Virus record (IMG/VR): IMGVR_UViG_3300022848_000777
Span: 110,751-174,750 of that record
Source: a virus
Length of the DNA stretch: 64,000 bases
Strand: one strand, 5' to 3'
Shown here: positions 1 to 64,000 of the stretch, one piece after another
Layout of the letters: every line of letters begins with the position of its first letter
Position numbering within the stretch: the stretch's first letter is position 1
Position numbers and translations under genes: made by a program
Notes under the pieces: model-generated
The model's database searches: none
Told to the model about the DNA's origin: nothing
The model's input: only the letters and a program-made list of their open reading frames with translations

Positions 1-56
1 GAAATTTACATAGTATGTCGTTAGTATTAAACTTAACAATTTGGTAACATACTAAA

Positions 57-88
57 TTAGGATATGATAACAGCTACCCGTACCTTAG
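57..88 (+). promoter_or_regulatory. Phage promoter with hairpin leader (copy 1)
   Basis: TTAGG at 57-61 and TACCTTAG at 81-88 are separated by exactly 19 bases, which fits the Bacteroidota -33/-7 promoter pattern. Upstream is an AT-rich TTAACA...GGTAACAT stretch. The leader at 96-113 can form a hairpin (GGGTT/AACCC around GGGGAAGT). The same promoter plus leader recurs before other genes in the window, so this is a family and not a single chance match. Confidence 0.7.
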
Positions 89-135
89 TGGTGTTGGGTT
101 GGGGAAGTAACCCCCTCATTTAAAAACTATCAGAT

Positions 136-375
136 ATGAATTTTAAACCACTATATCAATTTTGCGACAAGTACGATATTCCACTATCCGAAGCGACTTC
201 TATTACCAACTTGACACTTATCGTAAATAACCGAGTGATGTCAAATCTAAGTGATATGCACGGTCTTATACCAACACACAGTAAGCTAAATGCAATGAAG
301 GATTTTATTTCAGCATTTAACACAGCAATCAAAGTAGCAACGTGTACCAACATATACCAACGTTCACATAATTAA
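136..375 (+). CDS. Hypothetical protein, 79 aa
   Basis: This is the first complete gene after the promoter at 57-88. The ATG follows an A-rich stretch typical of Bacteroidota starts. The protein has no motif I recognise; it is mixed polar and hydrophobic with no membrane segment or signal peptide. The gene 388-660 follows after 12 bases, so the two are probably co-transcribed. Function is unknown. Confidence 0.6.
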   Translation: MNFKPLYQFCDKYDIPLSEATSITNLTLIVNNRVMSNLSDMHGLIPTHSKLNAMKDFISAFNTAIKVATCTNIYQRSHN

Positions 376-387
376 AAATTCAAAAAT

Positions 388-660
388 ATGACATTTAAAG
401 ACTTTTTAAAAAAGCATGATTTTACTCCAATGGATTTAGTAAATCCTGAGTTGATGGATATCATAGTAAACAGTTACGGTGCTGAGTGTAAAAATGAAGG
501 CATGGTGGCGATATTAGATATTGTAGAGGAAAAGCAAACAGAAGTAGAGGCGGTATTAGATATTGTAGAGGGAAAGCAAAACGACCTAAAGGAAATCGAG
601 GATACTGAGATATTCGATGATGATGCGGATTCAGCAATGTATAATCACTACGTCAGTTAA
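388..660 (+). CDS. Acidic hypothetical protein with a short internal repeat, 90 aa
   Basis: A strongly acidic protein. The octapeptide LDIVEEKQ at residues 43-50 recurs as LDIVEGKQ at 57-64, a 14-residue tandem duplication, followed by a run of Asp and Glu. No known domain is recognised. It is the second gene of the operon driven from 57-88. A small acidic phage protein could mimic DNA or bind a basic host protein, but that is only a guess. Confidence 0.6.
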   Translation: MTFKDFLKKHDFTPMDLVNPELMDIIVNSYGAECKNEGMVAILDIVEEKQTEVEAVLDIVEGKQNDLKEIEDTEIFDDDADSAMYNHYVS

Positions 661-680
661 CAATTTGGTAACATACTAAA

Positions 681-712
681 TTAGGATATATCGAATATAT
701 TCATTATCTTTA
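681..712 (+). promoter_or_regulatory. Phage promoter with hairpin leader (copy 2)
   Basis: TTAGG at 681-685, a 19-base spacer, then TATCTTTA at 705-712. The leader hairpin at 720-737 reads GGGTT/AATCC, so one strand differs from copy 1 but still pairs through a G-U. This supports selection for RNA structure. It drives the 56-aa gene at 760. Confidence 0.72.
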
Positions 713-759
713 TTTTGTTGGGTTGAGAGAGTAATCCTTCCCATTTAAAAACCCCCATT

Positions 760-930
760 ATGAAAGAAGTTATCAATAACATTGAAGTTGAGTTAAGTGG
801 TTCGATAGTTTACATCAACAATCTCAATGGTGATTTGCTCAGAGCAATCGATGTTAATCCCAATTCAGCGGTCACTGATTATAAGAACTTGGTAATTCGA
901 TTAAAGAAAGCTAACAAGCATTACATTTAA
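760..930 (+). CDS. Small hypothetical protein, 56 aa
   Basis: The ORF begins ATG 23 bases after the leader hairpin of promoter 681-712 and ends where the next promoter begins, so it forms its own transcription unit. The N-terminal half is probably beta-stranded (alternating hydrophobic residues) and the C-terminal third is basic. No family is recognised. Confidence 0.55.
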   Translation: MKEVINNIEVELSGSIVYINNLNGDLLRAIDVNPNSAVTDYKNLVIRLKKANKHYI

Positions 931-950
931 CAATCTATTAACATTGGAAA

Positions 951-982
951 TTAGGATATGATAGTAATTATGCGTATCTTAG
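951..982 (+). promoter_or_regulatory. Phage promoter (copy 3)
   Basis: TTAGG at 951-955, a 19-base spacer, then TATCTTAG at 975-982, preceded by the AT-rich TTAACAtt box shared with copies 1 and 2. The leader is similar in position but its hairpin is less clear. It probably drives the 41-aa membrane protein and the AAA+ ATPase gene downstream. Confidence 0.68.
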
Positions 983-1022
983 TGGTGTTGAGTGAGTGAC
1001 TAACCCTTTAAAGATATTAATT

Positions 1023-1148
1023 ATGATAGACTATAATTTACTAAATGATGAAGATGATGATTTAACAATCAGTAAGTTTGAAGCGGCCACCGCAATTGGA
1101 TTGGTGGTATTTTTTGTAGTAACGACAATATTAAATAACATAACATAA
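1023..1148 (+). CDS. Small single-pass membrane protein, 41 aa
   Basis: The N-terminal half is acidic (EDDD) and the C-terminal half is one hydrophobic segment of about 18 residues, so this is a tail-anchored membrane peptide. It ends 19 bases before the MoxR-type ATPase, probably in the same transcript from the promoter at 951-982. The function is not known. Confidence 0.55.
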   Translation: MIDYNLLNDEDDDLTISKFEAATAIGLVVFFVVTTILNNIT

Positions 1149-1167
1149 CCCAATTAAAAATTTAATT

Positions 1168-2493
1168 ATGAAATCACAAAGATTTGTTTATTTAAAAGCA
1201 GTACGTGAAAATGATATCATCTATTTGGTAGATGAGGTCGGTCACCAATACAACGTTCCTATTATCAATGAATTTGGTAGTAAGGAATATAAACGTGCAG
1301 TAGCAGCTGTTAATTCTCCTGATCGGTTCTGTATTAAGGCCCGATGTAAAGGTACACTATCCAGCGGCGAATTGACATTTGGTAAATTTCCAGCAGCCAA
1401 GTATACTGAGTGTAATGTAGTTTCCAATTTTGATTTACCAGCAGGTGGACTTGATCAATATTTGGTTGGTGAAAAGGTAGTTGAAACCGATGAAGTGGAA
1501 ACACCAACAGAACCAATAGTAACTACAGCAGTAGGTGTTGGTGAAGATGTATTAGGATTCATTCATAATGAAGCTAGCAAATTGAAACCCGAAATGCTTT
1601 TCATCGATGAACTGAAATGGAAATACCTGATAAGAAATATTATCAGAGGTAAGAACATTATGATGACTGGCCCCGCAGGTAGTGGTAAGACAATGGCAGC
1701 AAAGGCAGCGGCATCAGCAATCGAGGGGTATAACACTGAAATCTTTAACTTAGGTTCGACACAAGACCCACGAGCGACTCTAATTGGTAATACCCAATTT
1801 GAAGCTAAGACAGGAACCGTCTTTAACCAATCACCATTTGTTAAAGCAATTCAACGACCTAATACAGTAATCGTATTGGATGAGTTGAGTAGAGCACATC
1901 CAGAAGCTCACAATATTCTGATGACAGTATTGGATCAAGAACAAAGATACCTTCGATTGGATGAGGCACCTGATGCACCAATCATCAATGTAGCAGATGG
2001 TGTATCATTCATCGCATCAGCAAACATTGGTAATGAGTATACTGCCACTCGACAAATCGATGCAGCACTACGAGATCGTTTCACAGTAATCGAAATGGAA
2101 ACGTTGACCGCAGCAGAGGAAACGGCACTACTCAAAATGATCTACCCTGATGTTAGAGTTAAGACATTAGAATCGATTGGTGAGATAACCAGTATGACTA
2201 GAGCAGAGGTTAAAAAAGAATCAGCTAAGTTATCATCAGGTCTATCAACTAGAACAGCAGTAGAGATAGGTAGTCTAATCTCAGATGGGTTTACTTTAGA
2301 AGAAGCAGCAACCATCACAATATATCCAGAGTACGAAGATGTAGGTGGGGCAGAGATGAGTGAGCGAGTATACATTAAGCAATATGTTCAAAAGTTTATT
2401 GAGGCAGATGAAGAAGATCTATTCGCAATAGGTGAGGGGTATGCAGTTAAATCACCATCAGTAGATGCGGGTAATCTTAATAATCCTTTTTAA
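1168..2493 (+). CDS. MoxR/CbbQ-type AAA+ ATPase
   Basis: A 441-aa AAA+ protein. Residues 1-110 are a lineage-specific N-terminal region. The ATPase core follows, with Walker A GPAGSGKT at 168-175, Walker B VIVLDEL at 234-240, a sensor-like SAN at 284-286 and LRDRF (arginine-finger region) at 301-305. The pattern fits the MoxR/CbbQ/NorQ group, hexameric ATPases that remodel partner proteins, often with a VWA-domain partner; no VWA protein is visible here. Large phages commonly carry such ATPases with unknown targets. The family call is confident; the specific role is not. Confidence 0.9.
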   Translation: MKSQRFVYLKAVRENDIIYLVDEVGHQYNVPIINEFGSKEYKRAVAAVNSPDRFCIKARCKGTLSSGELTFGKFPAAKYTECNVVSNFDLPAGGLDQYLVGEKVVETDEVETPTEPIVTTAVGVGEDVLGFIHNEASKLKPEMLFIDELKWKYLIRNIIRGKNIMMTGPAGSGKTMAAKAAASAIEGYNTEIFNLGSTQDPRATLIGNTQFEAKTGTVFNQSPFVKAIQRPNTVIVLDELSRAHPEAHNILMTVLDQEQRYLRLDEAPDAPIINVADGVSFIASANIGNEYTATRQIDAALRDRFTVIEMETLTAAEETALLKMIYPDVRVKTLESIGEITSMTRAEVKKESAKLSSGLSTRTAVEIGSLISDGFTLEEAATITIYPEYEDVGGAEMSERVYIKQYVQKFIEADEEDLFAIGEGYAVKSPSVDAGNLNNPF

Positions 2494-2535
2494 TTATTAT
2501 AATATTACAATTGGGTTGTGATAAATAACGTAGGT

Positions 2536-2569
2536 GCCACTCCCCCCAGTAAGTAAGGGGGGGGGCGGC
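2536..2569. other. G-tract/C-tract inverted repeat
   Basis: Downstream of the ATPase gene, GCC-N3-CCCCCC (2536-2547) faces nine Gs then C-GGC (2557-2569), a very GC-rich hairpin in otherwise AT-rich DNA. There is no T-tract after it, so it is not a standard terminator. It could be an RNA-processing or transcript-stabilising element, or a G-quadruplex-prone tract. The rest of 2494-2769 holds no gene. Confidence 0.5.
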
Positions 2570-2670
2570 ATTAACGTGTAACCAAAGAAAAAAAGACGCG
2601 AACCAAATCGGGCATTATCGACCCCCGTTGTGAGGCTACTTTTTCTCCCTAGGTAAAACCCTTCTGTAAA

Positions 2671-2689
2671 GCTTGTGTATCACACAAGC
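2671..2689. other. Perfect 8-bp hairpin
   Basis: GCTTGTGT and ACACAAGC are exact complements around a three-base loop. It lies in the gene-free stretch between the ATPase and the cassette-like region. No T-tract follows, so a role in transcription ending is uncertain; it could equally be a protein-binding palindrome. Confidence 0.45.
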
Positions 2690-2752
2690 AGTATTTAATT
2701 AACAAGCAGAAGCCTTAAAAATAGCCTAAACTAGCTTTTGTTTTTATATTTT

Positions 2753-2933
2753 GTTAGGCACAGTTTATTATGGACTACGAAGAAAGAGCAGAACACGAAA
2801 TTGAACTGATAGAACAAGACGAAACATTAAGTGAAAAGAAAAAGTCTCAAGCAATAGAAGATGTTATACAAGAACTCCGAGAAGAACTCGAAGACCATAA
2901 AAACGGTAGGTAATAATTTTTATTGTGCCTAAC
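2753..2933 (+). mobile_element. Cassette-like unit with complementary ends
   Basis: The unit starts GTTAGGCACA (2753-2762) and ends TGTGCCTAAC (2924-2933), an exact 10-base reverse complement. GTTAGGC and GCCTAAC match the textbook integron core sites GTTRRRY and RYYYAAC. A single 47-aa ORF fills the space. The internal palindrome of a full attC is not evident. It is the most upstream member of the array described for 4.3-10.5 kb. Confidence 0.5.
2770..2913 (+). CDS. Charged helical hypothetical protein, 47 aa
   Basis: Almost the whole protein is charged and helix-forming (many Glu, Lys and Gln), a likely coiled coil. It starts 8 bases after the GTTAGGC core-like site and stops 10 bases before its reverse complement, the tight packing seen in gene cassettes. 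No function can be assigned. Confidence 0.55.
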   Translation: MDYEERAEHEIELIEQDETLSEKKKSQAIEDVIQELREELEDHKNGR

Positions 2934-2947
2934 ATAAAATAACAGAT

Positions 2948-3232
2948 ATGAAAAATAGTAATTTAGCATTATACGGAATACAGTCAAATATGGTAGGAGC
3001 AGAAACCTACGCACAAGCTGGCGACTTTGAGTTGTCTACGAAAATACATATCGTTGATGTCTTATTAGCCAACGGAAGTCATTTACATATAGAATGTAAT
3101 ACTGAGGCACAAGCTAGAAGTATCTTGTCGACTTTATACTACTACTCTGTTAACGGTAATGATAACAACGTTGTAGAATTTGACTTTGACTTTACATTAA
3201 ACTACTTGCCGATTGAACTTGCACTCAAATAA
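2948..3232 (+). CDS. Hypothetical protein, 94 aa
   Basis: A mostly beta-predicted soluble protein with no recognisable motif and no signal peptide. It follows the 181-bp cassette-like unit directly. The start is taken at the ATG in an AACAGATATG context that resembles other starts in this region. Function is unknown. Confidence 0.55.
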   Translation: MKNSNLALYGIQSNMVGAETYAQAGDFELSTKIHIVDVLLANGSHLHIECNTEAQARSILSTLYYYSVNGNDNNVVEFDFDFTLNYLPIELALK

Positions 3233-3260
3233 ACAAATAAACACAATAAATTTTTAAGAT

Positions 3261-3398
3261 ATGGAAGAATTGCTATTAAAGAATCAATTAGTTATAATGG
3301 AAGCTATGGTTAAGAATAGATTCAATCAAGACAAAGATGGATTGATAAAACAGATTAAAATAATAAAAGAATTCTTAATTAATATTGAACAAATTTGA
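3261..3398 (+). CDS. Small hypothetical protein, 45 aa
   Basis: An amphipathic, helix-forming small protein (Ile, Leu and Lys rich). The ATG follows AATTTTTAAG, and the next ORF begins 3 bases after its stop, suggesting translational coupling with the 55-aa protein. No family is recognised. Confidence 0.5.
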   Translation: MEELLLKNQLVIMEAMVKNRFNQDKDGLIKQIKIIKEFLINIEQI

Positions 3399-3401
3399 AT
3401 T

Positions 3402-3569
3402 ATGGGTAAAATGACAAAAATGACAAAAATTGATGCGGCAATAAGAGATACCACATTATATTTTAGGAGAGCAGAAGAGAGTATAATGTTGCTAATGAGA
3501 GAGAAGAAAGTTTTACAAGAAAGGCTTAGTGCTCTTGAAGAGATAAAAGATAGCGACCAATATGAATAA
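3402..3569 (+). CDS. Small coiled-coil hypothetical protein, 55 aa
   Basis: The N-terminus has a short repeat (KMTKMTK) and the rest is a charged helix likely to form a coiled coil. It is probably co-translated with the upstream 45-aa ORF. No function can be assigned; a longer reading frame on the opposite strand is judged a shadow. Confidence 0.5.
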   Translation: MGKMTKMTKIDAAIRDTTLYFRRAEESIMLLMREKKVLQERLSALEEIKDSDQYE

Positions 3570-3613
3570 TTTTTTTGTAACTTTAACGGATTGAATAATA
3601 ACAAAACTTAATT

Positions 3614-4021
3614 ATGAAATTACACGAAATTATTGAAGTACACGACAAACCTTATTTTAGAAAAATGAGAGTAGAGAGTGGATTTATGTACAATTTTTGG
3701 GATGTAGAAAAGGATGACTACCAACAAGAATGGACTTTTGTGCCATACTCAAGCGAACTGGTTAAAAATTTCGAACACCGCATAGATACAACGGTAGGAC
3801 TTTGGGCAACCGATGGGCCTGATTTAATCACAACTAAAAATACGAGAGAAGAATCAATAAAATGGTGGGATAGTTTAGGTTCAAACCCATTACTAGGGTT
3901 AATTGAAAAAGGTGAATTAACTACTAAGTATTTTGGCCCTGATAGAATCCCTGAATTATTAACTGGAAGAGAAATTGAAAAAATGTACGTATCTGAAAAT
4001 GAAGATGACGTATATGTGTAG
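3614..4021 (+). CDS. Hypothetical protein, 135 aa
   Basis: A soluble protein rich in aromatic residues (WDV, WTF, WWDSLG), with no signal peptide and no catalytic motif that I recognise. It is preceded by an AACGGATTGAATAATAAC leader like those before other cassette-like genes here (7229, 8722, 9075). It is followed by the shared ACCCGACTAAATAAA leader of the next gene. Confidence 0.6.
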   Translation: MKLHEIIEVHDKPYFRKMRVESGFMYNFWDVEKDDYQQEWTFVPYSSELVKNFEHRIDTTVGLWATDGPDLITTKNTREESIKWWDSLGSNPLLGLIEKGELTTKYFGPDRIPELLTGREIEKMYVSENEDDVYV

Positions 4022-4049
4022 TTTTTACCCGACTAAATAAAACCGAATT

Positions 4050-4358
4050 ATGGAAGAATTATTAAAAAAAATAGGGCAGTTGCAGTATGAAATCAGTATA
4101 TTAGATATTGATGAAGAGACATTAACAGGTGTTGATATTAGAACAGAAGAATTAAAAGAGATGATAATCCAAGGGCAAGCATTACCTATAGATAGTGTTA
4201 ACGTTTCGTTTGAATACGAAATGTTTATAAATGATAAAGGAACACCATTTGAAATGAACACTTGGATACCAATATCCAACGATAGAATTAAGGATGTTAG
4301 CAGGATAGATGAATACATTGAAAACGGTTTATTAAGAAAAATAGTTAATAAACGCTAA
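4050..4358 (+). CDS. Acidic hypothetical protein, 102 aa
   Basis: An acidic soluble protein. The stop codon lies inside the recurring TAACG...GGCTATG motif (4356-4371), the arrangement seen in gene cassettes where the ORF ends in the recombination site. Its leader TTTTTACCCGACTAAATAAA (4021-4039) recurs before the gene at 4545. No family is recognised. Confidence 0.6.
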   Translation: MEELLKKIGQLQYEISILDIDEETLTGVDIRTEELKEMIIQGQALPIDSVNVSFEYEMFINDKGTPFEMNTWIPISNDRIKDVSRIDEYIENGLLRKIVNKR

Positions 4359-4390
4359 CGATTGGGCTATGAATTTTAAAAAATACGGTT

Positions 4391-4513
4391 ATGGAAACTA
4401 AATATTATATAGCGATTGGACTTTTATTAATATCGATGGTGCTAACTTTTTTTGTACCGCTTTGGTTTGAATTAAGAGAGCACAAAAAGTGGATGAAAAG
4501 GAACGATTTTTAA
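4391..4513 (+). CDS. Single-pass membrane micro-protein, 40 aa
   Basis: A hydrophobic segment of about 20 residues (residues 6-26) is followed by a basic tail (EHKKWMKR). This topology would place the short N-terminus outside and the basic tail in the cytoplasm. It lies between two cassette-like leaders and is too short for most ORF callers. Function is unknown. Confidence 0.5.
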   Translation: METKYYIAIGLLLISMVLTFFVPLWFELREHKKWMKRNDF

Positions 4514-4544
4514 TTTTTACCCGACTAAATAAATAACTAAACAA

Positions 4545-4817
4545 ATGGTAGCAATAGAGTATTTTGATAGATATAGTAGCACAGCAAATGAGCCCGATAT
4601 AATGGGTAGATGGGCAAGAACGGCCATCTATAAAAACATCAGAATAGCTTGGATAAGTAGAATAGAAAATAAAGATGAAATTATTTTTAGTGTTTCTTGC
4701 CATTTCCCAACAATGCAGAACGATACAGCAAACGAACATAAACTATGTTTTAGTTTGGATGAAGCAAAAGAGTTTGTACAAGATCGCTGGGAATGGTTCT
4801 TAAATGAGGTTTCTTAA
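4545..4817 (+). CDS. Hypothetical protein, 90 aa
   Basis: A soluble mixed alpha/beta protein with several Trp residues near the C-terminus (DRWEWFL). The stop abuts the recurring cassette motif AAACGTTAAGGCTATG (4816-4831). Its leader duplicates that of the gene at 4050. No domain is recognised. Gene content, size and position match integron-type cassette cargo. Confidence 0.6.
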   Translation: MVAIEYFDRYSSTANEPDIMGRWARTAIYKNIRIAWISRIENKDEIIFSVSCHFPTMQNDTANEHKLCFSLDEAKEFVQDRWEWFLNEVS

Positions 4818-4857
4818 ACGTTAAGGCTATGTGTAGTGCCAAAATTTTAAAATAAAA

Positions 4858-4889
4858 TTAGGTAGTTCAACATATTATTCGTATATTTA
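4858..4889 (+). promoter_or_regulatory. Promoter of structured non-coding RNA
   Basis: TTAGG at 4858-4862, a 19-base spacer and TATATTTA at 4882-4889 match the phage promoter family. Nothing downstream for about 600 bases codes for a protein, so the promoter is assigned to the structured RNA that follows. Confidence 0.65.
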
Positions 4890-4894
4890 CAAGA

Positions 4895-5358
4895 TGTATA
4901 GAAGTCGGCAGCGAATCGACTAATACATTACAGACATTCTTGTACGTCCAATAGCCTTTGTGCTGTATCGCTCGGAATGTTTAATTGAAAGCCGCTAGAG
5001 AGGGTTCTTAGAAAGCGGCACGGGTTTGCGAAAGGAACGCCCACTAAGAAGGTTTATTACACAACCTATAGAGTTCTGAGCATCGGATTGTAATTAAACG
5101 AAGCACCTAATAACGAAGGCTCAATGAAGGTTAAGCATATCGTTTAAAGGTATCGCCCTACGTAGTTTCGCAACGAACTTCTTAGGGATTGCTATACCTT
5201 TAACTCAGGTCTAAATCAGGTATAGCATAGTATTTAAAGTGTACACTAACTAGTTTTTCTTTAGATTGGGTGGTAATTGTAAAAAATTACAACAATAAAC
5301 TTGTGTAGTATAATTTAATTGATTACATTGGTCAAAGATAAGGGGGAAACTTAACCCA
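4895..5358 (+). ncRNA. Structured non-coding RNA with pseudoknot, family unknown
   Basis: A gene-free stretch behind its own promoter with many helices. AGTCG/CGACT pair at 4903-4907 and 4917-4921. GCCGCT/AGCGGC pair at 4991-4996 and 5014-5019. TTCTTAG/CTAAGAA (5005-5011 with 5044-5050) crosses the previous helix, giving a pseudoknot. A long hairpin at 5144-5203 has a 10-bp stem, then CCCTA/TAGGG, then AGTTTCG/CGAACT. ATTGGGT/ACCCAAT closes a last domain near 5267-5358. The 3' end is uncertain. I do not recognise RNase P, a tmRNA or a group I or II intron core. It sits between two attC-like motifs, so it may be a cassette with RNA cargo. Confidence 0.6.
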
Positions 5359-5378
5359 ATAGTGAATTAAATTAAATA

Positions 5379-5447
5379 AAACGGTTTGGCTATGATGTCG
5401 GTTTTTATTTTTCTTAAAAACTGCATTATAGGTGGTGTTATACCCTG
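5379..5447 (+). repeat. attC-like site C
   Basis: AACGGTTTGGCTATG starts the site. Positions 5388-5406 pair imperfectly with 5416-5431 (TATGATGTCGGTTTTT against AAAAACTGCATTATA). The site ends with GTGTTATAC, close to the inverse core GTTRRRY. Positions 5437-5446 (GTTATACCCT) are the exact reverse complement of the end of the next cassette at 5900-5909. Confidence 0.65.
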
Positions 5448-5492
5448 TTTTTGAGCGTTGGATAAAATAATTTACAGAAAAGTGTATTTTTA

Positions 5493-5524
5493 TTTGGTGG
5501 TTAATACAGAATGCTGTATATTTG
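5493..5524 (+). promoter_or_regulatory. Consensus Bacteroidota promoter
   Basis: TTTG at 5493-5496 and TATATTTG at 5517-5524 are 20 bases apart, a textbook -33/-7 pair. It lies inside the cassette just downstream of site C and drives the genes at 5553 and 5750. The -7 element overlaps an in-frame ATG at 5511, which rules out that codon as the start. Confidence 0.75.
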
Positions 5525-5552
5525 TAGTATAATAATTAAAACAAAAGAAATT

Positions 5553-5750
5553 ATGACAACCCAAGAAATGAACAACAAGGTAATAGTAAGAGCAAAAGAA
5601 CTTTTAACAATACCACAAGTGCAAAAAGAATACCAATCAAAAGAAAATGAAGCAGAAGCAAAAGATTGGATTTTACACCAAGCACTAATAACTCTTATGT
5701 ATTCTCACGAAGAAAGAATGGAGATGCTAAAGAAAAAACAAGCAGCATAA
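5553..5750 (+). CDS. Small helical hypothetical protein, 65 aa
   Basis: A charged, helix-rich protein (many Glu, Lys and Gln) with no known motif. The start is set at 5553 because the in-frame ATG at 5511 lies upstream of the transcription start implied by the -7 box at 5517-5524. The stop overlaps the ATG of the next gene (TAATG), implying translational coupling; two coupled cytoplasmic proteins in one cassette resemble a toxin-antitoxin layout, but no toxin fold is recognised. Confidence 0.6.
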   Translation: MTTQEMNNKVIVRAKELLTIPQVQKEYQSKENEAEAKDWILHQALITLMYSHEERMEMLKKKQAA

Positions 5751-5908
5751 TGAGCAAAGACCTAATAAAATGGAGTGAACTGAGCCGCAAATTAAGCGGT
5801 TCAGACAACTCTATACGACATAATAAAATACCTAAAAAGTATGAACGCAAAGTAAATCGTTTACTGTGGATTCTCGATTTGTGGGAGCGTTGGGCAAATA
5901 GGGTATAA
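5750..5908 (+). CDS. Small basic hypothetical protein, 52 aa
   Basis: A basic, Trp-rich protein (WSELSRKL, LLWILDLWERW) that starts at an ATG overlapping the previous stop. The stop codon is inside the attC-like site D. As the second gene of a coupled pair it could be a toxin or nucleic-acid binder, but nothing proves it. Confidence 0.55.
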   Translation: MSKDLIKWSELSRKLSGSDNSIRHNKIPKKYERKVNRLLWILDLWERWANRV

Positions 5909-6000
5909 CGTTTAGTATATGGTTTTGTAAGCCATAGCAGAAATTTACAATTGAAAAAGAATATTAATTGGCTTATAAACTATATACAGTGTTATAGTGA
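5900..6000 (+). repeat. attC-like site D
   Basis: A long imperfect inverted repeat: 5904-5933 pairs with 5970-5996 with a few unpaired bases, and the loop is about 36 bases. It begins AGGGTATAAC (complement of the start of its own cassette) and ends GTTATAGTGA (complement of the end of the next one). This is the best-formed site of the array. Unpaired extra bases in the stem are a feature of genuine attC sites. Confidence 0.7.
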
Positions 6001-6027
6001 GTTTTTAAGTCATAAAATAACACAATA

Positions 6028-6186
6028 ATGAAAACACATAAAGTAATTGACGTAACAACAATAAATGAAAACTCCTTATTTTACGGAACGATAGGGGAGT
6101 GTTATGAATGGAAAGTTGAGCAAGGATTTGGGTACAAAGTATTGCCATTATCAAAAGAGGAGAAATCTTTAGCTAATTCACTATAA
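6028..6186 (+). CDS. Small hypothetical protein, 52 aa
   Basis: A single-gene cassette of about 190 bp between sites D and the half-site at 6184. Its start (GTTATAGTGA, 5991-6000) is the exact complement of its end (TCACTATAAC, 6178-6187). The protein has a short beta-like core (YEWKVEQGFGYKVLPL) and no recognised family. Confidence 0.6.
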   Translation: MKTHKVIDVTTINENSLFYGTIGECYEWKVEQGFGYKVLPLSKEEKSLANSL

Positions 6187-6252
6187 CGTTTGGCTATGTG
6201 TGGAAACTATATCTTAATTATTGCTAATGCTAAGTATAAAACCAGTAACGAC

Positions 6253-6528
6253 ATGAAGGAAAAAATTGATGAATTAATGGATAGGTTTGATGAAGGGAAT
6301 ATGTGTATAGATGACTTACACGGTGAGTTATTGGATTTATACAATGTTACCCCTCGTTTTTTTGTGGCTTTGGTGTACCAAAATGTAGGGGCTACAATGT
6401 TAAGAACCTTAGTTACAAAATGTGACAACAAAGATGAGGCGTTAGGCAAAGCCATAAAATACTTTGCAGAAGAAACAAAAGGTTATGGCTTAGTAATGAA
6501 AACAGTTACTTCTCCAAATGGGGGGTAA
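6253..6528 (+). CDS. Hypothetical protein, 91 aa
   Basis: The start is placed at ATG 6253 (after ACCAGTAACGAC) because an upstream ATG at 6196 lies in the recurring GGCTATG cassette motif; the alternative adds 19 residues. The protein is acidic at the N-terminus and mixed alpha/beta after that. No family is recognised. The stop lies in attC-like site F. Confidence 0.55.
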   Translation: MKEKIDELMDRFDEGNMCIDDLHGELLDLYNVTPRFFVALVYQNVGATMLRTLVTKCDNKDEALGKAIKYFAEETKGYGLVMKTVTSPNGG

Positions 6529-6616
6529 TGGTTTGGCTATGAATTGAAGCCAAGTAAAAATGTTCAATTCAATTACAAATCTTCATAGGCTTTTATTTAT
6601 AGTCTGTGTTATAAAA
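6523..6616 (+). repeat. attC-like site F
   Basis: Positions 6535-6551 (GGCTATGAATTGAAGCC) pair with 6588-6604 with four mismatches, and the distal end is GTGTTATAA. The first core is degenerate (TAATGG in place of TAACG). The next cassette starts GTTATAAA (6608-6615), the complement of its end at 6841-6848. Confidence 0.62.
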
Positions 6617-6625
6617 CGTTTTATT

Positions 6626-6847
6626 ATGATTGCAAAAATTAAAAAGGACTTAAAAAATAAAGGGTACAAGACACCTAAAGTAAAGTACAATAGATTGAAT
6701 ACTCATTCAATTTCTTATGAAGTTGCACTGAATGAAGCAGACAAATCAAGTGCTTGGGACGGACATTATTTTGTAGGAGAAGAGGGAACAGGAAATTCCA
6801 AAGAAGCAATGATTGAGGATTGGAACTCTTTTGTAAATGATTTATAA
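6626..6847 (+). CDS. Hypothetical protein, 73 aa
   Basis: The start at 6626 is preferred over an ATG at 6560, which lies in the loop of attC-like site F. A basic N-terminal half is followed by an acidic C-terminal half with a GHYFVGEEGTG segment. No family is recognised; size and packing fit a one-gene cassette. Confidence 0.6.
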   Translation: MIAKIKKDLKNKGYKTPKVKYNRLNTHSISYEVALNEADKSSAWDGHYFVGEEGTGNSKEAMIEDWNSFVNDL

Positions 6848-6870
6848 CGTTTAGGCTAAAAACAGTAAAG

Positions 6871-7191
6871 ATGAAGAACGAAATAAAAAACTTGATATAT
6901 AAACACTTTGAACCTAAAGATGTGGGAATGGGAATTATAAATTGTATACACGAAGATAAAGACGTTGATAAATTAGCAGAAAGCTTAGTTGATTTATTTT
7001 CTATACCCGTTGTTAGTAATTGGGTTGCGATCGAAAGTGATGAAAAACCCAAAAGATTTACAGAAGTTATGGTTAAGTACACAAACGGAATAACGGCAAT
7101 TGCCGTGTTTGATGGTGATGGGCGGTTTTATATCGAAAAAGATGACAGGGATATAACAGATATAGTTTTTGAATGGCATAATCTACCATAA
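6871..7191 (+). CDS. DUF551-like protein, 106 aa
   Basis: Residues 1-48 are a helical region. From residue 51 the pattern WVAIESDEKP...VMVKYTNG...GRFYIEKDD...EWHNLP resembles the small DUF551 domain of many phage and prophage proteins, whose function is unknown. The gene begins just after the cassette motif at 6845-6860 and is followed by another at 7199-7214. Confidence 0.55.
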   Translation: MKNEIKNLIYKHFEPKDVGMGIINCIHEDKDVDKLAESLVDLFSIPVVSNWVAIESDEKPKRFTEVMVKYTNGITAIAVFDGDGRFYIEKDDRDITDIVFEWHNLP

Positions 7192-7250
7192 TTACGGGTA
7201 ATGGTTAAACTATGTTATAGGAATAATTTTACGGATTAAAAACTAAAACA

Positions 7251-7319
7251 ATGGAAAGACTAATGATGATAATAGCAACACTTTGGCAGGAATTAAAAAA
7301 AGATTGGAAACGTTGGTAG
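7251..7319 (+). CDS. Possible 22-aa peptide
   Basis: A short ORF after the conserved ACGGATTAAAAACTAAAA leader found before other cassette genes. The peptide is amphipathic with a hydrophobic N-terminal half and a Lys/Trp-rich end (KKDWKRW), like small membrane-active or leader peptides. Too short for certainty; supported mainly by its leader. Confidence 0.3.
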   Translation: MERLMMIIATLWQELKKDWKRW

Positions 7320-7381
7320 CGTATGGGTTTATCCGTATATTACCTCTATAATGATTGATAACCACCTAACAATAAAAATAT

Positions 7382-7525
7382 ATGGATTTTAGAGTAGAAT
7401 ATAGACATAGAGGAATACTTGAATATGTACATTTATCTAGCTGTGAAAATATAATGGATGCACTGCATAAATTCTATGAAGCACATGGAATAAGCACAGA
7501 GATTAATAAAATAGAACGTTGGTAA
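7382..7525 (+). CDS. Small hypothetical protein, 47 aa
   Basis: A small soluble protein with several His residues. It is preceded by a TATATTAC promoter-like element near 7335 and followed by a clear terminator at 7545-7567. No family is recognised. Confidence 0.5.
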   Translation: MDFRVEYRHRGILEYVHLSSCENIMDALHKFYEAHGISTEINKIERW

Positions 7526-7544
7526 AAATTTATTAACAGTGAAG

Positions 7545-7567
7545 GTTGGTTTATCCAACTTTTTTTT
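7545..7567 (+). terminator. Intrinsic terminator
   Basis: GTTGG and CCAAC form a 5-bp stem around a 5-base loop, followed by eight Ts (7560-7567). The following GTATATTAC (7568-7576) may be a -7 element for the gene at 7602. Confidence 0.6.
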
Positions 7568-7601
7568 GTATATTACAACATAGAAAAAACACAATATCGA
7601 T

Positions 7602-7940
7602 ATGAAAGCAGAAATGTACCAAATACTATTTGATGTAGAAAATAAAAACCTCACATCTGAACAAGCTCAAGTTCAGTTATGTGAGTTATTAAGTTTACTT
7701 AATACCGCCCATCTAAATTCCTATGACACTTATTCAGGCGATGCTTTACATAAAATCCCGTTTGGACTTTATGAGATATTTTGGAAATCAGGGGGGTCAT
7801 CCCTTGCAAGTGTTGGTAATATGCACGATGGTGTGAGGTGGATCGCACCTAGTAACTGGACATCAGCGACTTCACCAACGGGTAGAATGGATAAACACGC
7901 AGATTCAATCGAGCGAATGGTTCTTTTGTATGGTACGTAA
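7602..7940 (+). CDS. Hypothetical protein, 112 aa
   Basis: A soluble protein. Residues 1-35 are helical; the centre is Gly/Ser-rich (SGGSSLASVGNMHDG) with aromatic residues. No known motif. The stop overlaps the ATG of the next, Cys-rich gene, so the two are coupled. Confidence 0.58.
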   Translation: MKAEMYQILFDVENKNLTSEQAQVQLCELLSLLNTAHLNSYDTYSGDALHKIPFGLYEIFWKSGGSSLASVGNMHDGVRWIAPSNWTSATSPTGRMDKHADSIERMVLLYGT

Positions 7941-8074
7941 TGGTAATAGATAAAAACAAAGTAATAATAACACAACCAAGAATGTTATGTACGTGTTGCT
8001 ATACAGAAAACTGCAAAGGTGAGTGCTGGATAACAATTAGATTTTATAGATGGATAATGCGGGTATTAAATTAA
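7940..8074 (+). CDS. Cys-rich small protein, 44 aa
   Basis: Five Cys residues lie between residues 17 and 29 (LCTCCYTENCKGEC), consistent with metal binding, and the C-terminus is basic and aromatic. The start overlaps the upstream stop. Small Cys-rich phage proteins of this kind often bind zinc, but no family can be named. Confidence 0.5.
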   Translation: MVIDKNKVIITQPRMLCTCCYTENCKGECWITIRFYRWIMRVLN

Positions 8075-8084
8075 AATATATAAA

Positions 8085-8249
8085 ATGGAATTAGAAGAAC
8101 AACTTCAAATAGTAAAGGAATTACTTGAAGCAACACAAGAACTTCAGGGAGAGTACCAAGATGGTTGGGATAACAGTATTGAAGGGGGTGAAAGGCTTTT
8201 GGAGTACCTACAACACAAATTTGATTATGAAAACAATTGTTTAACATGA
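8085..8249 (+). CDS. Acidic coiled-coil small protein, 54 aa
   Basis: A Glu/Gln-rich helical protein. Its stop overlaps the start of the next gene in an ATGA arrangement (8246-8249), indicating coupled translation of three or more tiny genes in this cluster. Function is unknown. Confidence 0.52.
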   Translation: MELEEQLQIVKELLEATQELQGEYQDGWDNSIEGGERLLEYLQHKFDYENNCLT

Positions 8250-8440
8250 GACACCAAATAGAATTACAAAGATTAGAAGTGTGGGCAAATAAACAAGAGA
8301 TACTATATGCTTCATGTACTAAATCTAAAAAGAAACTGTACGTTTTAATGAGTAATAAATTTAAAGTGTATAGTAAAGGTAAATTAGTATATGAAACAAT
8401 AATCGCATCAGCAGCAGTAGAGGCTTACAACGAACTTTAA
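8246..8440 (+). CDS. Small basic hypothetical protein, 64 aa
   Basis: The start is set at ATG 8246, which overlaps the upstream stop; a TTG nine bases earlier is less likely. The protein is basic with a beta-like middle (KKKLYVLMSNKFKVYSKGKLVYE). No family is recognised. Confidence 0.55.
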   Translation: MRHQIELQRLEVWANKQEILYASCTKSKKKLYVLMSNKFKVYSKGKLVYETIIASAAVEAYNEL

Positions 8441-8469
8441 TTATACCCAACCCCGCAAAAACCCAAACA

Positions 8470-8658
8470 ATGATAGACATCGACTTAATATCAAACATAG
8501 TAATAGGTGGCATAGACCAAGAAGACTTTCCTGACTTCTGCGATTCCTACATAGAATCAGGAACCTACAAAAGCAGAGATCTAACAGATATCGAGTTAGA
8601 TGAGATAAACGAAGACTCGGCTTTTGTTTACGAGAAAACTATTGAATCTATGTATTAG
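8470..8658 (+). CDS. Acidic hypothetical protein, 62 aa
   Basis: A strongly acidic small protein (Asp/Glu rich, DSYIESGTYKSRDL in the centre) starting after an A/C-rich leader. Its stop lies at the edge of attC-like site I. No function can be assigned. Confidence 0.55.
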   Translation: MIDIDLISNIVIGGIDQEDFPDFCDSYIESGTYKSRDLTDIELDEINEDSAFVYEKTIESMY

Positions 8659-8723
8659 CTAATGACTAAACTATGTTTTGGTTGTTTTTACAACTTAAAT
8701 ATAGATTTTGTTAGCATTAGTAC
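8659..8723 (+). repeat. attC-like site I
   Basis: Inner arms 8671-8685 and 8690-8704 pair (CTATGTTTTGGTTGT against ACAACTTAAATATAG). Outer arms CTAATGACTAA (8659-8669) and TTAGCATTAG (8711-8720) pair with one extra base. The distal core GTTAGC (8710-8715) fits GTTRRRY. Positions 8710-8723 complement the end of the next cassette at 9002-9015 in 13 of 14 bases. Confidence 0.7.
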
Positions 8724-8750
8724 GGATTATTAACTAAAAAAATAAATAGA

Positions 8751-9002
8751 ATGAAAAAATTCAACATTAATGATTATATCTATATCCAGATAACAGAATT
8801 AGGATGGAAACACTTAGAGAAAACAGTAGGTAGTGAATACATAAAACATTGTATTAACGCTGACGGGTATAAAAAAGAGATAGATAACGAAACGTGGCAT
8901 AGACTACAAGCGCATGACGTGTTTAGTTTATTACCTATGGGAACAGGATTTAATTTATTATACAATCCAAACGTAATGTTTGATGGGGATGCGTTAAAGT
9001 AG
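8751..9002 (+). CDS. Cassette-borne hypothetical protein, 83 aa
   Basis: A soluble protein with an aromatic N-terminus (NINDYIYIQITELGW) and a C-terminal segment ending FNLLYNPNVMFDGDALK. It is the only gene in a cassette of about 350 bp bounded by sites I and J. The TACGGATTATTAACTAAAA leader is almost identical to that of the methyltransferase cassette. Function is unknown. Confidence 0.62.
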   Translation: MKKFNINDYIYIQITELGWKHLEKTVGSEYIKHCINADGYKKEIDNETWHRLQAHDVFSLLPMGTGFNLLYNPNVMFDGDALK

Positions 9003-9077
9003 TATTAATGCTAACGTTAAGGGTATGGTGTCGTTTGCTTTTCGCAAATGCACTATAACCAGTGTTGTGCATAGTAC
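9002..9077 (+). repeat. attC-like site J
   Basis: CTAACGTTAAGGGTATGG starts the site. TATGGTGTCGTTTGC (9024-9038) pairs with GCAAATGCACTATA (9044-9057) with one extra base, and the distal core is GTGTTGTGC. Positions 9064-9077 complement the end of the methyltransferase cassette (9849-9862) in 13 of 14 bases. Confidence 0.7.
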
Positions 9078-9105
9078 GGATTATTAAAAACTAAAATTAA
9101 ATAGA

Positions 9106-9849
9106 ATGGAAATAAACAAAATATATAATGAAAATTGCCTTGATACAATGGCGAAAATGGAAGATAACTTTATTGACTTAATAGTTACATCACCACCTTA
9201 TTTTAATGCTAAAGAATATTCACAATATGATAGCGTTTCAGAATATATGAGACAAATGAAAGATATTTTCTTAGAAACTGAAAGGGTGATTAAAGAGGGT
9301 AGGATGTGTGTTATAAATATTAGCCCTGTACTTGTTGCTAGGGAAAAAAGAAGTAAACAAAGCTATAGAATACCATTACCTTATTATTTTGTGCCTATGA
9401 TGGAGGAAATAGGCTTTGAGTTTTTAGAGGACATTATATGGGAAAAGCCAGAAGGTGCTGCTGCAAATAGAAACGGTGGTTTTTTTAGGAGTAGAAAACC
9501 ATTAGCATACAAGCCTAATATAGTTACAGAATATATATTAGTATTTAAGAAAAAGTCAAATTTATTAATAGATAAGTATTTAAAAAACAATAGCCTTGTT
9601 AGTGATGGTTATGAAAGGAGTAATATTTGGAAAATACAACCACAAACGAAAAGTAAGCGCCCAGCACCTTTCCCTGATGAAATTGCTGACAAATTAATAA
9701 AATACTATTCGTATGAAAATGATTTAGTTTATGACCCGTTTATGGGAAGTGGAACAACTGCAAAGATGGCTAAACTAAATAATAGAGATTTCATAGGTAG
9801 TGAAATGGTTGAGGATTACTGTGTAATTGCAAATGAACGATTAAAATAG
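9106..9849 (+). CDS. Orphan DNA methyltransferase (TSPPY type)
   Basis: A 247-aa amino-methyltransferase of the beta type: catalytic motif TSPPY at residues 28-32, and the AdoMet-binding motif DPFMGSGTT at 210-218 near the C-terminus. An S/TSPPY catalytic motif is most often linked to N4-methylcytosine, but some members make N6-methyladenine, so the base is uncertain. No restriction enzyme is next to it. It is the only gene in a cassette of about 800 bp between sites J and K. A likely role is protecting phage DNA from host restriction. Confidence 0.9.
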   Translation: MEINKIYNENCLDTMAKMEDNFIDLIVTSPPYFNAKEYSQYDSVSEYMRQMKDIFLETERVIKEGRMCVINISPVLVAREKRSKQSYRIPLPYYFVPMMEEIGFEFLEDIIWEKPEGAAANRNGGFFRSRKPLAYKPNIVTEYILVFKKKSNLLIDKYLKNNSLVSDGYERSNIWKIQPQTKSKRPAPFPDEIADKLIKYYSYENDLVYDPFMGSGTTAKMAKLNNRDFIGSEMVEDYCVIANERLK

Positions 9850-9907
9850 TATTATGCACAACACAAGGCTAAACTGTCGTTTTCAATACAGTTTAGTTAA
9901 TGTTATC
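9849..9907 (+). repeat. attC-like site K
   Basis: It begins GTATTATGCACAAC, the complement of the start of the methyltransferase cassette. It contains a perfect 9-bp inverted repeat CTAAACTGT (9869-9877) / ACAGTTTAG (9888-9896) and ends TGTTATC. The following cassette does not show matching ends, so the array becomes degenerate from here. Confidence 0.62.
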
Positions 9908-9933
9908 TTTTGTTAATAAGTAAACTAAAAATT

Positions 9934-10290
9934 ATGAAAACAATTAATTTATTTGGCAAAGAAATGCCAATTGAGAAAGAATACGAAGCAGCAGTTTGTG
10001 TATGGGAAACGATTGGTTCAAGTATTGATGATTATGAAGATGTTAAAATAAAACTAGGACAGAAAATATATAATATTAAAATATTGGAAACTGGTAGTAT
10101 TATTTTTACAACATCACCAGATAGTAAAATTAATATGGTGACAATGTTTCCTCAAATGTTTGGATTTCCAAGCGATGAGCAACTAATTGAAGTTAAAAAT
10201 TTAGAAGATATTATAAGCAAATCACATGATAAAATAAATGATATTTATAATAGTATTGAACGAACTGGTTATACTGATATACCGTTTTAA
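9934..10290 (+). CDS. Hypothetical protein, 118 aa
   Basis: The start is placed at ATG 9934 after an A-rich leader; an upstream TTG is not needed. A soluble acidic protein with no known motif. It is followed 11 bases later by a 66-aa acidic protein, so the two form a pair in the last cassette-like unit. Confidence 0.58.
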   Translation: MKTINLFGKEMPIEKEYEAAVCVWETIGSSIDDYEDVKIKLGQKIYNIKILETGSIIFTTSPDSKINMVTMFPQMFGFPSDEQLIEVKNLEDIISKSHDKINDIYNSIERTGYTDIPF

Positions 10291-10301
10291 AACTAAATAT
10301 T

Positions 10302-10502
10302 ATGAATGAAGATATTATAAAATTAAAAAACTTGATTGAAGAGTATGAAGAACTTTGTGAAGAATCTGAACAAATGAGCAAAGATTGGGAAAGTGGTTCT
10401 GAATGTGAATCGGCAATGGCAGACCCTAGCGACAAATATATGAAGGGTATGCAGATTGAAGAAAAGCGCAATGAAATTAAGAGTGTCTTAAATACACTCT
10501 AA
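10302..10502 (+). CDS. Acidic helical hypothetical protein, 66 aa
   Basis: A Glu-rich helical protein. Its stop lies in a final half-site TAACGTTGAG (10500-10509), which marks the right edge of the cassette-like region. No family is recognised. Confidence 0.56.
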   Translation: MNEDIIKLKNLIEEYEELCEESEQMSKDWESGSECESAMADPSDKYMKGMQIEEKRNEIKSVLNTL

Positions 10503-10534
10503 CGTTGAGTATAACAATTAAAAATAGATAAATT

Positions 10535-11476
10535 ATGAGTGTAAATTTTTTAAGTAAGGCTAACAGACAATTAATAATCGACCAATACTCAAGTAATAAA
10601 CCACGTAAACAAGTTCAAGATGAACTAAGTGTATTTCTTAAAGTAACTCGTAGAACTATTAGGAGATACGCTAAAGAATTAAACTTAGGAATTAAAGCAT
10701 CTCAATTAGTAGATGATAAAATTATGGTTTACGATATTGAGACAAGTCGAACAGAGGCAACCGTTTGGTGGACTGGTAAACAGTACATAAACCATAAGCA
10801 ATTAAGAACAGAACCTAAAATGATTAGTGTTGCTTGGAAGTGGCTAGGTCAAGACGAAGTGCATTATCTAACTTGGGATAAAAACCATTGCGACAAGAAA
10901 ATGTTAGAATCGTTTTTAAAGCATTATAATAAGGCATCTATGGTAATAGGTCAGAACAATAATTCATTTGATAATAAGTGGGTTAATACACGTGCAGCAA
11001 AGCATAAGTTACGAGTTGATAGATATGTAAAGTCCTTTGATATTTACAGAATGGCAAAACGATATTTTAGATTACCAAGTTTCTCAATGGCTTATATGGC
11101 TAAGTACTTTGGATTAACATTAAAGCAATCTCACGAAGGTACACATATGTGGGATATGATTGAGTACGGTAGTAAAGCCGAACAAGCTGAGTACTTAGGT
11201 AAAATGGTGGATTATAACAAAGGGGATATTGTAACTACTGAGGAATTGTATATGACTTTAAAACCTTATTTTGGTAGTGTAACTAATAATGCAGTTAAGC
11301 GAGGTTTACCTAAATGGGCGTGTCCTGTGAGTGGTTGTGTAGAAGTTAGGTTATTAAAAACTATTTTTACAGAGCAAGGAACAGTACAAAGGATTTTGTT
11401 TTGTGATGAGAGCCAACACCAATATAAGGTAAGTAATAAGTCTTATATGGATTTCTTACAACGTAAAATGATATAA
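10535..11476 (+). CDS. DEDD-type (RNase H-like) exonuclease with N-terminal helix-turn-helix
   Basis: A 313-aa protein. Residues 1-50 look like a helix-turn-helix (RRTIRRYAKELNLG). The core has the three acidic exonuclease motifs: VYDIET (D67, E69), GQNNNSFDNKW (D146) and YNKGDIVTTEEL (D231), as in DnaQ/RNase_H_2-like 3'-5' exonucleases. A C-terminal Cys pair (CPVSGC) with a later Cys and His may bind zinc. It is probably a nucleic-acid processing nuclease of the phage. It ends at a strong terminator. Family level is fairly sure; substrate is not. Confidence 0.75.
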   Translation: MSVNFLSKANRQLIIDQYSSNKPRKQVQDELSVFLKVTRRTIRRYAKELNLGIKASQLVDDKIMVYDIETSRTEATVWWTGKQYINHKQLRTEPKMISVAWKWLGQDEVHYLTWDKNHCDKKMLESFLKHYNKASMVIGQNNNSFDNKWVNTRAAKHKLRVDRYVKSFDIYRMAKRYFRLPSFSMAYMAKYFGLTLKQSHEGTHMWDMIEYGSKAEQAEYLGKMVDYNKGDIVTTEELYMTLKPYFGSVTNNAVKRGLPKWACPVSGCVEVRLLKTIFTEQGTVQRILFCDESQHQYKVSNKSYMDFLQRKMI

Positions 11477-11490
11477 AATAATATAGTATT

Positions 11491-11521
11491 AAAACCCGAT
11501 AATTAACAATATCGGGTTTTT
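11491..11521 (+). terminator. Strong intrinsic terminator
   Basis: AAACCCGATA (11492-11501) and TATCGGGTTT (11510-11519) form a perfect stem around ATTAACAA, followed by Ts. It ends the exonuclease transcript and separates the cassette region and exonuclease from the next promoter. Confidence 0.88.
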
Positions 11522-11531
11522 AAATGTTAAA

Positions 11532-11563
11532 TTTGTTTATATGGTTTATTTGTTGTAAATTTG
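11532..11563 (+). promoter_or_regulatory. Consensus Bacteroidota promoter
   Basis: TTTG at 11532-11535, 20 bases, then TAAATTTG at 11556-11563. It directly follows the terminator at 11491-11521 and would drive the genes from 11599. Confidence 0.72.
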
Positions 11564-11598
11564 AGATAAAGAACACAGAACGAATGTGAATAATCAAA

Positions 11599-11889
11599 AT
11601 GATGAAGTGGATAAAAATAAATAAAGACACTAAGATAAAACCATATGTTAAGATAGCATTTTTAACAAACCACATTATGTTTCCAGATAATGCTTATTTT
11701 GGAATATATAGTGATGTAACAAAAGAATATCATACTGATGGCAAAACCTTCGAAAGAGATGAAGTTACTCACTTCTTCTATGTGGAGAAGGTTGGTGTGT
11801 TGGACTTGAGTATTATGCAAAAGCAGTTTAATGAAATACTAGATAATCTTAGCCAAAAAGACATTAAAGATGGGGCTGATGGGGGTTAA
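11599..11889 (+). CDS. Hypothetical protein, possibly DUF551-like, 96 aa
   Basis: It begins WIKINKDTKI and has a YFGIYSDVTKEYHTDGK middle and a VTHFFYVEKVG end, a layout loosely like DUF551 proteins of phages. A second ATG one codon later is equally possible as a start. Function is unknown. Confidence 0.52.
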   Translation: MMKWIKINKDTKIKPYVKIAFLTNHIMFPDNAYFGIYSDVTKEYHTDGKTFERDEVTHFFYVEKVGVLDLSIMQKQFNEILDNLSQKDIKDGADGG

Positions 11890-11904
11890 TAAAACTAATT
11901 AATT

Positions 11905-12048
11905 ATGGGAATGGATATAGACTTTATAGCAGCCGACCAAGCAATAGATAAGTTGAAAAAGAAACTTAGTAGTATTGACCACGGAGAAAGAGAAAAGATA
12001 GCAGACGAGATAATACTTGCAGTAGATAAAATATGTAAAGAAAACTAA
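11905..12048 (+). CDS. Small helical hypothetical protein, 47 aa
   Basis: An amphipathic helical protein (KLKKKLSSID, REKIADEIILAVDKI) starting 15 bases after the upstream stop. No family is recognised. The next gene is 70 bases away. Confidence 0.5.
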   Translation: MGMDIDFIAADQAIDKLKKKLSSIDHGEREKIADEIILAVDKICKEN

Positions 12049-12118
12049 TGAATAATTAATAAATATGTATTTATAGGTAGATGTTAATAAACAATCTGAT
12101 AACCTAAAACCCTATACT

Positions 12119-13072
12119 ATGATAACTCAACTACCTGATGAATCAAAAATTCCCAACATTCCAAACAAATATCAAAAAGCAGTAGACTTTTATATGGATG
12201 TAATCTATGATGATCGTGGGGATGGGAGAGGAAAGCTCGACCTATATCGACCCGCTAATGTAACAGGTGTAACCCCCTGTCTTATTTATATTCACGGTGG
12301 TGGTTTTGTTAGTGGTGATAAAAGTGCAATTATCCGATCAGCATTCAATGACTTACTTAAAAAATGCATTATGAGTGGTATCTCCATTATCTCAATAAAC
12401 TACACCCTCACTAACAAATTATCAGATTCTCAGGGAATTGGTAGAGCTATAGACTCGATTGGTGAGGCATTAAAAGAAATTAAACTTAGTACTGATATAT
12501 TACAGATTGACCCAGACAATATAGGATATTGGGGATCGAGTGCTGGTGGATATGCCGCAATGTGGTATTCTATGAAAGAATTTGGAACCATTGAAAACCC
12601 AATCAAAGGTAAGTTCGCCATTTCGTTCAAACCAAATGCTACAATGAATTTATTCAAAATTGAAGAATTGGGATTACTGGGGCCTGATGTGACATTAAAT
12701 AGTGTATTACAAGATGCTGAATTAGCAGAGGCGTGTGTTCCTTGGTTTGGATTAAACGCAATTCCACAATCGGTAACGGATTTACAACCAGGTTTGGGGA
12801 TTATGGAAAAGTACGATCCATATTTTCAAGAAATGTTCACATCAACGGCAAGTCCATTCTATTGTGTTATTGATGCTCCTGATGAGTTACCTGCTGAAAA
12901 AGTAGAGTACGTTCATAACCCAGCTAATGGTGCTGCATTAGAAAAAGCATATCGTGAAGCTGGAGCCACTGCATATGTATGGGGTACTAATAATATAAAT
13001 CCAGTAGATTCATTACCACCAACAGGAAGACCTGGATTAGTAGAATGGATGTTGGGGCAGTTTAACATATAA
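12119..13072 (+). CDS. Alpha/beta-hydrolase esterase
   Basis: A 317-aa protein of the HSL/carboxylesterase type. HGGGF at 59-63 is the oxyanion-hole motif and GSSAGG at 139-144 is the nucleophile elbow with Ser141. I cannot place the catalytic His with confidence; the usual C-terminal H-x-F is not obvious. No signal peptide. It lies 19 bases upstream of a glycosidase-like gene. Together they suggest attack on acylated polysaccharide, perhaps as virion-borne enzymes, although the location in the particle is inferred. Confidence 0.8.
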   Translation: MITQLPDESKIPNIPNKYQKAVDFYMDVIYDDRGDGRGKLDLYRPANVTGVTPCLIYIHGGGFVSGDKSAIIRSAFNDLLKKCIMSGISIISINYTLTNKLSDSQGIGRAIDSIGEALKEIKLSTDILQIDPDNIGYWGSSAGGYAAMWYSMKEFGTIENPIKGKFAISFKPNATMNLFKIEELGLLGPDVTLNSVLQDAELAEACVPWFGLNAIPQSVTDLQPGLGIMEKYDPYFQEMFTSTASPFYCVIDAPDELPAEKVEYVHNPANGAALEKAYREAGATAYVWGTNNINPVDSLPPTGRPGLVEWMLGQFNI

Positions 13073-13091
13073 TATAAAACACAAAAATAAA

Positions 13092-14192
13092 ATGGCAAAA
13101 TTCGGTTGGAATACAAAGGGAACTCTAGGAGTTCCAAAATTGAAATCTTTTAGTGATTTTCTTAAAGATAATGATATAAAAGATATATGGTTACGAATAC
13201 AAGGTGGTACTATATCTCAAAAAGAATATAACGTAGATTGGAAAGATTCAGATATTCAAGCATGGGGGGATTTATATAAAGCAAATCCAACAGTTAATCT
13301 AGTGTTTGTTATTAATATGAATGAACTTCCTGAGAACATAAAATTACTTTTTAATAGATTTTTAGCAGTAGGATGTAAGTTTGCTTTTATTGAATTTGGA
13401 AATGAGCAGTATCAACATAAATATAGACTTTCTAAAGACAAACCCGAAGTGACACCCCGTACAAAAGCAATGACTCCTGAAAAGTATTTAAATTTATGCG
13501 ATCAATACCTTGCACAATTCATTGGATATGATTTAGCGTTTCAACTCGCACCAAACAAAGGTACAAACATAGATCAGTTTTACAATAACTGGAATGATGT
13601 AGTTCTTAATTACACAAAGAATATGCCTACAGTAAATTATACGATGCACGTGTATGCAAATGCTGGCTTTCGTTGGGAATTAATTTCTGAAATACAAGAA
13701 AAAATTAAAAATAAGTTCTTAGCTATTACTGAATTTGGTGCAGCCGATGCTGCTGATGGTGAGCAAAATGATCTATCAGAAGAAGAAGTTTTTAAAATGA
13801 TTCAAGATGTTGCTAATATTCTAAGCGAAGAATTAAGAATTCAAGACATTGCATTTGATCAAGTACTATGGGTTCCTTGGGAAACTACTGCAATTGCTTT
13901 TAAAGATGGACAACTTACACCTAAAGGACAATTAGTTTTAGATGCATTTACACCAGAAGTTGTTGATGTAGAGGAACCAGTAGAACCAACTATTATTGTA
14001 TTAACTTCATATTGGTCAACTTATCAAAGAACTTTTTGGGGTAGATTAAAAGTATATCAAGAATTAAGCTTTTCAGATGATTCCGTTATCCATAACGTTG
14101 TTAAATTTAATAGAAGAAAGGGTAACGGTAAAGTAATAACTAATAAGCATTTAGGGAAAACATTTGAAGAAATAGAAAAATTAATATCGTAA
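13092..14192 (+). CDS. Clan GH-A-like glycoside hydrolase
   Basis: A 366-aa protein with a TIM-barrel pattern. EFGNE at 101-105 gives a likely acid/base Glu105 and ITEFG at 212-216 a likely nucleophile Glu214, the Asn-Glu / Glu pair typical of clan GH-A enzymes. HVYANAGF around 186-193 is where a conserved His/Tyr is expected. Residues 295-366 form a basic tail that could be a docking module. No signal peptide. It is coupled with the upstream esterase. The substrate is unknown; the family number cannot be fixed without a search. Confidence 0.65.
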   Translation: MAKFGWNTKGTLGVPKLKSFSDFLKDNDIKDIWLRIQGGTISQKEYNVDWKDSDIQAWGDLYKANPTVNLVFVINMNELPENIKLLFNRFLAVGCKFAFIEFGNEQYQHKYRLSKDKPEVTPRTKAMTPEKYLNLCDQYLAQFIGYDLAFQLAPNKGTNIDQFYNNWNDVVLNYTKNMPTVNYTMHVYANAGFRWELISEIQEKIKNKFLAITEFGAADAADGEQNDLSEEEVFKMIQDVANILSEELRIQDIAFDQVLWVPWETTAIAFKDGQLTPKGQLVLDAFTPEVVDVEEPVEPTIIVLTSYWSTYQRTFWGRLKVYQELSFSDDSVIHNVVKFNRRKGNGKVITNKHLGKTFEEIEKLIS

Positions 14193-14218
14193 ATAAACCT
14201 TAACAATTCCTTAACATT

Positions 14219-14245
14219 AAAAGCTTGGACATCCCAAGCTTTTTT
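14219..14245 (+). terminator. Intrinsic terminator overlapping the next promoter
   Basis: AAAAGCTTGG (14219-14228) and CCAAGCTTTT (14234-14243) pair, followed by a T-tract. It ends the esterase/glycosidase transcript. The same bases form the -33 side of the promoter that starts the next unit, a very compact junction. Confidence 0.85.
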
Positions 14246-14255
14246 CGTATCTTTA
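14225..14255 (+). promoter_or_regulatory. Phage promoter with hairpin leader (copy 4)
   Basis: TTGG (14225-14228), a 19-base spacer and TATCTTTA (14248-14255), followed by the conserved leader TTGGGTTGGGGAAGTAACC. The -33 element lies inside the terminator stem. It drives the genes from 14303. Confidence 0.68.
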
Positions 14256-14302
14256 TTTTGTTGGGTTGGGGAAGTAACCTCACCAATTTAAAATTCAAAG
14301 AT

Positions 14303-14470
14303 ATGACATTTTATTTAGCTAATTATGATGGTAAATCGTACTTGAAGCGTGGTAAACGTGGGGTTATAACTGAGGTAACTACTGGAAAAGAGTTCACCAG
14401 TTTAGGTGAAAATCCAATTTCATATGGAATGGCAATGGCATTTGAAACAGCAGTAAAACTTAAAATATAA
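14303..14470 (+). CDS. Small hypothetical protein, 55 aa
   Basis: The start is ATG 14303, because an upstream in-frame ATG at 14225 lies in the terminator/promoter. A basic, Gly-rich N-terminal half and a helical end. Small, first gene behind a strong phage promoter, which is typical of early host-takeover genes, though no function is recognised. Confidence 0.58.
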   Translation: MTFYLANYDGKSYLKRGKRGVITEVTTGKEFTSLGENPISYGMAMAFETAVKLKI

Positions 14471-14474
14471 TATT

Positions 14475-14870
14475 ATGAGAACGATAGTAACTAACAAAAT
14501 TCAATCAGTGGATACCAGACCACCAAGATTAATTTATTCTTTATTGGAGTGTGAAACTGTTTTTCGTGAGTATAAGAAAACCGCATGGTATCGATCTGAC
14601 ATCAAAGAGGGGTTTTACAAAGTAGAGATATTTCACAGTGGGCAATCTTATTTAGGAATCGAAAATCCGCTCGGGGAAAACGAATCTGTTTATTTTGATA
14701 AAATCAAAAGAAAAGTTATGAGAAAACCAACTACTATTGTTACTATGGTATCAGGCAAATCTTATACTTTTTCGTTTTTGACGGAAACCGATGCAAAGGA
14801 TTACTCAGATTTTGTAAAAAAATCCATCTCCAATGGAGATATTACGTTTTTGGAATTACCTAAAAGATAA
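14475..14870 (+). CDS. Hypothetical protein, 131 aa
   Basis: A basic mixed alpha/beta protein with no recognised motif. It sits 4 bases after the previous gene and 6 before the next, in one operon from the promoter at 14225-14255. The C-terminal half (TTIVTMVSGKSYTFSFLTE) looks like a small beta domain. Confidence 0.58.
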   Translation: MRTIVTNKIQSVDTRPPRLIYSLLECETVFREYKKTAWYRSDIKEGFYKVEIFHSGQSYLGIENPLGENESVYFDKIKRKVMRKPTTIVTMVSGKSYTFSFLTETDAKDYSDFVKKSISNGDITFLELPKR

Positions 14871-14876
14871 TGTGTT

Positions 14877-15158
14877 ATGAAAAATCAAACAAATAAAATA
14901 GATTTAAGAAACTGTGAGACTGGGGATTTGTTATTTAGCTCATTAGGTGCTAGATTGGTGTATATTCGACCTACTAATGATGATGAGTACTTAGATCACT
15001 TAGTTAAGTATATCAATATTCCAAATGTGAAATGTGGTTATAACTGTTTTGGAACTAGAACACATGATGGATTCACTTTCGCAAAGAATAGAAAGCCCGA
15101 AACTGATCACGATATTATTGAAGTAATTAAAGTAAAGGACTTATTTGGTAAAAATTAA
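14877..15158 (+). CDS. Hypothetical protein, 93 aa
   Basis: A short protein with NCETGDLLFSSLGARLVYI and a later HDGFTFAKNRKPETDHDIIEV segment, a pattern I have seen in small phage proteins of unknown role but cannot name. It is in the operon starting at 14303. Confidence 0.56.
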   Translation: MKNQTNKIDLRNCETGDLLFSSLGARLVYIRPTNDDEYLDHLVKYINIPNVKCGYNCFGTRTHDGFTFAKNRKPETDHDIIEVIKVKDLFGKN

Positions 15159-15163
15159 AATAT

Positions 15164-15691
15164 ATGAAAAAATTAAGAAAATTAAAAGTGGGTATGTTAG
15201 TAGCATCAACTAGACCACTTAGGGAATGTGGGGATCGGTATTGCATTGGAACTGTTTTTAGTATAACATCCAATTTTATTATGATAGATGATGTTTCATC
15301 TGGAGAATCAATATGCCGTAGATTGCCCATAGTTTATACGCGTGTATTGAAGAAACTCAGTACTAAGAAATTCGCACGACGATTGTGTGATTCTTTGGTT
15401 GATAATCAACCGATTGGGGTAGATTTGGGTGAACTTACTGTAATTGAAGATGAAATTCCTAAATTACAATCAACTTTAGCGGATTCATTTCAAAAGTATA
15501 CTGATCGGAATATTGGAGTCTCTATGGACTCAGATAGACTTGGTGATGGTAGTGGTGGGTGGATTGAGATTAAAAAAGATGATATTACATTTGTCATCAG
15601 TTTTGATGGTGATGGTAAAGAAGTGGATGGAATGGCAGTTTTTAAGGATACTGTCGAAAGTGTTAGTACTGATGTAGTTTATAAAATGTAA
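15164..15691 (+). CDS. Hypothetical protein, 175 aa
   Basis: The N-terminal 60 residues have an SH3-like small beta pattern (LKVGMLVAST...CIGTVFSI). The C-terminal half contains DSDRLGDGSGGWIEIKKDDITFVISFDGDGKE, probably another beta domain. No enzyme motif. Fourth gene of its operon. Confidence 0.56.
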   Translation: MKKLRKLKVGMLVASTRPLRECGDRYCIGTVFSITSNFIMIDDVSSGESICRRLPIVYTRVLKKLSTKKFARRLCDSLVDNQPIGVDLGELTVIEDEIPKLQSTLADSFQKYTDRNIGVSMDSDRLGDGSGGWIEIKKDDITFVISFDGDGKEVDGMAVFKDTVESVSTDVVYKM

Positions 15692-15701
15692 AAATAGCAA
15701 A

Positions 15702-16016
15702 ATGAAAAAACGTAAATTAATTGAAGTAGATCAAGAATGTGGTGTTGTTTGTGATAATCCTGTTTGTGATTTTGAAATCAAAAACGAAACTGGAGACCCG
15801 AATGTCGATATAGATATGTATCTAAATGTACCTTGCCCTCGATGTGGTGATAACTTACTAACAGAGGGTGATCTATACCGATACAAGAAATTTTTGAGAG
15901 TTATTAATTTTATAAACAAATGGTTCAGTTGGTTGGTAATATTCTCAAGTGGTAAAAATTATAAAGAAGTTAAGGTGTCGGTGCATAATGAAATAAAATT
16001 AGAAATCGAGAAGTAA
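15702..16016 (+). CDS. Zinc-ribbon-like protein, 104 aa
   Basis: CDNPVCDF near the N-terminus and CPRCGDN about 30 residues later form a four-Cys zinc-ribbon pattern. A short hydrophobic stretch (FINKWFSWLVIFSSG) follows and could contact membrane. It is the last gene before the promoter at 16042-16073. Function is unknown. Confidence 0.62.
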   Translation: MKKRKLIEVDQECGVVCDNPVCDFEIKNETGDPNVDIDMYLNVPCPRCGDNLLTEGDLYRYKKFLRVINFINKWFSWLVIFSSGKNYKEVKVSVHNEIKLEIEK

Positions 16017-16041
16017 TTTAACAATTTATTAACATATCATA

Positions 16042-16073
16042 TTTGGATATTACAACTATTGTTCTTATATTGT
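16042..16073 (+). promoter_or_regulatory. Phage promoter (copy 5)
   Basis: TTTGG at 16042-16046, a 19-base spacer, then TATATTGT at 16066-16073, with the upstream TTAACAATTTATTAACAT box shared by the other copies. It drives the small genes from 16110. Confidence 0.7.
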
Positions 16074-16109
16074 TTATGTAATGATTAATAACCCTCTAAA
16101 GATAAATAA

Positions 16110-16367
16110 ATGACCACAGTAAAAGAAATGAGTAAATGGTTAAAACAATTCCCTGATGAAACTGAGGTTAAAGTTGGGATTCAAACCAATGGTGGGAATT
16201 GGGAACCCTTCGGCCCCGTTAGTTTTGAGGATATAAATATCACATCTGAGGAAAATAACTCAGATGGTACTGGTTGGGAATTTTTTGATTCGACTCAAAA
16301 TAGGTTCATAAAAAACGACCATCCATTATTTGGTAAAAAAATACTATTCATTGGTGAATCTTGTTAA
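16110..16367 (+). CDS. Hypothetical protein, 85 aa
   Basis: The N-terminal WLKQFPDETEVKVGIQ resembles the L-x-x-FP-x-D-x-x-V motif of many small phage proteins that have no known function. First gene behind promoter 16042-16073. Confidence 0.58.
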   Translation: MTTVKEMSKWLKQFPDETEVKVGIQTNGGNWEPFGPVSFEDINITSEENNSDGTGWEFFDSTQNRFIKNDHPLFGKKILFIGESC

Positions 16368-16384
16368 ATAAAAAATAAATTAAT

Positions 16385-16537
16385 ATGGTAGATCAAAAAG
16401 ATTTTGAAGCATTAATAATTGTGGTATCATTTGTATGTACAATTATGTATGTTATAGCGTCGGCATACTTACTAGGACTTGCTATTAAGTACATTCCACA
16501 GTTGGGTGATATTAAGAAAAAAGAAGATGATATTTAA
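16385..16537 (+). CDS. Small membrane protein, 50 aa
   Basis: Residues 8-38 are one long or two short hydrophobic segments (ALIIVVSFVCTIMYVIASAYLLGLAI); the C-terminus is charged (KKKEDD). A likely inner-membrane micro-protein; the next gene also encodes one, so the pair may act together at the membrane. Confidence 0.58.
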   Translation: MVDQKDFEALIIVVSFVCTIMYVIASAYLLGLAIKYIPQLGDIKKKEDDI

Positions 16538-16551
16538 AATATAAATATATT

Positions 16552-16692
16552 ATGAAGGGATTAAATTTAATTGATGTAATTGGAACGTGTGGTTTAATCG
16601 CAATCACAATGGCATTGATTTATTTCGATAAATCAGGGGCTTGGTTCCCTATTGCAATATTAGGAATCGTAACAATTTTTAATAAAGAATAA
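16552..16692 (+). CDS. Small membrane protein, 46 aa
   Basis: Two hydrophobic stretches (residues 7-24 and 29-43) separated by DKSGAW, so a hairpin membrane protein is likely. It follows the 50-aa membrane protein by 14 bases. No holin family can be named from sequence alone. Confidence 0.56.
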   Translation: MKGLNLIDVIGTCGLIAITMALIYFDKSGAWFPIAILGIVTIFNKE

Positions 16693-16694
16693 AT

Positions 16695-16946
16695 ATGAGT
16701 CCAATTGCTGTATTTGTATATCGAATGAAGCGAGTTGGTATTGATGTTAAACTTATAGGGAATCTCCCTTGGATCTACATCAACGAAATTAATGGAAAGA
16801 TTGTAACTGAAAAGTATCAAGGTGATCATGGATTTACTTTAGCCCTTGGATCAATCAGAGAAGCGGGGAAAACTAAATTCACAAATATATCCAAAATTTT
16901 CAATCTAATTAGAAAATATCGTAAGTATGAAAAATGTAAGAGTTAA
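16695..16946 (+). CDS. Hypothetical protein, 83 aa
   Basis: A basic protein with the pattern RMKRVGIDVKLIGNLPWIYINEINGKI split by charged loops; the C-terminus is very basic. It overlaps the next gene by 20 bases in another frame, and starts 2 bases after the previous stop. I do not recognise a function. Confidence 0.56.
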   Translation: MSPIAVFVYRMKRVGIDVKLIGNLPWIYINEINGKIVTEKYQGDHGFTLALGSIREAGKTKFTNISKIFNLIRKYRKYEKCKS

Positions 16947-17268
16947 TGTGGTAACACAAGCCTATGAAAATTACAATCCAGATCACTCAGATGAATTTCC
17001 GAATGATGTGTGGAAACCTAAAGGTTTTCAAACATTCCAAGTTGATTTAGATAATGATGATGTGTTATTCACTGGCATTAATGTACTTATAAGTGCAATT
17101 AAAGATTCTATCAAAGATAAATCTGATGAGCATTGGAGATATACGTATATCAAACATGAAGTTCAGTGGACATCTGCTATAGAACTATCATCTGAGGTAA
17201 TTACTGAAAAATTACGTGAACATTATGAATTAGAGCGATCCATTGCGAATTCATCAGAAAATAATTAA
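16927..17268 (+). CDS. Hypothetical protein, 113 aa
   Basis: An acidic soluble protein. The start at 16927 overlaps the previous gene's last 20 bases, which suggests coupled translation. No known motif. Confidence 0.56.
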   Translation: MKNVRVNVVTQAYENYNPDHSDEFPNDVWKPKGFQTFQVDLDNDDVLFTGINVLISAIKDSIKDKSDEHWRYTYIKHEVQWTSAIELSSEVITEKLREHYELERSIANSSENN

Positions 17269-17286
17269 AATAAACTATACATAATA

Positions 17287-17661
17287 ATGAAAAATTTAAT
17301 ATTAATTGCAAGTATTTTACTAATAAGTACCATCTCACCTGCCCAATCATTTCAAAATTTATGTGAGAAGAATAAGACCAAGTACACTTTAATTATTCCA
17401 GATTCAACATTTCAATTATCCCTTTTGAGGGATACGATAGATAGCCCTAGTGGGTTTTTCAAAGAAAAAGGTAAAATTGAAGTAAGTTATTGTAGAAACT
17501 CTATGGATTTGATTATTGCATTTGAGTTTAATAGAATGTACATAACATTACCATATAAATACCAATCAAAGAAATTGAAGTTGATATTGTTAAATGGTGA
17601 TATAGTTCAAAAAAATGACACTACAATATCATATAGAACCCCACCAAAGGGAAAATTTTAA
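17287..17661 (+). CDS. Secreted protein with signal peptide, 124 aa
   Basis: Residues 1-20 form a classical signal peptide (KNLILIASILLISTISPAQS), so the mature protein of about 104 residues is exported to the periplasm or cell surface. The mature part is beta-rich with two Cys. No family is recognised. A phage protein in the periplasm may act in lysis or superinfection exclusion; this is inference. Confidence 0.65.
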   Translation: MKNLILIASILLISTISPAQSFQNLCEKNKTKYTLIIPDSTFQLSLLRDTIDSPSGFFKEKGKIEVSYCRNSMDLIIAFEFNRMYITLPYKYQSKKLKLILLNGDIVQKNDTTISYRTPPKGKF

Positions 17662-17666
17662 ATTAA

Positions 17667-18260
17667 ATGGAAATAAATAATATCGAAGTTGCGAATCACT
17701 TTCTAAAATTCAGATCGGATGATGATTTTTATTATCTACAGATTCTACAGAGGAAAAAAGAAAACCCTGAATTGGGATCTAATAGTAGAGTGATTAAAAA
17801 CTACTATATCAATAGTTTAGATTATCTTAACCGAAGGTATGATAGTGAGATTATCCCACTATGTAAGCATTTTAATGCTAGAGCAATGCTACGTCTAAAC
17901 GTTCGTAGTTATCGCAAAGTTGCATATAAATCTATGCAAAATATTGCTAACTCAATGGCTAATGGTGAATATGAGTTTATTAAAAAATCATATGATCGGG
18001 CGGTTGGAAACGGCCACAATGATGATGTGAAGAAATGGATTTTGGATATTGATGGTAATATTGATTCTGATTACATAAACCAACTACGTAAATATCTCAT
18101 AGATCAAAAGCCGTGGGATGATGATAAGGTTTTGTATCAAATGCCTACAAAAAATGGCATTCATTTAATTACAACACCATTTGATTTACGAAACTTTGGT
18201 GTGATTTATCCAGATATCGAAATCCATAAAGATAACCCAATTAATTTGTATATTCCTTAG
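17667..18260 (+). CDS. Hypothetical protein, possibly primase-like, 197 aa
   Basis: A conserved-looking protein with LDIDG (DxD) near residue 125 and NGIHLI about 40 residues on, which recalls the DxD and xxH motifs of archaeo-eukaryotic-type primases, although the third motif is not clear. The N-terminal half is helical and basic. A DnaG-like primase is encoded at 53520, so this call is weak. It follows the secreted protein by 5 bases. Confidence 0.4.
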   Translation: MEINNIEVANHFLKFRSDDDFYYLQILQRKKENPELGSNSRVIKNYYINSLDYLNRRYDSEIIPLCKHFNARAMLRLNVRSYRKVAYKSMQNIANSMANGEYEFIKKSYDRAVGNGHNDDVKKWILDIDGNIDSDYINQLRKYLIDQKPWDDDKVLYQMPTKNGIHLITTPFDLRNFGVIYPDIEIHKDNPINLYIP

Positions 18261-18316
18261 ATATAAAGATCATACAGTTAAATTACGAATACAATACACA
18301 TTAAAGAAAATAAAAT

Positions 18317-18601
18317 ATGAACGTACATGAATACCTGCTAACGACAGTTGGTGAAGAATGCTCAGAAACACACCACAGATGTAGTAAAGCTCTAAAATTC
18401 GGTTGGGATGAAGTTCAGATAGGTCAAACTAAGGCAAATAAGGATCGAATCCTTTATGAGTTTAATGATCTATTAGCTTCGATGGAAATGTTATACGAAA
18501 CTGATATTGAAGAATTGATAAACCGTGATCAGATGGATAAGAAGGCGAAAAAGATAAAACAATATATGAGATATTCAAGAAAACAAGGAACCTTAACATA
18601 A
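18317..18601 (+). CDS. MazG-like NTP pyrophosphohydrolase, 94 aa
   Basis: A small all-alpha protein with EECSE near residues 13-17 and EFNDLLASME near 54-63, the ExxE / ExxD arrangement of MazG-like nucleotide pyrophosphohydrolases that bind Mg and hydrolyse NTPs to NMPs. Phage members of this size may change the nucleotide or alarmone pool of the host. It stops just upstream of the next phage promoter. Confidence 0.7.
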   Translation: MNVHEYLLTTVGEECSETHHRCSKALKFGWDEVQIGQTKANKDRILYEFNDLLASMEMLYETDIEELINRDQMDKKAKKIKQYMRYSRKQGTLT

Positions 18602-18616
18602 GGTTAACGTTGAAAA

Positions 18617-18648
18617 TTAGGGTTAACCAAACTAAATTAGTATCTTTA
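18617..18648 (+). promoter_or_regulatory. Phage promoter with hairpin leader (copy 6)
   Basis: TTAGG at 18617-18621, a 19-base spacer, TATCTTTA at 18641-18648, then the leader GGTTGGGGAAGTAACC (18657-18672) as a 4-bp hairpin. The leader is nearly identical to copy 4 over about 45 bases. Confidence 0.75.
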
Positions 18649-18697
18649 TTTTGTTGGGTTGGGGAAGTAACCTCACCAATTTAAAATTCAAGGTGAT

Positions 18698-18958
18698 ATG
18701 ATTAGTTTTCAAGAATACCAAACATTGTTTCCAATTATCAATAATATCGAAACCCAATTAGTAGATGCAGAGGTAAGGTTTGATAGAAACCCATGTAAGA
18801 GAACCGCAACTAAGTTTTCTAACTTAAAACATACCTTAAAGATCGAAGTAGTTAAAGCTCTTAAAGAATATAGGGCAACTGATGAGTATGTGGTTGATGT
18901 GATTGAAAATGAGAAACAACTGATGATAGAGTTGAATAACATTGTAAAGGGTATCTAG
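18698..18958 (+). CDS. Helical hypothetical protein, 86 aa
   Basis: An all-alpha, charged protein with no known motif, first in the operon behind promoter 18617-18648. The start is the ATG after AAGGTGAT. Confidence 0.58.
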   Translation: MISFQEYQTLFPIINNIETQLVDAEVRFDRNPCKRTATKFSNLKHTLKIEVVKALKEYRATDEYVVDVIENEKQLMIELNNIVKGI

Positions 18959-18989
18959 AATTGAACGAACATAAATAAAATATACAACT

Positions 18990-19259
18990 ATGAATTTTTT
19001 CAATAATCTTTTTCATATCAACCGTAAATACCATTGGTATTCTGTTAAATTCATCTATGAAACAAAAAATACCAATCATGTTGTTCTTGATTACCATAAT
19101 CAGGTTGGATTTAAAGATCAATCTTCTATTCTAGATTTTAGAAAGGTAAAGAAAGCAATGGGCCCGATTTATGGGATAGATTCAACTAGATCTCACCTTT
19201 GTAATAGAAACCTTAACGTTGAACTAGTATGTTACTTAGGATATTTTTCAAAAAAATAA
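18990..19259 (+). CDS. Hypothetical protein, 89 aa
   Basis: A basic protein with an aromatic N-terminus (FFNNLFHINRKYHWY) and a beta-like centre. No motif recognised. It is followed 5 bases later by a membrane protein. Confidence 0.55.
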   Translation: MNFFNNLFHINRKYHWYSVKFIYETKNTNHVVLDYHNQVGFKDQSSILDFRKVKKAMGPIYGIDSTRSHLCNRNLNVELVCYLGYFSKK

Positions 19260-19264
19260 TTTAA

Positions 19265-19492
19265 ATGGATGAAACCGAAATTTTGTTACTGATACTATGT
19301 ATAATTTCTATTATAGTATCAGTTATTTCCTTAATATGGAATTTTGTACTAAATAAGTGGATAACGGTTGTTAAATCAACTCAAATTGAATTTGCTAATA
19401 AATTAAATTCAGTGCATGGTAATACTGTGAATCTCGCTGCATTAGCTAGGGCTAATAAAATGAAAGTGAATAGATTAAAATCTAAAAAGTGA
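19265..19492 (+). CDS. Single-pass membrane protein, 75 aa
   Basis: A hydrophobic segment at residues 5-29 (LLLILCIISIIVSVISLIWNFVL) followed by a helical basic tail. The stop overlaps the start of the SLOG-family gene, so the two may be coupled. An N-terminal membrane anchor next to a nucleotide-sensing fold is notable. Confidence 0.58.
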   Translation: MDETEILLLILCIISIIVSVISLIWNFVLNKWITVVKSTQIEFANKLNSVHGNTVNLAALARANKMKVNRLKSKK

Positions 19493-19875
19493 TGGCAGCA
19501 GATATCCCATTTAGGGTAATAATAGCAGGTGGTCGTGATTACACTGATTATCTAAAAGTATGGAATTGTTGTGATTTTTACTTATCAAATAAAGTCAATG
19601 GTGTTGAAGTATTAACAGGTGGTGCGGGTGGTGCAGATGCATTAGGTAAGCAATATGCAGATTTACGTAATTATTCAAATACAATATACTTAGCAAATTG
19701 GAAATCGTATGGTAAAACAGCAGGGCCTATTAGAAATGAAAGAATGGTAAAAAATGCCGATGCATTAATAGCATTTTGGGATGGTCTAAGTAAAGGAACT
19801 GGTAATATTATTAAATTAGCGAAAAGAGCTGGTTTATTAATTAGAGTGATATCATATGATCCAATAAAAAAATAA
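19492..19875 (+). CDS. SLOG-superfamily DUF2493 (YspA/YpsA-like) protein
   Basis: A 127-aa Rossmann-like protein with IIAGGRD at the first strand-loop (residues 10-16), LTGGAGGADALGKQYA in the middle and a GPIRNERMV segment, all typical of the DUF2493/SLOG family. SLOG proteins bind nucleotides or derivatives and are found in stress and defence contexts; phage members have no settled role. The start is ATG 19492, overlapping the upstream stop. It directly precedes the tRNA block. Confidence 0.8.
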   Translation: MAADIPFRVIIAGGRDYTDYLKVWNCCDFYLSNKVNGVEVLTGGAGGADALGKQYADLRNYSNTIYLANWKSYGKTAGPIRNERMVKNADALIAFWDGLSKGTGNIIKLAKRAGLLIRVISYDPIKK

Positions 19876-19925
19876 AACTCAAATTTCGATGGTTATTTAA
19901 ATAACTATCATACTTATAGATAATA

Positions 19926-20066
19926 ATGAAACACATTAACCTACATATAAATTATTCGTCGCCGGCCTTAAAAAGCCTGAATGATATTATTGCGTTCGGC
20001 CAGGAAACGGTCGTTAGGGCATTTCAACTATGTAGACGAGTTTCGAACAGTTGGGATGCCAGATAA
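19926..20066 (+). CDS. Doubtful 46-aa ORF in a structured leader
   Basis: An open frame with an A-rich start, but the same bases contain helices (TTGGG/CCCAA near 20050-20073) and a TTCGAAC string, so this stretch may instead be RNA or tRNA remnant. The protein has no known motif. A GTTATTTAAATAAC palindrome at 19892-19905 lies just upstream. Confidence 0.25.
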   Translation: MKHINLHINYSSPALKSLNDIIAFGQETVVRAFQLCRRVSNSWDAR

Positions 20067-20115
20067 CCCAATTACCTAGTTCGGAATTAACTTCAACAAA
20101 TTTTAACATTTTATA

Positions 20116-20147
20116 TTAGATTTAATCAATAACTTTGATTATATTTG
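20116..20147 (+). promoter_or_regulatory. Promoter of the tRNA block
   Basis: TTAG at 20116-20119, 20 bases, then TATATTTG at 20140-20147. Transcription would start about 30 bases before tRNA-Ser(GCT), the first tRNA of the block. Confidence 0.65.
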
Positions 20148-20186
20148 CAATGTAAGTTACGAATCTCAAACGTGGGATTTATAATC

Positions 20187-20270
20187 GGAAGGTTGACAGA
20201 ATGGTATTGTAGCGGATTGCTAATCCGTGGTCGTTAGTTCGGCTTGTGAGTTCGAATCTCACATCTTCCA
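20187..20270 (+). tRNA. tRNA-Ser(GCT)
   Basis: Acceptor stem GGAAGGT/ATCTTCC, anticodon loop TTGCTAA, long variable arm and T-arm GTGAG-TTCGAAT-CTCAC. CCA is encoded right after the discriminator A (20271-20273), unlike nearly all the others. Reads AGC/AGU. Confidence 0.9.
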
Positions 20271-20305
20271 CCAAAAATTAATTAACAATTTCTTAACATA
20301 TGAAA

Positions 20306-20337
20306 TTAGGTTTAACCAAACTAAATTCGTATCTTTG
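20306..20337 (+). promoter_or_regulatory. Phage promoter within the tRNA block (copy 7)
   Basis: TTAGG at 20306-20310, a 19-base spacer, TATCTTTG at 20330-20337, then leader GGGTTAGGGAAGAAAC. Same family as 57 and 18617. It would drive the second section of the tRNA block. Confidence 0.75.
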
Positions 20338-20434
20338 TTTTGTTGGGTTAGGGAAGAAACGTTTTCTTTAATCATTAGAGTTTGAAATATTAATATCGTT
20401 ACTGTGGATCGATAGTAACGATTATAAAATAAAT

Positions 20435-20508
20435 GGTACTGCATCATATCGGTGTATGCTGCTTCCCTGTCACGGAAGAGATTGTGGGTTCGAATCCCAT
20501 CAGTACCG
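20435..20508 (+). tRNA. tRNA-Asp(GTC)
   Basis: Acceptor GGTACTG/CAGTACC, anticodon stem-loop CTTCC-CTGTCAC-GGAAG, T-arm loop TTCGAAT, discriminator G as usual for Asp. No encoded CCA. Confidence 0.92.
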
Positions 20509-20553
20509 CTTTAGAGTTTTTATAAGTTTCTCTTTTAAAGAACTTTGTTTTTC

Positions 20554-20625
20554 CGCCCATTCGTCTAACGGCTAGGACTTTAGGTTTTCGACCTGAGAAT
20601 GAGAGTTCGATTCTCTCATGGGTGA
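20554..20625 (+). tRNA. tRNA-Glu(TTC)
   Basis: Acceptor CGCCCAT/ATGGGTG, D-arm typical for Glu (TCGTCTAACGG), anticodon loop TTTTCGA, T-arm GAGAG-TTCGATT-CTCTC. No encoded CCA. Confidence 0.9.
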
Positions 20626-20642
20626 CAAATTGGTATAGTTTA

Positions 20643-20774
20643 GCACATCCCCATAAGGATGTTAAAACGACTTTCAAGGATAAGGTAAGAAAGATGAATT
20701 AACATCTACCGTGCATATTAATAGTTTAGTTCATTGACGTATTGGGAATTATGAAGTGGTTTAAATTCCACTTC
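20643..20774 (+). other. Spacer with three hairpins
   Basis: Between tRNA-Glu and tRNA-Ser: ACATCC/GGATGT (20643-20661), AGATG/CATCT (about 20693-20708) and GAAGTGG/CCACTTC (20752-20774). They may be processing signals or part of a small RNA. No ORF or T-arm-like sequence is present. Confidence 0.4.
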
Positions 20775-20779
20775 AATTT

Positions 20780-20868
20780 GGAAGGGCGTATGGCTGGCGT
20801 ACTTATCAGTCTTGAAAACTGTGATGTCGGGTAAAACTGGCGTGTGGGTTCGATCCCCACTCTTTCCA
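20780..20868 (+). tRNA. tRNA-Ser(TGA)
   Basis: Acceptor GGAAGGG/TCTTTCC, anticodon loop CTTGAAA, a long variable arm, T-arm GTGGG-TTCGATC-CCCAC. The anticodon stem is imperfect at its outer pair. Reads UCN codons. Confidence 0.85.
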
Positions 20869-20988
20869 CAACAGCATAGGAACGTGAATACTCATCATTG
20901 AAACAAGTACTATACTCTAAGTGAAATTAATATTTAGTAAGTGTTGGTGATGCTTCAACGAACGATTGATAAAGTAACTTAAAAAATT

Positions 20989-21050
20989 ATCATTTATGGT
21001 AGTGATTGGGAATAGCCAATTAATGCATGAAAACAGCTACCATAAATGAT
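20989..21050 (+). ncRNA. Small hairpin RNA or terminator-like element
   Basis: ATCATTTATGGTAG (20989-21002) and CTACCATAAATGAT (21037-21050) form a perfect 14-bp stem; inside it ATTGG/CCAAT form a second stem. Four Ts follow. It ends 8 bases before tRNA-Lys. This is either a stable small RNA or an unusually long terminator hairpin. Confidence 0.55.
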
Positions 21051-21057
21051 TTTACAA

Positions 21058-21131
21058 TGGCTCGTAACTCAGCTGGTTAGAGTACTCGACTTTTAATCGA
21101 GGTGTCGTGAGTTCGATCCTCACCGGGCCAA
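21058..21131 (+). tRNA. tRNA-Lys(TTT)
   Basis: Acceptor TGGCTCG/CGGGCCA, anticodon stem-loop CTCGA-CTTTTAA-TCGAG, T-arm GTGAG-TTCGATC-CTCAC. No encoded CCA. The following 194 bases to the next tRNA hold no gene. Confidence 0.92.
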
Positions 21132-21325
21132 CAAATTTCGTTAGTTTAATCTTCGTGTTTAACAACACTGAAAAACGCCCTACGTGTGGGTACTGATAGT
21201 ATGAAATCTATCACGAGATTACTTTATTAAAAAATAACCCAAATGATGTATTAGTTCCCATGCACAATGGATCTGATGTGATCATAACGGTATCATATTT
21301 CTAGAGTGTGGTATTTAGGGTTTAT

Positions 21326-21410
21326 ACCTTTGTGGCGAAATGGTTAATACGCGCTAGCCTTAGAAGCTAGTATCAGAAATGGTGTATGGGTTCGACTCCC
21401 ATCAGGGGTA
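21326..21410 (+). tRNA. tRNA-Leu(TAG)
   Basis: Acceptor ACCTTTG/CAGGGGT, anticodon stem-loop CTAGC-CTTAGAA-GCTAG, long variable arm (class II), T-arm ATGGG-TTCGACT-CCCAT. Reads CUN. Confidence 0.9.
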
Positions 21411-21415
21411 CACAT

Positions 21416-21498
21416 GCTGGAATGGCGGAATGGTAGACGCGCAGGTTTCAAAAACCTGTATCCGAAAGGGTGTGTGGGTTCAACTCCCACTTTCAGTA
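21416..21498 (+). tRNA. tRNA-Leu(CAA)
   Basis: Acceptor GCTGGAA/TTTCAGT, anticodon stem-loop CAGGT-TTCAAAA-ACCTG, long variable arm, T-arm GTGGG-TTCAACT-CCCAC. Reads UUG. It follows tRNA-Leu(TAG) by 5 bases. Confidence 0.9.
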
Positions 21499-21523
21499 CA
21501 AACAACTTCTAACGTGGAAGTTG

Positions 21524-21675
21524 GGTAACGTGGTGAAACTGGAAAACACGCTGTTTGTCTGCATCTGCCTTTGGAATTGGCAATAGTTAAAAGAGGGAAA
21601 AGTCATAATCCCGAAACTAGAAACAACTAGGCGAGGCGGGTGACTTAAGTATGGGTTCGAATCCCATCGTTACTA
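21524..21675 (+). tRNA. Atypical 152-nt tRNA-Leu-like RNA, anticodon unassigned
   Basis: The ends are a good tRNA: acceptor GGTAACG/CGTTACT, a class II style D-arm (TGGTGAAACTGGAAAACACGC) and T-arm ATGGG-TTCGAAT-CCCAT. The centre is about 65 bases too long. A possible anticodon stem TGTTT / AAACA brackets an insertion that contains TGCC/GGCA and GGGA/TCCC hairpins. It is too small for a usual group I intron. It may be an intron-bearing or insertion-bearing tRNA, or a tRNA-like module of another RNA. Confidence 0.5.
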
Positions 21676-21677
21676 CT

Positions 21678-21773
21678 AAGAGAGAAGGAAGCGGCGCATC
21701 ACTAATCGATGAAAATACGCTGTTGAGGGGGCTGATTAGATGCCATGCGGATGTGACGTGAAATTCTCTTTTT
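21678..21773 (+). ncRNA. Small structured RNA with terminator-like end
   Basis: AAGAGAGAA at 21678-21686 pairs with TTCTCTTTTT at 21764-21773, which also supplies a T-tract. Inside, CTAATC/GATTAG and GCAT/ATGC stack as a second helix. It lies 2 bases after the atypical tRNA-like RNA. No ORF. Confidence 0.5.
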
Positions 21774-21777
21774 AAAT

Positions 21778-21863
21778 GCTCCTGTGGCGAAATGGTTATA
21801 CGCGCTGGGTTTAAATTCCAGTATCTGAAACATGGTGTGTGGGTTCGAATCTCTCTAGAGGTA
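21778..21863 (+). tRNA. Degenerate tRNA-Leu(TAA)
   Basis: Anticodon stem-loop CTGGG-TTTAAAT-TCCAG and a long variable arm identify Leu(TAA). The acceptor (GCTCCTG/TAGAGGT) has a mismatch and several wobbles, and the T-stem (GTGGG/CTCTC) a mismatch. An intact Leu(TAA) is at 25570, so this copy may be decaying. Confidence 0.6.
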
Positions 21864-21877
21864 CTATTAAAATATAT

Positions 21878-21997
21878 GGGGGTGTGTAAGTAGCACTTAC
21901 AGGTAGGTAGCATGAGAAGCTTGAAGAATCGGATAGAATTACGTAATATATCTGGGAGATAGTTGATAGCTAGAATAAAACCTACTGGCCCACCCTC
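21878..21997 (+). ncRNA. Structured spacer RNA
   Basis: GGGGGTG (21878-21884) and CACCCTC (21991-21997) close a region that contains GTAAGT/ACTTAC (21886-21900) and GTAGGT/ACCTAC (21903-21908 with 21980-21985). A three-helix RNA of about 120 bases; no known family recognised. Confidence 0.42.
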
Positions 21998-22005
21998 ACC
22001 AATTA

Positions 22006-22029
22006 AATGTTCCTTAATTAAGGAACATT
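22006..22029. other. Perfect 24-bp palindrome
   Basis: AATGTTCCTTAA and TTAAGGAACATT are exact complements with no spacer, then ATTATTAAAA. It could act as a terminator-like hairpin or as a protein-binding site. From 22030 to 22316 I see only short helices (AACTAA/TTAGTT) and no gene. Confidence 0.45.
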
Positions 22030-22316
22030 ATTAAAATACGGGCCAACTAAGATTGTAAATTTAGTTAACTACTAGGCTAGTGTGTCACACATGATGAGAA
22101 ATAGGGTAGTTCCTTATAGTGAAAAGTGGTTGGATGAATTGCCACCAGATTGATCATCTGTCTAAGAATTAAGAGATAAATTATAGGCTTCTCACTGATC
22201 TATTCCTAACTTTTTACAAATAGGCTGAGTCGGCTCCTTTTTGGATAGACACGATAGTAATTTGTATTGAGGACAACAATGAACATCTCAGCTGGATAAT
22301 ACATGGTGTTCAACTT

Positions 22317-22390
22317 ACTTCTATAGCTCAGTTGGTTAGAGCAATTCTTTTACATGGAATAGGCCATTGGTTCGAATCCAGTTAGGAGTA
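22317..22390 (+). tRNA. tRNA-Val(TAC)
   Basis: Acceptor ACTTCTA/TAGGAGT, anticodon stem-loop ATTCT-TTTACAT-GGAAT, T-arm ATTGG-TTCGAAT-CCAGT. No encoded CCA. Confidence 0.9.
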
Positions 22391-22406
22391 CAATTATTAA
22401 AAATAT

Positions 22407-22489
22407 GGGCATCGAAAGTTGATTGGATTCAGCAGCCAGACTGTAAATCTGGTCCTTTACGGGGAGTGGTTCGAATCCACCGAGGCCCA
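22407..22489 (+). tRNA. tRNA-Tyr(GTA)
   Basis: Acceptor GGGCATC/GAGGCCC with one mismatch, anticodon stem-loop CCAGA-CTGTAAA-TCTGG, long variable arm as in bacterial Tyr, T-loop TTCGAAT, discriminator A. Confidence 0.88.
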
Positions 22490-22499
22490 CAATAAAACA

Positions 22500-22640
22500 A
22501 AATCCCACTTGAAGATAAACAACACTTACGTTTGAGACCTTAACATTAAGTTGGTAGGAGAGGGGTATAAACTGTATCAGCAGTTGTGTTTATTGTAGAG
22601 GTAGGCGTAAGATGTTTTGTGGTATAAGTACCCGCCAATC
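22500..22640 (+). ncRNA. Structured spacer RNA
   Basis: CTTACG (22525-22530) pairs with CGTAAG (22606-22611), extended by AAACA/TGTTT; inside, ATAAAC/GTTTAT (22567-22572 with 22588-22593). Roughly 100-120 bases, between tRNA-Tyr and tRNA-Pro, no ORF. Confidence 0.4.
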
Positions 22641-22692
22641 CCTTACAAGTATTCCACTGAAATTTGGATGGGGGTTTGTTTTATTTTGATAT

Positions 22693-22763
22693 CGGGTTGA
22701 CGAATGGGGTATCGGCTATGATTTGGAGTCATGGCGTAGTGAGTTCGACTCTCACCAACCCGA
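22693..22763 (+). tRNA. tRNA-Pro(TGG)
   Basis: Acceptor CGGGTTG/CAACCCG, anticodon stem-loop TATGA-TTTGGAG-TCATG, T-arm GTGAG-TTCGACT-CTCAC, discriminator A as usual for Pro. Confidence 0.9.
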
Positions 22764-22777
22764 CGATATTAGTAAAC

Positions 22778-22851
22778 GCATCTGTAACTCAATTGGATAG
22801 AGTGTCTGCCTTCGAAGCAGAGAGTTGGGAGTTCGAGTCTCTCCAGGTGTG
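22778..22851 (+). tRNA. tRNA-Arg(TCG)
   Basis: Acceptor GCATCTG/CAGGTGT, anticodon stem-loop TCTGC-CTTCGAA-GCAGA, T-arm GGGAG-TTCGAG T-CTCTC, discriminator G. Reads CGN. Confidence 0.9.
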
Positions 22852-22913
22852 CAATTGTAATATAATATTACTTCATAAAAACTTGAAATAGATGTGGTAA
22901 AACACTACGTATC

Positions 22914-22987
22914 GGGTAGAATGGATAGGCAAAATAGGTTGGGGTTATACACAAGTCATGTAAATAGGAAGCTACCCATCACTATCC
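22914..22987 (+). ncRNA. Predicted H-type pseudoknot in tRNA spacer
   Basis: GGGTAG (22914-22919) and GGATAG (22923-22928) are followed in the same order by CTACCC (22972-22977) and CTATCC (22982-22987). The two helices must cross, so the element would be a pseudoknot. It lies in the 214-base gap between tRNA-Arg(TCG) and tRNA-Gln; no ORF. Confidence 0.45.
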
Positions 22988-23065
22988 AATAAGATTGATG
23001 AAAATATTAACGATTATCCTTTAGAGTGGTGACTAACATCAATTATAATTTATCTATTTCAATAT

Positions 23066-23137
23066 TGCCCCCTCATCTAATTGGCAGGATGCCTGGTTTT
23101 GAGCCAGAGAATTGAGGTTCGAATCCTTGGGGGGCAA
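23066..23137 (+). tRNA. tRNA-Gln(TTG)
   Basis: Acceptor TGCCCCC/GGGGGCA, anticodon loop TTTTGAG with CTGG/CCAG stem, T-loop TTCGAAT with a weak outer T-stem. No encoded CCA. Confidence 0.9.
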
Positions 23138-23151
23138 CTATATTTAAAATC

Positions 23152-23225
23152 GGTTCCATAGTTTAGAAGGCATAAAATAAATCTCTTGTAAAGATTAGAA
23201 ATCAGTTCGATCCTGATTGGAACCT
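23152..23225 (+). tRNA. tRNA-Thr(TGT)
   Basis: Perfect acceptor GGTTCCA/TGGAACC, anticodon stem-loop AATCT-CTTGTAA-AGATT, T-arm ATCAG-TTCGATC-CTGAT. Confidence 0.9.
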
Positions 23226-23229
23226 CTAA

Positions 23230-23301
23230 GGTGTTGTAACTCAGCGGTAGAGTGCTAGATTGAAGATCTAGTGGTCGGTGGTTCGATCCCACCCAGCACC
23301 A
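23230..23301 (+). tRNA. tRNA-Phe(GAA)
   Basis: Acceptor GGTGTTG/CAGCACC, anticodon stem-loop CTAGA-TTGAAGA-TCTAG, T-arm GGTGG-TTCGATC-CCACC, discriminator A. Confidence 0.92.
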
Positions 23302-23314
23302 CAATATAAAATAC

Positions 23315-23386
23315 ACAAGTGTCGTCTAATGGCTAAGATTACGGATTCCAAACCCGTAGATGGGGGTTCGATACCTTTCACTTGTG
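23315..23386 (+). tRNA. tRNA-Trp(CCA)
   Basis: Acceptor ACAAGTG/CACTTGT, anticodon loop TTCCAAA with ACGG/CCGT stem, discriminator G as usual for Trp. The T-stem relies on G-U pairs (GGGGG/CCTTT). Confidence 0.85.
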
Positions 23387-23416
23387 CAATTATTAACAAT
23401 TTGGTAACATAGAAAA

Positions 23417-23448
23417 TTAGGATATGATATCAAATAACCGTATCTTTA
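23417..23448 (+). promoter_or_regulatory. Phage promoter within the tRNA block (copy 8)
   Basis: TTAGG at 23417-23421, a 19-base spacer and TATCTTTA at 23441-23448, with the upstream TTAACAATTTGGTAACAT box identical to copies 1 and 2. It drives tRNA-Asn and the following genes. Confidence 0.75.
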
Positions 23449-23478
23449 TTTCATTCTGTTGATTCAGAACTATAACAT

Positions 23479-23552
23479 TCCCCCGTAGCTCAGTTGGTTA
23501 GAGCGGCACCCTGTTAAGGTGAGGGTCATAGGTTCGAATCCTATTGGGGGAG
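23479..23552 (+). tRNA. tRNA-Asn(GTT)
   Basis: Acceptor TCCCCCG/TGGGGGA, anticodon loop CTGTTAA, T-arm ATAGG-TTCGAAT-CCTAT, discriminator G. The outer anticodon-stem pair is mismatched. Confidence 0.9.
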
Positions 23553-23599
23553 CAACATAAATTAAATAACATATAAAATCTTAGAAGTTTGATAAGTAT

Positions 23600-23673
23600 G
23601 GGTATATAGCTCAATTGGTTAGAGCATCACCCTGATACGGTGAAGGTTATGAGTTCGAGTCTCATTATACCCA
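23600..23673 (+). tRNA. tRNA-Ile(GAT)
   Basis: Acceptor GGGTATA/TATACCC, anticodon stem-loop TCACC-CTGATAC-GGTGA, T-arm ATGAG-TTCGAGT-CTCAT, discriminator A. Confidence 0.92.
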
Positions 23674-23696
23674 CTTAATTTTAATACGGAGATGTA

Positions 23697-23789
23697 ATGA
23701 AGAAATTAATAAAAGAGAACTTAGATACTATAGGTATACTTGTATTTTTAACAATTTATACGTTAATTGTAATAAGTTATATGTACTAA
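23697..23789 (+). CDS. Membrane micro-protein inside the tRNA block, 30 aa
   Basis: A basic and acidic N-terminus (KKLIKENLD) followed by one hydrophobic segment of about 19 residues (IGILVFLTIYTLIVISYMY). It is flanked by tRNA-Ile and tRNA-His. The coherent membrane-peptide composition supports coding, but the size keeps confidence modest. Confidence 0.42.
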   Translation: MKKLIKENLDTIGILVFLTIYTLIVISYMY

Positions 23790-23797
23790 GTAATTAT

Positions 23798-23872
23798 GGT
23801 GATTATAGCTCAGTTGGTTAGAGTGCTTGACTGTGAATCAAGAGGTCGTCAGTTCGAGTCTGACTTTTCACC
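23798..23872 (+). tRNA. tRNA-His(GTG)
   Basis: Anticodon stem-loop CTTGA-CTGTGAA-TCAAG. The extra G at -1 (23798) faces C73 (23872), the hallmark of tRNA-His. T-arm GTCAG-TTCGAGT-CTGAC. Two T-T mismatches lie in the acceptor stem. Confidence 0.88.
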
Positions 23873-23878
23873 CAAAAT

Positions 23879-23950
23879 GCCGTAACTTTTGGAAGGGTAA
23901 GGTGTAAGCGCTTATGCTAGTTGCTTGGGGTTCGAATCCCCGTTACGGCT
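23879..23950 (+). tRNA. Atypical tRNA-like gene, anticodon unassigned
   Basis: Acceptor GCCGTAA/TTACGGC is perfect and the T-arm TGGGG-TTCGAAT-CCCCG is good, total length 72, but I cannot form a normal five-pair anticodon stem; the middle has a GTAAGCGCTTAT palindrome instead. It may be a decayed tRNA or a tRNA mimic. Confidence 0.45.
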
Positions 23951-24023
23951 CAAATATTTAAATCAAAGCGGAAGATTGTACATTAAATTGTCCGAAGTAC
24001 TTAACAGATTGATTTAAAATTAT

Positions 24024-24097
24024 GGTATAGTACCCAAGTGGTCTAAAGGGGCGGGTTGCAACCCCGTTATTCATTGGTTCGAATCCAATCTATACCT
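24024..24097 (+). tRNA. tRNA-Cys(GCA)
   Basis: Acceptor GGTATAG/CTATACC, anticodon loop TTGCAAC with CGGG/CCCG stem, T-arm ATTGG-TTCGAAT-CCAAT, discriminator T, which is the Cys identity base. Confidence 0.9.
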
Positions 24098-24125
24098 CTA
24101 ATATAAACAAGTAATATATGTAATA

Positions 24126-24578
24126 ATGAAAGTTTTCAAAAAAGTAAACGGTGAAAAAGTAGATGTAATTAAACACACTTTGGATGTAATCAAAAAAAAC
24201 CCTGATGTAGAAATACATATCGGTACAGATTCACAAAGCAGTGGACATCTAACCACATACGTTACTGTGATTGCTTACAGATATTCCACACGTGGAGTTC
24301 ATTACATATTTTGGAAAGAAAAAGTACCTAGAATTAAAGATAAGTTTACTAAATTATACAAAGAAACTGTATTGACTATTGAAGTAGCTGAATGGTTTAC
24401 TTCTCAAATCAAAAGTGTAAAGGTTGAATTGGATTTCGATTACAATGGTGATAAAAAGCACTTCTCTCAAAGATTAGTTCCAGCAACGAAAGGTTGGGCA
24501 GAAGGTTTGGGATATAAGGTGAATATTAAACCAGTAAAGCAAATCGCTACTCATGCAGCGGATTACCACTGTAGATAA
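24126..24578 (+). CDS. RNase H-like YkuK (DUF458) family protein
   Basis: A 150-aa protein with IGTDSQ (residues 32-37) and a C-terminal AADYHCR end, features of the YkuK/DUF458 RNase H-fold family, which are predicted nucleases of unknown substrate. Its place inside a tRNA/RNA block suggests an RNA-related role; this is inference. After the stop there is a 38-codon frame without a start (to 24700) that may be a remnant. Confidence 0.72.
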   Translation: MKVFKKVNGEKVDVIKHTLDVIKKNPDVEIHIGTDSQSSGHLTTYVTVIAYRYSTRGVHYIFWKEKVPRIKDKFTKLYKETVLTIEVAEWFTSQIKSVKVELDFDYNGDKKHFSQRLVPATKGWAEGLGYKVNIKPVKQIATHAADYHCR

Positions 24579-24701
24579 CTTCACAATTTAATATTGTAGA
24601 AATTCCAGCTGGGAAGTGGAAGTTAACACATAAATATGGTATATCAGAAAAAGGATATCACGAGAATTTACCATACGCTACGATGGAATTATTGAAATAA
24701 A

Positions 24702-24733
24702 TTAGGATTATCGAAATATTATCCGTATATTGT
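24702..24733 (+). promoter_or_regulatory. Phage promoter for small RNA (copy 9)
   Basis: TTAGG at 24702-24706, a 19-base spacer, TATATTGT at 24726-24733. It sits just before a hairpin-closed RNA that ends in a T-tract. Confidence 0.7.
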
Positions 24734-24739
24734 AAGAGC

Positions 24740-24880
24740 AGATTAAGAGTGAGAGCAAAAGAAACACATCATGCGAAAACCCTTCGTTTGAAAATGAGCT
24801 GTTGAGTTTGGGAATCGGGAGATAAAACGATGAATATACAGCATTGAGATAGGGCCCAAAAGCCTCTGATGTGTTTTTTT
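24740..24880 (+). ncRNA. Small RNA with intrinsic terminator
   Basis: AACACATCA (24763-24771) pairs with TGATGTGTT (24867-24875) and seven Ts end the element at 24880. It has its own promoter at 24702-24733, so it is probably expressed as an RNA of about 140 bases. No ORF and no known family. Confidence 0.55.
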
Positions 24881-24898
24881 ATATTAATGATTACATAT

Positions 24899-24972
24899 GC
24901 GCCCATAGTTCAACTGGATAGAGCATTGTTTTTCTAAAGCAATAGTTGTGAGTTCGAGTCTCGCTGGGCGTA
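24899..24972 (+). tRNA. tRNA-Arg(TCT)
   Basis: Acceptor GCGCCCA/TGGGCGT, anticodon stem-loop TTGTT-TTTCTAA-AGCAA, T-arm GTGAG-TTCGAGT-CTCGC. Reads AGA/AGG. Confidence 0.9.
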
Positions 24973-24989
24973 CTAAAATACAATAAAAT

Positions 24990-25063
24990 TGCGGGGTGGA
25001 CTGGAGAGGCTCCAGCTCGGTCTCATAAGCCGAATGACGTAGGTTCGAATCCTATCCCCGCAA
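24990..25063 (+). tRNA. tRNA-Met(CAT), initiator-like
   Basis: Acceptor TGCGGGG/CCCCGCA, anticodon stem-loop TCGGT-CTCATAA-GCCGA, T-arm GTAGG-TTCGAAT-CCTAT. The GCGGGGTGGA start resembles bacterial initiator tRNA, but the 1-72 pair is T-A here, so initiator status is not certain. Confidence 0.85.
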
Positions 25064-25074
25064 CTAAACTTATA

Positions 25075-25176
25075 ATGACTATAAGTGAAGCTAAAAGAAG
25101 TTGGAATTTGATAAGGGTTTATCACCAACACCAGTTATTTTTAGAAACCCCGAAAGACCCGAAGTGGTCGTTGTAA
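25075..25176 (+). CDS. Possible small protein, 33 aa
   Basis: A short ORF after tRNA-Met with a plausible charged and aromatic composition (EAKRSWNLIRVYHQHQLFL). No membrane segment or motif. It may be real or chance. Confidence 0.28.
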   Translation: MTISEAKRSWNLIRVYHQHQLFLETPKDPKWSL

Positions 25177-25412
25177 GTTTTTTATAAAAATTAATTCAAC
25201 AATTATGATATTTAATTAAAGGTTAAACCTATGACCTTGTGGAGTATTAAGCACGTTCGAGTAATGTAAGAGCTTAATAACACTAAATAAAGATAGAATA
25301 TAAATTGTTAGTATTAGGCTTCCTACCATAGTATAAGATTCCTAATAGACATATTATATCTATTATACTACACTCAATAGGTTGAAAAATGAGTGTATAC
25401 TTTTATAAAACT

Positions 25413-25557
25413 ATGGAAGAATGGAGAATAATTAGAGATTACGTGGATTATAGTGTTTCTAATAAATCAACGATTACTATACTATGATACCGATGGTAGT
25501 TTAGATGAAATAATGCATGAGAATGGTAAATTTATAAGATTTGCACCATTCCGTTAA
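25413..25557 (+). pseudogene. Homing-endonuclease (NUMOD4) remnant
   Basis: MEEWRIIRDYVDYSVSNKS matches the N-terminus of NUMOD4 modules that accompany HNH homing endonucleases, but the frame stops after 24 codons. A second frame (YYDTDGSLDEIM...FAPFR) continues to 25557. The nuclease domain is gone. It suggests a homing endonuclease once invaded the tRNA block. The rest of 25177-25569 holds no gene. Confidence 0.5.
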
Positions 25558-25569
25558 GTATGATTAAAT

Positions 25570-25655
25570 GCCTCGATGGTGAAATTGGTAGACACGCTGG
25601 ACTTAAAATTCAGTCCTCAGTGATGGGGGTACGGGTTCGAATCCCGTTCGGGGCA
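25570..25655 (+). tRNA. tRNA-Leu(TAA)
   Basis: Acceptor GCCTCGA/TCGGGGC, anticodon stem-loop CTGGA-CTTAAAA-TTCAG, long variable arm, T-arm ACGGG-TTCGAAT-CCCGT. Intact, unlike the copy at 21778. The following 235 bases hold nothing I can identify. Confidence 0.92.
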
Positions 25656-25890
25656 CTACAAAAATAATGATAAGGTTTTTAACGGTGTTAAGAATCAACT
25701 ATAATTAACAACATAGATAACCTATATAATATATAATCTTATATAGTTAATAATATGATGGGTATACATATGAAAGGAATAATCCACATATATGCAATCT
25801 GAATAAGTAGTTATAGAAGATTCACCTGATTCAGATTCATTTTACCGATTCGCTGGTATTATGATATAACGCGAAATGAAACCGTTTAAT

Positions 25891-25964
25891 GGGGTCTTAG
25901 CTCAGTTGGCCAGAGCACTGGATTTGCAATTCAGATGTCAGGGGTTCGAATCCCCTAGGCTCCA
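25891..25964 (+). tRNA. tRNA-Ala(TGC)
   Basis: Acceptor GGGGTCT/AGGCTCC with the G3-U70 wobble that identifies tRNA-Ala, anticodon stem-loop CTGGA-TTTGCAA-TTCAG, T-arm AGGGG-TTCGAAT-CCCCT. Confidence 0.93.
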
Positions 25965-25983
25965 CTTTTTTAAATTAATAGAT

Positions 25984-26472
25984 ATGAAGATAATATTTTT
26001 AGATATTGATGGTGTTATGGTTCCCGATTACCAAAAGGTAAATGATCAAGCATTTCCTAAAGATAATGATTGGGATGCAAAACCATTTTCTCAAAAAGGA
26101 ATGATAACGTTAAATAATGCAATTTTATCAACTGATGCTAGAGTAGTTATTAGTTCAGATTGGAGAAAGCATTATTCGTTACAGGTTATGAGAGATATTT
26201 TTGTAGCAGCTGGAATTCTTTATGGTGAAGATACTATTATTGGATATACTAAAATAATAGGATATGGTGATTATAAATCTAATAGAGCACAAGAAATTCT
26301 AGAATGGGTTAGTCTACATAGACCAGATCAATGGGTTGCTATTGATGATTTAGATTTATCACCATACTTATCAGAGGATAACTTTGTCCACTGTAAATAC
26401 CCAATTGAGGGTATTAAACAACTCGGCAAACGAGCAGAGATTGAAATAAAATTAGGAAGAATTAAACAATAA
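25984..26472 (+). CDS. HAD-superfamily hydrolase (RNA-repair-type)
   Basis: A 162-aa HAD protein: motif I FLDIDGV (Asp7, Asp9), motif II SSDWR (57-61), motif IV AIDDLDL (Asp121, Asp122). The SDWR and the VAIDD pattern resemble the HAD domain found in Swiss-Army-Knife RNA-repair proteins, which removes phosphates from RNA ends. It lies between tRNA-Ala and tmRNA, which fits an RNA-repair job, but that is inference. The start is ATG 25984; a longer frame that includes tRNA-Ala is an artefact. Confidence 0.78.
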   Translation: MKIIFLDIDGVMVPDYQKVNDQAFPKDNDWDAKPFSQKGMITLNNAILSTDARVVISSDWRKHYSLQVMRDIFVAAGILYGEDTIIGYTKIIGYGDYKSNRAQEILEWVSLHRPDQWVAIDDLDLSPYLSEDNFVHCKYPIEGIKQLGKRAEIEIKLGRIKQ

Positions 26473-26490
26473 CGATTGTTTATAATAATT

Positions 26491-26885
26491 GGGGCTGACT
26501 TGGAATTGATTAGCAGATCTAGTTTATGTGAGTGCAATCAGAGAAATGTCATCTATCTCTATAATCTATGGTGATAATAGTTAAACGACGAAAAGTCAGA
26601 TTTTACCTTCGAAGATGCAATGTCTTTCGTAGGTGGTGAGTTCGCTCTAGCAGCGTAGCCGATGGGTGATAACTACCTAGAAACAGAAAGTTATAAGTGG
26701 GTGCTAACTACCTTAAAGTGTAGTAGGATAGTGGAAATCCGTTATGAGAATGTTTTTACAAAGTTGACATTATAAACCACATCAATAATTTTGGTATTTT
26801 GTTTATTTAGAAAAATGAACTATGATTGTGAATGAATTTGTATGACGTGCTGAATAAGACGAGGGTTCGAATCCCTCCAGCTCCA
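26491..26885 (+). ncRNA. ssrA: tmRNA (transfer-messenger RNA)
   Basis: The 5' end GGGGCTG pairs with CAGCTCC at 26878-26884 (Ala-type acceptor with the G-U wobble), with T-arm GAGGG-TTCGAAT-CCCTC. Between them is a tag frame starting around AACGACGAA (26584) and ending VGGEFALAA then TAG (26656-26658). The GACGAA block and ALAA terminus match bacterial tmRNA. Length is 395 bases. The resume codon is not certain; the frame could give a tag of up to 24 residues, longer than the usual 8-15. It would rescue stalled ribosomes and tag products for proteolysis. Confidence 0.93.
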
Positions 26886-26964
26886 GATAACCGAAATTAA
26901 CACACCTGCACGTGGTGGTTATCGCATATTCCGATTTGGAATAACTAAGATGTTAATAATATAA

Positions 26965-27038
26965 GCGTGAGTAGCTCAGTTGGTCAGAGCGTTTGGTTTC
27001 CAACCAAAGGGTCGTGGGTTCGAATCCCACCTTGCGCT
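26965..27038 (+). tRNA. tRNA-Gly(TCC)
   Basis: Acceptor GCGTGAG/CTTGCGC, anticodon stem-loop TTTGG-TTTCCAA-CCAAA, T-arm GTGGG-TTCGAAT-CCCAC, discriminator T. Confidence 0.92.
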
Positions 27039-27058
27039 CAAATAAACATTAAATTAAA

Positions 27059-27090
27059 TTAGGATATATAAAATAGAATTCGTATATTGT
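27059..27090 (+). promoter_or_regulatory. Phage promoter before tRNA(CAT) (copy 10)
   Basis: TTAGG at 27059-27063, a 19-base spacer, TATATTGT at 27083-27090. Confidence 0.7.
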
Positions 27091-27111
27091 ATTTATATAA
27101 TATATATTATC

Positions 27112-27186
27112 GGGCCTTTAGCTCAGTTGGTTAGTAGCAGTACGCTCATAACGTAAAGGTCGGGGGTTCGAGTCCCTCAAGGCCCA
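27112..27186 (+). tRNA. tRNA(CAT): elongator Met or Ile(AUA)
   Basis: Acceptor GGGCCTT/AAGGCCC, anticodon loop CTCATAA with TACG/CGTA stem, T-arm GGGGG-TTCGAGT-CCCTC. CAT could be Met or, if modified to lysidine, Ile for AUA; the body does not settle this. Confidence 0.88.
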
Positions 27187-27212
27187 CTCAAATTAAATAA
27201 TAAGGATGATAA

Positions 27213-27809
27213 ATGAAAGTAGTAACATTAGAGAACCTAGCATACGCTATTAAATACGGTAACAAATCATCAGTTAATGAGGCCTCATTAAATAGGGTAT
27301 ATCAACATACTCAAAAAGAAGCATCTGATAGCTTTTCTATAATCACCGCATATCGTGGTGGTAATAGTAAATCAGATAACACAAAAAGAAATAAACGATT
27401 GGAATCTGATGTTAGATCATTAGGATTGGGTTTCTTTAAAGTTAAAGGTTATTGGATGGAATGTAAGAGTGCTGATATTGATTACTCTAAATGTCCTGAT
27501 GATATGAAGATACCAGTAGTTGAAGAATCGTTATTCATTCCCAATATAACTAAATCAAATGCAGTTAGGTTAGCAAAGAAATACGATCAAGATGCTATCA
27601 TCTATCAAGGTAAAGAAACCAACGATACTGTTGAATTGATTTCAAAATCAGGTGGTTCTATTGATAAAATTGGTAAGTTTTCAGCTGGGAAAATAGCAAG
27701 AGCATATACTAAGGTTAAAGGTAAATCATTTACGTTTGAAGGATTTGAGTATAAACCAAATGGGATGTTAACTAGAATGGCATTTGAATCGATAATGAAG
27801 AAAGTATGA
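27213..27809 (+). CDS. DUF3293-like protein, 198 aa
   Basis: A soluble protein with SIITAYRG...NKRNKRLESDVRSLG, KVKGYWMEC, EESLFIPN and RLAKKYDQDAIIYQ segments in the order seen in the DUF3293 family of small phage and bacterial proteins (function unknown). Its stop overlaps the start of the next gene. Confidence 0.58.
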   Translation: MKVVTLENLAYAIKYGNKSSVNEASLNRVYQHTQKEASDSFSIITAYRGGNSKSDNTKRNKRLESDVRSLGLGFFKVKGYWMECKSADIDYSKCPDDMKIPVVEESLFIPNITKSNAVRLAKKYDQDAIIYQGKETNDTVELISKSGGSIDKIGKFSAGKIARAYTKVKGKSFTFEGFEYKPNGMLTRMAFESIMKKV

Positions 27810-28069
27810 GGTGGGAGAATGTAAGTTTACCTAATAAGATACAATATCTTAAACAATTAATGAATAATTCTACAGTAGATGTAAGTAGAGATGTCGATGT
27901 CATAGATGCATTAATCACAGGTTCAACGACACCATTTTATATGGATGATGAACTTCAATTTAAAATGCAAGATTCACATATTACATACATGAAAAATTTA
28001 TGGAATGTAGTTGTAGGTTTACAAAAAAATCAATCAATAATTGATTTAATTAAAAGTGAAGTAAAATAA
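27806..28069 (+). CDS. Hypothetical protein, 87 aa
   Basis: A small acidic helical protein starting in an ATGA overlap with the DUF3293-like gene. No motif recognised; probably translated together with it. Confidence 0.56.
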   Translation: MRWENVSLPNKIQYLKQLMNNSTVDVSRDVDVIDALITGSTTPFYMDDELQFKMQDSHITYMKNLWNVVVGLQKNQSIIDLIKSEVK

Positions 28070-28096
28070 TATTTAACATTAATTTAACATCAAAAG

Positions 28097-28128
28097 TTTT
28101 GTTAAGTTAATTTTAATACTTATATTAG
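28097..28128 (+). promoter_or_regulatory. Promoter before tRNA-Gly-like RNA
   Basis: TTTTG at 28097-28101, a 19-base spacer, TATATTAG at 28121-28128, with upstream TTAACATTAATTTAACAT box. It precedes the tRNA-Gly-like gene by 38 bases. Confidence 0.6.
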
Positions 28129-28165
28129 CACGGTTGAAACGATAATGATTGTGGAAACTATAAAT

Positions 28166-28238
28166 GCGGGTGAGGGGTTAAGGGAATACCCGTTTAACTT
28201 CCAGTTAGAAGAAGGTGGGTCAGTTCCATCCACCCGCT
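28166..28238 (+). tRNA. tRNA-Gly(TCC)-like with divergent T-loop
   Basis: Perfect acceptor GCGGGTG/CACCCGC, D-stem GGG/CCC, anticodon stem-loop TTTAA-CTTCCAG-TTAGA, T-stem GGTGG/CCATC. The T-loop is GTCAGTT in place of TTCGAAT, which would disturb normal elongation-factor and D-loop contacts. It may be a special-purpose or decayed tRNA-Gly. Confidence 0.5.
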
Positions 28239-28271
28239 CAAAAAGATTTAACATTAATTTAACATATTAAA

Positions 28272-28303
28272 TTTGGATATCTTATTTAAGTTTCGTATAT
28301 TGT
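28272..28303 (+). promoter_or_regulatory. Phage promoter of the ornate RNA (copy 11)
   Basis: TTTGG at 28272-28276, a 19-base spacer, TATATTGT at 28296-28303, with upstream TTAACATTAATTTAACAT box. No protein gene follows for over 1.1 kb. Confidence 0.7.
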
Positions 28304-28309
28304 GGGTGT

Positions 28310-29440
28310 TAAATAAGTAAAGAAATCGTTCTTTGAAAGTATTGAAAGTATTAAACTAAATACATGATTAATCCTACTTCGGTAGTAGGCACCGATTTGG
28401 CATCGGGGTTGAAGATAATCTACGTATTACCACTGTCCAATGGGAGTTTAATAATATTGGGTAGTTTGATATCCAATTAAAGTATCATCGATGTGTAACA
28501 GCCAGGCTGACAATAAGTTGATAGTTTAATAAAGAATAGAAATCCGTAAGGATTTTGAAAGGTGATATATCACATCTCATCGCTAATTCGTTAGTTCATT
28601 TAAACAAGCAACATCTTACCTGATACTCAAATCAGGCCATCATTACCAAATGGTGGATATAGCAGTAAGTTGATGTAATCGGGCCCTTGAGAAAGGATAC
28701 GTTCAGAGCCATTCGGTGAGAACTAATAAGTGTAGTAACTTACCCCATTACAAACTAAATCAATGTAGTTAGAATAGGATAAGTTGTAGAGTGTGAGTTT
28801 GATTCCTTGCTAGGGATAAGGCGAACATTCAGTATGAAAGGTAAAAGGATTCGTATAGAATTCGTAGTAATCTTAAAATACCGCACAGTAGGATTTGCAA
28901 TCCGAAACGTATGAGGTGTGTTGTATTTTGTATCTCAAAAGGGTATGAAGCAACTGTTGAAGCACACCTTCGTGAATTTAAACTTTGTAAGTTAGCTCAG
29001 TTGGTAGAGCATTTGCCTCAGAAGCAGATTGTCGGTGGTTCAAATCCATCACTTACTATCATATAGATAGAAAAAAGCAAAGACTTCAACAGTTATGGAA
29101 AACAAATCACCTAATCCTACACTCTTAGGAGAATGTAGGTTCGTAGAAGCTCGCAAGGCAGAAATGAATTGATTGAATTCTGCACTTAATCACTTCGCGG
29201 TGATGAATGGCTCGCAAGGTCAGAGGAAAGATGAAAGTTGAGTAGTTCCATAATGATATGAGTATAGCCACTCATTAAAAAAGGCGGTGATGTTGTCATA
29301 CATTCGTGTTGAATGTGGATACGTTATTAACAATAGAGGTCGCACTTTATTGGCACGGTAACAAAAGTGATAACATAAGAGGTTTAATCTCAACCTACCA
29401 ATTAAATTCTCAATACATACGTTATTAACGTTCTGTTAAT
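28310..29440 (+). ncRNA. Large ornate structured RNA with embedded tRNA (GOLLD-like by architecture)
   Basis: A gene-free 1.1 kb behind its own promoter and full of helices: CCGAT/ATCGG, AAATCC/GGATTT (28540-28555), CCTGAT/ATCAGG, and a multi-branch closed by ACATC/GATGT with CTTAC/GTAAG (28609-28678). Others are AGGTGTG/CACACCT, CCTACA/TGTAGG, ATCAC/GTGAT and ATGAGT/ACTCAT. AACTGTTGAAG (28952-28962) pairs perfectly with CTTCAACAGTT (29084-29094), enclosing the tRNA at 28986-29058. GOLLD RNAs of phages are long, ornate, near tRNAs and may carry a tRNA, so the architecture fits. The covariance model cannot be run here. Confidence 0.6.
28986..29058 (+). tRNA. tRNA(CAG)-like gene inside the ornate RNA
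   Basis: Acceptor TGTAAGT/ACTTACT (outermost pair mismatched), anticodon stem-loop TTTGC-CTCAGAA-GCAGA, T-arm GGTGG-TTCAAAT-CCATC. The anticodon CAG would be Leu, but the variable loop is short (class I), unlike every other Leu tRNA here. It is bracketed by an 11-bp helix of the host RNA. Confidence 0.65.
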
Positions 29441-29488
29441 AATTCACAAATGGCTTGTTTATTCAAGTATTTTTTCATATATTACATC

Positions 29489-29758
29489 ATGTCGAACTTA
29501 AAAGATCATTGGAAACATAAGATAGGAAATAAACCTGTCCATCACTTTACCTCAGAACATTTTCCAGTAGAATTGATTATATTATCTGCTGGAATGATGT
29601 GTGATTCCCGTGGTGAATACGTAGAACATTATCATGTAATTGATTGTTCATCTGATTCTCCACCAAATATCACACCACCATCATTGGGATTATCAACCGA
29701 AAAAGAATTAGAATTCAGATTTAATATAAATTTTAAACAAATAACAAATAACAAATAA
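29489..29758 (+). CDS. Hypothetical protein, 89 aa
   Basis: The start is ATG 29489; an upstream in-frame ATG at 29450 would add a hydrophobic stretch that overlaps the likely promoter (TATATTAC near 29478). A His-rich, soluble protein (PVHHFTSEHFPVEL, EHYHVIDC). No family recognised. Confidence 0.56.
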   Translation: MSNLKDHWKHKIGNKPVHHFTSEHFPVELIILSAGMMCDSRGEYVEHYHVIDCSSDSPPNITPPSLGLSTEKELEFRFNINFKQITNNK

Positions 29759-29759
29759 T

Positions 29760-29957
29760 ATGAATTGGTATTCAGTAAAAGTAAAAGTAATTACCGATAA
29801 CGGTAAGACAACAAAAAAAGTAACAGAGCAATATTTAGTTAATGCGGTATCAGTATCAGATGGAGAAGTTAAGATACATGAGTTGTTCAAAAGTTCAGGG
29901 TTGGAATATGAAGTTTCCTCAGTGACTGCAACTAAAATTCTTGAGGTAATTAATTAA
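29760..29957 (+). CDS. DUF4494-like small protein, 65 aa
   Basis: NWYSVKVKVITDNGKTTKKVTEQYLVNAVSV follows the pattern W-x-V-K-V...G-K-x-x-K-V-T-E-x-Y-L-V-x-A of the DUF4494 family, which is widespread in Bacteroidota and their phages and has no known function. It begins 1 base after the previous stop. Confidence 0.66.
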   Translation: MNWYSVKVKVITDNGKTTKKVTEQYLVNAVSVSDGEVKIHELFKSSGLEYEVSSVTATKILEVIN

Positions 29958-29958
29958 T

Positions 29959-30255
29959 ATGAAAAGCCCAACATTTGATAAAATAAAGAAATTTGTTAAG
30001 TCGGAATATCCTACAGCTAAAACTGCTGCTGATAATAACGGCAAATACTTTGTATCTGATGATAACGGTAAACTAATGAAAGCATATTTCATACCCAATC
30101 AGACCAAAGTATTTGCCGCTTGGCATGCTGTGTATGATATTATTAAAATCGATCAGAACATACAACGAACTCACCCAAATAAAATGGATTTAGCATCCGA
30201 TGCGAAAAAAGCAATGAAAATAGAAAAAAGATTATTGAAAAGAAGATTTAGATAG
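29959..30255 (+). CDS. Basic hypothetical protein, 98 aa
   Basis: A basic soluble protein whose C-terminus (KKAMKIEKRLLKRRFR) is strongly positive, so nucleic-acid binding is possible. One base after the DUF4494-like gene. No motif recognised. Confidence 0.57.
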   Translation: MKSPTFDKIKKFVKSEYPTAKTAADNNGKYFVSDDNGKLMKAYFIPNQTKVFAAWHAVYDIIKIDQNIQRTHPNKMDLASDAKKAMKIEKRLLKRRFR

Positions 30256-30278
30256 TTTCACATATTTATAGATGAGGT

Positions 30279-30917
30279 ATGGAAGATGAAGAAACACAAA
30301 AAAATAAAGAAACTTATTTTAAATCAGCAGTGGATGAATTGCCCCGAAACTGGTACAGTGATCGGAGTTGGCAGGATGAATATGAGGTCGATATGGGGGA
30401 GATAGATAAAACGAACCCACTATTTCAATCCATATATAATACAGATGCAGACTTTAACTCAGTTATAGATGAAATAAAATCAAATAATAAAGATCATCTA
30501 ACAACTTTATCTCTACTGCCAGAACCAAAGTCTTTCGATTGGGATTTAGTAACCAAGAGTAACAGCATTATTACTTATGTAAATGAAGTTTGTGATACCA
30601 CCGTACATAATGTAGTTGAAGAACCATTATTAGATGATTACTTTAACATAACATCTAATGACATATTATCTAATATTCTTTTCAGTAGAGGGGATAATGG
30701 GTATATTATCACTGGTACATCAAATACATGGAAGTTATTAGAGAAATTATCCATTAGAATGCATTCAAAAGTATTTGATATGCCGATGAAAGTAGGGATG
30801 TCTGAAACGGAAATAGCATTTGTGGGCAATTTAATGCGATATTATATTGTTCATCATTATCAATTAAATAATGATGTGATGTTATACCTAAACGAGTTAT
30901 ATAAAAAATATAGATAG
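30279..30917 (+). CDS. Acidic hypothetical protein, 212 aa
   Basis: A largely acidic protein. The centre (FNITSNDILSNILFSRGDNGYIITGTSNTWKLLEKLS) has a mixed pattern like small structural or capsid-associated proteins of T4-like phages, but I cannot assign a family. Confidence 0.57.
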   Translation: MEDEETQKNKETYFKSAVDELPRNWYSDRSWQDEYEVDMGEIDKTNPLFQSIYNTDADFNSVIDEIKSNNKDHLTTLSLLPEPKSFDWDLVTKSNSIITYVNEVCDTTVHNVVEEPLLDDYFNITSNDILSNILFSRGDNGYIITGTSNTWKLLEKLSIRMHSKVFDMPMKVGMSETEIAFVGNLMRYYIVHHYQLNNDVMLYLNELYKKYR

Positions 30918-30924
30918 GAGAGAT

Positions 30925-31299
30925 ATGAATGATGTAAGTGATTGGTGGGATGATGATGAAATCGATATATTTTCGACATTATCTAATGAAGATAAAATAT
31001 CGTATATGTATGATTTATATTGTGATCCTGATGGTAATAAAATCATGTATGATGATAAGTTTGATGATGAAGTTGATGATGATAGTGAATTTTTAGATAG
31101 TGAAGAATCAATCGGTGTTACTGAAAATAAAAATGAAATAGTAATATTTGGCACTAATAAAAGTTCAATCGATGTTGTCGCGAGTAGAATATTTATGAAT
31201 GGTATTATATTAAAATTACAATCCATTGATACCGCTAACTCTAAATGTAAAGTAACCTATAAAATAATTGGTGTAGTAAATTCAATATCTGTAAACTAA
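30925..31299 (+). CDS. Very acidic hypothetical protein, 124 aa
   Basis: Asp-rich N-terminal two thirds (WWDDDEIDIFSTL, DDKFDDEVDDDSEF), followed by a small beta segment. Such acidic proteins sometimes mimic nucleic acid; no evidence beyond composition. It starts 7 bases after the previous gene. Confidence 0.56.
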   Translation: MNDVSDWWDDDEIDIFSTLSNEDKISYMYDLYCDPDGNKIMYDDKFDDEVDDDSEFLDSEESIGVTENKNEIVIFGTNKSSIDVVASRIFMNGIILKLQSIDTANSKCKVTYKIIGVVNSISVN

Positions 31300-31300
31300 T

Positions 31301-31534
31301 ATGAATAATATAAATCAAATGATAAGTATAAACGACAACTTATATAGTATCATCAGACGAATTAAAATTAATAATAAACCAATACTTGCATACTGGAAGG
31401 TTGCAAATAAATGCGATAGTGTGTTTAAGAAGGATGGGTATTATTATTTATGTAGGAAAATTGAAGAGATTGAGTTTAAAGAAATATCTTATGTAAATAA
31501 GTATCTACCTGTTGTAATAAAACAGGGGGAATAA
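31301..31534 (+). CDS. Small basic hypothetical protein, 77 aa
   Basis: A basic protein with a DGYYYLCRKIEEIEFKEISY stretch, 1 base after the previous stop. No family recognised. Last + strand gene before the lone minus-strand gene. Confidence 0.56.
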   Translation: MNNINQMISINDNLYSIIRRIKINNKPILAYWKVANKCDSVFKKDGYYYLCRKIEEIEFKEISYVNKYLPVVIKQGE

Positions 31535-31549
31535 TCCCACTGTTATTCG

Positions 31550-32056
31550 TTAAAAGCTAGCTTTATGTAATACATTAACTAACTTTCGTTTTTCATCATC
31601 CCATACAAGTTTAGTATCCCTATATGTGAACTTATAAACGATACGCCTAGTTACACTTTCTTCTGGTTTCGAAATTTCTAATATAAAGCATTCTTTTTGA
31701 GTGCATATTAAAAACCGTTCATTGTTTAGATTAATTTCAATCTTACAATAACCATGTCTATGAATATTACCAGTCCACCAAAATTCACCAAATAACTCAC
31801 ATTCCATTTCAGGGGGCAATGGTAAATAATGCGATCCATCTGATTCAATAAGTGCAAAAAGAACTACAGTCTGTGGGAATATAATATCCACTTTAAGACC
31901 ACTTTTTTGATCGTAGGTATCTAATCCCGTTTTAAATACCTGATGATCACCTATTCGACCACGTCGTTCTTTATAGGGATCAATCACTTTATTTTGAGCA
32001 TTTACGTTAAATCCCATCAAAACTAATATTACTAAACTCATTATTATTCTTAGCAT
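31550..32056 (-). CDS. Secreted protein on the minus strand, 168 aa
   Basis: The only convincing minus-strand gene in the window. The start is set at 32056, which puts a clear signal peptide at the N-terminus (MLRIIMSLVILVLMGFNVNA). The mature protein is about 147 residues, beta-rich with three or four Cys and no known motif. A minus-strand, secreted gene in an otherwise one-way genome looks like a separately regulated later acquisition, for example a superinfection-exclusion or lysis factor. Confidence 0.7.
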   Translation of the reverse strand: MLRIIMSLVILVLMGFNVNAQNKVIDPYKERRGRIGDHQVFKTGLDTYDQKSGLKVDIIFPQTVVLFALIESDGSHYLPLPPEMECELFGEFWWTGNIHRHGYCKIEINLNNERFLICTQKECFILEISKPEESVTRRIVYKFTYRDTKLVWDDEKRKLVNVLHKASF

Positions 32057-32158
32057 ATATCCCCCTGCCCACATAGATGGTAACTTGTTCTGCTCACTAT
32101 ATATATATTCAATAATCTAAGTTACCGAATAAACTTAACATAAATTTAATGTAGAAAG

Positions 32159-32190
32159 TTTGGTGTCTCCAAATTAAATGATTACTTTTG
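32159..32190 (+). promoter_or_regulatory. Consensus Bacteroidota promoter
   Basis: TTTG at 32159-32162, 20 bases, then TACTTTTG at 32183-32190 (TAnnTTTG). It drives the genes from 32206 after the minus-strand gene. Confidence 0.65.
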
Positions 32191-32205
32191 ATTAAAATAA
32201 AAAAT

Positions 32206-32520
32206 ATGGGATTTACTATAAACGAGAAGTTTGAAACTGAACTTCATTACCAAGATGTGGCATTAATTTCGGTTGCATTTTCTGAGAAAATTGAGAGACA
32301 CGAACATACAATGAATCAAGATCAACTAAAACGGATGAATCGATTAGTTGATAGATTGGGGGTTGAAATGTATGATCATCCAGATAATGATATTGATATA
32401 TCATCTGAGTTTGAAAGGAAGTTGTTTAAATTAATAAACAAATATACCTCAGCGGGCCTTAAAAAACCTGAATTAGTTAAAAAAATGGAATGGGTAACTG
32501 ATAGTTGTAAAACGAGTTAA
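32206..32520 (+). CDS. Hypothetical protein, 104 aa
   Basis: The start is ATG 32206, because an upstream TTG lies in the -7 box. The protein is helical (EKIERHEHTMNQDQLKRMNRLVDRLG) and soluble. No family recognised. Confidence 0.57.
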   Translation: MGFTINEKFETELHYQDVALISVAFSEKIERHEHTMNQDQLKRMNRLVDRLGVEMYDHPDNDIDISSEFERKLFKLINKYTSAGLKKPELVKKMEWVTDSCKTS

Positions 32521-32533
32521 ATGAAAAATAAAT

Positions 32534-32761
32534 ATGAATGAGTTGAATGAGTTCAGTAAATCTACGATCAGTGATATGGATGAGTTGATTGGGTGTAAAT
32601 TCAAAAGAAACGTATATGGAGTTTCCAAATGGACTGATGTTATCAAATATGTATCTATTGTTAGAGAATGCAGTTTCAAGGTGCCTGGTTGGAAACCTGT
32701 GATTATGGTTAGGGGTAATCTTCATTCATACCCAATTGATGAAATTTTAATATTTGATTAA
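32534..32761 (+). CDS. Hypothetical protein, 75 aa
   Basis: A short soluble protein with CKFKRNVYGVSKWTDVIKYVS and a GWKPVIMVRG segment, possibly a small beta-barrel. It ends 5 bases before a terminator. Confidence 0.56.
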   Translation: MNELNEFSKSTISDMDELIGCKFKRNVYGVSKWTDVIKYVSIVRECSFKVPGWKPVIMVRGNLHSYPIDEILIFD

Positions 32762-32765
32762 TTTA

Positions 32766-32789
32766 AACACCCAGTTTGGGTGTTTTTTT
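32766..32789 (+). terminator. Intrinsic terminator
   Basis: AACACCC (32766-32772) and GGGTGTT (32778-32784) form a 7-bp stem around AGTTT, with seven Ts. From 32790 to 33021 there is no gene or other clear signal. Confidence 0.85.
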
Positions 32790-33021
32790 ATATCTACTAA
32801 TTAGATATAGTATTCCCGAAACCTCTTATGATGATACTTATTTTTTTCTTATCCCTTAATTAATAGGATTTTAATTATTGTCAATCTGATATTAAAGAAT
32901 AACTTATTAGTTTGTACTTATATATACATGGTTAATCTAAAGATCAAACATGAATAAGTAAAAAAGAATTGAATCAAGCTCATAAGTATTTATTATAACT
33001 ACAATTTAAAAAGTTAATTAC

Positions 33022-33936
33022 ATGGTGTTTTGGAAAACTATTTTTAAAAAAAGTACACTTTTTATAATTCTGATGGTATTATCTACATTTGGATTATCAT
33101 TCACAGCTGCATATTATTCTGTTTACGGTCTTAGTTCATTGTTCGCTGGATCTCAGATTGAAGTTATTATTATGGCATCAACCTTAGAATTCTCAAAGTT
33201 GGTAATTGCAAGTTACCTACATAATCATTGGAAACGGATAGGGGTATTTTTAAAGACTTATTTGACATTAGGGGTTGTTATATTAATGTTAATAACATCA
33301 GCTGGAGTTTATGGATTTTTGACATCAGCTTATCAGTCGACTGCATTTGAAATGGATATATTCAATAATAAGGTTGAGTTGTTAGAAACTAAGAAAGATC
33401 GGTTCATCACTGAATCAAACAGATATACAATTGATCGGAACAATATATCCAATTCGATAAATGAGTTGACAAAAGGACTGTCTAACAACGTTATTCAATA
33501 TAAAGATGATGACACTGGTAAAATAATAACAACTACATCAAGTGCAACCCGCTCGGTGTTGAATACACAACTTAATGTTTCTCAAATAAATTACGATAAG
33601 TTATCAGATAAGATCAATACATTAAATGATTCTATTACAAAATATGAGCTACGGATTATGTCTGTAAAATCAGAAAGTACTATCTCATCTGAGTTAGGAC
33701 CATTATTATACTTAACAGAACTAACAGGAAAACCTATGAATGAGGTTGTGAATTGGTTTACATTATTAATTGTAATTGTATTTGACCCATTAGCAATTGC
33801 TATGGTTATAGCACTAAACAAATATGTATCCTATGTTAGTAATAATGAGGATAATACTAAGGTCGATATTGTTCCACAGAAAACGAAACTTATCAATTCT
33901 GATAAAACTTCAATAAGAAAAAGAAAAAGAAAGTAG
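33022..33936 (+). CDS. Membrane protein with large coiled-coil loop, 304 aa
   Basis: Three N-terminal membrane segments (about residues 12-34, 44-62 and 78-101), then a charged coiled-coil region (about 110-220), then one C-terminal segment (about 245-270) and a basic tail (RKRKRK). No enzyme motif. Similar membrane proteins occur near the tail module of some T4-like phages without a known role. Confidence 0.62.
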   Translation: MVFWKTIFKKSTLFIILMVLSTFGLSFTAAYYSVYGLSSLFAGSQIEVIIMASTLEFSKLVIASYLHNHWKRIGVFLKTYLTLGVVILMLITSAGVYGFLTSAYQSTAFEMDIFNNKVELLETKKDRFITESNRYTIDRNNISNSINELTKGLSNNVIQYKDDDTGKIITTTSSATRSVLNTQLNVSQINYDKLSDKINTLNDSITKYELRIMSVKSESTISSELGPLLYLTELTGKPMNEVVNWFTLLIVIVFDPLAIAMVIALNKYVSYVSNNEDNTKVDIVPQKTKLINSDKTSIRKRKRK

Positions 33937-33943
33937 CTTATAA

Positions 33944-33975
33944 TTTGTTTAATCGTAAAATATTTCGTATATTGC
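33944..33975 (+). promoter_or_regulatory. Promoter of the GroES gene
   Basis: TTTG at 33944-33947, 20 bases, then TATATTGC at 33968-33975. The start codon of the co-chaperonin gene is 22 bases further on. Confidence 0.62.
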
Positions 33976-33997
33976 ATAAAATAATAATAAAAAAACT

Positions 33998-34312
33998 ATG
34001 GAATACAGATACGAAAAACCATTAGGTGATAGGGTTGTTGTCGATATAATCAAAAACAAAGAAGAGAAAACAGCAGGTGGATTATTAAAACCAGCGGGCC
34101 TTGATGATACTATGATGGGTATTGTTTTAATAACAGGAGATGGATTATTTACTCAAACTGGTGATAGAATACAAATGACTGTAAAAGCGGGTGATACGGT
34201 ACTGCTACAAGGTACAGGCGTTAAGCATAAAAACGGTGATAAATCATATCAGATATACCGTGAAGGTGATATTTTATCAATAGTAACCCCAATATATAAT
34301 ATAGAAATATGA
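33998..34312 (+). CDS. groES: GroES-type co-chaperonin
   Basis: A 104-aa protein with PLGDRVVVDI at the start, TAGGLLKPA in the mobile-loop region, GIVLITGDG, VKAGDTVLLQG and an EGDILSIV end, the full GroES pattern. T4 gp31 has the same role: it replaces the host GroES on GroEL for folding the large capsid protein. This version is much closer to bacterial GroES than to gp31, so host capture is likely. The next gene overlaps its stop by 4 bases. Confidence 0.9.
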   Translation: MEYRYEKPLGDRVVVDIIKNKEEKTAGGLLKPAGLDDTMMGIVLITGDGLFTQTGDRIQMTVKAGDTVLLQGTGVKHKNGDKSYQIYREGDILSIVTPIYNIEI

Positions 34313-35070
34313 TTCATATCTTAGATGAAAATGAAATTACAAGTAATTATAAACTTTTAAGAGAGATTATATCCAATACTTTTAAAGGTGATCGGTTAAT
34401 TGCTTTGAATAATATGTATGATGTACTGGAAGAGAGAATCTTACTAACACCTGCATCTTCAACTGATTTTTTTCATAATGCCTTCGCTGGTGGTTATATA
34501 GATCATGTATTACGTGTTACACGTAATGCAGTAAACGTAATGAAACTTTATGAAGATTCCGAAATGGAGATTGGTGATTTTGATACTGAAACATTAATCT
34601 TTACAGCACTTCACCATGATTTAGGTAAGATTGGTAATGAAACTGAAAATTGGTACATACCTAATGATTCCCAATGGCATGTTGAGAATCAAGGTAAAAT
34701 ATATACCACAAATCCTAGTATGCATTACATGAATTTAAATGATCGTACTTTTTGGATGTTGAATCATTTTGGTATTAAGATTTCAGAGGTAGAGTATCTT
34801 GGGATCAAACTAACAGATGGGTTGTATGATGAATCTAATAAGCAATACTTTATATCATATAATAAAAACAATTATTTAAAGACATCATTACCGTTTATAA
34901 TGCATCAGGCTGACATTATGGCGGCAAGATATGAAAATGACCGATGGAGACGTGGGAGTGGGGTAGCATTACCTAAATCAACAGGTGGTCGTCCATCTAA
35001 AAAAGAAAAGCTAAGTTCGATCAAAATGGAATCGAAATTAGATTTTGATAGTATATTTAAAACGGATTAA
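34309..35070 (+). CDS. HD-domain metal-dependent phosphohydrolase
   Basis: A 253-aa protein with GGYIDHV (His66), ALHHDLGKIG (His103-Asp104) and HQADIMAARYE near residue 196, the H...HD...D metal site of the HD superfamily. These enzymes hydrolyse phosphate esters such as nucleotides; specific substrate is unknown. The C-terminal 50 residues are basic. The start overlaps the GroES stop. Confidence 0.82.
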   Translation: MIHILDENEITSNYKLLREIISNTFKGDRLIALNNMYDVLEERILLTPASSTDFFHNAFAGGYIDHVLRVTRNAVNVMKLYEDSEMEIGDFDTETLIFTALHHDLGKIGNETENWYIPNDSQWHVENQGKIYTTNPSMHYMNLNDRTFWMLNHFGIKISEVEYLGIKLTDGLYDESNKQYFISYNKNNYLKTSLPFIMHQADIMAARYENDRWRRGSGVALPKSTGGRPSKKEKLSSIKMESKLDFDSIFKTD

Positions 35071-35079
35071 AAATATAAT

Positions 35080-35382
35080 ATGGTAGCAACGATAGTAATT
35101 TTAGGAATTGTATTAAGTGTGTGTGTTTTTATAATATACAATCTTTTCAAAAAATTAGAAAAATTAGAAGATGAAAATGAAACAAATTATGGATTTTTTA
35201 TAGCAAGTTTTAATTCAATGAAATCAGCATATATGAAAATGAAGGATATTGATACATTGGGTTCATTTGAATCTGATGATGAATCTGGATCGATATTCGC
35301 TGAAATTAAATCCGCAATGAATTCACTTAATGATGAATTTAATTTAGATAATAATGTAGAAGAAACTGAGGGGAGAAATTAG
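35080..35382 (+). CDS. Single-pass membrane protein, 100 aa
   Basis: An N-terminal membrane segment (residues 1-21), then a charged helical region and an acidic C-terminus. No family recognised. Genes in this stretch are spaced by 3-10 bases, so it is part of one operon from GroES on. Confidence 0.58.
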   Translation: MVATIVILGIVLSVCVFIIYNLFKKLEKLEDENETNYGFFIASFNSMKSAYMKMKDIDTLGSFESDDESGSIFAEIKSAMNSLNDEFNLDNNVEETEGRN

Positions 35383-35385
35383 AGA

Positions 35386-36111
35386 ATGGGGGAAGTTAAG
35401 AAAATAAAGAAAAGAAGAAGAAAAAAATCAAAACGGTATTTTACACATATAACACAAGTAGCAATATGTGCATACAATGGAACTGATGATCAACGGCTTA
35501 GAAATAAGATTTATAAACGATTTATACAATATCCATTTGATAAGTTAGCAGAAAATGCGATAAACACATTTAAAACAAAATATTTTAATGATTCATTCGA
35601 TGATGTAAAAGCTAATGTGGTGGCATTCCTTAATGAAAAGATACATATGTATATTCCTGAAAACGGTAAAGCATTTTCATACTTTACAGTTATATCTAGG
35701 CATTATCTATGGAATGAGAATAACAAAAATTATGATATTCTTAAGTCACGTGATACGTTAGAGGCTGTTGATTTATCTAGAGATATTGTAAATGAAGTTT
35801 ATTCAGAAAGTAGTAGAGAATATAAATCAGAATTTATTGATTTATTTTCAGAATACATTGATGTTAATTTGAATACGTTATTTTCTAAACAACGTGATAG
35901 ATCGATTGCTGATAGTGTAAATGAGTTATTTAAACGTAGGCATAATTTATATTCTTATAACAAAAAAGCACTGTATATACTTATTAGAGAACGAACTAAT
36001 GTCAATACTCAATACATAACTCGCGTTGTTAACATATTAAAAACCTTATATCTAAAGTTATACACTGAGTACAATGCAAATGGACATATAAAAATAAAAA
36101 TAGATGGATAA
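35386..36111 (+). CDS. Possible late sigma factor (gp55-like)
   Basis: A 241-aa basic protein beginning with a Lys/Arg patch (KKIKKRRRKKSKR). Residues 80-110 read FLNEKIHMYIP...KAFSYFTVISRHYLW, which resembles the A-x-S/A-YFT motif of sigma region 2 in phage late sigma factors such as T4 gp55. No region 4-like DNA-binding domain is clear, as in gp55. Its place just before the baseplate genes fits a late-gene regulator. Moderate confidence. Confidence 0.55.
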   Translation: MGEVKKIKKRRRKKSKRYFTHITQVAICAYNGTDDQRLRNKIYKRFIQYPFDKLAENAINTFKTKYFNDSFDDVKANVVAFLNEKIHMYIPENGKAFSYFTVISRHYLWNENNKNYDILKSRDTLEAVDLSRDIVNEVYSESSREYKSEFIDLFSEYIDVNLNTLFSKQRDRSIADSVNELFKRRHNLYSYNKKALYILIRERTNVNTQYITRVVNILKTLYLKLYTEYNANGHIKIKIDG

Positions 36112-36469
36112 GGATACAGAATTATTTAAAGGTAAATCATTTTCTGATTTAATGTCTCATATATATGACAATTCTAAAAAGAAAGATAGGCAGCTTAAAC
36201 TATTAATAGCAACGTTAGAACCATTAGTTAAAGATCTTAATGATGCGACAGTGGTGGTTCCACTTATAAAAGAATATATGGAAATCGCTGTAAAGAATGA
36301 TGAGCAGATTGTTAAGTTGGCAGCTATTGTGCAACGTATGTTAAAGGATTCTAGTTCTGGTAATGATGATTCATTTGGATTGTCAGATGAAGAAAAGAAA
36401 CAACTTCTGAGTAACGCAAGAGAAATTGATAATAAAATTGATTTACTTAAAAAGAGTGAGGGTGATTAA
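36104..36469 (+). CDS. Helical hypothetical protein, 121 aa
   Basis: An all-alpha protein, acidic C-terminus, starting 8 bases before the end of the sigma-like gene. Coupling with that gene hints that it could be a transcription partner (as gp33 is for gp55), but there is no sequence evidence. Confidence 0.55.
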   Translation: MDKDTELFKGKSFSDLMSHIYDNSKKKDRQLKLLIATLEPLVKDLNDATVVVPLIKEYMEIAVKNDEQIVKLAAIVQRMLKDSSSGNDDSFGLSDEEKKQLLSNAREIDNKIDLLKKSEGD

Positions 36470-37470
36470 TGTCTAATTTTTCATTAAATACTGGAATAGT
36501 TAAAAGTATAATTTTAAAAGATGATAATAGCAATTCGGTAAATTCTATTGGGGTTCATGTAGAGAATATCCCTAATAAATTAATCACAGCATACCCTTAT
36601 GATTCTAATATAAAAAAAGTACCTTTAATGGGTGAGGCTGTATTATTAGTAAAATCGCATGATGGTAGTTCAAAACCAACCAACAAAACTTCCAATACTA
36701 GATATTATTACTTAAACCCGATTTCATTACAAAACAGTATTCATAATAATGCGCTTCCTGGATCTAAAACAATCAAAGTTGTAGATCGAAATTTAGAATA
36801 CCAATCAACTCAAACTGGAAATCCAAATACATCAAGGTTAAAATCAAATAAATATAATTTAGGAAATGGTTTTGTGGAAGTGAGTGGGATAAACCAATTG
36901 CAACCATTTATAGGTGATGTTATTATAGAAGGTAGATTTGGACATTCCCTTCGATTTGGATACACACCAAAGAATAGTGATACTACTCTCAGACCTTCTT
37001 GGAAATCGGCTAAAGTTGAAGAACCAATAATCATATTATCAAATGGTAGAAAATCATCTAAAGGTTCTAATAAATATACCATAGAGGATGTAAATGATGA
37101 TTTATCATCAATCTGGCTAACATCTTCTCAAAATCTACCAATATCAACAGCTCAATCATTAGCATTGGGAGTGATACCGCAGAAAAGTTTTAATAAACCA
37201 ACTATACTTATCAACTCTGATAGGATAATTTTAAATTCTAAATCAGATTATATAATATTATCAGCTAAAAAATCAGTCAATATATCAACACCAAATTGGG
37301 CAGCTGATATGGATAAGATGTTCACTATATTAGAAAGTGTTATACAACAATTAGCAGATTTAGTATCAGCTAAAGCAACCTTTGCAACAGGCGCAGGCCC
37401 AACTGGTGTAGCAACTAATCTACCACAAGTTCAAAAATTGTTAGCGGATCTCAAATTAATGGCACAATAA
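36469..37470 (+). CDS. Baseplate spike/hub OB-fold protein candidate
   Basis: A 333-aa structural protein. The middle (GDVIIEGRFGHSLRFGYTP) looks like the OB/insertion region of gp5- or gpV-like spike proteins; the C-terminal part (SKSDYIILSAKKSVNIS) is beta-strand repeats followed by a helix and Gly/Ala stretch. It overlaps the previous stop by one base and starts the baseplate module. The assignment as hub or spike is probable but not certain. Confidence 0.62.
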   Translation: MSNFSLNTGIVKSIILKDDNSNSVNSIGVHVENIPNKLITAYPYDSNIKKVPLMGEAVLLVKSHDGSSKPTNKTSNTRYYYLNPISLQNSIHNNALPGSKTIKVVDRNLEYQSTQTGNPNTSRLKSNKYNLGNGFVEVSGINQLQPFIGDVIIEGRFGHSLRFGYTPKNSDTTLRPSWKSAKVEEPIIILSNGRKSSKGSNKYTIEDVNDDLSSIWLTSSQNLPISTAQSLALGVIPQKSFNKPTILINSDRIILNSKSDYIILSAKKSVNISTPNWAADMDKMFTILESVIQQLADLVSAKATFATGAGPTGVATNLPQVQKLLADLKLMAQ

Positions 37471-37472
37471 AT

Positions 37473-38042
37473 ATGCCAGCAAATTGGAGTACATTCGTAA
37501 ATACAGTAGCACCTTTTTTAGATAGTGCCGTTCCCAAAACCGAAAGAGACACTGCCCGTGTCATATCAAATTCTTATAAAGCATCAACATCAATGGTGTC
37601 TATTTCTAATATAATTGGATCAATTCCAATATTAACACCACCTACTATATTGATGGAAAATGCAATACTTGATGTATTTAATAAAACAAAACAATCAGGC
37701 CGTAAATCAATTCCACCGTATTATATTAAGTGGGCAAACGAACTATCATCGTATTGGTTACAAACTAAATGGAATCCACTTCCACCACCAATTGGATATG
37801 TGGGCCCGATTACAGGGGTAAATACTCAATTCGGTGGAATCGTAACAACTCTTAGTGTTAACCTGTTCAATGCATTTAATAACCCACCTTCACCCGTACC
37901 ATTGGGAAATATTATATGCGCAAAATTAGTCACTGCATTTCAAATACATCTACTAACTATTACAGGATTATACATTGGAACTATACCATCACCAAATGGC
38001 CCTATACCAGGCCCACCATTTCCTTGGATTGGTATAGTGTAA
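37473..38042 (+). CDS. Structural protein, 189 aa
   Basis: Pro- and Ile-rich protein (GSIPILTPPT, PLPPPIGYVGPITG, PNGPIPGPPFPW) with hydrophobic helices; composition suggests a structural protein that packs in the baseplate or tail tube. It starts 2 bases after the spike candidate. No family recognised. Confidence 0.55.
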   Translation: MPANWSTFVNTVAPFLDSAVPKTERDTARVISNSYKASTSMVSISNIIGSIPILTPPTILMENAILDVFNKTKQSGRKSIPPYYIKWANELSSYWLQTKWNPLPPPIGYVGPITGVNTQFGGIVTTLSVNLFNAFNNPPSPVPLGNIICAKLVTAFQIHLLTITGLYIGTIPSPNGPIPGPPFPWIGIV

Positions 38043-38079
38043 AACAAATGAATTATATATTTATATAAAAGAACGTATT

Positions 38080-38520
38080 ATGAAAGTATCGAAATTTAAG
38101 CAAATAATTGAAAACGCAGTAAAAAAGGCAGTGAAAGAGGAAATGAAATCTTTTTTAAATGAAATTGCCAAACCATCTGATGATGACATCATAGATGGTA
38201 TAACTGATCAATCGGGTAATCAATTAATTGAAAACGAAAATATAAAAGAACAGAAGTTTGCTGCAAACTCGACTTTAAATCGAATGCTAAACGAAACTTA
38301 TATTCAAAATGAATGGAAAGATGTAAATGGCGAAGGTGGTCTTACATCAAAAAATGCAATGTCTTTTGATAAGAATGGTGTAACACAATCAATACCAACT
38401 AACGACATAGATGGTCGGCCTGTGGATGTAGAATCTTTACCAGATGGTGTTAAAAATATGTTCACTAAGGATTATTCAAAAATATTGAAAAAATCTAAAG
38501 AAAGAAGTTTAAGTAAATAA
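38080..38520 (+). CDS. Hypothetical structural-module protein, 146 aa
   Basis: A charged protein with a basic N-terminal helix (KFKQIIENAVKKAVKEEMKSFLNEI), which resembles scaffold-like or prohead-core tails seen in cyanophage baseplate clusters. Precise role unknown. The gp25-like gene follows 10 bases later. Confidence 0.55.
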   Translation: MKVSKFKQIIENAVKKAVKEEMKSFLNEIAKPSDDDIIDGITDQSGNQLIENENIKEQKFAANSTLNRMLNETYIQNEWKDVNGEGGLTSKNAMSFDKNGVTQSIPTNDIDGRPVDVESLPDGVKNMFTKDYSKILKKSKERSLSK

Positions 38521-38530
38521 AGGATAACTA

Positions 38531-38968
38531 ATGGCTAGACGTAAGGAATATTTTTATGATCCTATTGATTTAAAGAAAGACACAGCAGTTGGTATTACTT
38601 TGCCATTTGGTAAAAAATCTGGACTTTTTAAACTAAGTTATACTACTGAGGAACAAGCTGTGTCAAATCTTAAAAACTTACTTCTTACCAAAAAAGGTGA
38701 GAGACCCTTTCAGCCTGAATTTGGTAGTAGGATTTATGAATTGTTATTTGAGCAATTAACACCAGATATTGAAAATGACTTAAATGAAAACATTAGAGAG
38801 GATATTGAATTTTGGCTACCATATATTATAGTAAGTGAATTACAAGCCACAATTATTGAAGATAAAAATTACGTTAAAGTAAAATTAAGATTTCGAGTTA
38901 CAGAACAGGGAGCTAATCAGCAGATAATTATATTAGTAGATTCATCTGGGTTTGTAAATATAGAGTAA
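38531..38968 (+). CDS. gp25-like baseplate wedge protein
   Basis: A 145-aa GPW/gp25 protein. LTKKGERPFQPEFGSRIYELLFE (split here as KGERPFQPEFG and SRIYELLFE) is the conserved core with the E-P-R type region. These proteins help nucleate sheath polymerisation in contractile tails. It is directly followed by the gp6-like wedge protein, as in T4-related phages. Confidence 0.9.
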   Translation: MARRKEYFYDPIDLKKDTAVGITLPFGKKSGLFKLSYTTEEQAVSNLKNLLLTKKGERPFQPEFGSRIYELLFEQLTPDIENDLNENIREDIEFWLPYIIVSELQATIIEDKNYVKVKLRFRVTEQGANQQIIILVDSSGFVNIE

Positions 38969-38980
38969 TGGAGATTATAA

Positions 38981-40912
38981 ATGGTAAATGATAATAAATT
39001 AGTAAATAAAGATGTACGGTTAATAGGTAGAGATTTCGGTCAATTTAGAAAATTGCTAATCGAGTTTTCTAAAAACTATTTTCCAAATACGTATAATGAT
39101 TTTAATGAATCATCCCCTGGTATGATGTTTATTGAAATGGCATCGTACATCGGTGATGTCCTATCATTTTATACAGATACGCAGTTAAGAGAATCGTTAA
39201 TTACCAATGCGGAAGAACGATCAAATGTATTTAATTTAGCCTCTGCATATGGGTATAAACCCAAAAATGTGGTACAATCTACAGTTGAATTAGAAATATA
39301 TCAATTAGTTCCTGCAATCGGAACTGGGGATGATGTTAAGCCTGATTTTAGATACGCACTAACAGTTAACCCTAAAATGGCAGTGGGGTCTACTCAATTT
39401 AGGAATACTGAATTTAGAACTATAAAATCAGTCGATTTCTCAAAATCATCCTCATTTGACCCTACTGAGATATCAGTTTATCAAATAGATGATTCGACAA
39501 ATGAACCAATATATTATTTACTTAAAAAGAAAGTAAATGCTGTCAGTGGTCGTGAAGTTGAATTACAATACACATTCGATAATCCACGAATATATGATAA
39601 GATTCGTATCAATGAAGAGAATATTATAGGTATAAAATCCATCATCGATTCAGATGGTGATAGTTGGACTGAGGTTCCATACTTAGCACAAGATACTGTA
39701 TTTGAGCAAGTAACTAATGATGATGAAAATTCTACAAACTTACATCAGTATAATGATCAGACTCCATATTTATTGAGGTTAAACCGAGTTCCAAAACGAT
39801 TTATTACAAGGTTTGATGATTCTGATGAATTAGTCATACAATTTGGAGCGGGTGTATCAGCAAATGCCGATGAAGAAATTCTACCAAATCCTGACAATGT
39901 TGGGTCGGCTCTATATAATGCCACATCAAATATAGACCAAGGCATAGATCCATCTAACTTCTTATATACAAAAACGTATGGAGCAGCACCATCAAACACC
40001 ACATTAACAGTGACATATCTAATAGGTAATGGGGTTCAGGACAATGTACCTCAGAAAGATTTAACTACTATTATAGGTAGAACGTTTGGAAATGATAATA
40101 CTTCTCAGTTAGATTCTAACCTATTAAGGTTTTCTCAAAAATCATTAGCAGTATCAAATCCTAAACCAGCACGTGGTGCTAGGAGTGAGGAAACTCTTGA
40201 TGAGATAAGAAATAATGCTATGGCATATTTCGGAGCACAGAATAGAAGTGTTACTAAAGAAGATTATGTTATGAGGTGTTATTCACTACCACCCCAATTT
40301 GGTTCAATTTCTAAAGCACATCTGATTCAAGATTATAAACTACGTACTGATTTAAGTAATAGTTCGATTGGTGATGAAATATTAAACCCATTAGCACTTA
40401 ATCTATATACATTGGGATTTGATAGTAACAAAAAGTTAACTCAATTAAATTTAGCGACTAAAACTAATTTAAAAAATTACATATCACACTATAGATTATT
40501 AACTGATGCGGTTAATATTAAAGATGCCTACATAGTTAACATAGCAATTGATTTTGAGATAATAGTGTTACCTAATCATAATTCAAATGAAGTTTTATTG
40601 AAATGTATTGATAAATTAAAAAAATACTTTAATATTGATAATTGGTCTGTAGGTCAGCCTATTAATATATCTAAATTATATGTTTTGTTGGATGGTGTTT
40701 CTGGTGTACAAACTGTAGTTAGACCTAATAACAACGAACAGGGTGGTTTACGTATTACTAATAAGTATAATGGTAATTATTCACCCAATAAATATAGTAT
40801 ATCCAATGCTACTAAGAATGGGATAGTATATCCACCAAAAGATCCATCAATATTTGAAATTAAATTCCCAGATACCGACATTAGAGGAAGAGTGGTATCT
40901 TTATCATTTTAA
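38981..40912 (+). CDS. gp6-like baseplate wedge protein
   Basis: A 643-aa protein. The N-terminal SSPGMMFIEMASYIGDVLSF and TNAEERSNVFNLASAYGYKP are characteristic of gp6/baseplate-J wedge proteins; the middle and C-terminal parts are the usual beta-rich and conserved regions (ETLDEIRNNAMAYFGAQNR, VTKEDY). It forms the baseplate wedge with the gp25 protein and lets the plate open on contact. Confidence 0.88.
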   Translation: MVNDNKLVNKDVRLIGRDFGQFRKLLIEFSKNYFPNTYNDFNESSPGMMFIEMASYIGDVLSFYTDTQLRESLITNAEERSNVFNLASAYGYKPKNVVQSTVELEIYQLVPAIGTGDDVKPDFRYALTVNPKMAVGSTQFRNTEFRTIKSVDFSKSSSFDPTEISVYQIDDSTNEPIYYLLKKKVNAVSGREVELQYTFDNPRIYDKIRINEENIIGIKSIIDSDGDSWTEVPYLAQDTVFEQVTNDDENSTNLHQYNDQTPYLLRLNRVPKRFITRFDDSDELVIQFGAGVSANADEEILPNPDNVGSALYNATSNIDQGIDPSNFLYTKTYGAAPSNTTLTVTYLIGNGVQDNVPQKDLTTIIGRTFGNDNTSQLDSNLLRFSQKSLAVSNPKPARGARSEETLDEIRNNAMAYFGAQNRSVTKEDYVMRCYSLPPQFGSISKAHLIQDYKLRTDLSNSSIGDEILNPLALNLYTLGFDSNKKLTQLNLATKTNLKNYISHYRLLTDAVNIKDAYIVNIAIDFEIIVLPNHNSNEVLLKCIDKLKKYFNIDNWSVGQPINISKLYVLLDGVSGVQTVVRPNNNEQGGLRITNKYNGNYSPNKYSISNATKNGIVYPPKDPSIFEIKFPDTDIRGRVVSLSF

Positions 40913-40922
40913 AGGTTAAACT

Positions 40923-42026
40923 ATGATTTACAGAACATATGCACAAAAAGATTCTACAATCTACGAACAATCAGAACGTATGGATCAAAACACTGGTAAT
41001 GATGAAATTTTAGAAGTAACTAAGTTCTTCGAATCTGAAATAGATTCAAATAACTTCATTGGTAATAGTCGAATTTTGATTAAATTCAACTTAACTGATA
41101 TGTCATCATCTTTATCTAATAATGAAATATCTGGAAGTTCTATAAAGTATTATTTAAATTTAACATCAACTGAGCAAAGTGAAGTTCAATCTGAATATCA
41201 ATTAGATATATTCCCTTTAGTTGAAAGTTGGGATAATGGTATTGGTCAATTCCACTATACACCGCAAGTCACAAATGGTGTGTCTTGGCGATATCGAAAT
41301 GATTCTACATTATGGGATACTGGAAGTACATTATTAGATACCACATCATCTTATTACAAATCAAATGGTGGTGGTGTTTGGTACACATCTTCAACGGTAA
41401 ATACTACATCATCGCAGACATTTAATAGTTATACTAATAATTTAAGAGTTGATGTTACTGATTATGTAAATGATTGGATTAGTGGTGTTAGGGATAATAA
41501 TGGATTTATTATTAAACGGCCTAATATATCTGAGACTGGTTCACTTAGATTTGGATCATCAAAATTCTTTTCAAATGAAACCCATACAATATATGTACCG
41601 ACTTTAGAAATAAATTGGGACAATACTATATTCGATACAGGCTCGTTAAATGAAGTGAATGATGTTGATCTAATACTATACCCCAAAAACTTAAATAGGT
41701 ATTATAAAGAGGGATCTAAGGCAAGAATACGAGTAGTTGGGAGAGAACGATTTAGAGAAAGAACGTTTGCTACCTCATCATTATACAATACTTTAAAGTA
41801 TTTACCTGAAAGTACATACTATCAATTACGGGATGTTGAAACAAATCTAGCAATAATTCCATTCGATGATATTTATACTAAAGTGGGATGTGATTCAGAT
41901 GGTAATTATTTCGACTTTTGGTTTAATACATTACAATCGGAAAGATTTTATCAGTTTGAATTTAAAGTAGTTCGTGGTAGTAAGGAAGAATATTTTGATG
42001 GGTACGTTTTTAAAGTAATACGATAG
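40923..42026 (+). CDS. DNRLRE-domain tail/baseplate protein
   Basis: A 367-aa protein; residues 1-235 follow the DNRLRE pattern (YAQKDSTIYEQS, SRILIKFNLTDM, LRVDVTDYVNDWISG, NGFIIKRP), a beta-sandwich domain associated with carbohydrate binding. The C-terminal 120 residues are a separate beta module. It probably belongs to the peripheral baseplate; host-glycan binding is inference. Confidence 0.7.
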   Translation: MIYRTYAQKDSTIYEQSERMDQNTGNDEILEVTKFFESEIDSNNFIGNSRILIKFNLTDMSSSLSNNEISGSSIKYYLNLTSTEQSEVQSEYQLDIFPLVESWDNGIGQFHYTPQVTNGVSWRYRNDSTLWDTGSTLLDTTSSYYKSNGGGVWYTSSTVNTTSSQTFNSYTNNLRVDVTDYVNDWISGVRDNNGFIIKRPNISETGSLRFGSSKFFSNETHTIYVPTLEINWDNTIFDTGSLNEVNDVDLILYPKNLNRYYKEGSKARIRVVGRERFRERTFATSSLYNTLKYLPESTYYQLRDVETNLAIIPFDDIYTKVGCDSDGNYFDFWFNTLQSERFYQFEFKVVRGSKEEYFDGYVFKVIR

Positions 42027-43022
42027 ATGGCAGATACAGTAAGAAGAAATTCATTTAACCAAATAATATCATATACTAAATTGGATGGTGATATATCACC
42101 ATACCCAAAAATGGAATTACCTGCTCAAAAATCAACGTATAGTGTAGATTCGTTTAATAAATTTATAGATACGGATATTGATGAAATGTTAATTCCAGTT
42201 GAGGAATCTAATTTAACAGTAATAAATTTAAATATAATATCCATCTCTAACTTAGTTGATACTGATGAAACTTTAGTAAATGATTTCAATTGGAGTGGGG
42301 AGATCGTTCAGCTCGGATTTTCTTATGATGTAGGTAGTCCATCTTATTATTATATAGAAAATGAAATTTACCATAAATTACCATCAAGTCTCATAATAAA
42401 CCTTGTCGCTGAAAAGTTAGGTAAACCATTTTTCTTCAAAGTTGGAGAGGATTATGAATATAGTGATGATCCTGATAATCAATATCGATATTTAGATTAT
42501 GGTCAGAATCAATATATCATATATGATGATATTGGTAGATCTCCAAATAGGATGTACGAACGAAAAAGTTCTGGATATTTAGATAGTTTTCGACGTGGGT
42601 TAGATGTCATTCTAACTGATATAATAGTTGGTAATAATAAGGTAATGGATCTTGATTTTATTTACGATGATAGTATTATAGTAGATTTTCAAGGTGAATC
42701 TGCTGAGTATTTTTATGGTATAGAGTTTGGAAACGATGTCTCTACCCGTGTTGAGTTTAAAAAGAGAATTGACAATAAGTTAAGGCAAACTATATTGAGA
42801 CCTGAATCTGATTTAAATTATAAATTTACAAGATTAGTTGAAAATATGAACCCTAATATTGAGTTTTCATTACAATTATTATATCAAAATGGTGAAACTA
42901 CTAACTTACCTTTAGATGAATTTGATAGTTCGGCATCAATTGGTACGGTTGCGTTAGGTGCTATTAATGGTAATCTAATAACGGATACATTAAAACAAAT
43001 TAAAATCATAGTGAGTATATAA
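42027..43022 (+). CDS. Structural protein, 331 aa
   Basis: A mostly beta-predicted protein with no known motif. It starts 1 base after the DNRLRE protein and overlaps the start of the next gene (TAATG), so it is in the middle of the baseplate operon. Likely a peripheral wedge protein. Confidence 0.6.
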   Translation: MADTVRRNSFNQIISYTKLDGDISPYPKMELPAQKSTYSVDSFNKFIDTDIDEMLIPVEESNLTVINLNIISISNLVDTDETLVNDFNWSGEIVQLGFSYDVGSPSYYYIENEIYHKLPSSLIINLVAEKLGKPFFFKVGEDYEYSDDPDNQYRYLDYGQNQYIIYDDIGRSPNRMYERKSSGYLDSFRRGLDVILTDIIVGNNKVMDLDFIYDDSIIVDFQGESAEYFYGIEFGNDVSTRVEFKKRIDNKLRQTILRPESDLNYKFTRLVENMNPNIEFSLQLLYQNGETTNLPLDEFDSSASIGTVALGAINGNLITDTLKQIKIIVSI

Positions 43023-46000
43023 TGGCAATTAATAGGTTTAGTAATAAAAATATACTGATTGATTCTAAACAACCAATAGATCATGCTCAAATTTATGATG
43101 ATTCTATTTTAAATAAATTAGATATTAGTAATGTATCATTGACTGATTCGCACTTTCCACCTCAATCAAAAATTGAGTATCACATATATTCTGAAAATAA
43201 CCATTTGGGTGGTTCTGAATATCCAATAAATACTAATATTAATGATGGTGCTGAGTTTGATTATACAATTGATATCAACCCAGAAAATGATGTAAGATCG
43301 AATGGTGTTGGTAATGGTAATTATACTTTAGTATATAATTTCTTAAATACTATGATTTCCGATATGGATATGGATAGTATTTCAGCAGATGGAACTGAGA
43401 TTCAATTATCAATATCAAATCCAATCGATTCATCTAAGTTAAAATCAATTTATGATTTTTTAAATAAACCAACTGATTTTAAACATGAATTTGCATTAAA
43501 TTTTGGCAACAACGAAATAGAACCAATTGTTGGTATTTATTTTGATAACAACAAACGTGTTGGTGAGAGTGTAAGGGATATACAATTCCCTAGAACGCGT
43601 TTTAATCAAAAGGATACTAGATTTTATCCAACTGATTCTGGTGATTGGGTAGAGGTTATTTTACCTATTCAAAAATCCGAAAGCGAATCTGAACAATCGT
43701 TATCAGAGACAGAACTACCTATTGAATTTATAACAACTGGAAGAACTGCGAGATTTGAATTAATTGTTAATGAAAATAATAATATAATCTTTCAACAGGA
43801 ACTAGATGGTAATTTTAATCCTATATTTTATACAGATGATGCAGATGTTGAGGATAGAGTATCTTCAATTAGTGCAAATTTAAACTTAACAGATGATCTA
43901 AAGGGGCAACCTACTTATGCTACAGTTAGATATTTCGATAATTCATTATTAAATCTAAATGGATTAACTAATATAATAGTTAAATTATACAGAGGAATTT
44001 CATCTGGATTAGAAAATGAACAACCATCTATTGATTTAGTACTAAGAGATTCTTATATAGACCGTGTTTTGGTTTACCCTACAACAACTGTAGAAAAACA
44101 AACAGATTTTTCTGCACCCGATTTCGCAATTGATTCGGGGAATTATGGAAAATCACAAGGAACTTCATTAAAAAGTTGGAATGATTTATTAGATACTAAC
44201 CAAATAACATCTAATCAAATAGTTAATAATAACTTTTCTAGCTCATTTGGTAATACAAAATTAAACATCGATTATACTGATTTTAAAAACTTTGTAAAAT
44301 ACTCATCAGCAGTAGAGCGTGTTCATAACTTTAAATATAAATTACAATTAATTGAAAACTACGATCTTAGAATATCAACATTGGAATCTATATCGGGCTC
44401 AAATGCGATAACCAATATATCACAATCTATGAATAGGCGTGATATTCTGATCGGTGATTTAGATGGTTGGGAAAATTGGATGTATTATGAATCGACTGGA
44501 TCATTATATACACATTATAGTTCATCTGCATTTACATTTGAACCGTGGCCTAAAAAATCATCATCACCTACATCATTTCCACTAAAGTTGTATACAACAA
44601 CATCTTCAATAGCTGAAACTTATTTTAATGGGTTGTTATCCACTGCTAGTTACTATGATTCTACAAATGATTCAATGTTAACAAAAGTTACACCATCATC
44701 TATTGCAGAGGATGATTTAAATCAAGATTACTTACTTTTCTTAAATATGATTGGTCAGTATTTTGATGTTGTTTGGAATTATGTTAACTCATTAACTAAT
44801 ATAAATTCAAGAGAAGAACATCCACTTGATGGTATGTCTGATGAATTACTTTATAATGTTGCATCATCAATGGGGTGGCAGTTAACACACTCAAAGCAGA
44901 GAAGTGAACTTTGGAGATATTTCATAGGAACTGATAAATCAGGAAATCCCATGCAGAGTGGATCGTTGGCATCTAAATCTGAAAAGCAGATGAATAGTGA
45001 GGTGTGGCGACGAATTGTTAATAACATACCACATTTACTTAAAACAAAAGGTACCCGTAGAAGTGTAAAAGCACTTATGTCAATGTATGGTATACCACAA
45101 TCATTCTTATCAATTAGAGAATATGGTGGGCCTGTAATTGATGAATCTGAAACTCAATTATATTGGGAGCATGATAAATTTGTGTATCATCTTAATTTTG
45201 ATGGTGATAATTATTTAAAGACTGTTTGGGACAAGACTTCAACTTTTAATGGATCTGATTATAGTTTTAATGAATATAAAATTCCAGATGCTATTGAATT
45301 ACAATTTCAACAAAATACAAAAGATACTGTAAGTTTAATAAGTAAGGGATCTGATTTCGCAATTATACTTGAAGAAACTGGATCATCAACTAATCGTGGT
45401 AATATTCACTTTCATTTAAGTGGTTCATCGGGATATAAATCATCATCTATTATAGATGTTCCTTTGTTTGATAGTAAAATGTCAACTATAGTAATACAAA
45501 GAAATGTTAGTACATCCTCAATAACCACAGATAATTCATACAGCCTTATATACAAACGTGGATTTAGAGATCAATTAACTGTAAGTACTTCATCTAAGTT
45601 AATAATAGATGGTTCGACTGAATCATCTTATAATGCGGCTTGGACATCTAGTGGTGATTTAATTATTGGTAGTGGTAGTTTACCCACCGATGGTACTACA
45701 CCATCATTATGGGATAATGTCGGTTCACTATCAGGTAAGATTCAAGAATTAAGAATTTGGGAAAATGCACTTATAGATTCAGTTATTACAGATCATACAT
45801 TGGCAAGAAATATGTATAATGGTAATACACATACTTCATCATATTTTGATTTGAAGATGCGATTTATACCAGATTCTCAATTAAAATCTATAGTGGGTAC
45901 AACTGGTGTGGTATCACGGCACCCTAATCAGCAAATCTCAACTACTGAAAATGGTAGTATTATATCAGCATCATTATATAACTTTGAATCTGATGATTTA

Positions 46001-47374
46001 TTAGGTGTAACTGAGGAATACTATACAAGAATCCCATCAATAGGTGCAAATAATATAATGACTAACAAAGTCAGAATTGATGACAATAATCTTTTAAAAC
46101 CATTGGATTATGAAACGAGTAGTGAAATATCATTATATGATAAATCACCAGTAGATACAAACCAAGTTGGGGTTTATCTATCAGCGACGCAGGCATATGA
46201 GGAAGATATATATAACCATACTGGTTTTTTCAAAATCGATGATTATATTGGTAACCCTGATAACCGTGCTGGTTTCTCAGAAACATATAGAGAGTTAGAT
46301 CATTTAAGACGTCGGGTATTTAAAAAATACAGTACAAAGAATTTGATTAATTCAATTATAGATATACTATCACGATATGATCTATCTGTATTTGAGCAGA
46401 TTAGACAAACTATGCCAGCTAGAGTGGATTATAATTCAGGTATATTAATAGAACCGCACATATTAGAAAGACCTAAGTTTAAATCAACATCTAATATATC
46501 ATATACTGATTTAGTACGTAACGTTACATTGAATCCGATTAATAGAGAAATTAATACTGAGTTCATTAATTTAGAAACTGAAATCAATGTAAATACAACA
46601 CTAACATCTGATTATAATTTATTTGAAACTGAAATAGAATCGACTGTTGATGTTGTATCTGAAAGAAATGACCTATTAGAATTTGGTGTAATTGAAGTAG
46701 TGACTCCATATAATATGGCAACTTATAAATTCACCAACCTAGTTTGGTCTCCTGGACCTGATATTGGGTATGGGATTAATTGGGTATCAAACTCTAATGG
46801 GTATTGGAATTACAAACCAATGGGGGTTGCAATTACATCAAGTCGAGTTTCGAAATACGCTCTATCGCGGATATTTCATTTTAACACAGATGAATCGGCA
46901 TCCTTAAATATACCATATTCATCATCATTAGTACCATCTCAGGTATCCACTGATTTCCTATCACTGGCTACTGCTAATCATAAATTTAATGGATGTAAAA
47001 TTACATCCGACTCAATTACTACAAACTCACCAGATACTCCAGATGGTAAGCCTGTTATTGAGATATTTGAGGCTGATCCAAATGTTCTTATATATACATC
47101 ACAAAAATCAAATATTGGTAATATTGATGTAGTTGCGGGAAATACTTTAACAACATTACGTATCGATGAATTGCACATAAATAAAGAAATACAATTTCAG
47201 AATCATCAAAAGTATCAAAACGAACTTAATTCATTTAATACAAACATTTCTATTTTAGAAAATATAGAATTGGCAAGAATCGCTGAATTTGATTTAATGG
47301 CGGATATTCAACTGAATAGAGATGTTGATGATAGTAAAATAAGAATCTCCGTTGATTATTTTATTAACGACTAA
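43022..47374 (+). CDS. Large baseplate/tail protein with LamG-like domain, 1450 aa
   Basis: The longest protein here. Residues about 740-960 look like a LamG/concanavalin fold (STIVIQRNVSTSS, GSLSGKIQELRIWENAL), and the last 500 residues have repeated beta structure. The N-terminal part (residues 1-400) is beta-rich with no clear domain. Its size and place after gp6 and DNRLRE suggest a gp7- or gp10-like baseplate protein that may bind host sugars. Confidence 0.7.
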   Translation: MAINRFSNKNILIDSKQPIDHAQIYDDSILNKLDISNVSLTDSHFPPQSKIEYHIYSENNHLGGSEYPINTNINDGAEFDYTIDINPENDVRSNGVGNGNYTLVYNFLNTMISDMDMDSISADGTEIQLSISNPIDSSKLKSIYDFLNKPTDFKHEFALNFGNNEIEPIVGIYFDNNKRVGESVRDIQFPRTRFNQKDTRFYPTDSGDWVEVILPIQKSESESEQSLSETELPIEFITTGRTARFELIVNENNNIIFQQELDGNFNPIFYTDDADVEDRVSSISANLNLTDDLKGQPTYATVRYFDNSLLNLNGLTNIIVKLYRGISSGLENEQPSIDLVLRDSYIDRVLVYPTTTVEKQTDFSAPDFAIDSGNYGKSQGTSLKSWNDLLDTNQITSNQIVNNNFSSSFGNTKLNIDYTDFKNFVKYSSAVERVHNFKYKLQLIENYDLRISTLESISGSNAITNISQSMNRRDILIGDLDGWENWMYYESTGSLYTHYSSSAFTFEPWPKKSSSPTSFPLKLYTTTSSIAETYFNGLLSTASYYDSTNDSMLTKVTPSSIAEDDLNQDYLLFLNMIGQYFDVVWNYVNSLTNINSREEHPLDGMSDELLYNVASSMGWQLTHSKQRSELWRYFIGTDKSGNPMQSGSLASKSEKQMNSEVWRRIVNNIPHLLKTKGTRRSVKALMSMYGIPQSFLSIREYGGPVIDESETQLYWEHDKFVYHLNFDGDNYLKTVWDKTSTFNGSDYSFNEYKIPDAIELQFQQNTKDTVSLISKGSDFAIILEETGSSTNRGNIHFHLSGSSGYKSSSIIDVPLFDSKMSTIVIQRNVSTSSITTDNSYSLIYKRGFRDQLTVSTSSKLIIDGSTESSYNAAWTSSGDLIIGSGSLPTDGTTPSLWDNVGSLSGKIQELRIWENALIDSVITDHTLARNMYNGNTHTSSYFDLKMRFIPDSQLKSIVGTTGVVSRHPNQQISTTENGSIISASLYNFESDDLLGVTEEYYTRIPSIGANNIMTNKVRIDDNNLLKPLDYETSSEISLYDKSPVDTNQVGVYLSATQAYEEDIYNHTGFFKIDDYIGNPDNRAGFSETYRELDHLRRRVFKKYSTKNLINSIIDILSRYDLSVFEQIRQTMPARVDYNSGILIEPHILERPKFKSTSNISYTDLVRNVTLNPINREINTEFINLETEINVNTTLTSDYNLFETEIESTVDVVSERNDLLEFGVIEVVTPYNMATYKFTNLVWSPGPDIGYGINWVSNSNGYWNYKPMGVAITSSRVSKYALSRIFHFNTDESASLNIPYSSSLVPSQVSTDFLSLATANHKFNGCKITSDSITTNSPDTPDGKPVIEIFEADPNVLIYTSQKSNIGNIDVVAGNTLTTLRIDELHINKEIQFQNHQKYQNELNSFNTNISILENIELARIAEFDLMADIQLNRDVDDSKIRISVDYFIND

Positions 47375-47385
47375 TATTTATTAAT

Positions 47386-48387
47386 ATGAGTAATGAATTA
47401 CGTAAGAATTTATTTGTAAAATCTAATAACCAAATCACAATCACACCATCTGATGAGATTAGTGATTCAGATTCTATAATTAAAATAATACAACCGATCC
47501 AAACAGAAGTTGGAAATGGTGGTATCGGTAATGTAACTAAAATAATAAAAAATATTGATCAAATCTCTAATAAAGATTTCATAAATAATTATCTAACAAC
47601 ACCCATTAAAAATGCTAAAGATGTAGTTGAGTTGTTAAATTCTTTAAGTGAGGGTCAATTAAAACAAATAAAAGTACAAGAGAATCGAATTAGAGATATT
47701 GAAAATAAAAGAAAAGTAGATTTTAATAATTCTAAATCGGATGAAGAAGAACGTCGTTCTTTATTTAAAAGAGAAATTGAAGTTAAGAAATTAGAAAAGA
47801 ACCTTTTTATGAAACGAAATTACAAATCAATAGTTGGTGATCGATTTATAAAAGATGGTGATGAATCTAATGTACAATCTCAAATAGTAGTTGAAATTGA
47901 TCGTATCATAGATAAAAAGCAATCATTACTGAAAAAAAAAGTAGATAGATTGCAGAGAGAAAAACTTAGAAAGGAGTTGGAATCTTCTATAAATTCAAAT
48001 CCAATTATAAAGAGAATACCTTCTATGTTTTTTGAAAACGATGTACTCACAGATCGCCGACAGAAGCTACAAATTAATCCTGAAATTTATGAAATAAGTC
48101 AGATCACTCAATTGATAAATGATGTGGAGCAATTTCAAATTCAAAACAACAAAAGAATTATATCACATAGAGATGTTTTTGAAAATCAAGAATCTGATTT
48201 TGACACAAACCCAATATCATCACCATCTGATATATTAATTACGAAACGAAACTCAGATGATGTCAGAGTGGAGCTAGAAAAGTATAAAAAGTTAATTGAA
48301 TTGAAATTAAGTTTAGATAATACAAATGAAGAACCCAGCCACATTAGTTTAAATAAACCATCACGTGGGACTGCGTTGGTAAATTAA
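47386..48387 (+). CDS. Coiled-coil structural protein, 333 aa
   Basis: Residues about 80-270 are strongly charged and helix-forming (NRIRDIENKRK, LFKREIEVKKLEKNLF, DKKQSLLKKKVDRLQREKLRKEL). Ends are less structured. Long coiled coils in tail operons are often fibre or scaffold-like; the function is unknown. Confidence 0.62.
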   Translation: MSNELRKNLFVKSNNQITITPSDEISDSDSIIKIIQPIQTEVGNGGIGNVTKIIKNIDQISNKDFINNYLTTPIKNAKDVVELLNSLSEGQLKQIKVQENRIRDIENKRKVDFNNSKSDEEERRSLFKREIEVKKLEKNLFMKRNYKSIVGDRFIKDGDESNVQSQIVVEIDRIIDKKQSLLKKKVDRLQREKLRKELESSINSNPIIKRIPSMFFENDVLTDRRQKLQINPEIYEISQITQLINDVEQFQIQNNKRIISHRDVFENQESDFDTNPISSPSDILITKRNSDDVRVELEKYKKLIELKLSLDNTNEEPSHISLNKPSRGTALVN

Positions 48388-48457
48388 ATCATAATCTAAC
48401 GTAAAAATTATTATTTTTATATTTATAGTTGTAAAACAATATATTAGGTAAAAACAT

Positions 48458-49153
48458 ATGGGATATTTGGATAACAGTTCTATTACTGTAGATGCAGTAC
48501 TTACAAAAAAAGGTAGAGAACTTCTATCAAAAGGTAGAGACTTTTTTGTTATAAGTCAATTCGCTCTTGGTGATGATGAAGTCGATTATGAAAATTGGAA
48601 TCCATCACATCCAAATGGAAGTGATTTCTATGGTATTATTATTGAAAATATGCCAATTGTTGAGGCGGTAACTGATGAAAACTTTTCAATGAAGTATAAG
48701 TTACTGACATTGCCAAAAAATACAATTCGAATTCCAATAATTGAAGCTAACCCAAATTCAATAGAAATAAACGAAGGTGGGGCTCAATCCGTAATTACTT
48801 TGAATACAATCAATGGTGGGAATGATACGTTGGGGTATACCGTAACATTACTTAACTCAAACGCAGCTTCAATCACTGGTGATGGGCAGGGGATAGCAGA
48901 GAATTCTGATCCAGTAGCACCCACAGAGGATAGACGTAGTGTTACTATTAGTACTAAATCATCATTTACAGTTACTACTAAAATATTATCCGATAACATT
49001 GATATATCAACTAAAATTATTGTAACTGGTAATGAAACTGGCGGACGGGAAGAAATTATATTAACTGTAGCAAACGTTGCTGATATTTCAGTAGGTTCTA
49101 CGACCGATACTTCATTTGATACAAACGCTTCTCAAGGATTCGTAAGAAATTAA
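48458..49153 (+). CDS. Conserved virion structural protein, 231 aa
   Basis: The N-terminal GYLDNSSITVDAVLTKKGRELLSKG...ISQFALGDDEVDYENWNPSHP is a conserved opening found in structural proteins of T4-like cyanophages and Bacteroidota jumbo phages. The C-terminal part is an Ig-like beta domain. It probably belongs to the tail or baseplate. The gap upstream (70 bases) may hold a weak promoter with TATATTTA at 48418-48425. Confidence 0.68.
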   Translation: MGYLDNSSITVDAVLTKKGRELLSKGRDFFVISQFALGDDEVDYENWNPSHPNGSDFYGIIIENMPIVEAVTDENFSMKYKLLTLPKNTIRIPIIEANPNSIEINEGGAQSVITLNTINGGNDTLGYTVTLLNSNAASITGDGQGIAENSDPVAPTEDRRSVTISTKSSFTVTTKILSDNIDISTKIIVTGNETGGREEIILTVANVADISVGSTTDTSFDTNASQGFVRN

Positions 49154-49179
49154 ATAAAAATATTTAAAGGAAAGTAGAT

Positions 49180-50259
49180 ATGGCAATATTACCAGCAGGC
49201 TCATTTAACACATCAAAACGAACATTCACCGCATTCAAAGTTGGTGATGTTGTAGAGGGTGGTGTGGAGCGAGTAACAAGAGGTTTGTGGAGTGGGAATG
49301 TAGGAACGTTAGGTTCATTCTTCACTTCATCAGCACAATCAGAAACACAAAAACAATATTATTACGAAATATTTGACGGAATTTCAACTAGTACCACATC
49401 GGAAGCTCAATTCTCAGTAGTATATGGTAATTTAAATGGAAGTGGATCACTTGGTGTGAATCAAGATTCACCATCTAAAGCACTATACTCTCAGTACGCT
49501 CAAATTTTATTACCAGATACGCAACGAACGTTTACATTTAATAACGTAACCTCTGAGCACATATACGTTCTAAATATTAACAGAGCTAGACTTAAAGATA
49601 GGTTAGATCCTGGAAATATTCAATTCAATTTAGCTGAATTAACCAGTGCGGTACCAGATCAATATAATACAGGATCTAATTCTACAGTTAATTCATCTGG
49701 AAAAGTTATATCGTTAATTGATGATTCAGGAGATACGCAACAAACATCCAATCAAATTGGTAGAACTTATAATTTAGTATCAGGATCAATATCCAATGGT
49801 GTGTATTCACCTAAAACATATTATGGTAAAGTTTTCCCAGAACAAGGTGTTGTTGTATTCAATGCGGATACTCTAAATACCGAATTAACATTTGGTAGTG
49901 TTAGTAGTTCAAATACAAATGGTGATAATGCATATAAATTATATACCTCTGTTAGTGGAGCCGCTGCACTTAATACAAATTATGGAATAGCTGCAAGGAA
50001 TGAGGAACGTGTACAATCTACATATTACTTTGTAAGAGCTAAAAATGGTGAATATAATTTCTCAAATAATCCATCATTTGTAACTGGATCTACTGGGGCA
50101 TTTAGGCAATCTACATTTGTTAACTCACCTAAAACTTATATAACAACAGTTGGATTATATAATAGTGAGCAAGAATTAATAGCCATTGCAAAACTATCTA
50201 AACCTCAATTGAAATCATTCTCAAATGAAATGTTAATAAAGTGCAAGTTGGATTTTTGA
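49180..50259 (+). CDS. Tail/fibre structural protein, 359 aa
   Basis: A Gly/Ser/Asn-rich beta-structured protein with no enzyme motif. Its end (KTYITTVGLYNSEQELIAIAKLSKP) matches the C-terminal part of the 634-aa protein at 51137 (TYITTIGLYNNSGELIAVGKL), so the two share a C-terminal module. Such modules may be attachment or trimerisation domains. Confidence 0.66.
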   Translation: MAILPAGSFNTSKRTFTAFKVGDVVEGGVERVTRGLWSGNVGTLGSFFTSSAQSETQKQYYYEIFDGISTSTTSEAQFSVVYGNLNGSGSLGVNQDSPSKALYSQYAQILLPDTQRTFTFNNVTSEHIYVLNINRARLKDRLDPGNIQFNLAELTSAVPDQYNTGSNSTVNSSGKVISLIDDSGDTQQTSNQIGRTYNLVSGSISNGVYSPKTYYGKVFPEQGVVVFNADTLNTELTFGSVSSSNTNGDNAYKLYTSVSGAAALNTNYGIAARNEERVQSTYYFVRAKNGEYNFSNNPSFVTGSTGAFRQSTFVNSPKTYITTVGLYNSEQELIAIAKLSKPQLKSFSNEMLIKCKLDF

Positions 50260-50323
50260 GAAATCTTTATTAAACTTATCTTAGAATATGGTATTAATTC
50301 TAAAATCTTTCATATATATTAAT

Positions 50324-51109
50324 ATGAGGGATTTTATTATTTGTAGTATATGTGATTCAAAAGTAGGTAGAAAGGGATTACCACAGCACCTAAAAACACA
50401 TAATGTATTATTTTCAAAATATAAGGAAGATAATTCAGATCAGTTTGAGACTGGTAATAAATGTAGGGTATGTGATAATCCAATATCCAAATGGAGTAAA
50501 TCATGTTCTAAAAAATGTAGTATAATATGGAGAAAATCATTAACAGGTAAAGATAGTATTAGGTGGGGGGCTACCTTATCAGCTGAAACTAAAAAGAAAA
50601 TGAGTAAATCTAATATTGGAAATAAGTCTAGAGTTGGTACTAAACATTCTATGGAATCCAAATCAAGAATGAGTAACACTAGAAAAGCCAGAAAATTAGG
50701 AATTGGAAAATTAAATGGAATGTATGGTAAAACACATACACCCGAAGCAATTAAAAAGATATTTGCTCATAAAAAAATGAATAAATTAGAAAAGAAGTTT
50801 TCAAAGTTATTAGACTCAATAGGTGTTAAATATCATTTCCAATATTTTATGAATAAAGATGGCGTTTGTAAATCTTATGATTTCAAAATAAAAGGTAAGA
50901 ACATTATATTTGAAATAGATGGTGATTTTTGGCATGGAAATCCAAACCAAACTAACCATTGGAAAGATGTAGAATCTGTAAGAGCAAATGATATTGTAAA
51001 AGAAAATATGGCAAGGGCTGTTGGTTATAAATTATATAGGTATTGGGAAACTGATATAAAGAATAATACTAAATCAGTTGTAAATGATTTGAAATTAATA
51101 CTTATATAA
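50324..51109 (+). CDS. Free-standing homing endonuclease (NUMOD + Vsr-like)
   Basis: The start is ATG 50324; an upstream ATG at 50288 would add a doubtful hydrophobic stretch. The N-terminus has a CSICDSKV...LKTH zinc-finger-like motif and a CRVCDNPI...CSKKC ribbon. The centre has NUMOD3-like repeats (GKLNGMYGKTHTPEAIKK). The C-terminus has FEIDGDFWHGNP and GYKLYRYWETDI, as in Vsr-like (PD-(D/E)xK) homing nucleases. Such genes spread by cutting alleles that lack them. It lies between two paralogous tail genes. Confidence 0.8.
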   Translation: MRDFIICSICDSKVGRKGLPQHLKTHNVLFSKYKEDNSDQFETGNKCRVCDNPISKWSKSCSKKCSIIWRKSLTGKDSIRWGATLSAETKKKMSKSNIGNKSRVGTKHSMESKSRMSNTRKARKLGIGKLNGMYGKTHTPEAIKKIFAHKKMNKLEKKFSKLLDSIGVKYHFQYFMNKDGVCKSYDFKIKGKNIIFEIDGDFWHGNPNQTNHWKDVESVRANDIVKENMARAVGYKLYRYWETDIKNNTKSVVNDLKLILI

Positions 51110-51136
51110 GAGATGTATAATAAAGGGAATTAAGAT

Positions 51137-53041
51137 ATGGCGGAAGCATACAAACCTATAAACCGAAGTGGTTTACAGCTTAGACCTTTTTATAGCTATA
51201 AACTCTGGAAAATAACAGATGAAAACTTTAGAATGGATGCTTATAAAATATCCACTATAAGGGCCCTGTCTCCAGATTTTAATGAAAAGATACCTGTATC
51301 TAAATCAATTAGTGGTGATCTATTAGTAGATGATGTCCAACTAAAAAATCATACATCTGGATCAACAAAGTTCTTAGCGAGTAAATTTCAAAAAGGAGTT
51401 TGGACTTCATTAAAGAGTGCATTTTACCATAAAAATATAAATGGACAATTATATTCCACAGCTTCGGTATTCTCAATACCACACAATAGGCTCGGTGATG
51501 GTGTAAAACCCAATACATTCAAAGGGGTTGATTTAAGTTCCAATACTGATGAAGCATATGCTTCGACATCATATCAAATAACGACATCATTCCATGATGT
51601 CAAAATAGATGAATATCATGGCTATATTGTAGATTCCGATCTCAATTCAGAATCGTATGTTAATGATTATTATCTAATGGGGTATTGGGGATTTAATGAA
51701 AAGATTTTAAATAGAAATTATACATTTGATCGTAATATATCAGATGGTAGTAAGTTTAAAAATAAATCATATGCTAAGGATATTAAGTATTTACCTGGCA
51801 TTATAACTGATGGTGAATTTACATCTAGTCGAAAAGCATCTGGCACTAAAGCACTTCTTAATGGTAATACATCTTATATACGAACTTCTCATAATTCCCA
51901 TTTTGATTTATTTAAATCCGATTCTTATTCAATTTCAATTTGGACTGACCTACCACCATCACAATCAATGATCGATAGTGATTCTAATTGGATAGTTAGT
52001 AAGGCTGGGACATTCACAGATTATGGTTTTGATAAGAGTATATCTAATATCGTATCAAACACAAATCAAGAGAATCCAATATATCCATTTGAAATACGAG
52101 TTAAGAACCAAACCACATCGGATAATGGTAAGGTTATTATTGGATTATCTGATGGGATTATTACGAATGAAATATCATCATCAACCTTAATAAATGATGG
52201 TCAGCATCATATTGTTTTTAATAAAAGTAATACATCTATGGAATTGTGGATCGATGGTACTCTAGATTTCAAAAAATCCATTAATAATTTAAGATCAAAT
52301 ATTCATAATCAAAATGATATTTTATTCGGAACTAAATATATCTCAGATGCAACAGTGGGAAGTATTAGTAATATCGGATCTTTATCTGGATCAATCGATG
52401 AGGTTAGATTGTATAAGAAGTTTCTAACTAGTACTGAAATCCAATCATTATCTAATAATAATTTTGAATCAGGATCAGCATATCAGACATCAGTAATAGG
52501 TCAGATATTTTACAAACACGGTATCGCAGTTGTATCCGATATGAGACCTAAGTATAAAAATATATGGTTAGGTCAATCTGGTTCTTGGGATTATTTCCCA
52601 GATAGGCCGTATGATTACAGCCGTGGGTTCACAACTGAATATAGATCAACTAAGTTACTATATGAAACATCAGTTTTATGTGAGATTGGTGCAGATGAGT
52701 TTAATGTTAGTAGCAACCCATCATTAAGACCTAATAATAATATTAAATCACCCTGGTTAAAATCATATGTAACTGGTTCTGATTTTTCAACATATATCAC
52801 TACAATTGGATTATATAATAATAGTGGTGAGTTAATAGCAGTTGGTAAATTAGCATCACCTATTAAAAATAGAAATGATGTTGATATTACAGTTAAAGTG
52901 CGTTTTGATTTAGACGGCCCATTTGGAACACCTAAATACTCAACTGAGCCTAATGGTAAAACACCAACTTTAATTGAAAATAACGAAGGTAATTTTGTAT
53001 GGAATACATCAGCACTGCCTGGTATTAAAATAAATGAATAA
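51137..53041 (+). CDS. LamG-domain tail protein, 634 aa
   Basis: Residues about 240-440 form a LamG-like domain (SYSISIWTDLPPSQ, GQHHIVFNKSNTSMELWIDG, GSLSGSIDEVRLYKKFL). The C-terminal module is shared with the protein at 49180. Concanavalin-like domains in tail proteins often bind surface glycans, so host recognition is likely but inferred. Confidence 0.76.
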   Translation: MAEAYKPINRSGLQLRPFYSYKLWKITDENFRMDAYKISTIRALSPDFNEKIPVSKSISGDLLVDDVQLKNHTSGSTKFLASKFQKGVWTSLKSAFYHKNINGQLYSTASVFSIPHNRLGDGVKPNTFKGVDLSSNTDEAYASTSYQITTSFHDVKIDEYHGYIVDSDLNSESYVNDYYLMGYWGFNEKILNRNYTFDRNISDGSKFKNKSYAKDIKYLPGIITDGEFTSSRKASGTKALLNGNTSYIRTSHNSHFDLFKSDSYSISIWTDLPPSQSMIDSDSNWIVSKAGTFTDYGFDKSISNIVSNTNQENPIYPFEIRVKNQTTSDNGKVIIGLSDGIITNEISSSTLINDGQHHIVFNKSNTSMELWIDGTLDFKKSINNLRSNIHNQNDILFGTKYISDATVGSISNIGSLSGSIDEVRLYKKFLTSTEIQSLSNNNFESGSAYQTSVIGQIFYKHGIAVVSDMRPKYKNIWLGQSGSWDYFPDRPYDYSRGFTTEYRSTKLLYETSVLCEIGADEFNVSSNPSLRPNNNIKSPWLKSYVTGSDFSTYITTIGLYNNSGELIAVGKLASPIKNRNDVDITVKVRFDLDGPFGTPKYSTEPNGKTPTLIENNEGNFVWNTSALPGIKINE

Positions 53042-53043
53042 TT

Positions 53044-53466
53044 ATGGCACGGAGTGATTGGGATCATATTAAACGAAGTAAGGGTTTTAAAAGTGGACTT
53101 GAGGTTAACATAGCAGAGCAGTTAATAATTCAAGGAATTGATCCTGAGTACGAAACTGTTCAAATTAATTATATAGTTCCAGAAAAGAAGCACATATATA
53201 CCGTTGATTTTAAACTACCAAATGGTATATTAATTGAATCAAAGGGTTGGCTTAAACCTGATGATAGAAAAAAACATATCTTTATAAAAAAGCAGCATCC
53301 AGAGATCGATTTGCGATTTGTATTGCAATCACCAAATGGTAAAATATATAAAGGTTCAAAAACAACATATTCTCAATGGTGTGAAAAGAATGGTTTTAAA
53401 TGGGCTAAGAAATCAATACCACAGGAATGGATTGATGAGCGACCGACTGAAACTTTTTTTGGATAA
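53044..53466 (+). CDS. T7 endonuclease I-like Holliday-junction resolvase
   Basis: A 140-aa protein with SGLEVNIAEQL (Glu20), YTVDFKLPNGILIESKG (Asp55, Glu65, Lys67), the E...D...ExK active site of phage endonuclease I (a PD-(D/E)xK fold). It resolves branched DNA during phage replication and packaging. It starts 2 bases after a tail protein, an unusual neighbour, and leads into the replication genes. Confidence 0.85.
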   Translation: MARSDWDHIKRSKGFKSGLEVNIAEQLIIQGIDPEYETVQINYIVPEKKHIYTVDFKLPNGILIESKGWLKPDDRKKHIFIKKQHPEIDLRFVLQSPNGKIYKGSKTTYSQWCEKNGFKWAKKSIPQEWIDERPTETFFG

Positions 53467-53489
53467 TCGAATTATTTTTTGTATATTGT
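53458..53489 (+). promoter_or_regulatory. Promoter of the primase gene
   Basis: TTTGG at 53458-53462, a 19-base spacer, then TATATTGT at 53482-53489, overlapping the end of the resolvase gene. The primase start is 31 bases downstream, so the leader is very short. Confidence 0.65.
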
Positions 53490-53519
53490 ATCTAATATGT
53501 CTTAAAAAATATAAAGAAA

Positions 53520-54455
53520 TTGGAAGAAAGGTTATTAGTACTATTAGAATCTGTAATTGGAAACTCATATAAGAAATCAAAAAACAACCATGCGTTTTAT
53601 TCACCATTTGTAACTCACAGCAAACCCAAACTTGAAATTGATATCACCTTAAATTCTAAGGGTGAAAATAAATGGCATTGTTGGATATCTGATGAAAAGG
53701 GTAGAAGTATTAAATCTTTGTTTAAAAAGATCGGTGTATCTAAATCCAAATGGGATGAGCATAATAATATATTCAAAAAGAAATACAGGTATCAAACTGT
53801 TGAAGATGAGATAAATACAGTTGTTAATCTTCCAGATGAATACATACCCATATGGCAACCAGGAGAATCGCTCATGCGTACCCATGCATTGAAGTATTTA
53901 CTAAAGAGAGGTGTTACTGTACCCGATATGATAAAGTACAGCATAGGGTATTGTGAAGAGGGTATTTATAAAAACAAAATAATAGTACCATCTTATAATG
54001 AAAGTGGTATATTAAACTATTTTGTGGGGCGGAGTTTTTACAAAGAATTTCAATCACATAAAAACCCACCATCATCAAAAGACATAATTGGATTTGAATT
54101 ATTTATTAATTGGGATTTGGGTATTACACTTACAGAGGGGTCTTTCGATGCAATAGCAATACGTAGAAATGTAATACCATTATTTGGTAAGTTCTTGCAA
54201 AACAAATTAAAATTAAAAATAATAGAAAAGAAACCACCGTTTGTTAATATTTGTTTAGATCCAGATGCAATGGAATCTGCAATTAAAATGGTTGATGATT
54301 TACATCAATGTGGTGTAACATCAGTTAGATTAATTAAATTACCAAATGAAAAAGACCCAGCTGAATTAGGATTCACCGCTATATCATCTTTGATTGAAAA
54401 TGCAAAAGATATTACATTATATGATATGGTAAAAATGAAAATTGGGAATTCCTAA
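53520..54455 (+). CDS. TOPRIM DNA primase (DnaG-like)
   Basis: A 311-aa primase. HAFYSPFVTHSKPKLEI and KWHCWI mark the N-terminal zinc-binding-like part (the zinc ligands are not obvious), and the TOPRIM core has LTEGSFDAIA (Glu206, Asp210) and ICLDPDA (Asp247, Asp249). The only plausible start is TTG at 53520; the first in-frame ATG comes far inside the protein. It makes RNA primers for lagging-strand synthesis. Confidence 0.85.
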   Translation: MEERLLVLLESVIGNSYKKSKNNHAFYSPFVTHSKPKLEIDITLNSKGENKWHCWISDEKGRSIKSLFKKIGVSKSKWDEHNNIFKKKYRYQTVEDEINTVVNLPDEYIPIWQPGESLMRTHALKYLLKRGVTVPDMIKYSIGYCEEGIYKNKIIVPSYNESGILNYFVGRSFYKEFQSHKNPPSSKDIIGFELFINWDLGITLTEGSFDAIAIRRNVIPLFGKFLQNKLKLKIIEKKPPFVNICLDPDAMESAIKMVDDLHQCGVTSVRLIKLPNEKDPAELGFTAISSLIENAKDITLYDMVKMKIGNS

Positions 54456-54474
54456 TACTTATATGTGAGGGGTA

Positions 54475-55299
54475 ATGATGAAAGATTATAATAGAGTGTG
54501 TATTGGTTGTGATGGTGTTATTACATATAAATCAAAATCACAATATAATGAAGCTAATAAACATAATAGAGTATGTAGGTCTTGCGCGAATAAACGAAGA
54601 TCGGTTAATCCAAAACCACTTATAAAGGAGTGTATTAAATGTGGATATTCACATACATTCTCAACTCATAGTAAGTATATTCAATCAAAACCACTCAATG
54701 AGTATAAATGTAAATCATGTGCGAGTGTAGATGCACATACAGGTAAATCGGTAACTGCTAAATCCAAAAAAGCAATTGGAATTGCAGTTAAAAACGCATG
54801 GGCATCTGGTTCATATTTAAATGCAGTTAAAAAATCATCTGACCGATGGGCGGGTAAAAATAACCCAATGTATAATTCAAATAGATGTGGTAAATTAAAT
54901 CCTTTTTATGGAAAAACTCACACTGTCGAAAATATAACCTATTTTAAAAATAGAATAATTAATGATAGTACACATAATAAAATGAGAGAATCGGCAATTA
55001 ACCGAATCTCAAAAGCTAAATTTAATGGAAATCAAATGATACCAGGATATAATACATCATCAATACCAATCATAGAAGCAAAAGCTAAAGAATTAGGAAT
55101 AACTGATTTACAGCATGCCGAAAACGGGGGTGAGTATATGGTATTGGGTTATTTTGTAGATGGTTACAGTAAAGAGAAGAATATAGTAATAGAATATGAT
55201 GAAAAGCACCATAATCGGCAAATTGATAAGGATTTAAAAAGACAAAACGAAATAGAAAATTATCTTAAATGTAAATTCATTAGGATAGTTCAAATATAA
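54475..55299 (+). CDS. Homing endonuclease with zinc ribbons and NUMOD3
   Basis: A 274-aa protein with two Cys-rich ribbons (RVCIGCDG...RVCRSCANK; KECIKCGYS...YKCKSC), NUMOD3-like repeats (GKNNPMYNS, GKLNPFYGKTH) and a C-terminal nuclease-like region (VIEYDEKHHNRQIDKD). It lies between the primase and the gp47/gp46 gene, a typical site for phage homing endonucleases. A second ATG one codon later could be the start. Confidence 0.75.
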   Translation: MMKDYNRVCIGCDGVITYKSKSQYNEANKHNRVCRSCANKRRSVNPKPLIKECIKCGYSHTFSTHSKYIQSKPLNEYKCKSCASVDAHTGKSVTAKSKKAIGIAVKNAWASGSYLNAVKKSSDRWAGKNNPMYNSNRCGKLNPFYGKTHTVENITYFKNRIINDSTHNKMRESAINRISKAKFNGNQMIPGYNTSSIPIIEAKAKELGITDLQHAENGGEYMVLGYFVDGYSKEKNIVIEYDEKHHNRQIDKDLKRQNEIENYLKCKFIRIVQI

Positions 55300-55311
55300 A
55301 CTAGAAAGTGT

Positions 55312-58300
55312 ATGATATCGAGGGAGATTATTAAATTTGATGGTAGTATAGATAAAATCTATCACATAGCGGATGTTCACATCCGAAACCTACAAAGACA
55401 TAAAGAGTACAGAGAGGTCTTTATTCGATTATATGATTATATTAAAAAAACTAAAACAGAAAACTCTATAATAGTATTAGTTGGTGATATCGTTCATGCT
55501 AAGACTGACATGACTCCTGAGCTCATAGAAATGTCTCAGACTTTTTTAAGAACATTGGCCGATCTATGTGATACTATTTTAATTCCAGGAAACCATGATG
55601 CAAACTTAAATAACACATCAAGGTTAGATGCACTTACACCGATAGTTAATGCATTGAAGCATCCAAAATTACATTACTTTAGAGATGATGCGGTTATTGA
55701 TATGGGTGGATTGACATTCATACATACTTCAATTTTTAACCAAGATGGTAAGATACTTAAAGCTGATGATTATGATGGTGATTATAAAATAGCATTATAT
55801 CATGGTGCGGTGGATCGGGTTCAAACTGATACTGGATTTATAATAGATCATAGTAATGTAAATGTGAATTCATTTAAAGGTTATGATCTATCACTTCTTG
55901 GTGATATTCACGTTCCCAATCAAACATTAAATGCAGAGGGTACTATTAAATACTGTGGATCTACTATAATGCAGAATCATGCAGAATCAAAATATCCAAA
56001 ACATGGTATTCTTGTATGGGATGTCGAATCAAAAAAATCTGAATTTGTACCGATAAAAAATGATTATGGGTATGTTACTATTGATGTGAGTGATGGTGAT
56101 GTAATAGGTTCTGTGGATATACCTAAGAAAGCTAGAATACGAATTAGAGCAGAAAATACATCTCAATCACAATTAAAAGAAATTATATCTGATCTTCGAG
56201 TGGGTAGGAGTGTACAAGAAATATCAGTACATAAGGTAACTAATGGGTTAACCACTACAGATGACACTCATATTCATTTAGAAAATGTGAGAGATCAATC
56301 GTTTCAAGATAAATTAATTCAATCATATTTAGAAGATAATTATATTCTATCAGATAAGTTAATACATACTGTTAAAGATATCAACAAAGATATCAATAAA
56401 AAGCTAGGTAGATATTCTGGGTTTAAAAATATTATTTGGAGACCTAAGAAATTTGAGTTTTCAAATATGTTTAGTTATGGTGAATCTAATGTTATTGATT
56501 TTACAAATATGAGAGGTACATATGGTATCTTCGCACCAAACACAAGTGGTAAATCATCACTATGGGATGCCCTTTCATTTTGTGTATTTGATAAATGCTC
56601 ACGAACTTCAAAAGCAGTTGATGTCTTAAATTTCTCAAAAGATAAGTTTGATTGTAAATTTGAATTTGAAATTAACGGTAAGAGTTATTTTATAGAAAGA
56701 CATGCTACGAAATCACTAAAAAAAGGAACTGTCAAAGTTGATGTTGAGTTTTATACCACCAATACCAATGGTGATAAAGAATCTCTTAATGGTGAGGAAC
56801 GACGTGACACTAATTCTATAATCCGTAATTATGTGGGATCTTATGATGATTTTATATTAACAGCATTATCGACTCAAAACGATAGTGCTGGTTTTATTAA
56901 TAAGTCTCAGAAGGATAGAAAGGATTTATTAGCTAAATTCTTAGATATGGATGTTTTCGAAGAATTATATCATATTGCAAACGATGAACTTAAAGAATTA
57001 GGAACGTTACTAAAGAGTTATAAAAATAGAAATTTAACTGAAAGGTTAAGTAATGCAATAGATTCGTATAATGATGAGAAATCAAAATTAAAGGTTTGTA
57101 GTGCAGATCTCATAAAAACTAAAGATGTAGAGAGTGAATTAGAAAATGAATTGGAAAAGTTACTATATCAGAAACGTGATGTAGATAATTCTATAGTTGA
57201 TATCGATACTCTTAAAATATCACATATTGAATTGAAAATGCAAATAACTGATAAACAATCCGAATGTTCGGATATAGCTTCTGTGTTAACGGAATTTAAA
57301 TCTAAATTAAAAACAAAAAAAACTGAGTTAAAGAAATATGATTTAAAGGAATTAAAATTAAAAAATGAAAGTTACATTCTTTATGTAAATAAATCGAATG
57401 ATATTAAATCTGAATTAGATCTAATAGATGTTGAATTAAATCACAAACAAACCCACTTAGATGGAATTGGATCATTATCATTTGATGATGAATGTACTCA
57501 TTGTTATAATAATAAAAATACACCATTTGCAAAGGAATCTAATAAGATATCTAAGGATTTGGATGATTTGAATATTCGAAAATCACATTTAACTATTACA
57601 CTAGAGGGTGTTAATGAATTAGTTTTGCAGTTTGATGTAACTGATATTTTAAAAGTTTGTTTAGAATTACATAATGAAATTTCCACATTAGAACATGGTG
57701 TTGAGAAAGAAAGTTTAAAAAATAAAAGTTGCAGCTTAGAACTATCTACATTGGAATTAAAATTATCTGATGTTGATATAAAAATCAAAAATTCAGAAAA
57801 AAAGCAAAAGGATATTATTTTTAATAAAAATTTAAATATAACTGTAGATCGTACTAAGATTGATTTAGATAACTTTAAGGCTTTGGTCGATACTATAATG
57901 GAAGACATTACAGAAATCCGTGGTGATATAAAAGTACACAATGGTGTAATCGATGATGTAAATGAATCTATTTCTGAATTAAAAGATATGGAATCTAAAT
58001 ATGATGGGTATGAGTATTATTTGAAATGTGTGAAGCGAGATGGAATTCCATATAAATTAATATCTGATATTCTACCAAAAATTGAAGATGAGATAAATAA
58101 TATTCTATCATCAATTGTTGAATTCAAAATCCTATTAGATACTGATGGGAAAAATATAAATTCATATATCGCATATGGTAATACTGAATATTGGCCATTA
58201 GAACTTACAAGTGGTATGGAGAAATTCATATCATCTGTTGCAATTCGCAGTGCTTTAATCAATGTATCTAATTTGCCACGACCTAACTTTATAACTATAG

Positions 58301-58482
58301 ATGAGGGATTTTCATCATTGGACAGTAGTAATTTTAATTCACTTCATCTTTTATTTGATTACTTAAAAACTCAATTTGAATTTATAGTAACGATATCACA
58401 TATTGATAAAACTAGAGATATGGTTGACCATATTATAGATATTGAGAAAAAGAATGGATTTTCATCGATACAATATTTATAG
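55312..58482 (+). CDS. Fused gp47/gp46 (SbcD/SbcC, Mre11/Rad50-like) recombination protein
   Basis: A 1056-aa fusion. Residues 1-345 are a calcineurin-like nuclease: IADVHIRN (Asp21, His23), VGDIVH (58-62) and PGNHDAN (93-97). Residues about 380-1056 are an ABC ATPase: Walker A APNTSGKSS near 407, a coiled coil, a CTHC zinc hook near 728 (inferred), then ITIDEGFSSLDS as Walker B/D-loop near 993. In T4 these are two proteins that resect DNA ends for recombination. Here one chain carries both activities. Confidence 0.9.
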   Translation: MISREIIKFDGSIDKIYHIADVHIRNLQRHKEYREVFIRLYDYIKKTKTENSIIVLVGDIVHAKTDMTPELIEMSQTFLRTLADLCDTILIPGNHDANLNNTSRLDALTPIVNALKHPKLHYFRDDAVIDMGGLTFIHTSIFNQDGKILKADDYDGDYKIALYHGAVDRVQTDTGFIIDHSNVNVNSFKGYDLSLLGDIHVPNQTLNAEGTIKYCGSTIMQNHAESKYPKHGILVWDVESKKSEFVPIKNDYGYVTIDVSDGDVIGSVDIPKKARIRIRAENTSQSQLKEIISDLRVGRSVQEISVHKVTNGLTTTDDTHIHLENVRDQSFQDKLIQSYLEDNYILSDKLIHTVKDINKDINKKLGRYSGFKNIIWRPKKFEFSNMFSYGESNVIDFTNMRGTYGIFAPNTSGKSSLWDALSFCVFDKCSRTSKAVDVLNFSKDKFDCKFEFEINGKSYFIERHATKSLKKGTVKVDVEFYTTNTNGDKESLNGEERRDTNSIIRNYVGSYDDFILTALSTQNDSAGFINKSQKDRKDLLAKFLDMDVFEELYHIANDELKELGTLLKSYKNRNLTERLSNAIDSYNDEKSKLKVCSADLIKTKDVESELENELEKLLYQKRDVDNSIVDIDTLKISHIELKMQITDKQSECSDIASVLTEFKSKLKTKKTELKKYDLKELKLKNESYILYVNKSNDIKSELDLIDVELNHKQTHLDGIGSLSFDDECTHCYNNKNTPFAKESNKISKDLDDLNIRKSHLTITLEGVNELVLQFDVTDILKVCLELHNEISTLEHGVEKESLKNKSCSLELSTLELKLSDVDIKIKNSEKKQKDIIFNKNLNITVDRTKIDLDNFKALVDTIMEDITEIRGDIKVHNGVIDDVNESISELKDMESKYDGYEYYLKCVKRDGIPYKLISDILPKIEDEINNILSSIVEFKILLDTDGKNINSYIAYGNTEYWPLELTSGMEKFISSVAIRSALINVSNLPRPNFITIDEGFSSLDSSNFNSLHLLFDYLKTQFEFIVTISHIDKTRDMVDHIIDIEKKNGFSSIQYL

Positions 58483-58495
58483 GAAATGGGGATAG

Positions 58496-60718
58496 ATGTC
58501 GTTAGTATATAAAAAGGCTTATAGGAATAATCTAACAGATTTAGATGTATATATAAATGATCAATCTGAAAAATCTCCAGATTTCTTTAGAATGTCATAT
58601 TTACCTACAGTTCTAACCAAGGGTAAGAACATGGTAAAGTTATCTGCACATCCTTTTAACCTATTACCAAATACTGAGATTCAAATTGATATTAGAGATT
58701 CTAATGGAGATCCTATATACTTTGAAATTCCAAACTTTATTGAAGAGGATAAGAGTAGAATAATATCTATATGGATTTATAATAATATTGGTGATTTAAA
58801 TACGGCGAATGGTGATGCTATTATATCATTAGTAGCTACTGCTAGGATTGATGGTAATGGTAACACCATTCCAACTGTATTTAAAAATAAACCGAATGTA
58901 AGGTGGCAATATAAAGTTAATGTGGATAGGGGTAGGGATAATATAACACCTATCATATTTAACCCAACATCGTTACCCGTAATAAGTGCATCTGAAAGCA
59001 TCGAAACCTATACACAAATACCAACAGGAAGTAGTGCTAATAGTATATCATTAATAACACAAACTGGCAGTTTATCATCGTATTTTTATAAAGGAAATAC
59101 CTCAGTTATAACAATAAAGGATACCTCTAAGTTCAATTCCGAAATGATTGGGTATGATATGATCCTATCAGATTTTACTGAACCAGCTACCCCAATTACT
59201 AAGTATCGGAATCCAATAAATAATACATCATACACCTCATCGGTATCGTATCTATTATCAAATAACCGCATTGTATTAGAAACCCCATTCACCACTGAGT
59301 TTACCGATCAAACTGATTTAATACACACATATGATGCAATTTCAGAGGCTAGCTATAGTATTAATTATTATTCAACACAATCCAACACCCAACTAACCTC
59401 TAGTTTAACATCATTCGTAACCGTTGGTATTGATAATTTAGATCCAATATCAGGAGTAGTTGATAGGGTAAAAGTATTCCTAAAATCGGTAGCATTTCCT
59501 GATTCAAATTTTGAATTAGTAAATGATATTAGAGTGAATTACACAGGCTCATTAAAAATAAAGACTATCTTAAATGATAGGTTTATATCAGACCCTAAAA
59601 TAATAAAGATAGAATACCTAAACTCAAATGGTGAAATATCAAGAACAGATTCAATAAGTGATGTATTTGTATATGAGGGTGGGAATTCATTAAATAGCAC
59701 ATTATATCCAAACGCAGGCCCATCCACATGGATAACCGATCCATCGGCATCTGGAAGTTCAGGATCAACCGTAATTGATGGGCCTAGTGTCGTAACAACA
59801 AACCCATCAGGCTCAACAGTAATTGATGGGCCTAGTGTCGTAACAACAAACCCATCAGGCTCAACAGTAATTGATGGGCCTGATATTATAGTATCAGGAA
59901 GTTATGGTGAATTTAATGTTGATAATTTATTATTAACAGCATCCGTGTATGGTAATGTACTCACCTTCGTAAAGGCTAATGGTACTGAATTTGATTTACC
60001 TATTGAGGCTGAATCGTATTCTTTAGAATCTGGTTCTGTATTTTATATAGTAAACCAAACATCACATGGATTTGCTATTGGAACACCACTTTCGGATTCT
60101 GGATCTGAATATGTATTAGCATCAAATACCGCTAGTGGTGAATTGGGATGTAACGGTGTGGTTTCGCATGTGTATAATGTAAATAAATTTAAAATAGTAA
60201 CTAAAGGTGTTGTTGATTACACATCATCATTAACAGGAGATCAATGGTCGTATTTGGGTTCGACTCCAGGAACAATAGTAACTACAGAACCCACATCCGC
60301 TGGAAGTCAACTATTATATAGAAATATAACCAGTGGTCAAATTTATGTAGATATTGGTGATTTTTTTGTAAGGACAGGTTCCGCTGTTCCTGGTACCGCA
60401 ATGATTCCTGATGTAGCAGCTGGATTGATATCAACTGTAAGTGAAATGGGATATACAATTATAATCAGTACACATTATTCAGGTGAAATAGTTGCCATCG
60501 GTGGGTTATTGCAAACAGGTTCATTGAATTTAAATGTATCAATAAATGATGTAACTAGCTCACAGGGCCCGATTTCAATAACGACTAGTAGTTATTCCGA
60601 AGTAGTTATTTCAGGCTCAAATATATTTAACATTGGTGATCGATTGGGAATTGATATTTCAGATATATCAGCATCGGCTGAATTGGACTTTGTAATTAAA
60701 TTTAATAAGGATATTTAA
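58496..60718 (+). CDS. Structural fibre-like protein with tandem repeat, 740 aa
   Basis: A beta-rich protein, no known enzyme motif. Residues about 420-465 contain a 16-residue unit (STVIDGPSVVTTNPSG) repeated twice and partly a third time, encoded by a 48-bp DNA repeat. C-terminal residues are Ser/Ile-rich. Overlaps the start of the next gene. It is probably a tail-fibre or collar protein. Confidence 0.65.
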   Translation: MSLVYKKAYRNNLTDLDVYINDQSEKSPDFFRMSYLPTVLTKGKNMVKLSAHPFNLLPNTEIQIDIRDSNGDPIYFEIPNFIEEDKSRIISIWIYNNIGDLNTANGDAIISLVATARIDGNGNTIPTVFKNKPNVRWQYKVNVDRGRDNITPIIFNPTSLPVISASESIETYTQIPTGSSANSISLITQTGSLSSYFYKGNTSVITIKDTSKFNSEMIGYDMILSDFTEPATPITKYRNPINNTSYTSSVSYLLSNNRIVLETPFTTEFTDQTDLIHTYDAISEASYSINYYSTQSNTQLTSSLTSFVTVGIDNLDPISGVVDRVKVFLKSVAFPDSNFELVNDIRVNYTGSLKIKTILNDRFISDPKIIKIEYLNSNGEISRTDSISDVFVYEGGNSLNSTLYPNAGPSTWITDPSASGSSGSTVIDGPSVVTTNPSGSTVIDGPSVVTTNPSGSTVIDGPDIIVSGSYGEFNVDNLLLTASVYGNVLTFVKANGTEFDLPIEAESYSLESGSVFYIVNQTSHGFAIGTPLSDSGSEYVLASNTASGELGCNGVVSHVYNVNKFKIVTKGVVDYTSSLTGDQWSYLGSTPGTIVTTEPTSAGSQLLYRNITSGQIYVDIGDFFVRTGSAVPGTAMIPDVAAGLISTVSEMGYTIIISTHYSGEIVAIGGLLQTGSLNLNVSINDVTSSQGPISITTSSYSEVVISGSNIFNIGDRLGIDISDISASAELDFVIKFNKDI
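59765..59881 (+). repeat. 48-bp tandem repeat inside the 740-aa gene
   Basis: Units at 59765-59812 and 59813-59860 differ by one base in their first codons, and a partial third copy runs to about 59881. In frame, each unit encodes 16 residues, so copy-number change would alter protein length by whole units without frame loss. Confidence 0.85.
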
Positions 60719-62610
60719 TGATATGGTATCACATCCCAAATCGAACAGCAGTAGATCCTCTTTGGTCTATTCGATCTCTAAGTGATTATTCAGGCTCATA
60801 CTCAGTATTATTAAAATATTCAGGTGCCGATCAACCCACAATCACAATCGATGGTATCGATCAGATTGTAGGTTCTTTTGATGGATCGGGTTGGCCTGTT
60901 ACAATGGAATTTATAGGTAGTAGTGAGAAAGAAATATTGATTTTTTCCGAAGAAGATGATCAATTTGAATTCGTAAATAGTAGTGCGTACTTTAGTGGAA
61001 TTGATTTAGGTATTACATTAATTGATCTGAGTCAACTAACTGGTATAGATTCTGATAATTTATATTTAAAACGAAATATATATACTACAGTGATATTACC
61101 TCCAGTTGATATTAACGAAATATCAATATTAGGTACTGATAATGCAAATGATTATTCTGATTCTGAAATAGTTACAATAACAGGTGGTGGAACATACTCA
61201 GATTTATATGTTCAGGATTTCAATAAATGCTCTATAAAAATAGATGATCTATCACTTAGAACAAAATTACAGATAGGTGGTCGTGGTAATACGACATCAA
61301 CGGCAAATACTTGCTGGTATCTCACTTTACCAACATCCAATAGTGAAGATTTCTCTTTCTTCGAAATAGGGGGGGTGTATCAATCACAAGATATCGATTT
61401 GTCATTATGGTCGGGGGCATTCTCAGGAAAATTCTCAATTTCTAATCAAGGGGTTGGTCCGAAATTACTGACACTTCCTAATAATATGGATGGTGTGGAT
61501 GATTTATACATAGGTAATCACAGAACTATGGGCACGGCCAATAATATTGTATTAGACAATGGATCTGATACATGCCCAAAAACAGAGATATACCGAAATG
61601 GTATATGGAACCTATCGATATACAACCCCACATTCGATTTGTCAGATTGGGGTATGTCAGATTCATTGGAATTGCATGGATTTGGAAATGATTTTGCTGG
61701 GATAATAATACTAGCTGCACTAAACACAAACGACTTCTCTATGTTCAGATATGAATCGATTATGGAATCCCCATTAGTAGTCGATTTTACAGGATGGACA
61801 GGTAATTTTACAAATACCGTAGCTATAGGTAACTGTGGCCAAACCGAAGAGTTCCGTTTAATGCCTAATATTGCGGGAGTAACAAATTTTAAATTTAGCC
61901 AAAATTATGGATTACTTGATTTTCCATTAAATTTATCAGGGATCACTTTACTTACATCGTGTGTTATTTACAGACATGACAACAATGGTACCAGTTCAAA
62001 TCGAATATTAACTCTCCCTCAATGTAAGGATGATCTTAGAGTATATAGTTTTTCAGATTCAAGACCTGTGAATTGGATTCAGGTGAACTTCCCATCTACA
62101 AATACCAATGATTTTTGGCGAATCTCTATGTCCAATGTGGGTAATTCTACAATTAATTTCTCTAACTGGACGGGTGATATTATAAGGCAGGGTGATCACG
62201 ATTTCACCATACAGGGGAATCCTAATTTAACCAGCCTCTCATTGGGTTTTGGTGTGATTCAAATGAGACACATAATTATTAGAAGATGTGAACAGTTAGA
62301 CTTCTATTTTGAGATTGGTGCGCAAATTCTTCCAGATTTAGCAGATAGTTATGTTGATTTCTCAATGAACGATTTAAGTCAATCAAATATTGATGATATG
62401 ATAGATGATATTAACACAAATAACGCAGCACTACAAAGTGGTCAACGTTTTAATTTCAGCCGATCAAACACTAACAGTAATAATAGCACAAATATAGGCA
62501 CAAATGAAGTACCAAGTTCATCAAAAATTACATTAATAAGTACGTTAAATAGTACATATGGGTTCGTTTTTAATTATTGGAATGGTTCTTCAAATGTAAA
62601 AGTCGGTTAA
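60718..62610 (+). CDS. Leucine-rich-repeat-like fibre protein, 630 aa
   Basis: Repeated strand-turn pattern (LTLP...DFSFFEIGG, DLSLWSGAFSGKFSISN, LLTLPNN, DLSDWG) looks like a leucine-rich-repeat or beta-solenoid. Ends with Asn/Ser-rich C-terminus. No signal peptide. Likely a receptor-binding or tail-fibre protein. It overlaps the stop of the 740-aa gene. Confidence 0.66.
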   Translation: MIWYHIPNRTAVDPLWSIRSLSDYSGSYSVLLKYSGADQPTITIDGIDQIVGSFDGSGWPVTMEFIGSSEKEILIFSEEDDQFEFVNSSAYFSGIDLGITLIDLSQLTGIDSDNLYLKRNIYTTVILPPVDINEISILGTDNANDYSDSEIVTITGGGTYSDLYVQDFNKCSIKIDDLSLRTKLQIGGRGNTTSTANTCWYLTLPTSNSEDFSFFEIGGVYQSQDIDLSLWSGAFSGKFSISNQGVGPKLLTLPNNMDGVDDLYIGNHRTMGTANNIVLDNGSDTCPKTEIYRNGIWNLSIYNPTFDLSDWGMSDSLELHGFGNDFAGIIILAALNTNDFSMFRYESIMESPLVVDFTGWTGNFTNTVAIGNCGQTEEFRLMPNIAGVTNFKFSQNYGLLDFPLNLSGITLLTSCVIYRHDNNGTSSNRILTLPQCKDDLRVYSFSDSRPVNWIQVNFPSTNTNDFWRISMSNVGNSTINFSNWTGDIIRQGDHDFTIQGNPNLTSLSLGFGVIQMRHIIIRRCEQLDFYFEIGAQILPDLADSYVDFSMNDLSQSNIDDMIDDINTNNAALQSGQRFNFSRSNTNSNNSTNIGTNEVPSSSKITLISTLNSTYGFVFNYWNGSSNVKVG

Positions 62611-62656
62611 TGTAAATTAAATTAGTGGTAATTGAAATTGATTAATATTTATAGGT

Positions 62657-63277
62657 ATGAAACTAAAAGATGCATCAAAGTCCGTAATAGAATATCTTAA
62701 AAATATCCATCAGATATTATTAGCAGTTGGTATGATAATAGCAATGTTAATATCAGGCTGGCAGTATACAAAAAATACCATAATAGAAAATGAACGTGAA
62801 ACTTTAAAAATGATATTATCTCAATCTGTAAAAGAACTTGGGTTAGTCACCGATAGTACCTTATCAGTTAAAATAAGAAATTTAGAAGAGGTTCAATTAG
62901 CTAAAATAAACCCAATGTTAGATCTCCATTATACACAGTTACTAAAAATGGATTCTATAAACGCAACATTGCGATCTATTTCATATTCAATAAAAAGGAA
63001 TCGATCTGAGATCGATGATCTAACTGATATGATTGTTGTGATTAGTGACCAAATCGGTGGCAACGCTAAAAAATTAACAACTGTAGCAAATAATACTGAG
63101 TACTCAGATTCATTACAATATGAATTAGAAACAGTTAGGCTTCAATTTGAAATTGATAAAATATTGGGATTATTAAAAAAGCAACATAAAGAAACTGTAT
63201 ATGGTATCAATGGATTAATTAAAGATGAAGGAGTTCGTGGGTATAGATCACCACGATCTAAGATAACGAGAAACTAA
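62657..63277 (+). CDS. Membrane-anchored coiled-coil protein, 206 aa
   Basis: One membrane segment at about residues 19-38 (ILLAVGMIIAMLISGW) followed by a long charged helical region, with a basic C-terminus. No family recognised. Could be a spanin-like or tail-assembly membrane protein; no lipobox or clear partner is visible. It overlaps the start of the next gene. Confidence 0.58.
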   Translation: MKLKDASKSVIEYLKNIHQILLAVGMIIAMLISGWQYTKNTIIENERETLKMILSQSVKELGLVTDSTLSVKIRNLEEVQLAKINPMLDLHYTQLLKMDSINATLRSISYSIKRNRSEIDDLTDMIVVISDQIGGNAKKLTTVANNTEYSDSLQYELETVRLQFEIDKILGLLKKQHKETVYGINGLIKDEGVRGYRSPRSKITRN

Positions 63278-64000
63278 TGGGTAGACGGCCAATATATATC
63301 CCAAATTCAGTCCCAATGGGGTCATCTGACATTTCAGCACTTAATGCGTTTACATCATCTTATTTTATTGATTCGGCATCTTTCAGTTCATCAATTGAAG
63401 AATTGGAAGGTTGGAGTTCATCTTTTTCTGAAACTCAAGGATTACCTAATGTTCTATTAATTCATAATGAGACAAGTGGTTCTGATATTGTAGTTTCGGA
63501 AGATGATGTAATTGATTTTAAAGCAAATAATGTCTCAGTGATGTTATTCTCAGGAAGTGAGGATATTGCATATGGTAATTATGGCTTAATTTTTAGAGAT
63601 TTTGAATCAATTTCTCTTTCGAGTGGCTCTGGCGCATCTCAATCGGATATGATTAAATTCCGAAAGATAAGTAATGTATTATCTGATATATTGATTGGTA
63701 ATAATTCTGGAGTTGATGGTGAATTATCTATTTTTAATTCATCAAATCCAATAACGTATAGAGTTGAATCATTAACTAACAGTAGAAGTATACACCTTCC
63801 AAATTCAGATATCAACTGGACTGGATCGGTTGATAATCAAGTTATGGCTTTCAATTCAAGTTCTAATATATGGGAACCGAAATCTATTATAATCCCTGAC
63901 ATTTCAGCACTTAATACTTTCACAAGTTCTTATTTTATTGATTCAGCATCTTTCAGTTCATCAATTGAAGAATTAGAATTATGGTCTGGTTCTTTAATAA
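63277..64000 (+). CDS. Fibre-like protein with internal repeats, N-terminal part
   Basis: An open frame from ATG 63277 to the window edge (241 codons seen). A segment beginning DISALNAFTSSYFIDSASF recurs about 190 residues later as DISALNTFTSSYFIDSASF, each followed by SSSIEELE. Ser/Asn-rich composition suits a tail-fibre or structural protein. It is truncated by the window, so its full length is unknown. Confidence 0.72.
   Translation, partial: MGRRPIYIPNSVPMGSSDISALNAFTSSYFIDSASFSSSIEELEGWSSSFSETQGLPNVLLIHNETSGSDIVVSEDDVIDFKANNVSVMLFSGSEDIAYGNYGLIFRDFESISLSSGSGASQSDMIKFRKISNVLSDILIGNNSGVDGELSIFNSSNPITYRVESLTNSRSIHLPNSDINWTGSVDNQVMAFNSSSNIWEPKSIIIPDISALNTFTSSYFIDSASFSSSIEELELWSGSLI

What the first reader, a model, noticed from the sequence alone, without database searches (positions are those of the whole stretch)
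28310..29440. Giant ornate RNA with a tRNA inside an 11-bp closing helix
About 1.1 kb without ORFs but with at least nine clear helices and its own promoter. AACTGTTGAAG at 28952-28962 pairs perfectly with 29084-29094 and encloses a tRNA. This architecture and the position at the end of a phage tRNA cluster fit the GOLLD class (or a new relative), whose function is not known.
Basis: partly seen in the sequence, partly recalled or inferred. Interest (0 to 1): 0.82.

Follow-up and report, generated by a model that had tools for sequence, protein, structure and literature searches.

The report
GOLLD RNA with embedded tRNA mimic
This is a phage copy of the known giant cage-forming RNA called GOLLD, and the "tRNA" inside it looks, here and in about fifty related phages, like a tRNA-shaped mimic with a spoiled end rather than a working tRNA, which gives a concrete lead on what this puzzling RNA does.

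Summary
Window 28913-29396 (+) matches Rfam GOLLD (RF02032) over the full model: 184.7 bits, gathering score 150. The 11-bp helix 28952-28962/29084-29094 is exact, encloses a tRNA (28986-29058), and is GOLLD's own family helix, present with and without a tRNA. tRNAs in GOLLD linkers were already reported (PMC12286853; a pseudo-tRNA in PMC6582537), so this locus is a new member of a known family.

What appears new is the nature of the embedded tRNA. In 52 independent viral GOLLD clusters with a tRNA-like linker, the D, anticodon and T arms and acceptor pairs 4-7 are kept, but distal pairs 1:72, 2:71 and 3:70 are often lost. Only 5/52 have a full 7-bp acceptor, against 179/225 other tRNAs of the same loci. 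The window's copy is a mild case: U1-U72 mismatch, class I body with a Leu(CAG) anticodon, CTG only 2.4% of Leu codons.

Best reading: a covalently held tRNA mimic inside the GOLLD cage, not a released tRNA. Its target (ribosome or tRNA-cutting defence enzymes) is inferred only. Cultured phages MD18 and DSS3_MAL1 carry the same architecture.

The parts
28274..28302 (+). Putative promoter of the GOLLD transcript (TGGATA ... TTCGTATATTG)
   Evidence: Motif TTCGTATATTG recurs at 27079 and 33964 exactly, 9 sites with up to 1 mismatch against 3.1 expected; aligned sites printed; sigma-70-like match 28274-28301. Not shown experimentally.
28320..28912 (+). Probable GOLLD 5' domain (start inferred from the promoter-like motif)
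   Evidence: Fold z -2.15; nhmmer similarity to GOLLD locus L079 begins at about window 28690 and runs into the 3' domain. Not covered by the Rfam model.
28913..29396 (+). GOLLD conserved 3' domain including the linker (RF02032, model 1-416)
   Evidence: 184.7 bits, gathering 150, E 2.3e-50; alignment
28952..28962 (+). 5' strand of the helix that closes the linker (AACTGTTGAAG)
   Evidence: Exact complement of 29084-29094; family-wide helix
28977..29071 (+). Variable linker of GOLLD, here holding a tRNA-like element
   Evidence: Falls in the A/U-rich unpaired, insert-bearing part of the Rfam model; linker reported to lie inside the cage (PMC12286853)
28986..29058 (+). tRNA-like element, anticodon CAG at 29019-29021, U1-U72 mismatch, class I body, followed by TCA
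29084..29094 (+). 3' strand of the helix that closes the linker (CTTCAACAGTT)
   Evidence: Exact complement of 28952-28962; outer part overlaps another Rfam helix

Best explanation
The region encodes a GOLLD RNA of a large phage. Shown here: full Rfam membership; a family helix that closes a variable linker; a tRNA fold in the linker; across the family, that fold keeps its elbow and anticodon arm but tends to lose the distal acceptor pairs. Known for the family (PMC12286853): GOLLD assembles into a 14-mer RNA cage with the linker inside. Inferred: each chain presents a tRNA mimic in the cage interior that stays covalently attached, because a frayed acceptor end should make a poor substrate for RNase P, 3'-end processing and aminoacylation. 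The mimic would engage something that recognises the tRNA elbow and anticodon arm: the host ribosome (PMC12286853 cites ribosome pull-down by GOLLD), or host tRNA-cutting defence enzymes as a decoy. The choice between these two targets is open.
For: GOLLD. Acceptor pattern: full 7 bp in 5/52 linker elements against 179/225 other tRNAs of the same loci; pairs 1:72, 2:71, 3:70 formed in 38, 52 and 67% against 89, 96 and 96%; pairs 4-7 kept at 88-94%. Separate pair counts: 24/41, 19/41 and 12/41 unpaired against 5/40, 2/40 and 4/40; D, anticodon and T helices 98.5-100% paired with many double-sided changes. Encoded CCA 2/52 against 110/229; A34 anticodons 8/52 against 3/229. L151 against L201: compensatory T-stem changes, anticodon GTT against TTC, distal acceptor changed, proximal kept. 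Window: U1-U72, class I Leu(CAG) beside four class II Leu tRNAs, all 20 amino acids covered by the other tRNAs, CTG 26 of 1096 Leu codons.
Against: The window's own copy has 6 of 7 acceptor pairs and a good tRNA score (64.8 bits), so alone it could be a real tRNA. Elements may be repeated captures of different tRNAs, so part of the apparent covariation may predate capture. The main scan required an intact T loop. Most GOLLDs in the T-arm-blind set lack a tRNA (3 of 31 clusters have one), so the mimic cannot be the general function of GOLLD. No expression or binding data.
Confidence: 0.62

Rival explanations
1. The linker holds an ordinary phage tRNA that is cut out by RNase P and 3' nucleases and used in translation; GOLLD is its carrier, and the two GOLLD domains stay together through other contacts.
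For: Window element scores 64.8 bits, with U33, normal D and T loops and 6 of 7 acceptor pairs. It lies at the end of a large tRNA cluster. A mismatch at 1:72 alone is tolerated in initiator tRNAs (established knowledge).
Against: Family-wide loss of the distal acceptor pairs; odd anticodons; G33 in some; class I body with Leu anticodon and a rarely used codon; no separate pseudo-tRNA product detected in a mycobacterial GOLLD (PMC6582537).
Confidence: 0.15
2. Neutral relic: phage tRNAs are now and then captured into the variable linker and simply decay there.
For: Linkers vary fast in general; tRNA-like linkers sit in tRNA-rich loci, 11.7 against 3.5 tRNAs per locus; bodies follow GOLLD relatedness only weakly; some linkers look more degraded (L095, L073).
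Against: Loss is confined to the distal acceptor pairs, while proximal acceptor, D, anticodon and T helices stay paired; L151/L201 show compensatory T-stem changes. Random decay should not be position-specific, although the fit partly selects intact D, anticodon and T arms.
Confidence: 0.18
3. The tRNA fold is only a compact structural plug that holds the linker ends together in the cage.
For: It sits inside a closing helix of the GOLLD fold; anticodon identity varies while the fold is kept.
Against: Most GOLLDs have other, non-tRNA linkers, so no such plug is needed; U33 and A37/A38 remain common in the anticodon loop.
Confidence: 0.05

Closest known systems
GOLLD RNA (Rfam RF02032; 14-mer cage structure of env-38, PMC12286853)
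   Same: Full model match, phage, end of a tRNA cluster, variable linker between domains, closing helix, tRNA sometimes in the linker
   Different: Nothing categorical; only sequence, the linker content and a divergent 5' domain
Mycobacterium GOLLD with a pseudo-tRNA (PMC6582537)
   Same: tRNA-like element inside GOLLD in a large tRNA cluster; the element judged a pseudo-tRNA
   Different: Different host group; only one case described, without the acceptor pattern across the family
Phage tRNAs that counter tRNA-cutting defence (PMC10264068, PMC11555353)
   Same: Phage-encoded tRNA-shaped RNA, with anticodon-loop variation
   Different: Those are reported as phage tRNAs; the linker element looks hard to process or charge and is tethered in a large RNA
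ROOL RNA
   Same: Another phage RNA cage near tRNA islands with an interior linker (PMC12286853)
   Different: No Rfam match here even at E 10

Membership tests
GOLLD (RF02032) | Covariance model match above the curated gathering score | tested here: met
   184.7 against 150 bits, model 1-416
GOLLD (RF02032) | Conserved 3' domain with helix closing a variable linker | tested here: met
   Alignment; helix test
GOLLD (RF02032) | Less conserved 5' domain, total length over 800 nt | tested here: inconclusive
   About 600 structured non-coding bases upstream, partly similar to L079; no 5' domain model available
GOLLD (RF02032) | Phage or prophage location near tRNA genes | tested here: met
   Virus record; 26 other tRNAs and a tmRNA upstream
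GOLLD (RF02032) | Forms a 14-mer cage; transcribed during phage growth | not testable with these tools
   Needs cryo-EM and RNA from infected cells
ROOL | Rfam ROOL model match | tested here: not met
   No match at E up to 10 in 28000-29800
Functional elongator tRNA-Leu | Complete 7-bp acceptor stem | tested here: not met
   U1-U72 mismatch, 6 of 7 pairs
Functional elongator tRNA-Leu | Long variable arm (class II) as in bacterial tRNA-Leu | tested here: not met
   5-nt variable loop; the four other Leu tRNAs of the phage are 84-87 nt long
Functional elongator tRNA-Leu | Processing and aminoacylation in the cell | not testable with these tools
   Needs RNA from infected cells

The most novel reading that the evidence does not exclude
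A large set of phage GOLLD RNAs carries, in the linker that lies inside the cage, a tRNA mimic selected to keep the tRNA elbow, anticodon arm and 4-5 bp of the acceptor but not the acceptor end, so that it is not released or charged. GOLLD would then be a cage that presents up to 14 tethered tRNA mimics to ribosomes or to tRNA-attacking defence enzymes.
Probability: 0.5. Interest if true: 0.8.

Novelty: new member of a known kind. Interest (0 to 1): 0.55.

Why it matters
GOLLD has no established function, and the linker is the part reported to sit inside the cage. Showing that linker tRNAs are systematically altered at the acceptor end, while the rest of the fold is kept, turns "phage tRNAs are sometimes there" into a testable claim about what the cage presents, and names cultured phages in which to test it.

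Tried and rejected
Direct DNA similarity of the window's GOLLD to phage records finds only tRNA matches. Three viral contigs with the same closing sequence are 100% identical to the window over the region and give no evolutionary information. crAss-like phage hits of L121 were tRNA matches, not GOLLD. The idea that the 11-bp helix is specific to the tRNA was rejected. A first impression of tRNA-specific hypervariability was dropped: tRNA and non-tRNA linkers diverge at similar rates in close pairs. The genome-contig scan with the T-arm pattern gave almost only chance matches; by the profile one of its loci (L433) held a GOLLD-like stretch. Two further anchor scans added one GOLLD by the profile. 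A few linker elements leaked into the first control set (seen); the statistics were repeated without them. Erythrobacter phage XM05 (L508) has a similar linker but did not reach the GOLLD cut-off.

Full report
Observation. The 11-bp complement at 28952-28962 and 29084-29094 is exact and encloses a tRNA at 28986-29058. The stretch 28310-29440 has no ORF of 60 aa or more, and both halves fold better than shuffles (z about -2.2). A TTCGTATATTG motif just upstream recurs before other transcription units of the window, so a dedicated promoter is plausible but not shown.

Identity. Rfam GOLLD (RF02032) matches 28913-29396 over its whole model with 184.7 bits (gathering 150). The window lies in a virus record of 174,750 bases with this single GOLLD. 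ROOL does not match. Membership is settled as far as sequence and structure can settle it; cage formation and expression were not testable. [quoted passage not shown] The window is thus a new member of a known kind.

The closing helix. In Rfam's alignment the two strands fall in an internal loop of the first hairpin and in the stretch after the conserved GCAAA motif. Of 71 GOLLD clusters, 45 can form at least 7 Watson-Crick pairs there with their own partner, against 30 of 847 combinations with dissimilar foreign partners; this holds with a tRNA-like linker (32/49) and without (13/22) (earlier version). The helix is a GOLLD feature that closes the linker, whatever the linker holds.

The tRNA. 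Patterns anchored in GOLLD motifs recovered viral GOLLDs with and without a T arm in the linker. A profile made from them sorted GOLLDs from chance, and the Rfam model confirmed all 16 pattern-derived loci submitted to it over the gathering score. After clustering at 85% identity, 52 clusters have a linker whose cloverleaf, scored without the acceptor stem, exceeds every one of 255 shuffled linkers (one further weak case, L031, was set aside). In the scan blind to the T arm, 3 of 31 clusters have it (the window, L079, L097), so it is a minority feature overall, but widespread.

Acceptor pattern. Compared with other tRNAs of the same loci, chosen without regard to the acceptor, the linker elements lose pair 1:72 (38% formed against 89%), 2:71 (52 against 96%) and 3:70 (67 against 96%), while pairs 4-7 stay at 88-94%. 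A full acceptor is present in 5/52 against 179/225 (first version). The separate pair counter gives the same picture on 41 linker and 40 control sequences, with D, anticodon and T helices 98.5-100% paired and changed on both sides in many sequences. Encoded CCA is 2/52 against 110/229; anticodons starting with A (other than ACG) are 8/52 against 3/229. Some loops have G33 instead of U33 (L079 and L128; MD18, MAL1 and XM05 read from the sequence). Infernal leaves the ends of the acceptor out of its match in L097, L178 and L121.

Evolution. Within one close group, L151 and L201 share flanks and most of the element but differ by compensatory T-stem changes, in the anticodon (GTT against TTC) and in the distal acceptor; L121 has a different tRNA body in almost the same GOLLD. 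tRNA bodies follow GOLLD relatedness only weakly, so the elements change or are replaced fast, as linkers in general do. tRNA-like linkers sit in loci rich in tRNAs, which suggests capture from the neighbouring cluster followed by loss of the acceptor end.

The window's element. It is a mild member of this set: U1-U72 mismatch, weak AU-rich acceptor, TCA instead of CCA, a class I body with a Leu(CAG) anticodon. The phage's other tRNAs cover all 20 amino acids, including four Leu tRNAs of class II size, and CTG is 26 of 1096 Leu codons in the predicted ORFs. Taken alone it could still be processed; the family pattern makes a non-decoding role more likely.

Mechanism. Shown: GOLLD identity, the closing helix, the tRNA fold, the family-wide acceptor pattern. 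Known from others: cage, linker inside, and ribosome pull-down as cited in PMC12286853. Inferred: retention of the element in the RNA, presentation inside the cage, and binding of ribosomes or of tRNA-cutting defence enzymes (phage tRNAs are known to counter such defences: PMC10264068, PMC11555353; abstracts only). I put 0.62 on a tethered tRNA mimic, 0.15 on a released functional tRNA, 0.18 on neutral decay and 0.05 on a mere plug. In the library held, no paper found describes the acceptor pattern; subscription papers, including the original GOLLD description, could not be read.

Limits. D and anticodon arms were part of the fit for both sets; the acceptor was not, and that is where the difference lies. 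Test systems: Phaeobacter phage MD18 and bacteriophage DSS3_MAL1 have GOLLD over the cut-off (169.6 and 160.5 bits) with a linker element annotated as tRNA-Arg that, read from the sequence, has G33 and, in MD18, mismatches at pairs 2:71 and 3:70.

Noticed in passing
window 20187-27187: The tRNA cluster (26 tRNAs besides the linker one) covers all 20 amino acids and includes a tmRNA with tag DEKSDFTFEDAMSFVGGEFALAA.
   Followed up: partly
GOLLD loci: window, L082, L111, L142, L149, L170, L184, L228 and others; L506, L507: Phage tmRNA genes lie near GOLLD in 10 of 101 clusters and in 0 of 198 non-GOLLD viral loci of similar total length; confounded by tRNA-rich neighbourhoods.
   Followed up: partly
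window 28164-28238: Just upstream of GOLLD a stretch starting GCGGGTG and ending CACCCGC looks like a cloverleaf-like or pseudo-tRNA that neither ARAGORN nor Rfam calls.
   Followed up: no
window 16062, 24722, 27079, 28292, 33964, 53478: Recurrent TTTGGATAT...TTCGTATATTG-like motif, probably the phage's promoter.
   Followed up: partly
L433 about 6611-7911 (- strand): A bacterial genome contig with three profile matches to the GOLLD 3' domain close together, possibly repeated or broken copies.
   Followed up: no
window 33998-34312: Phage-encoded GroES-like co-chaperonin (phrog_3188, E 7e-14).
   Followed up: no
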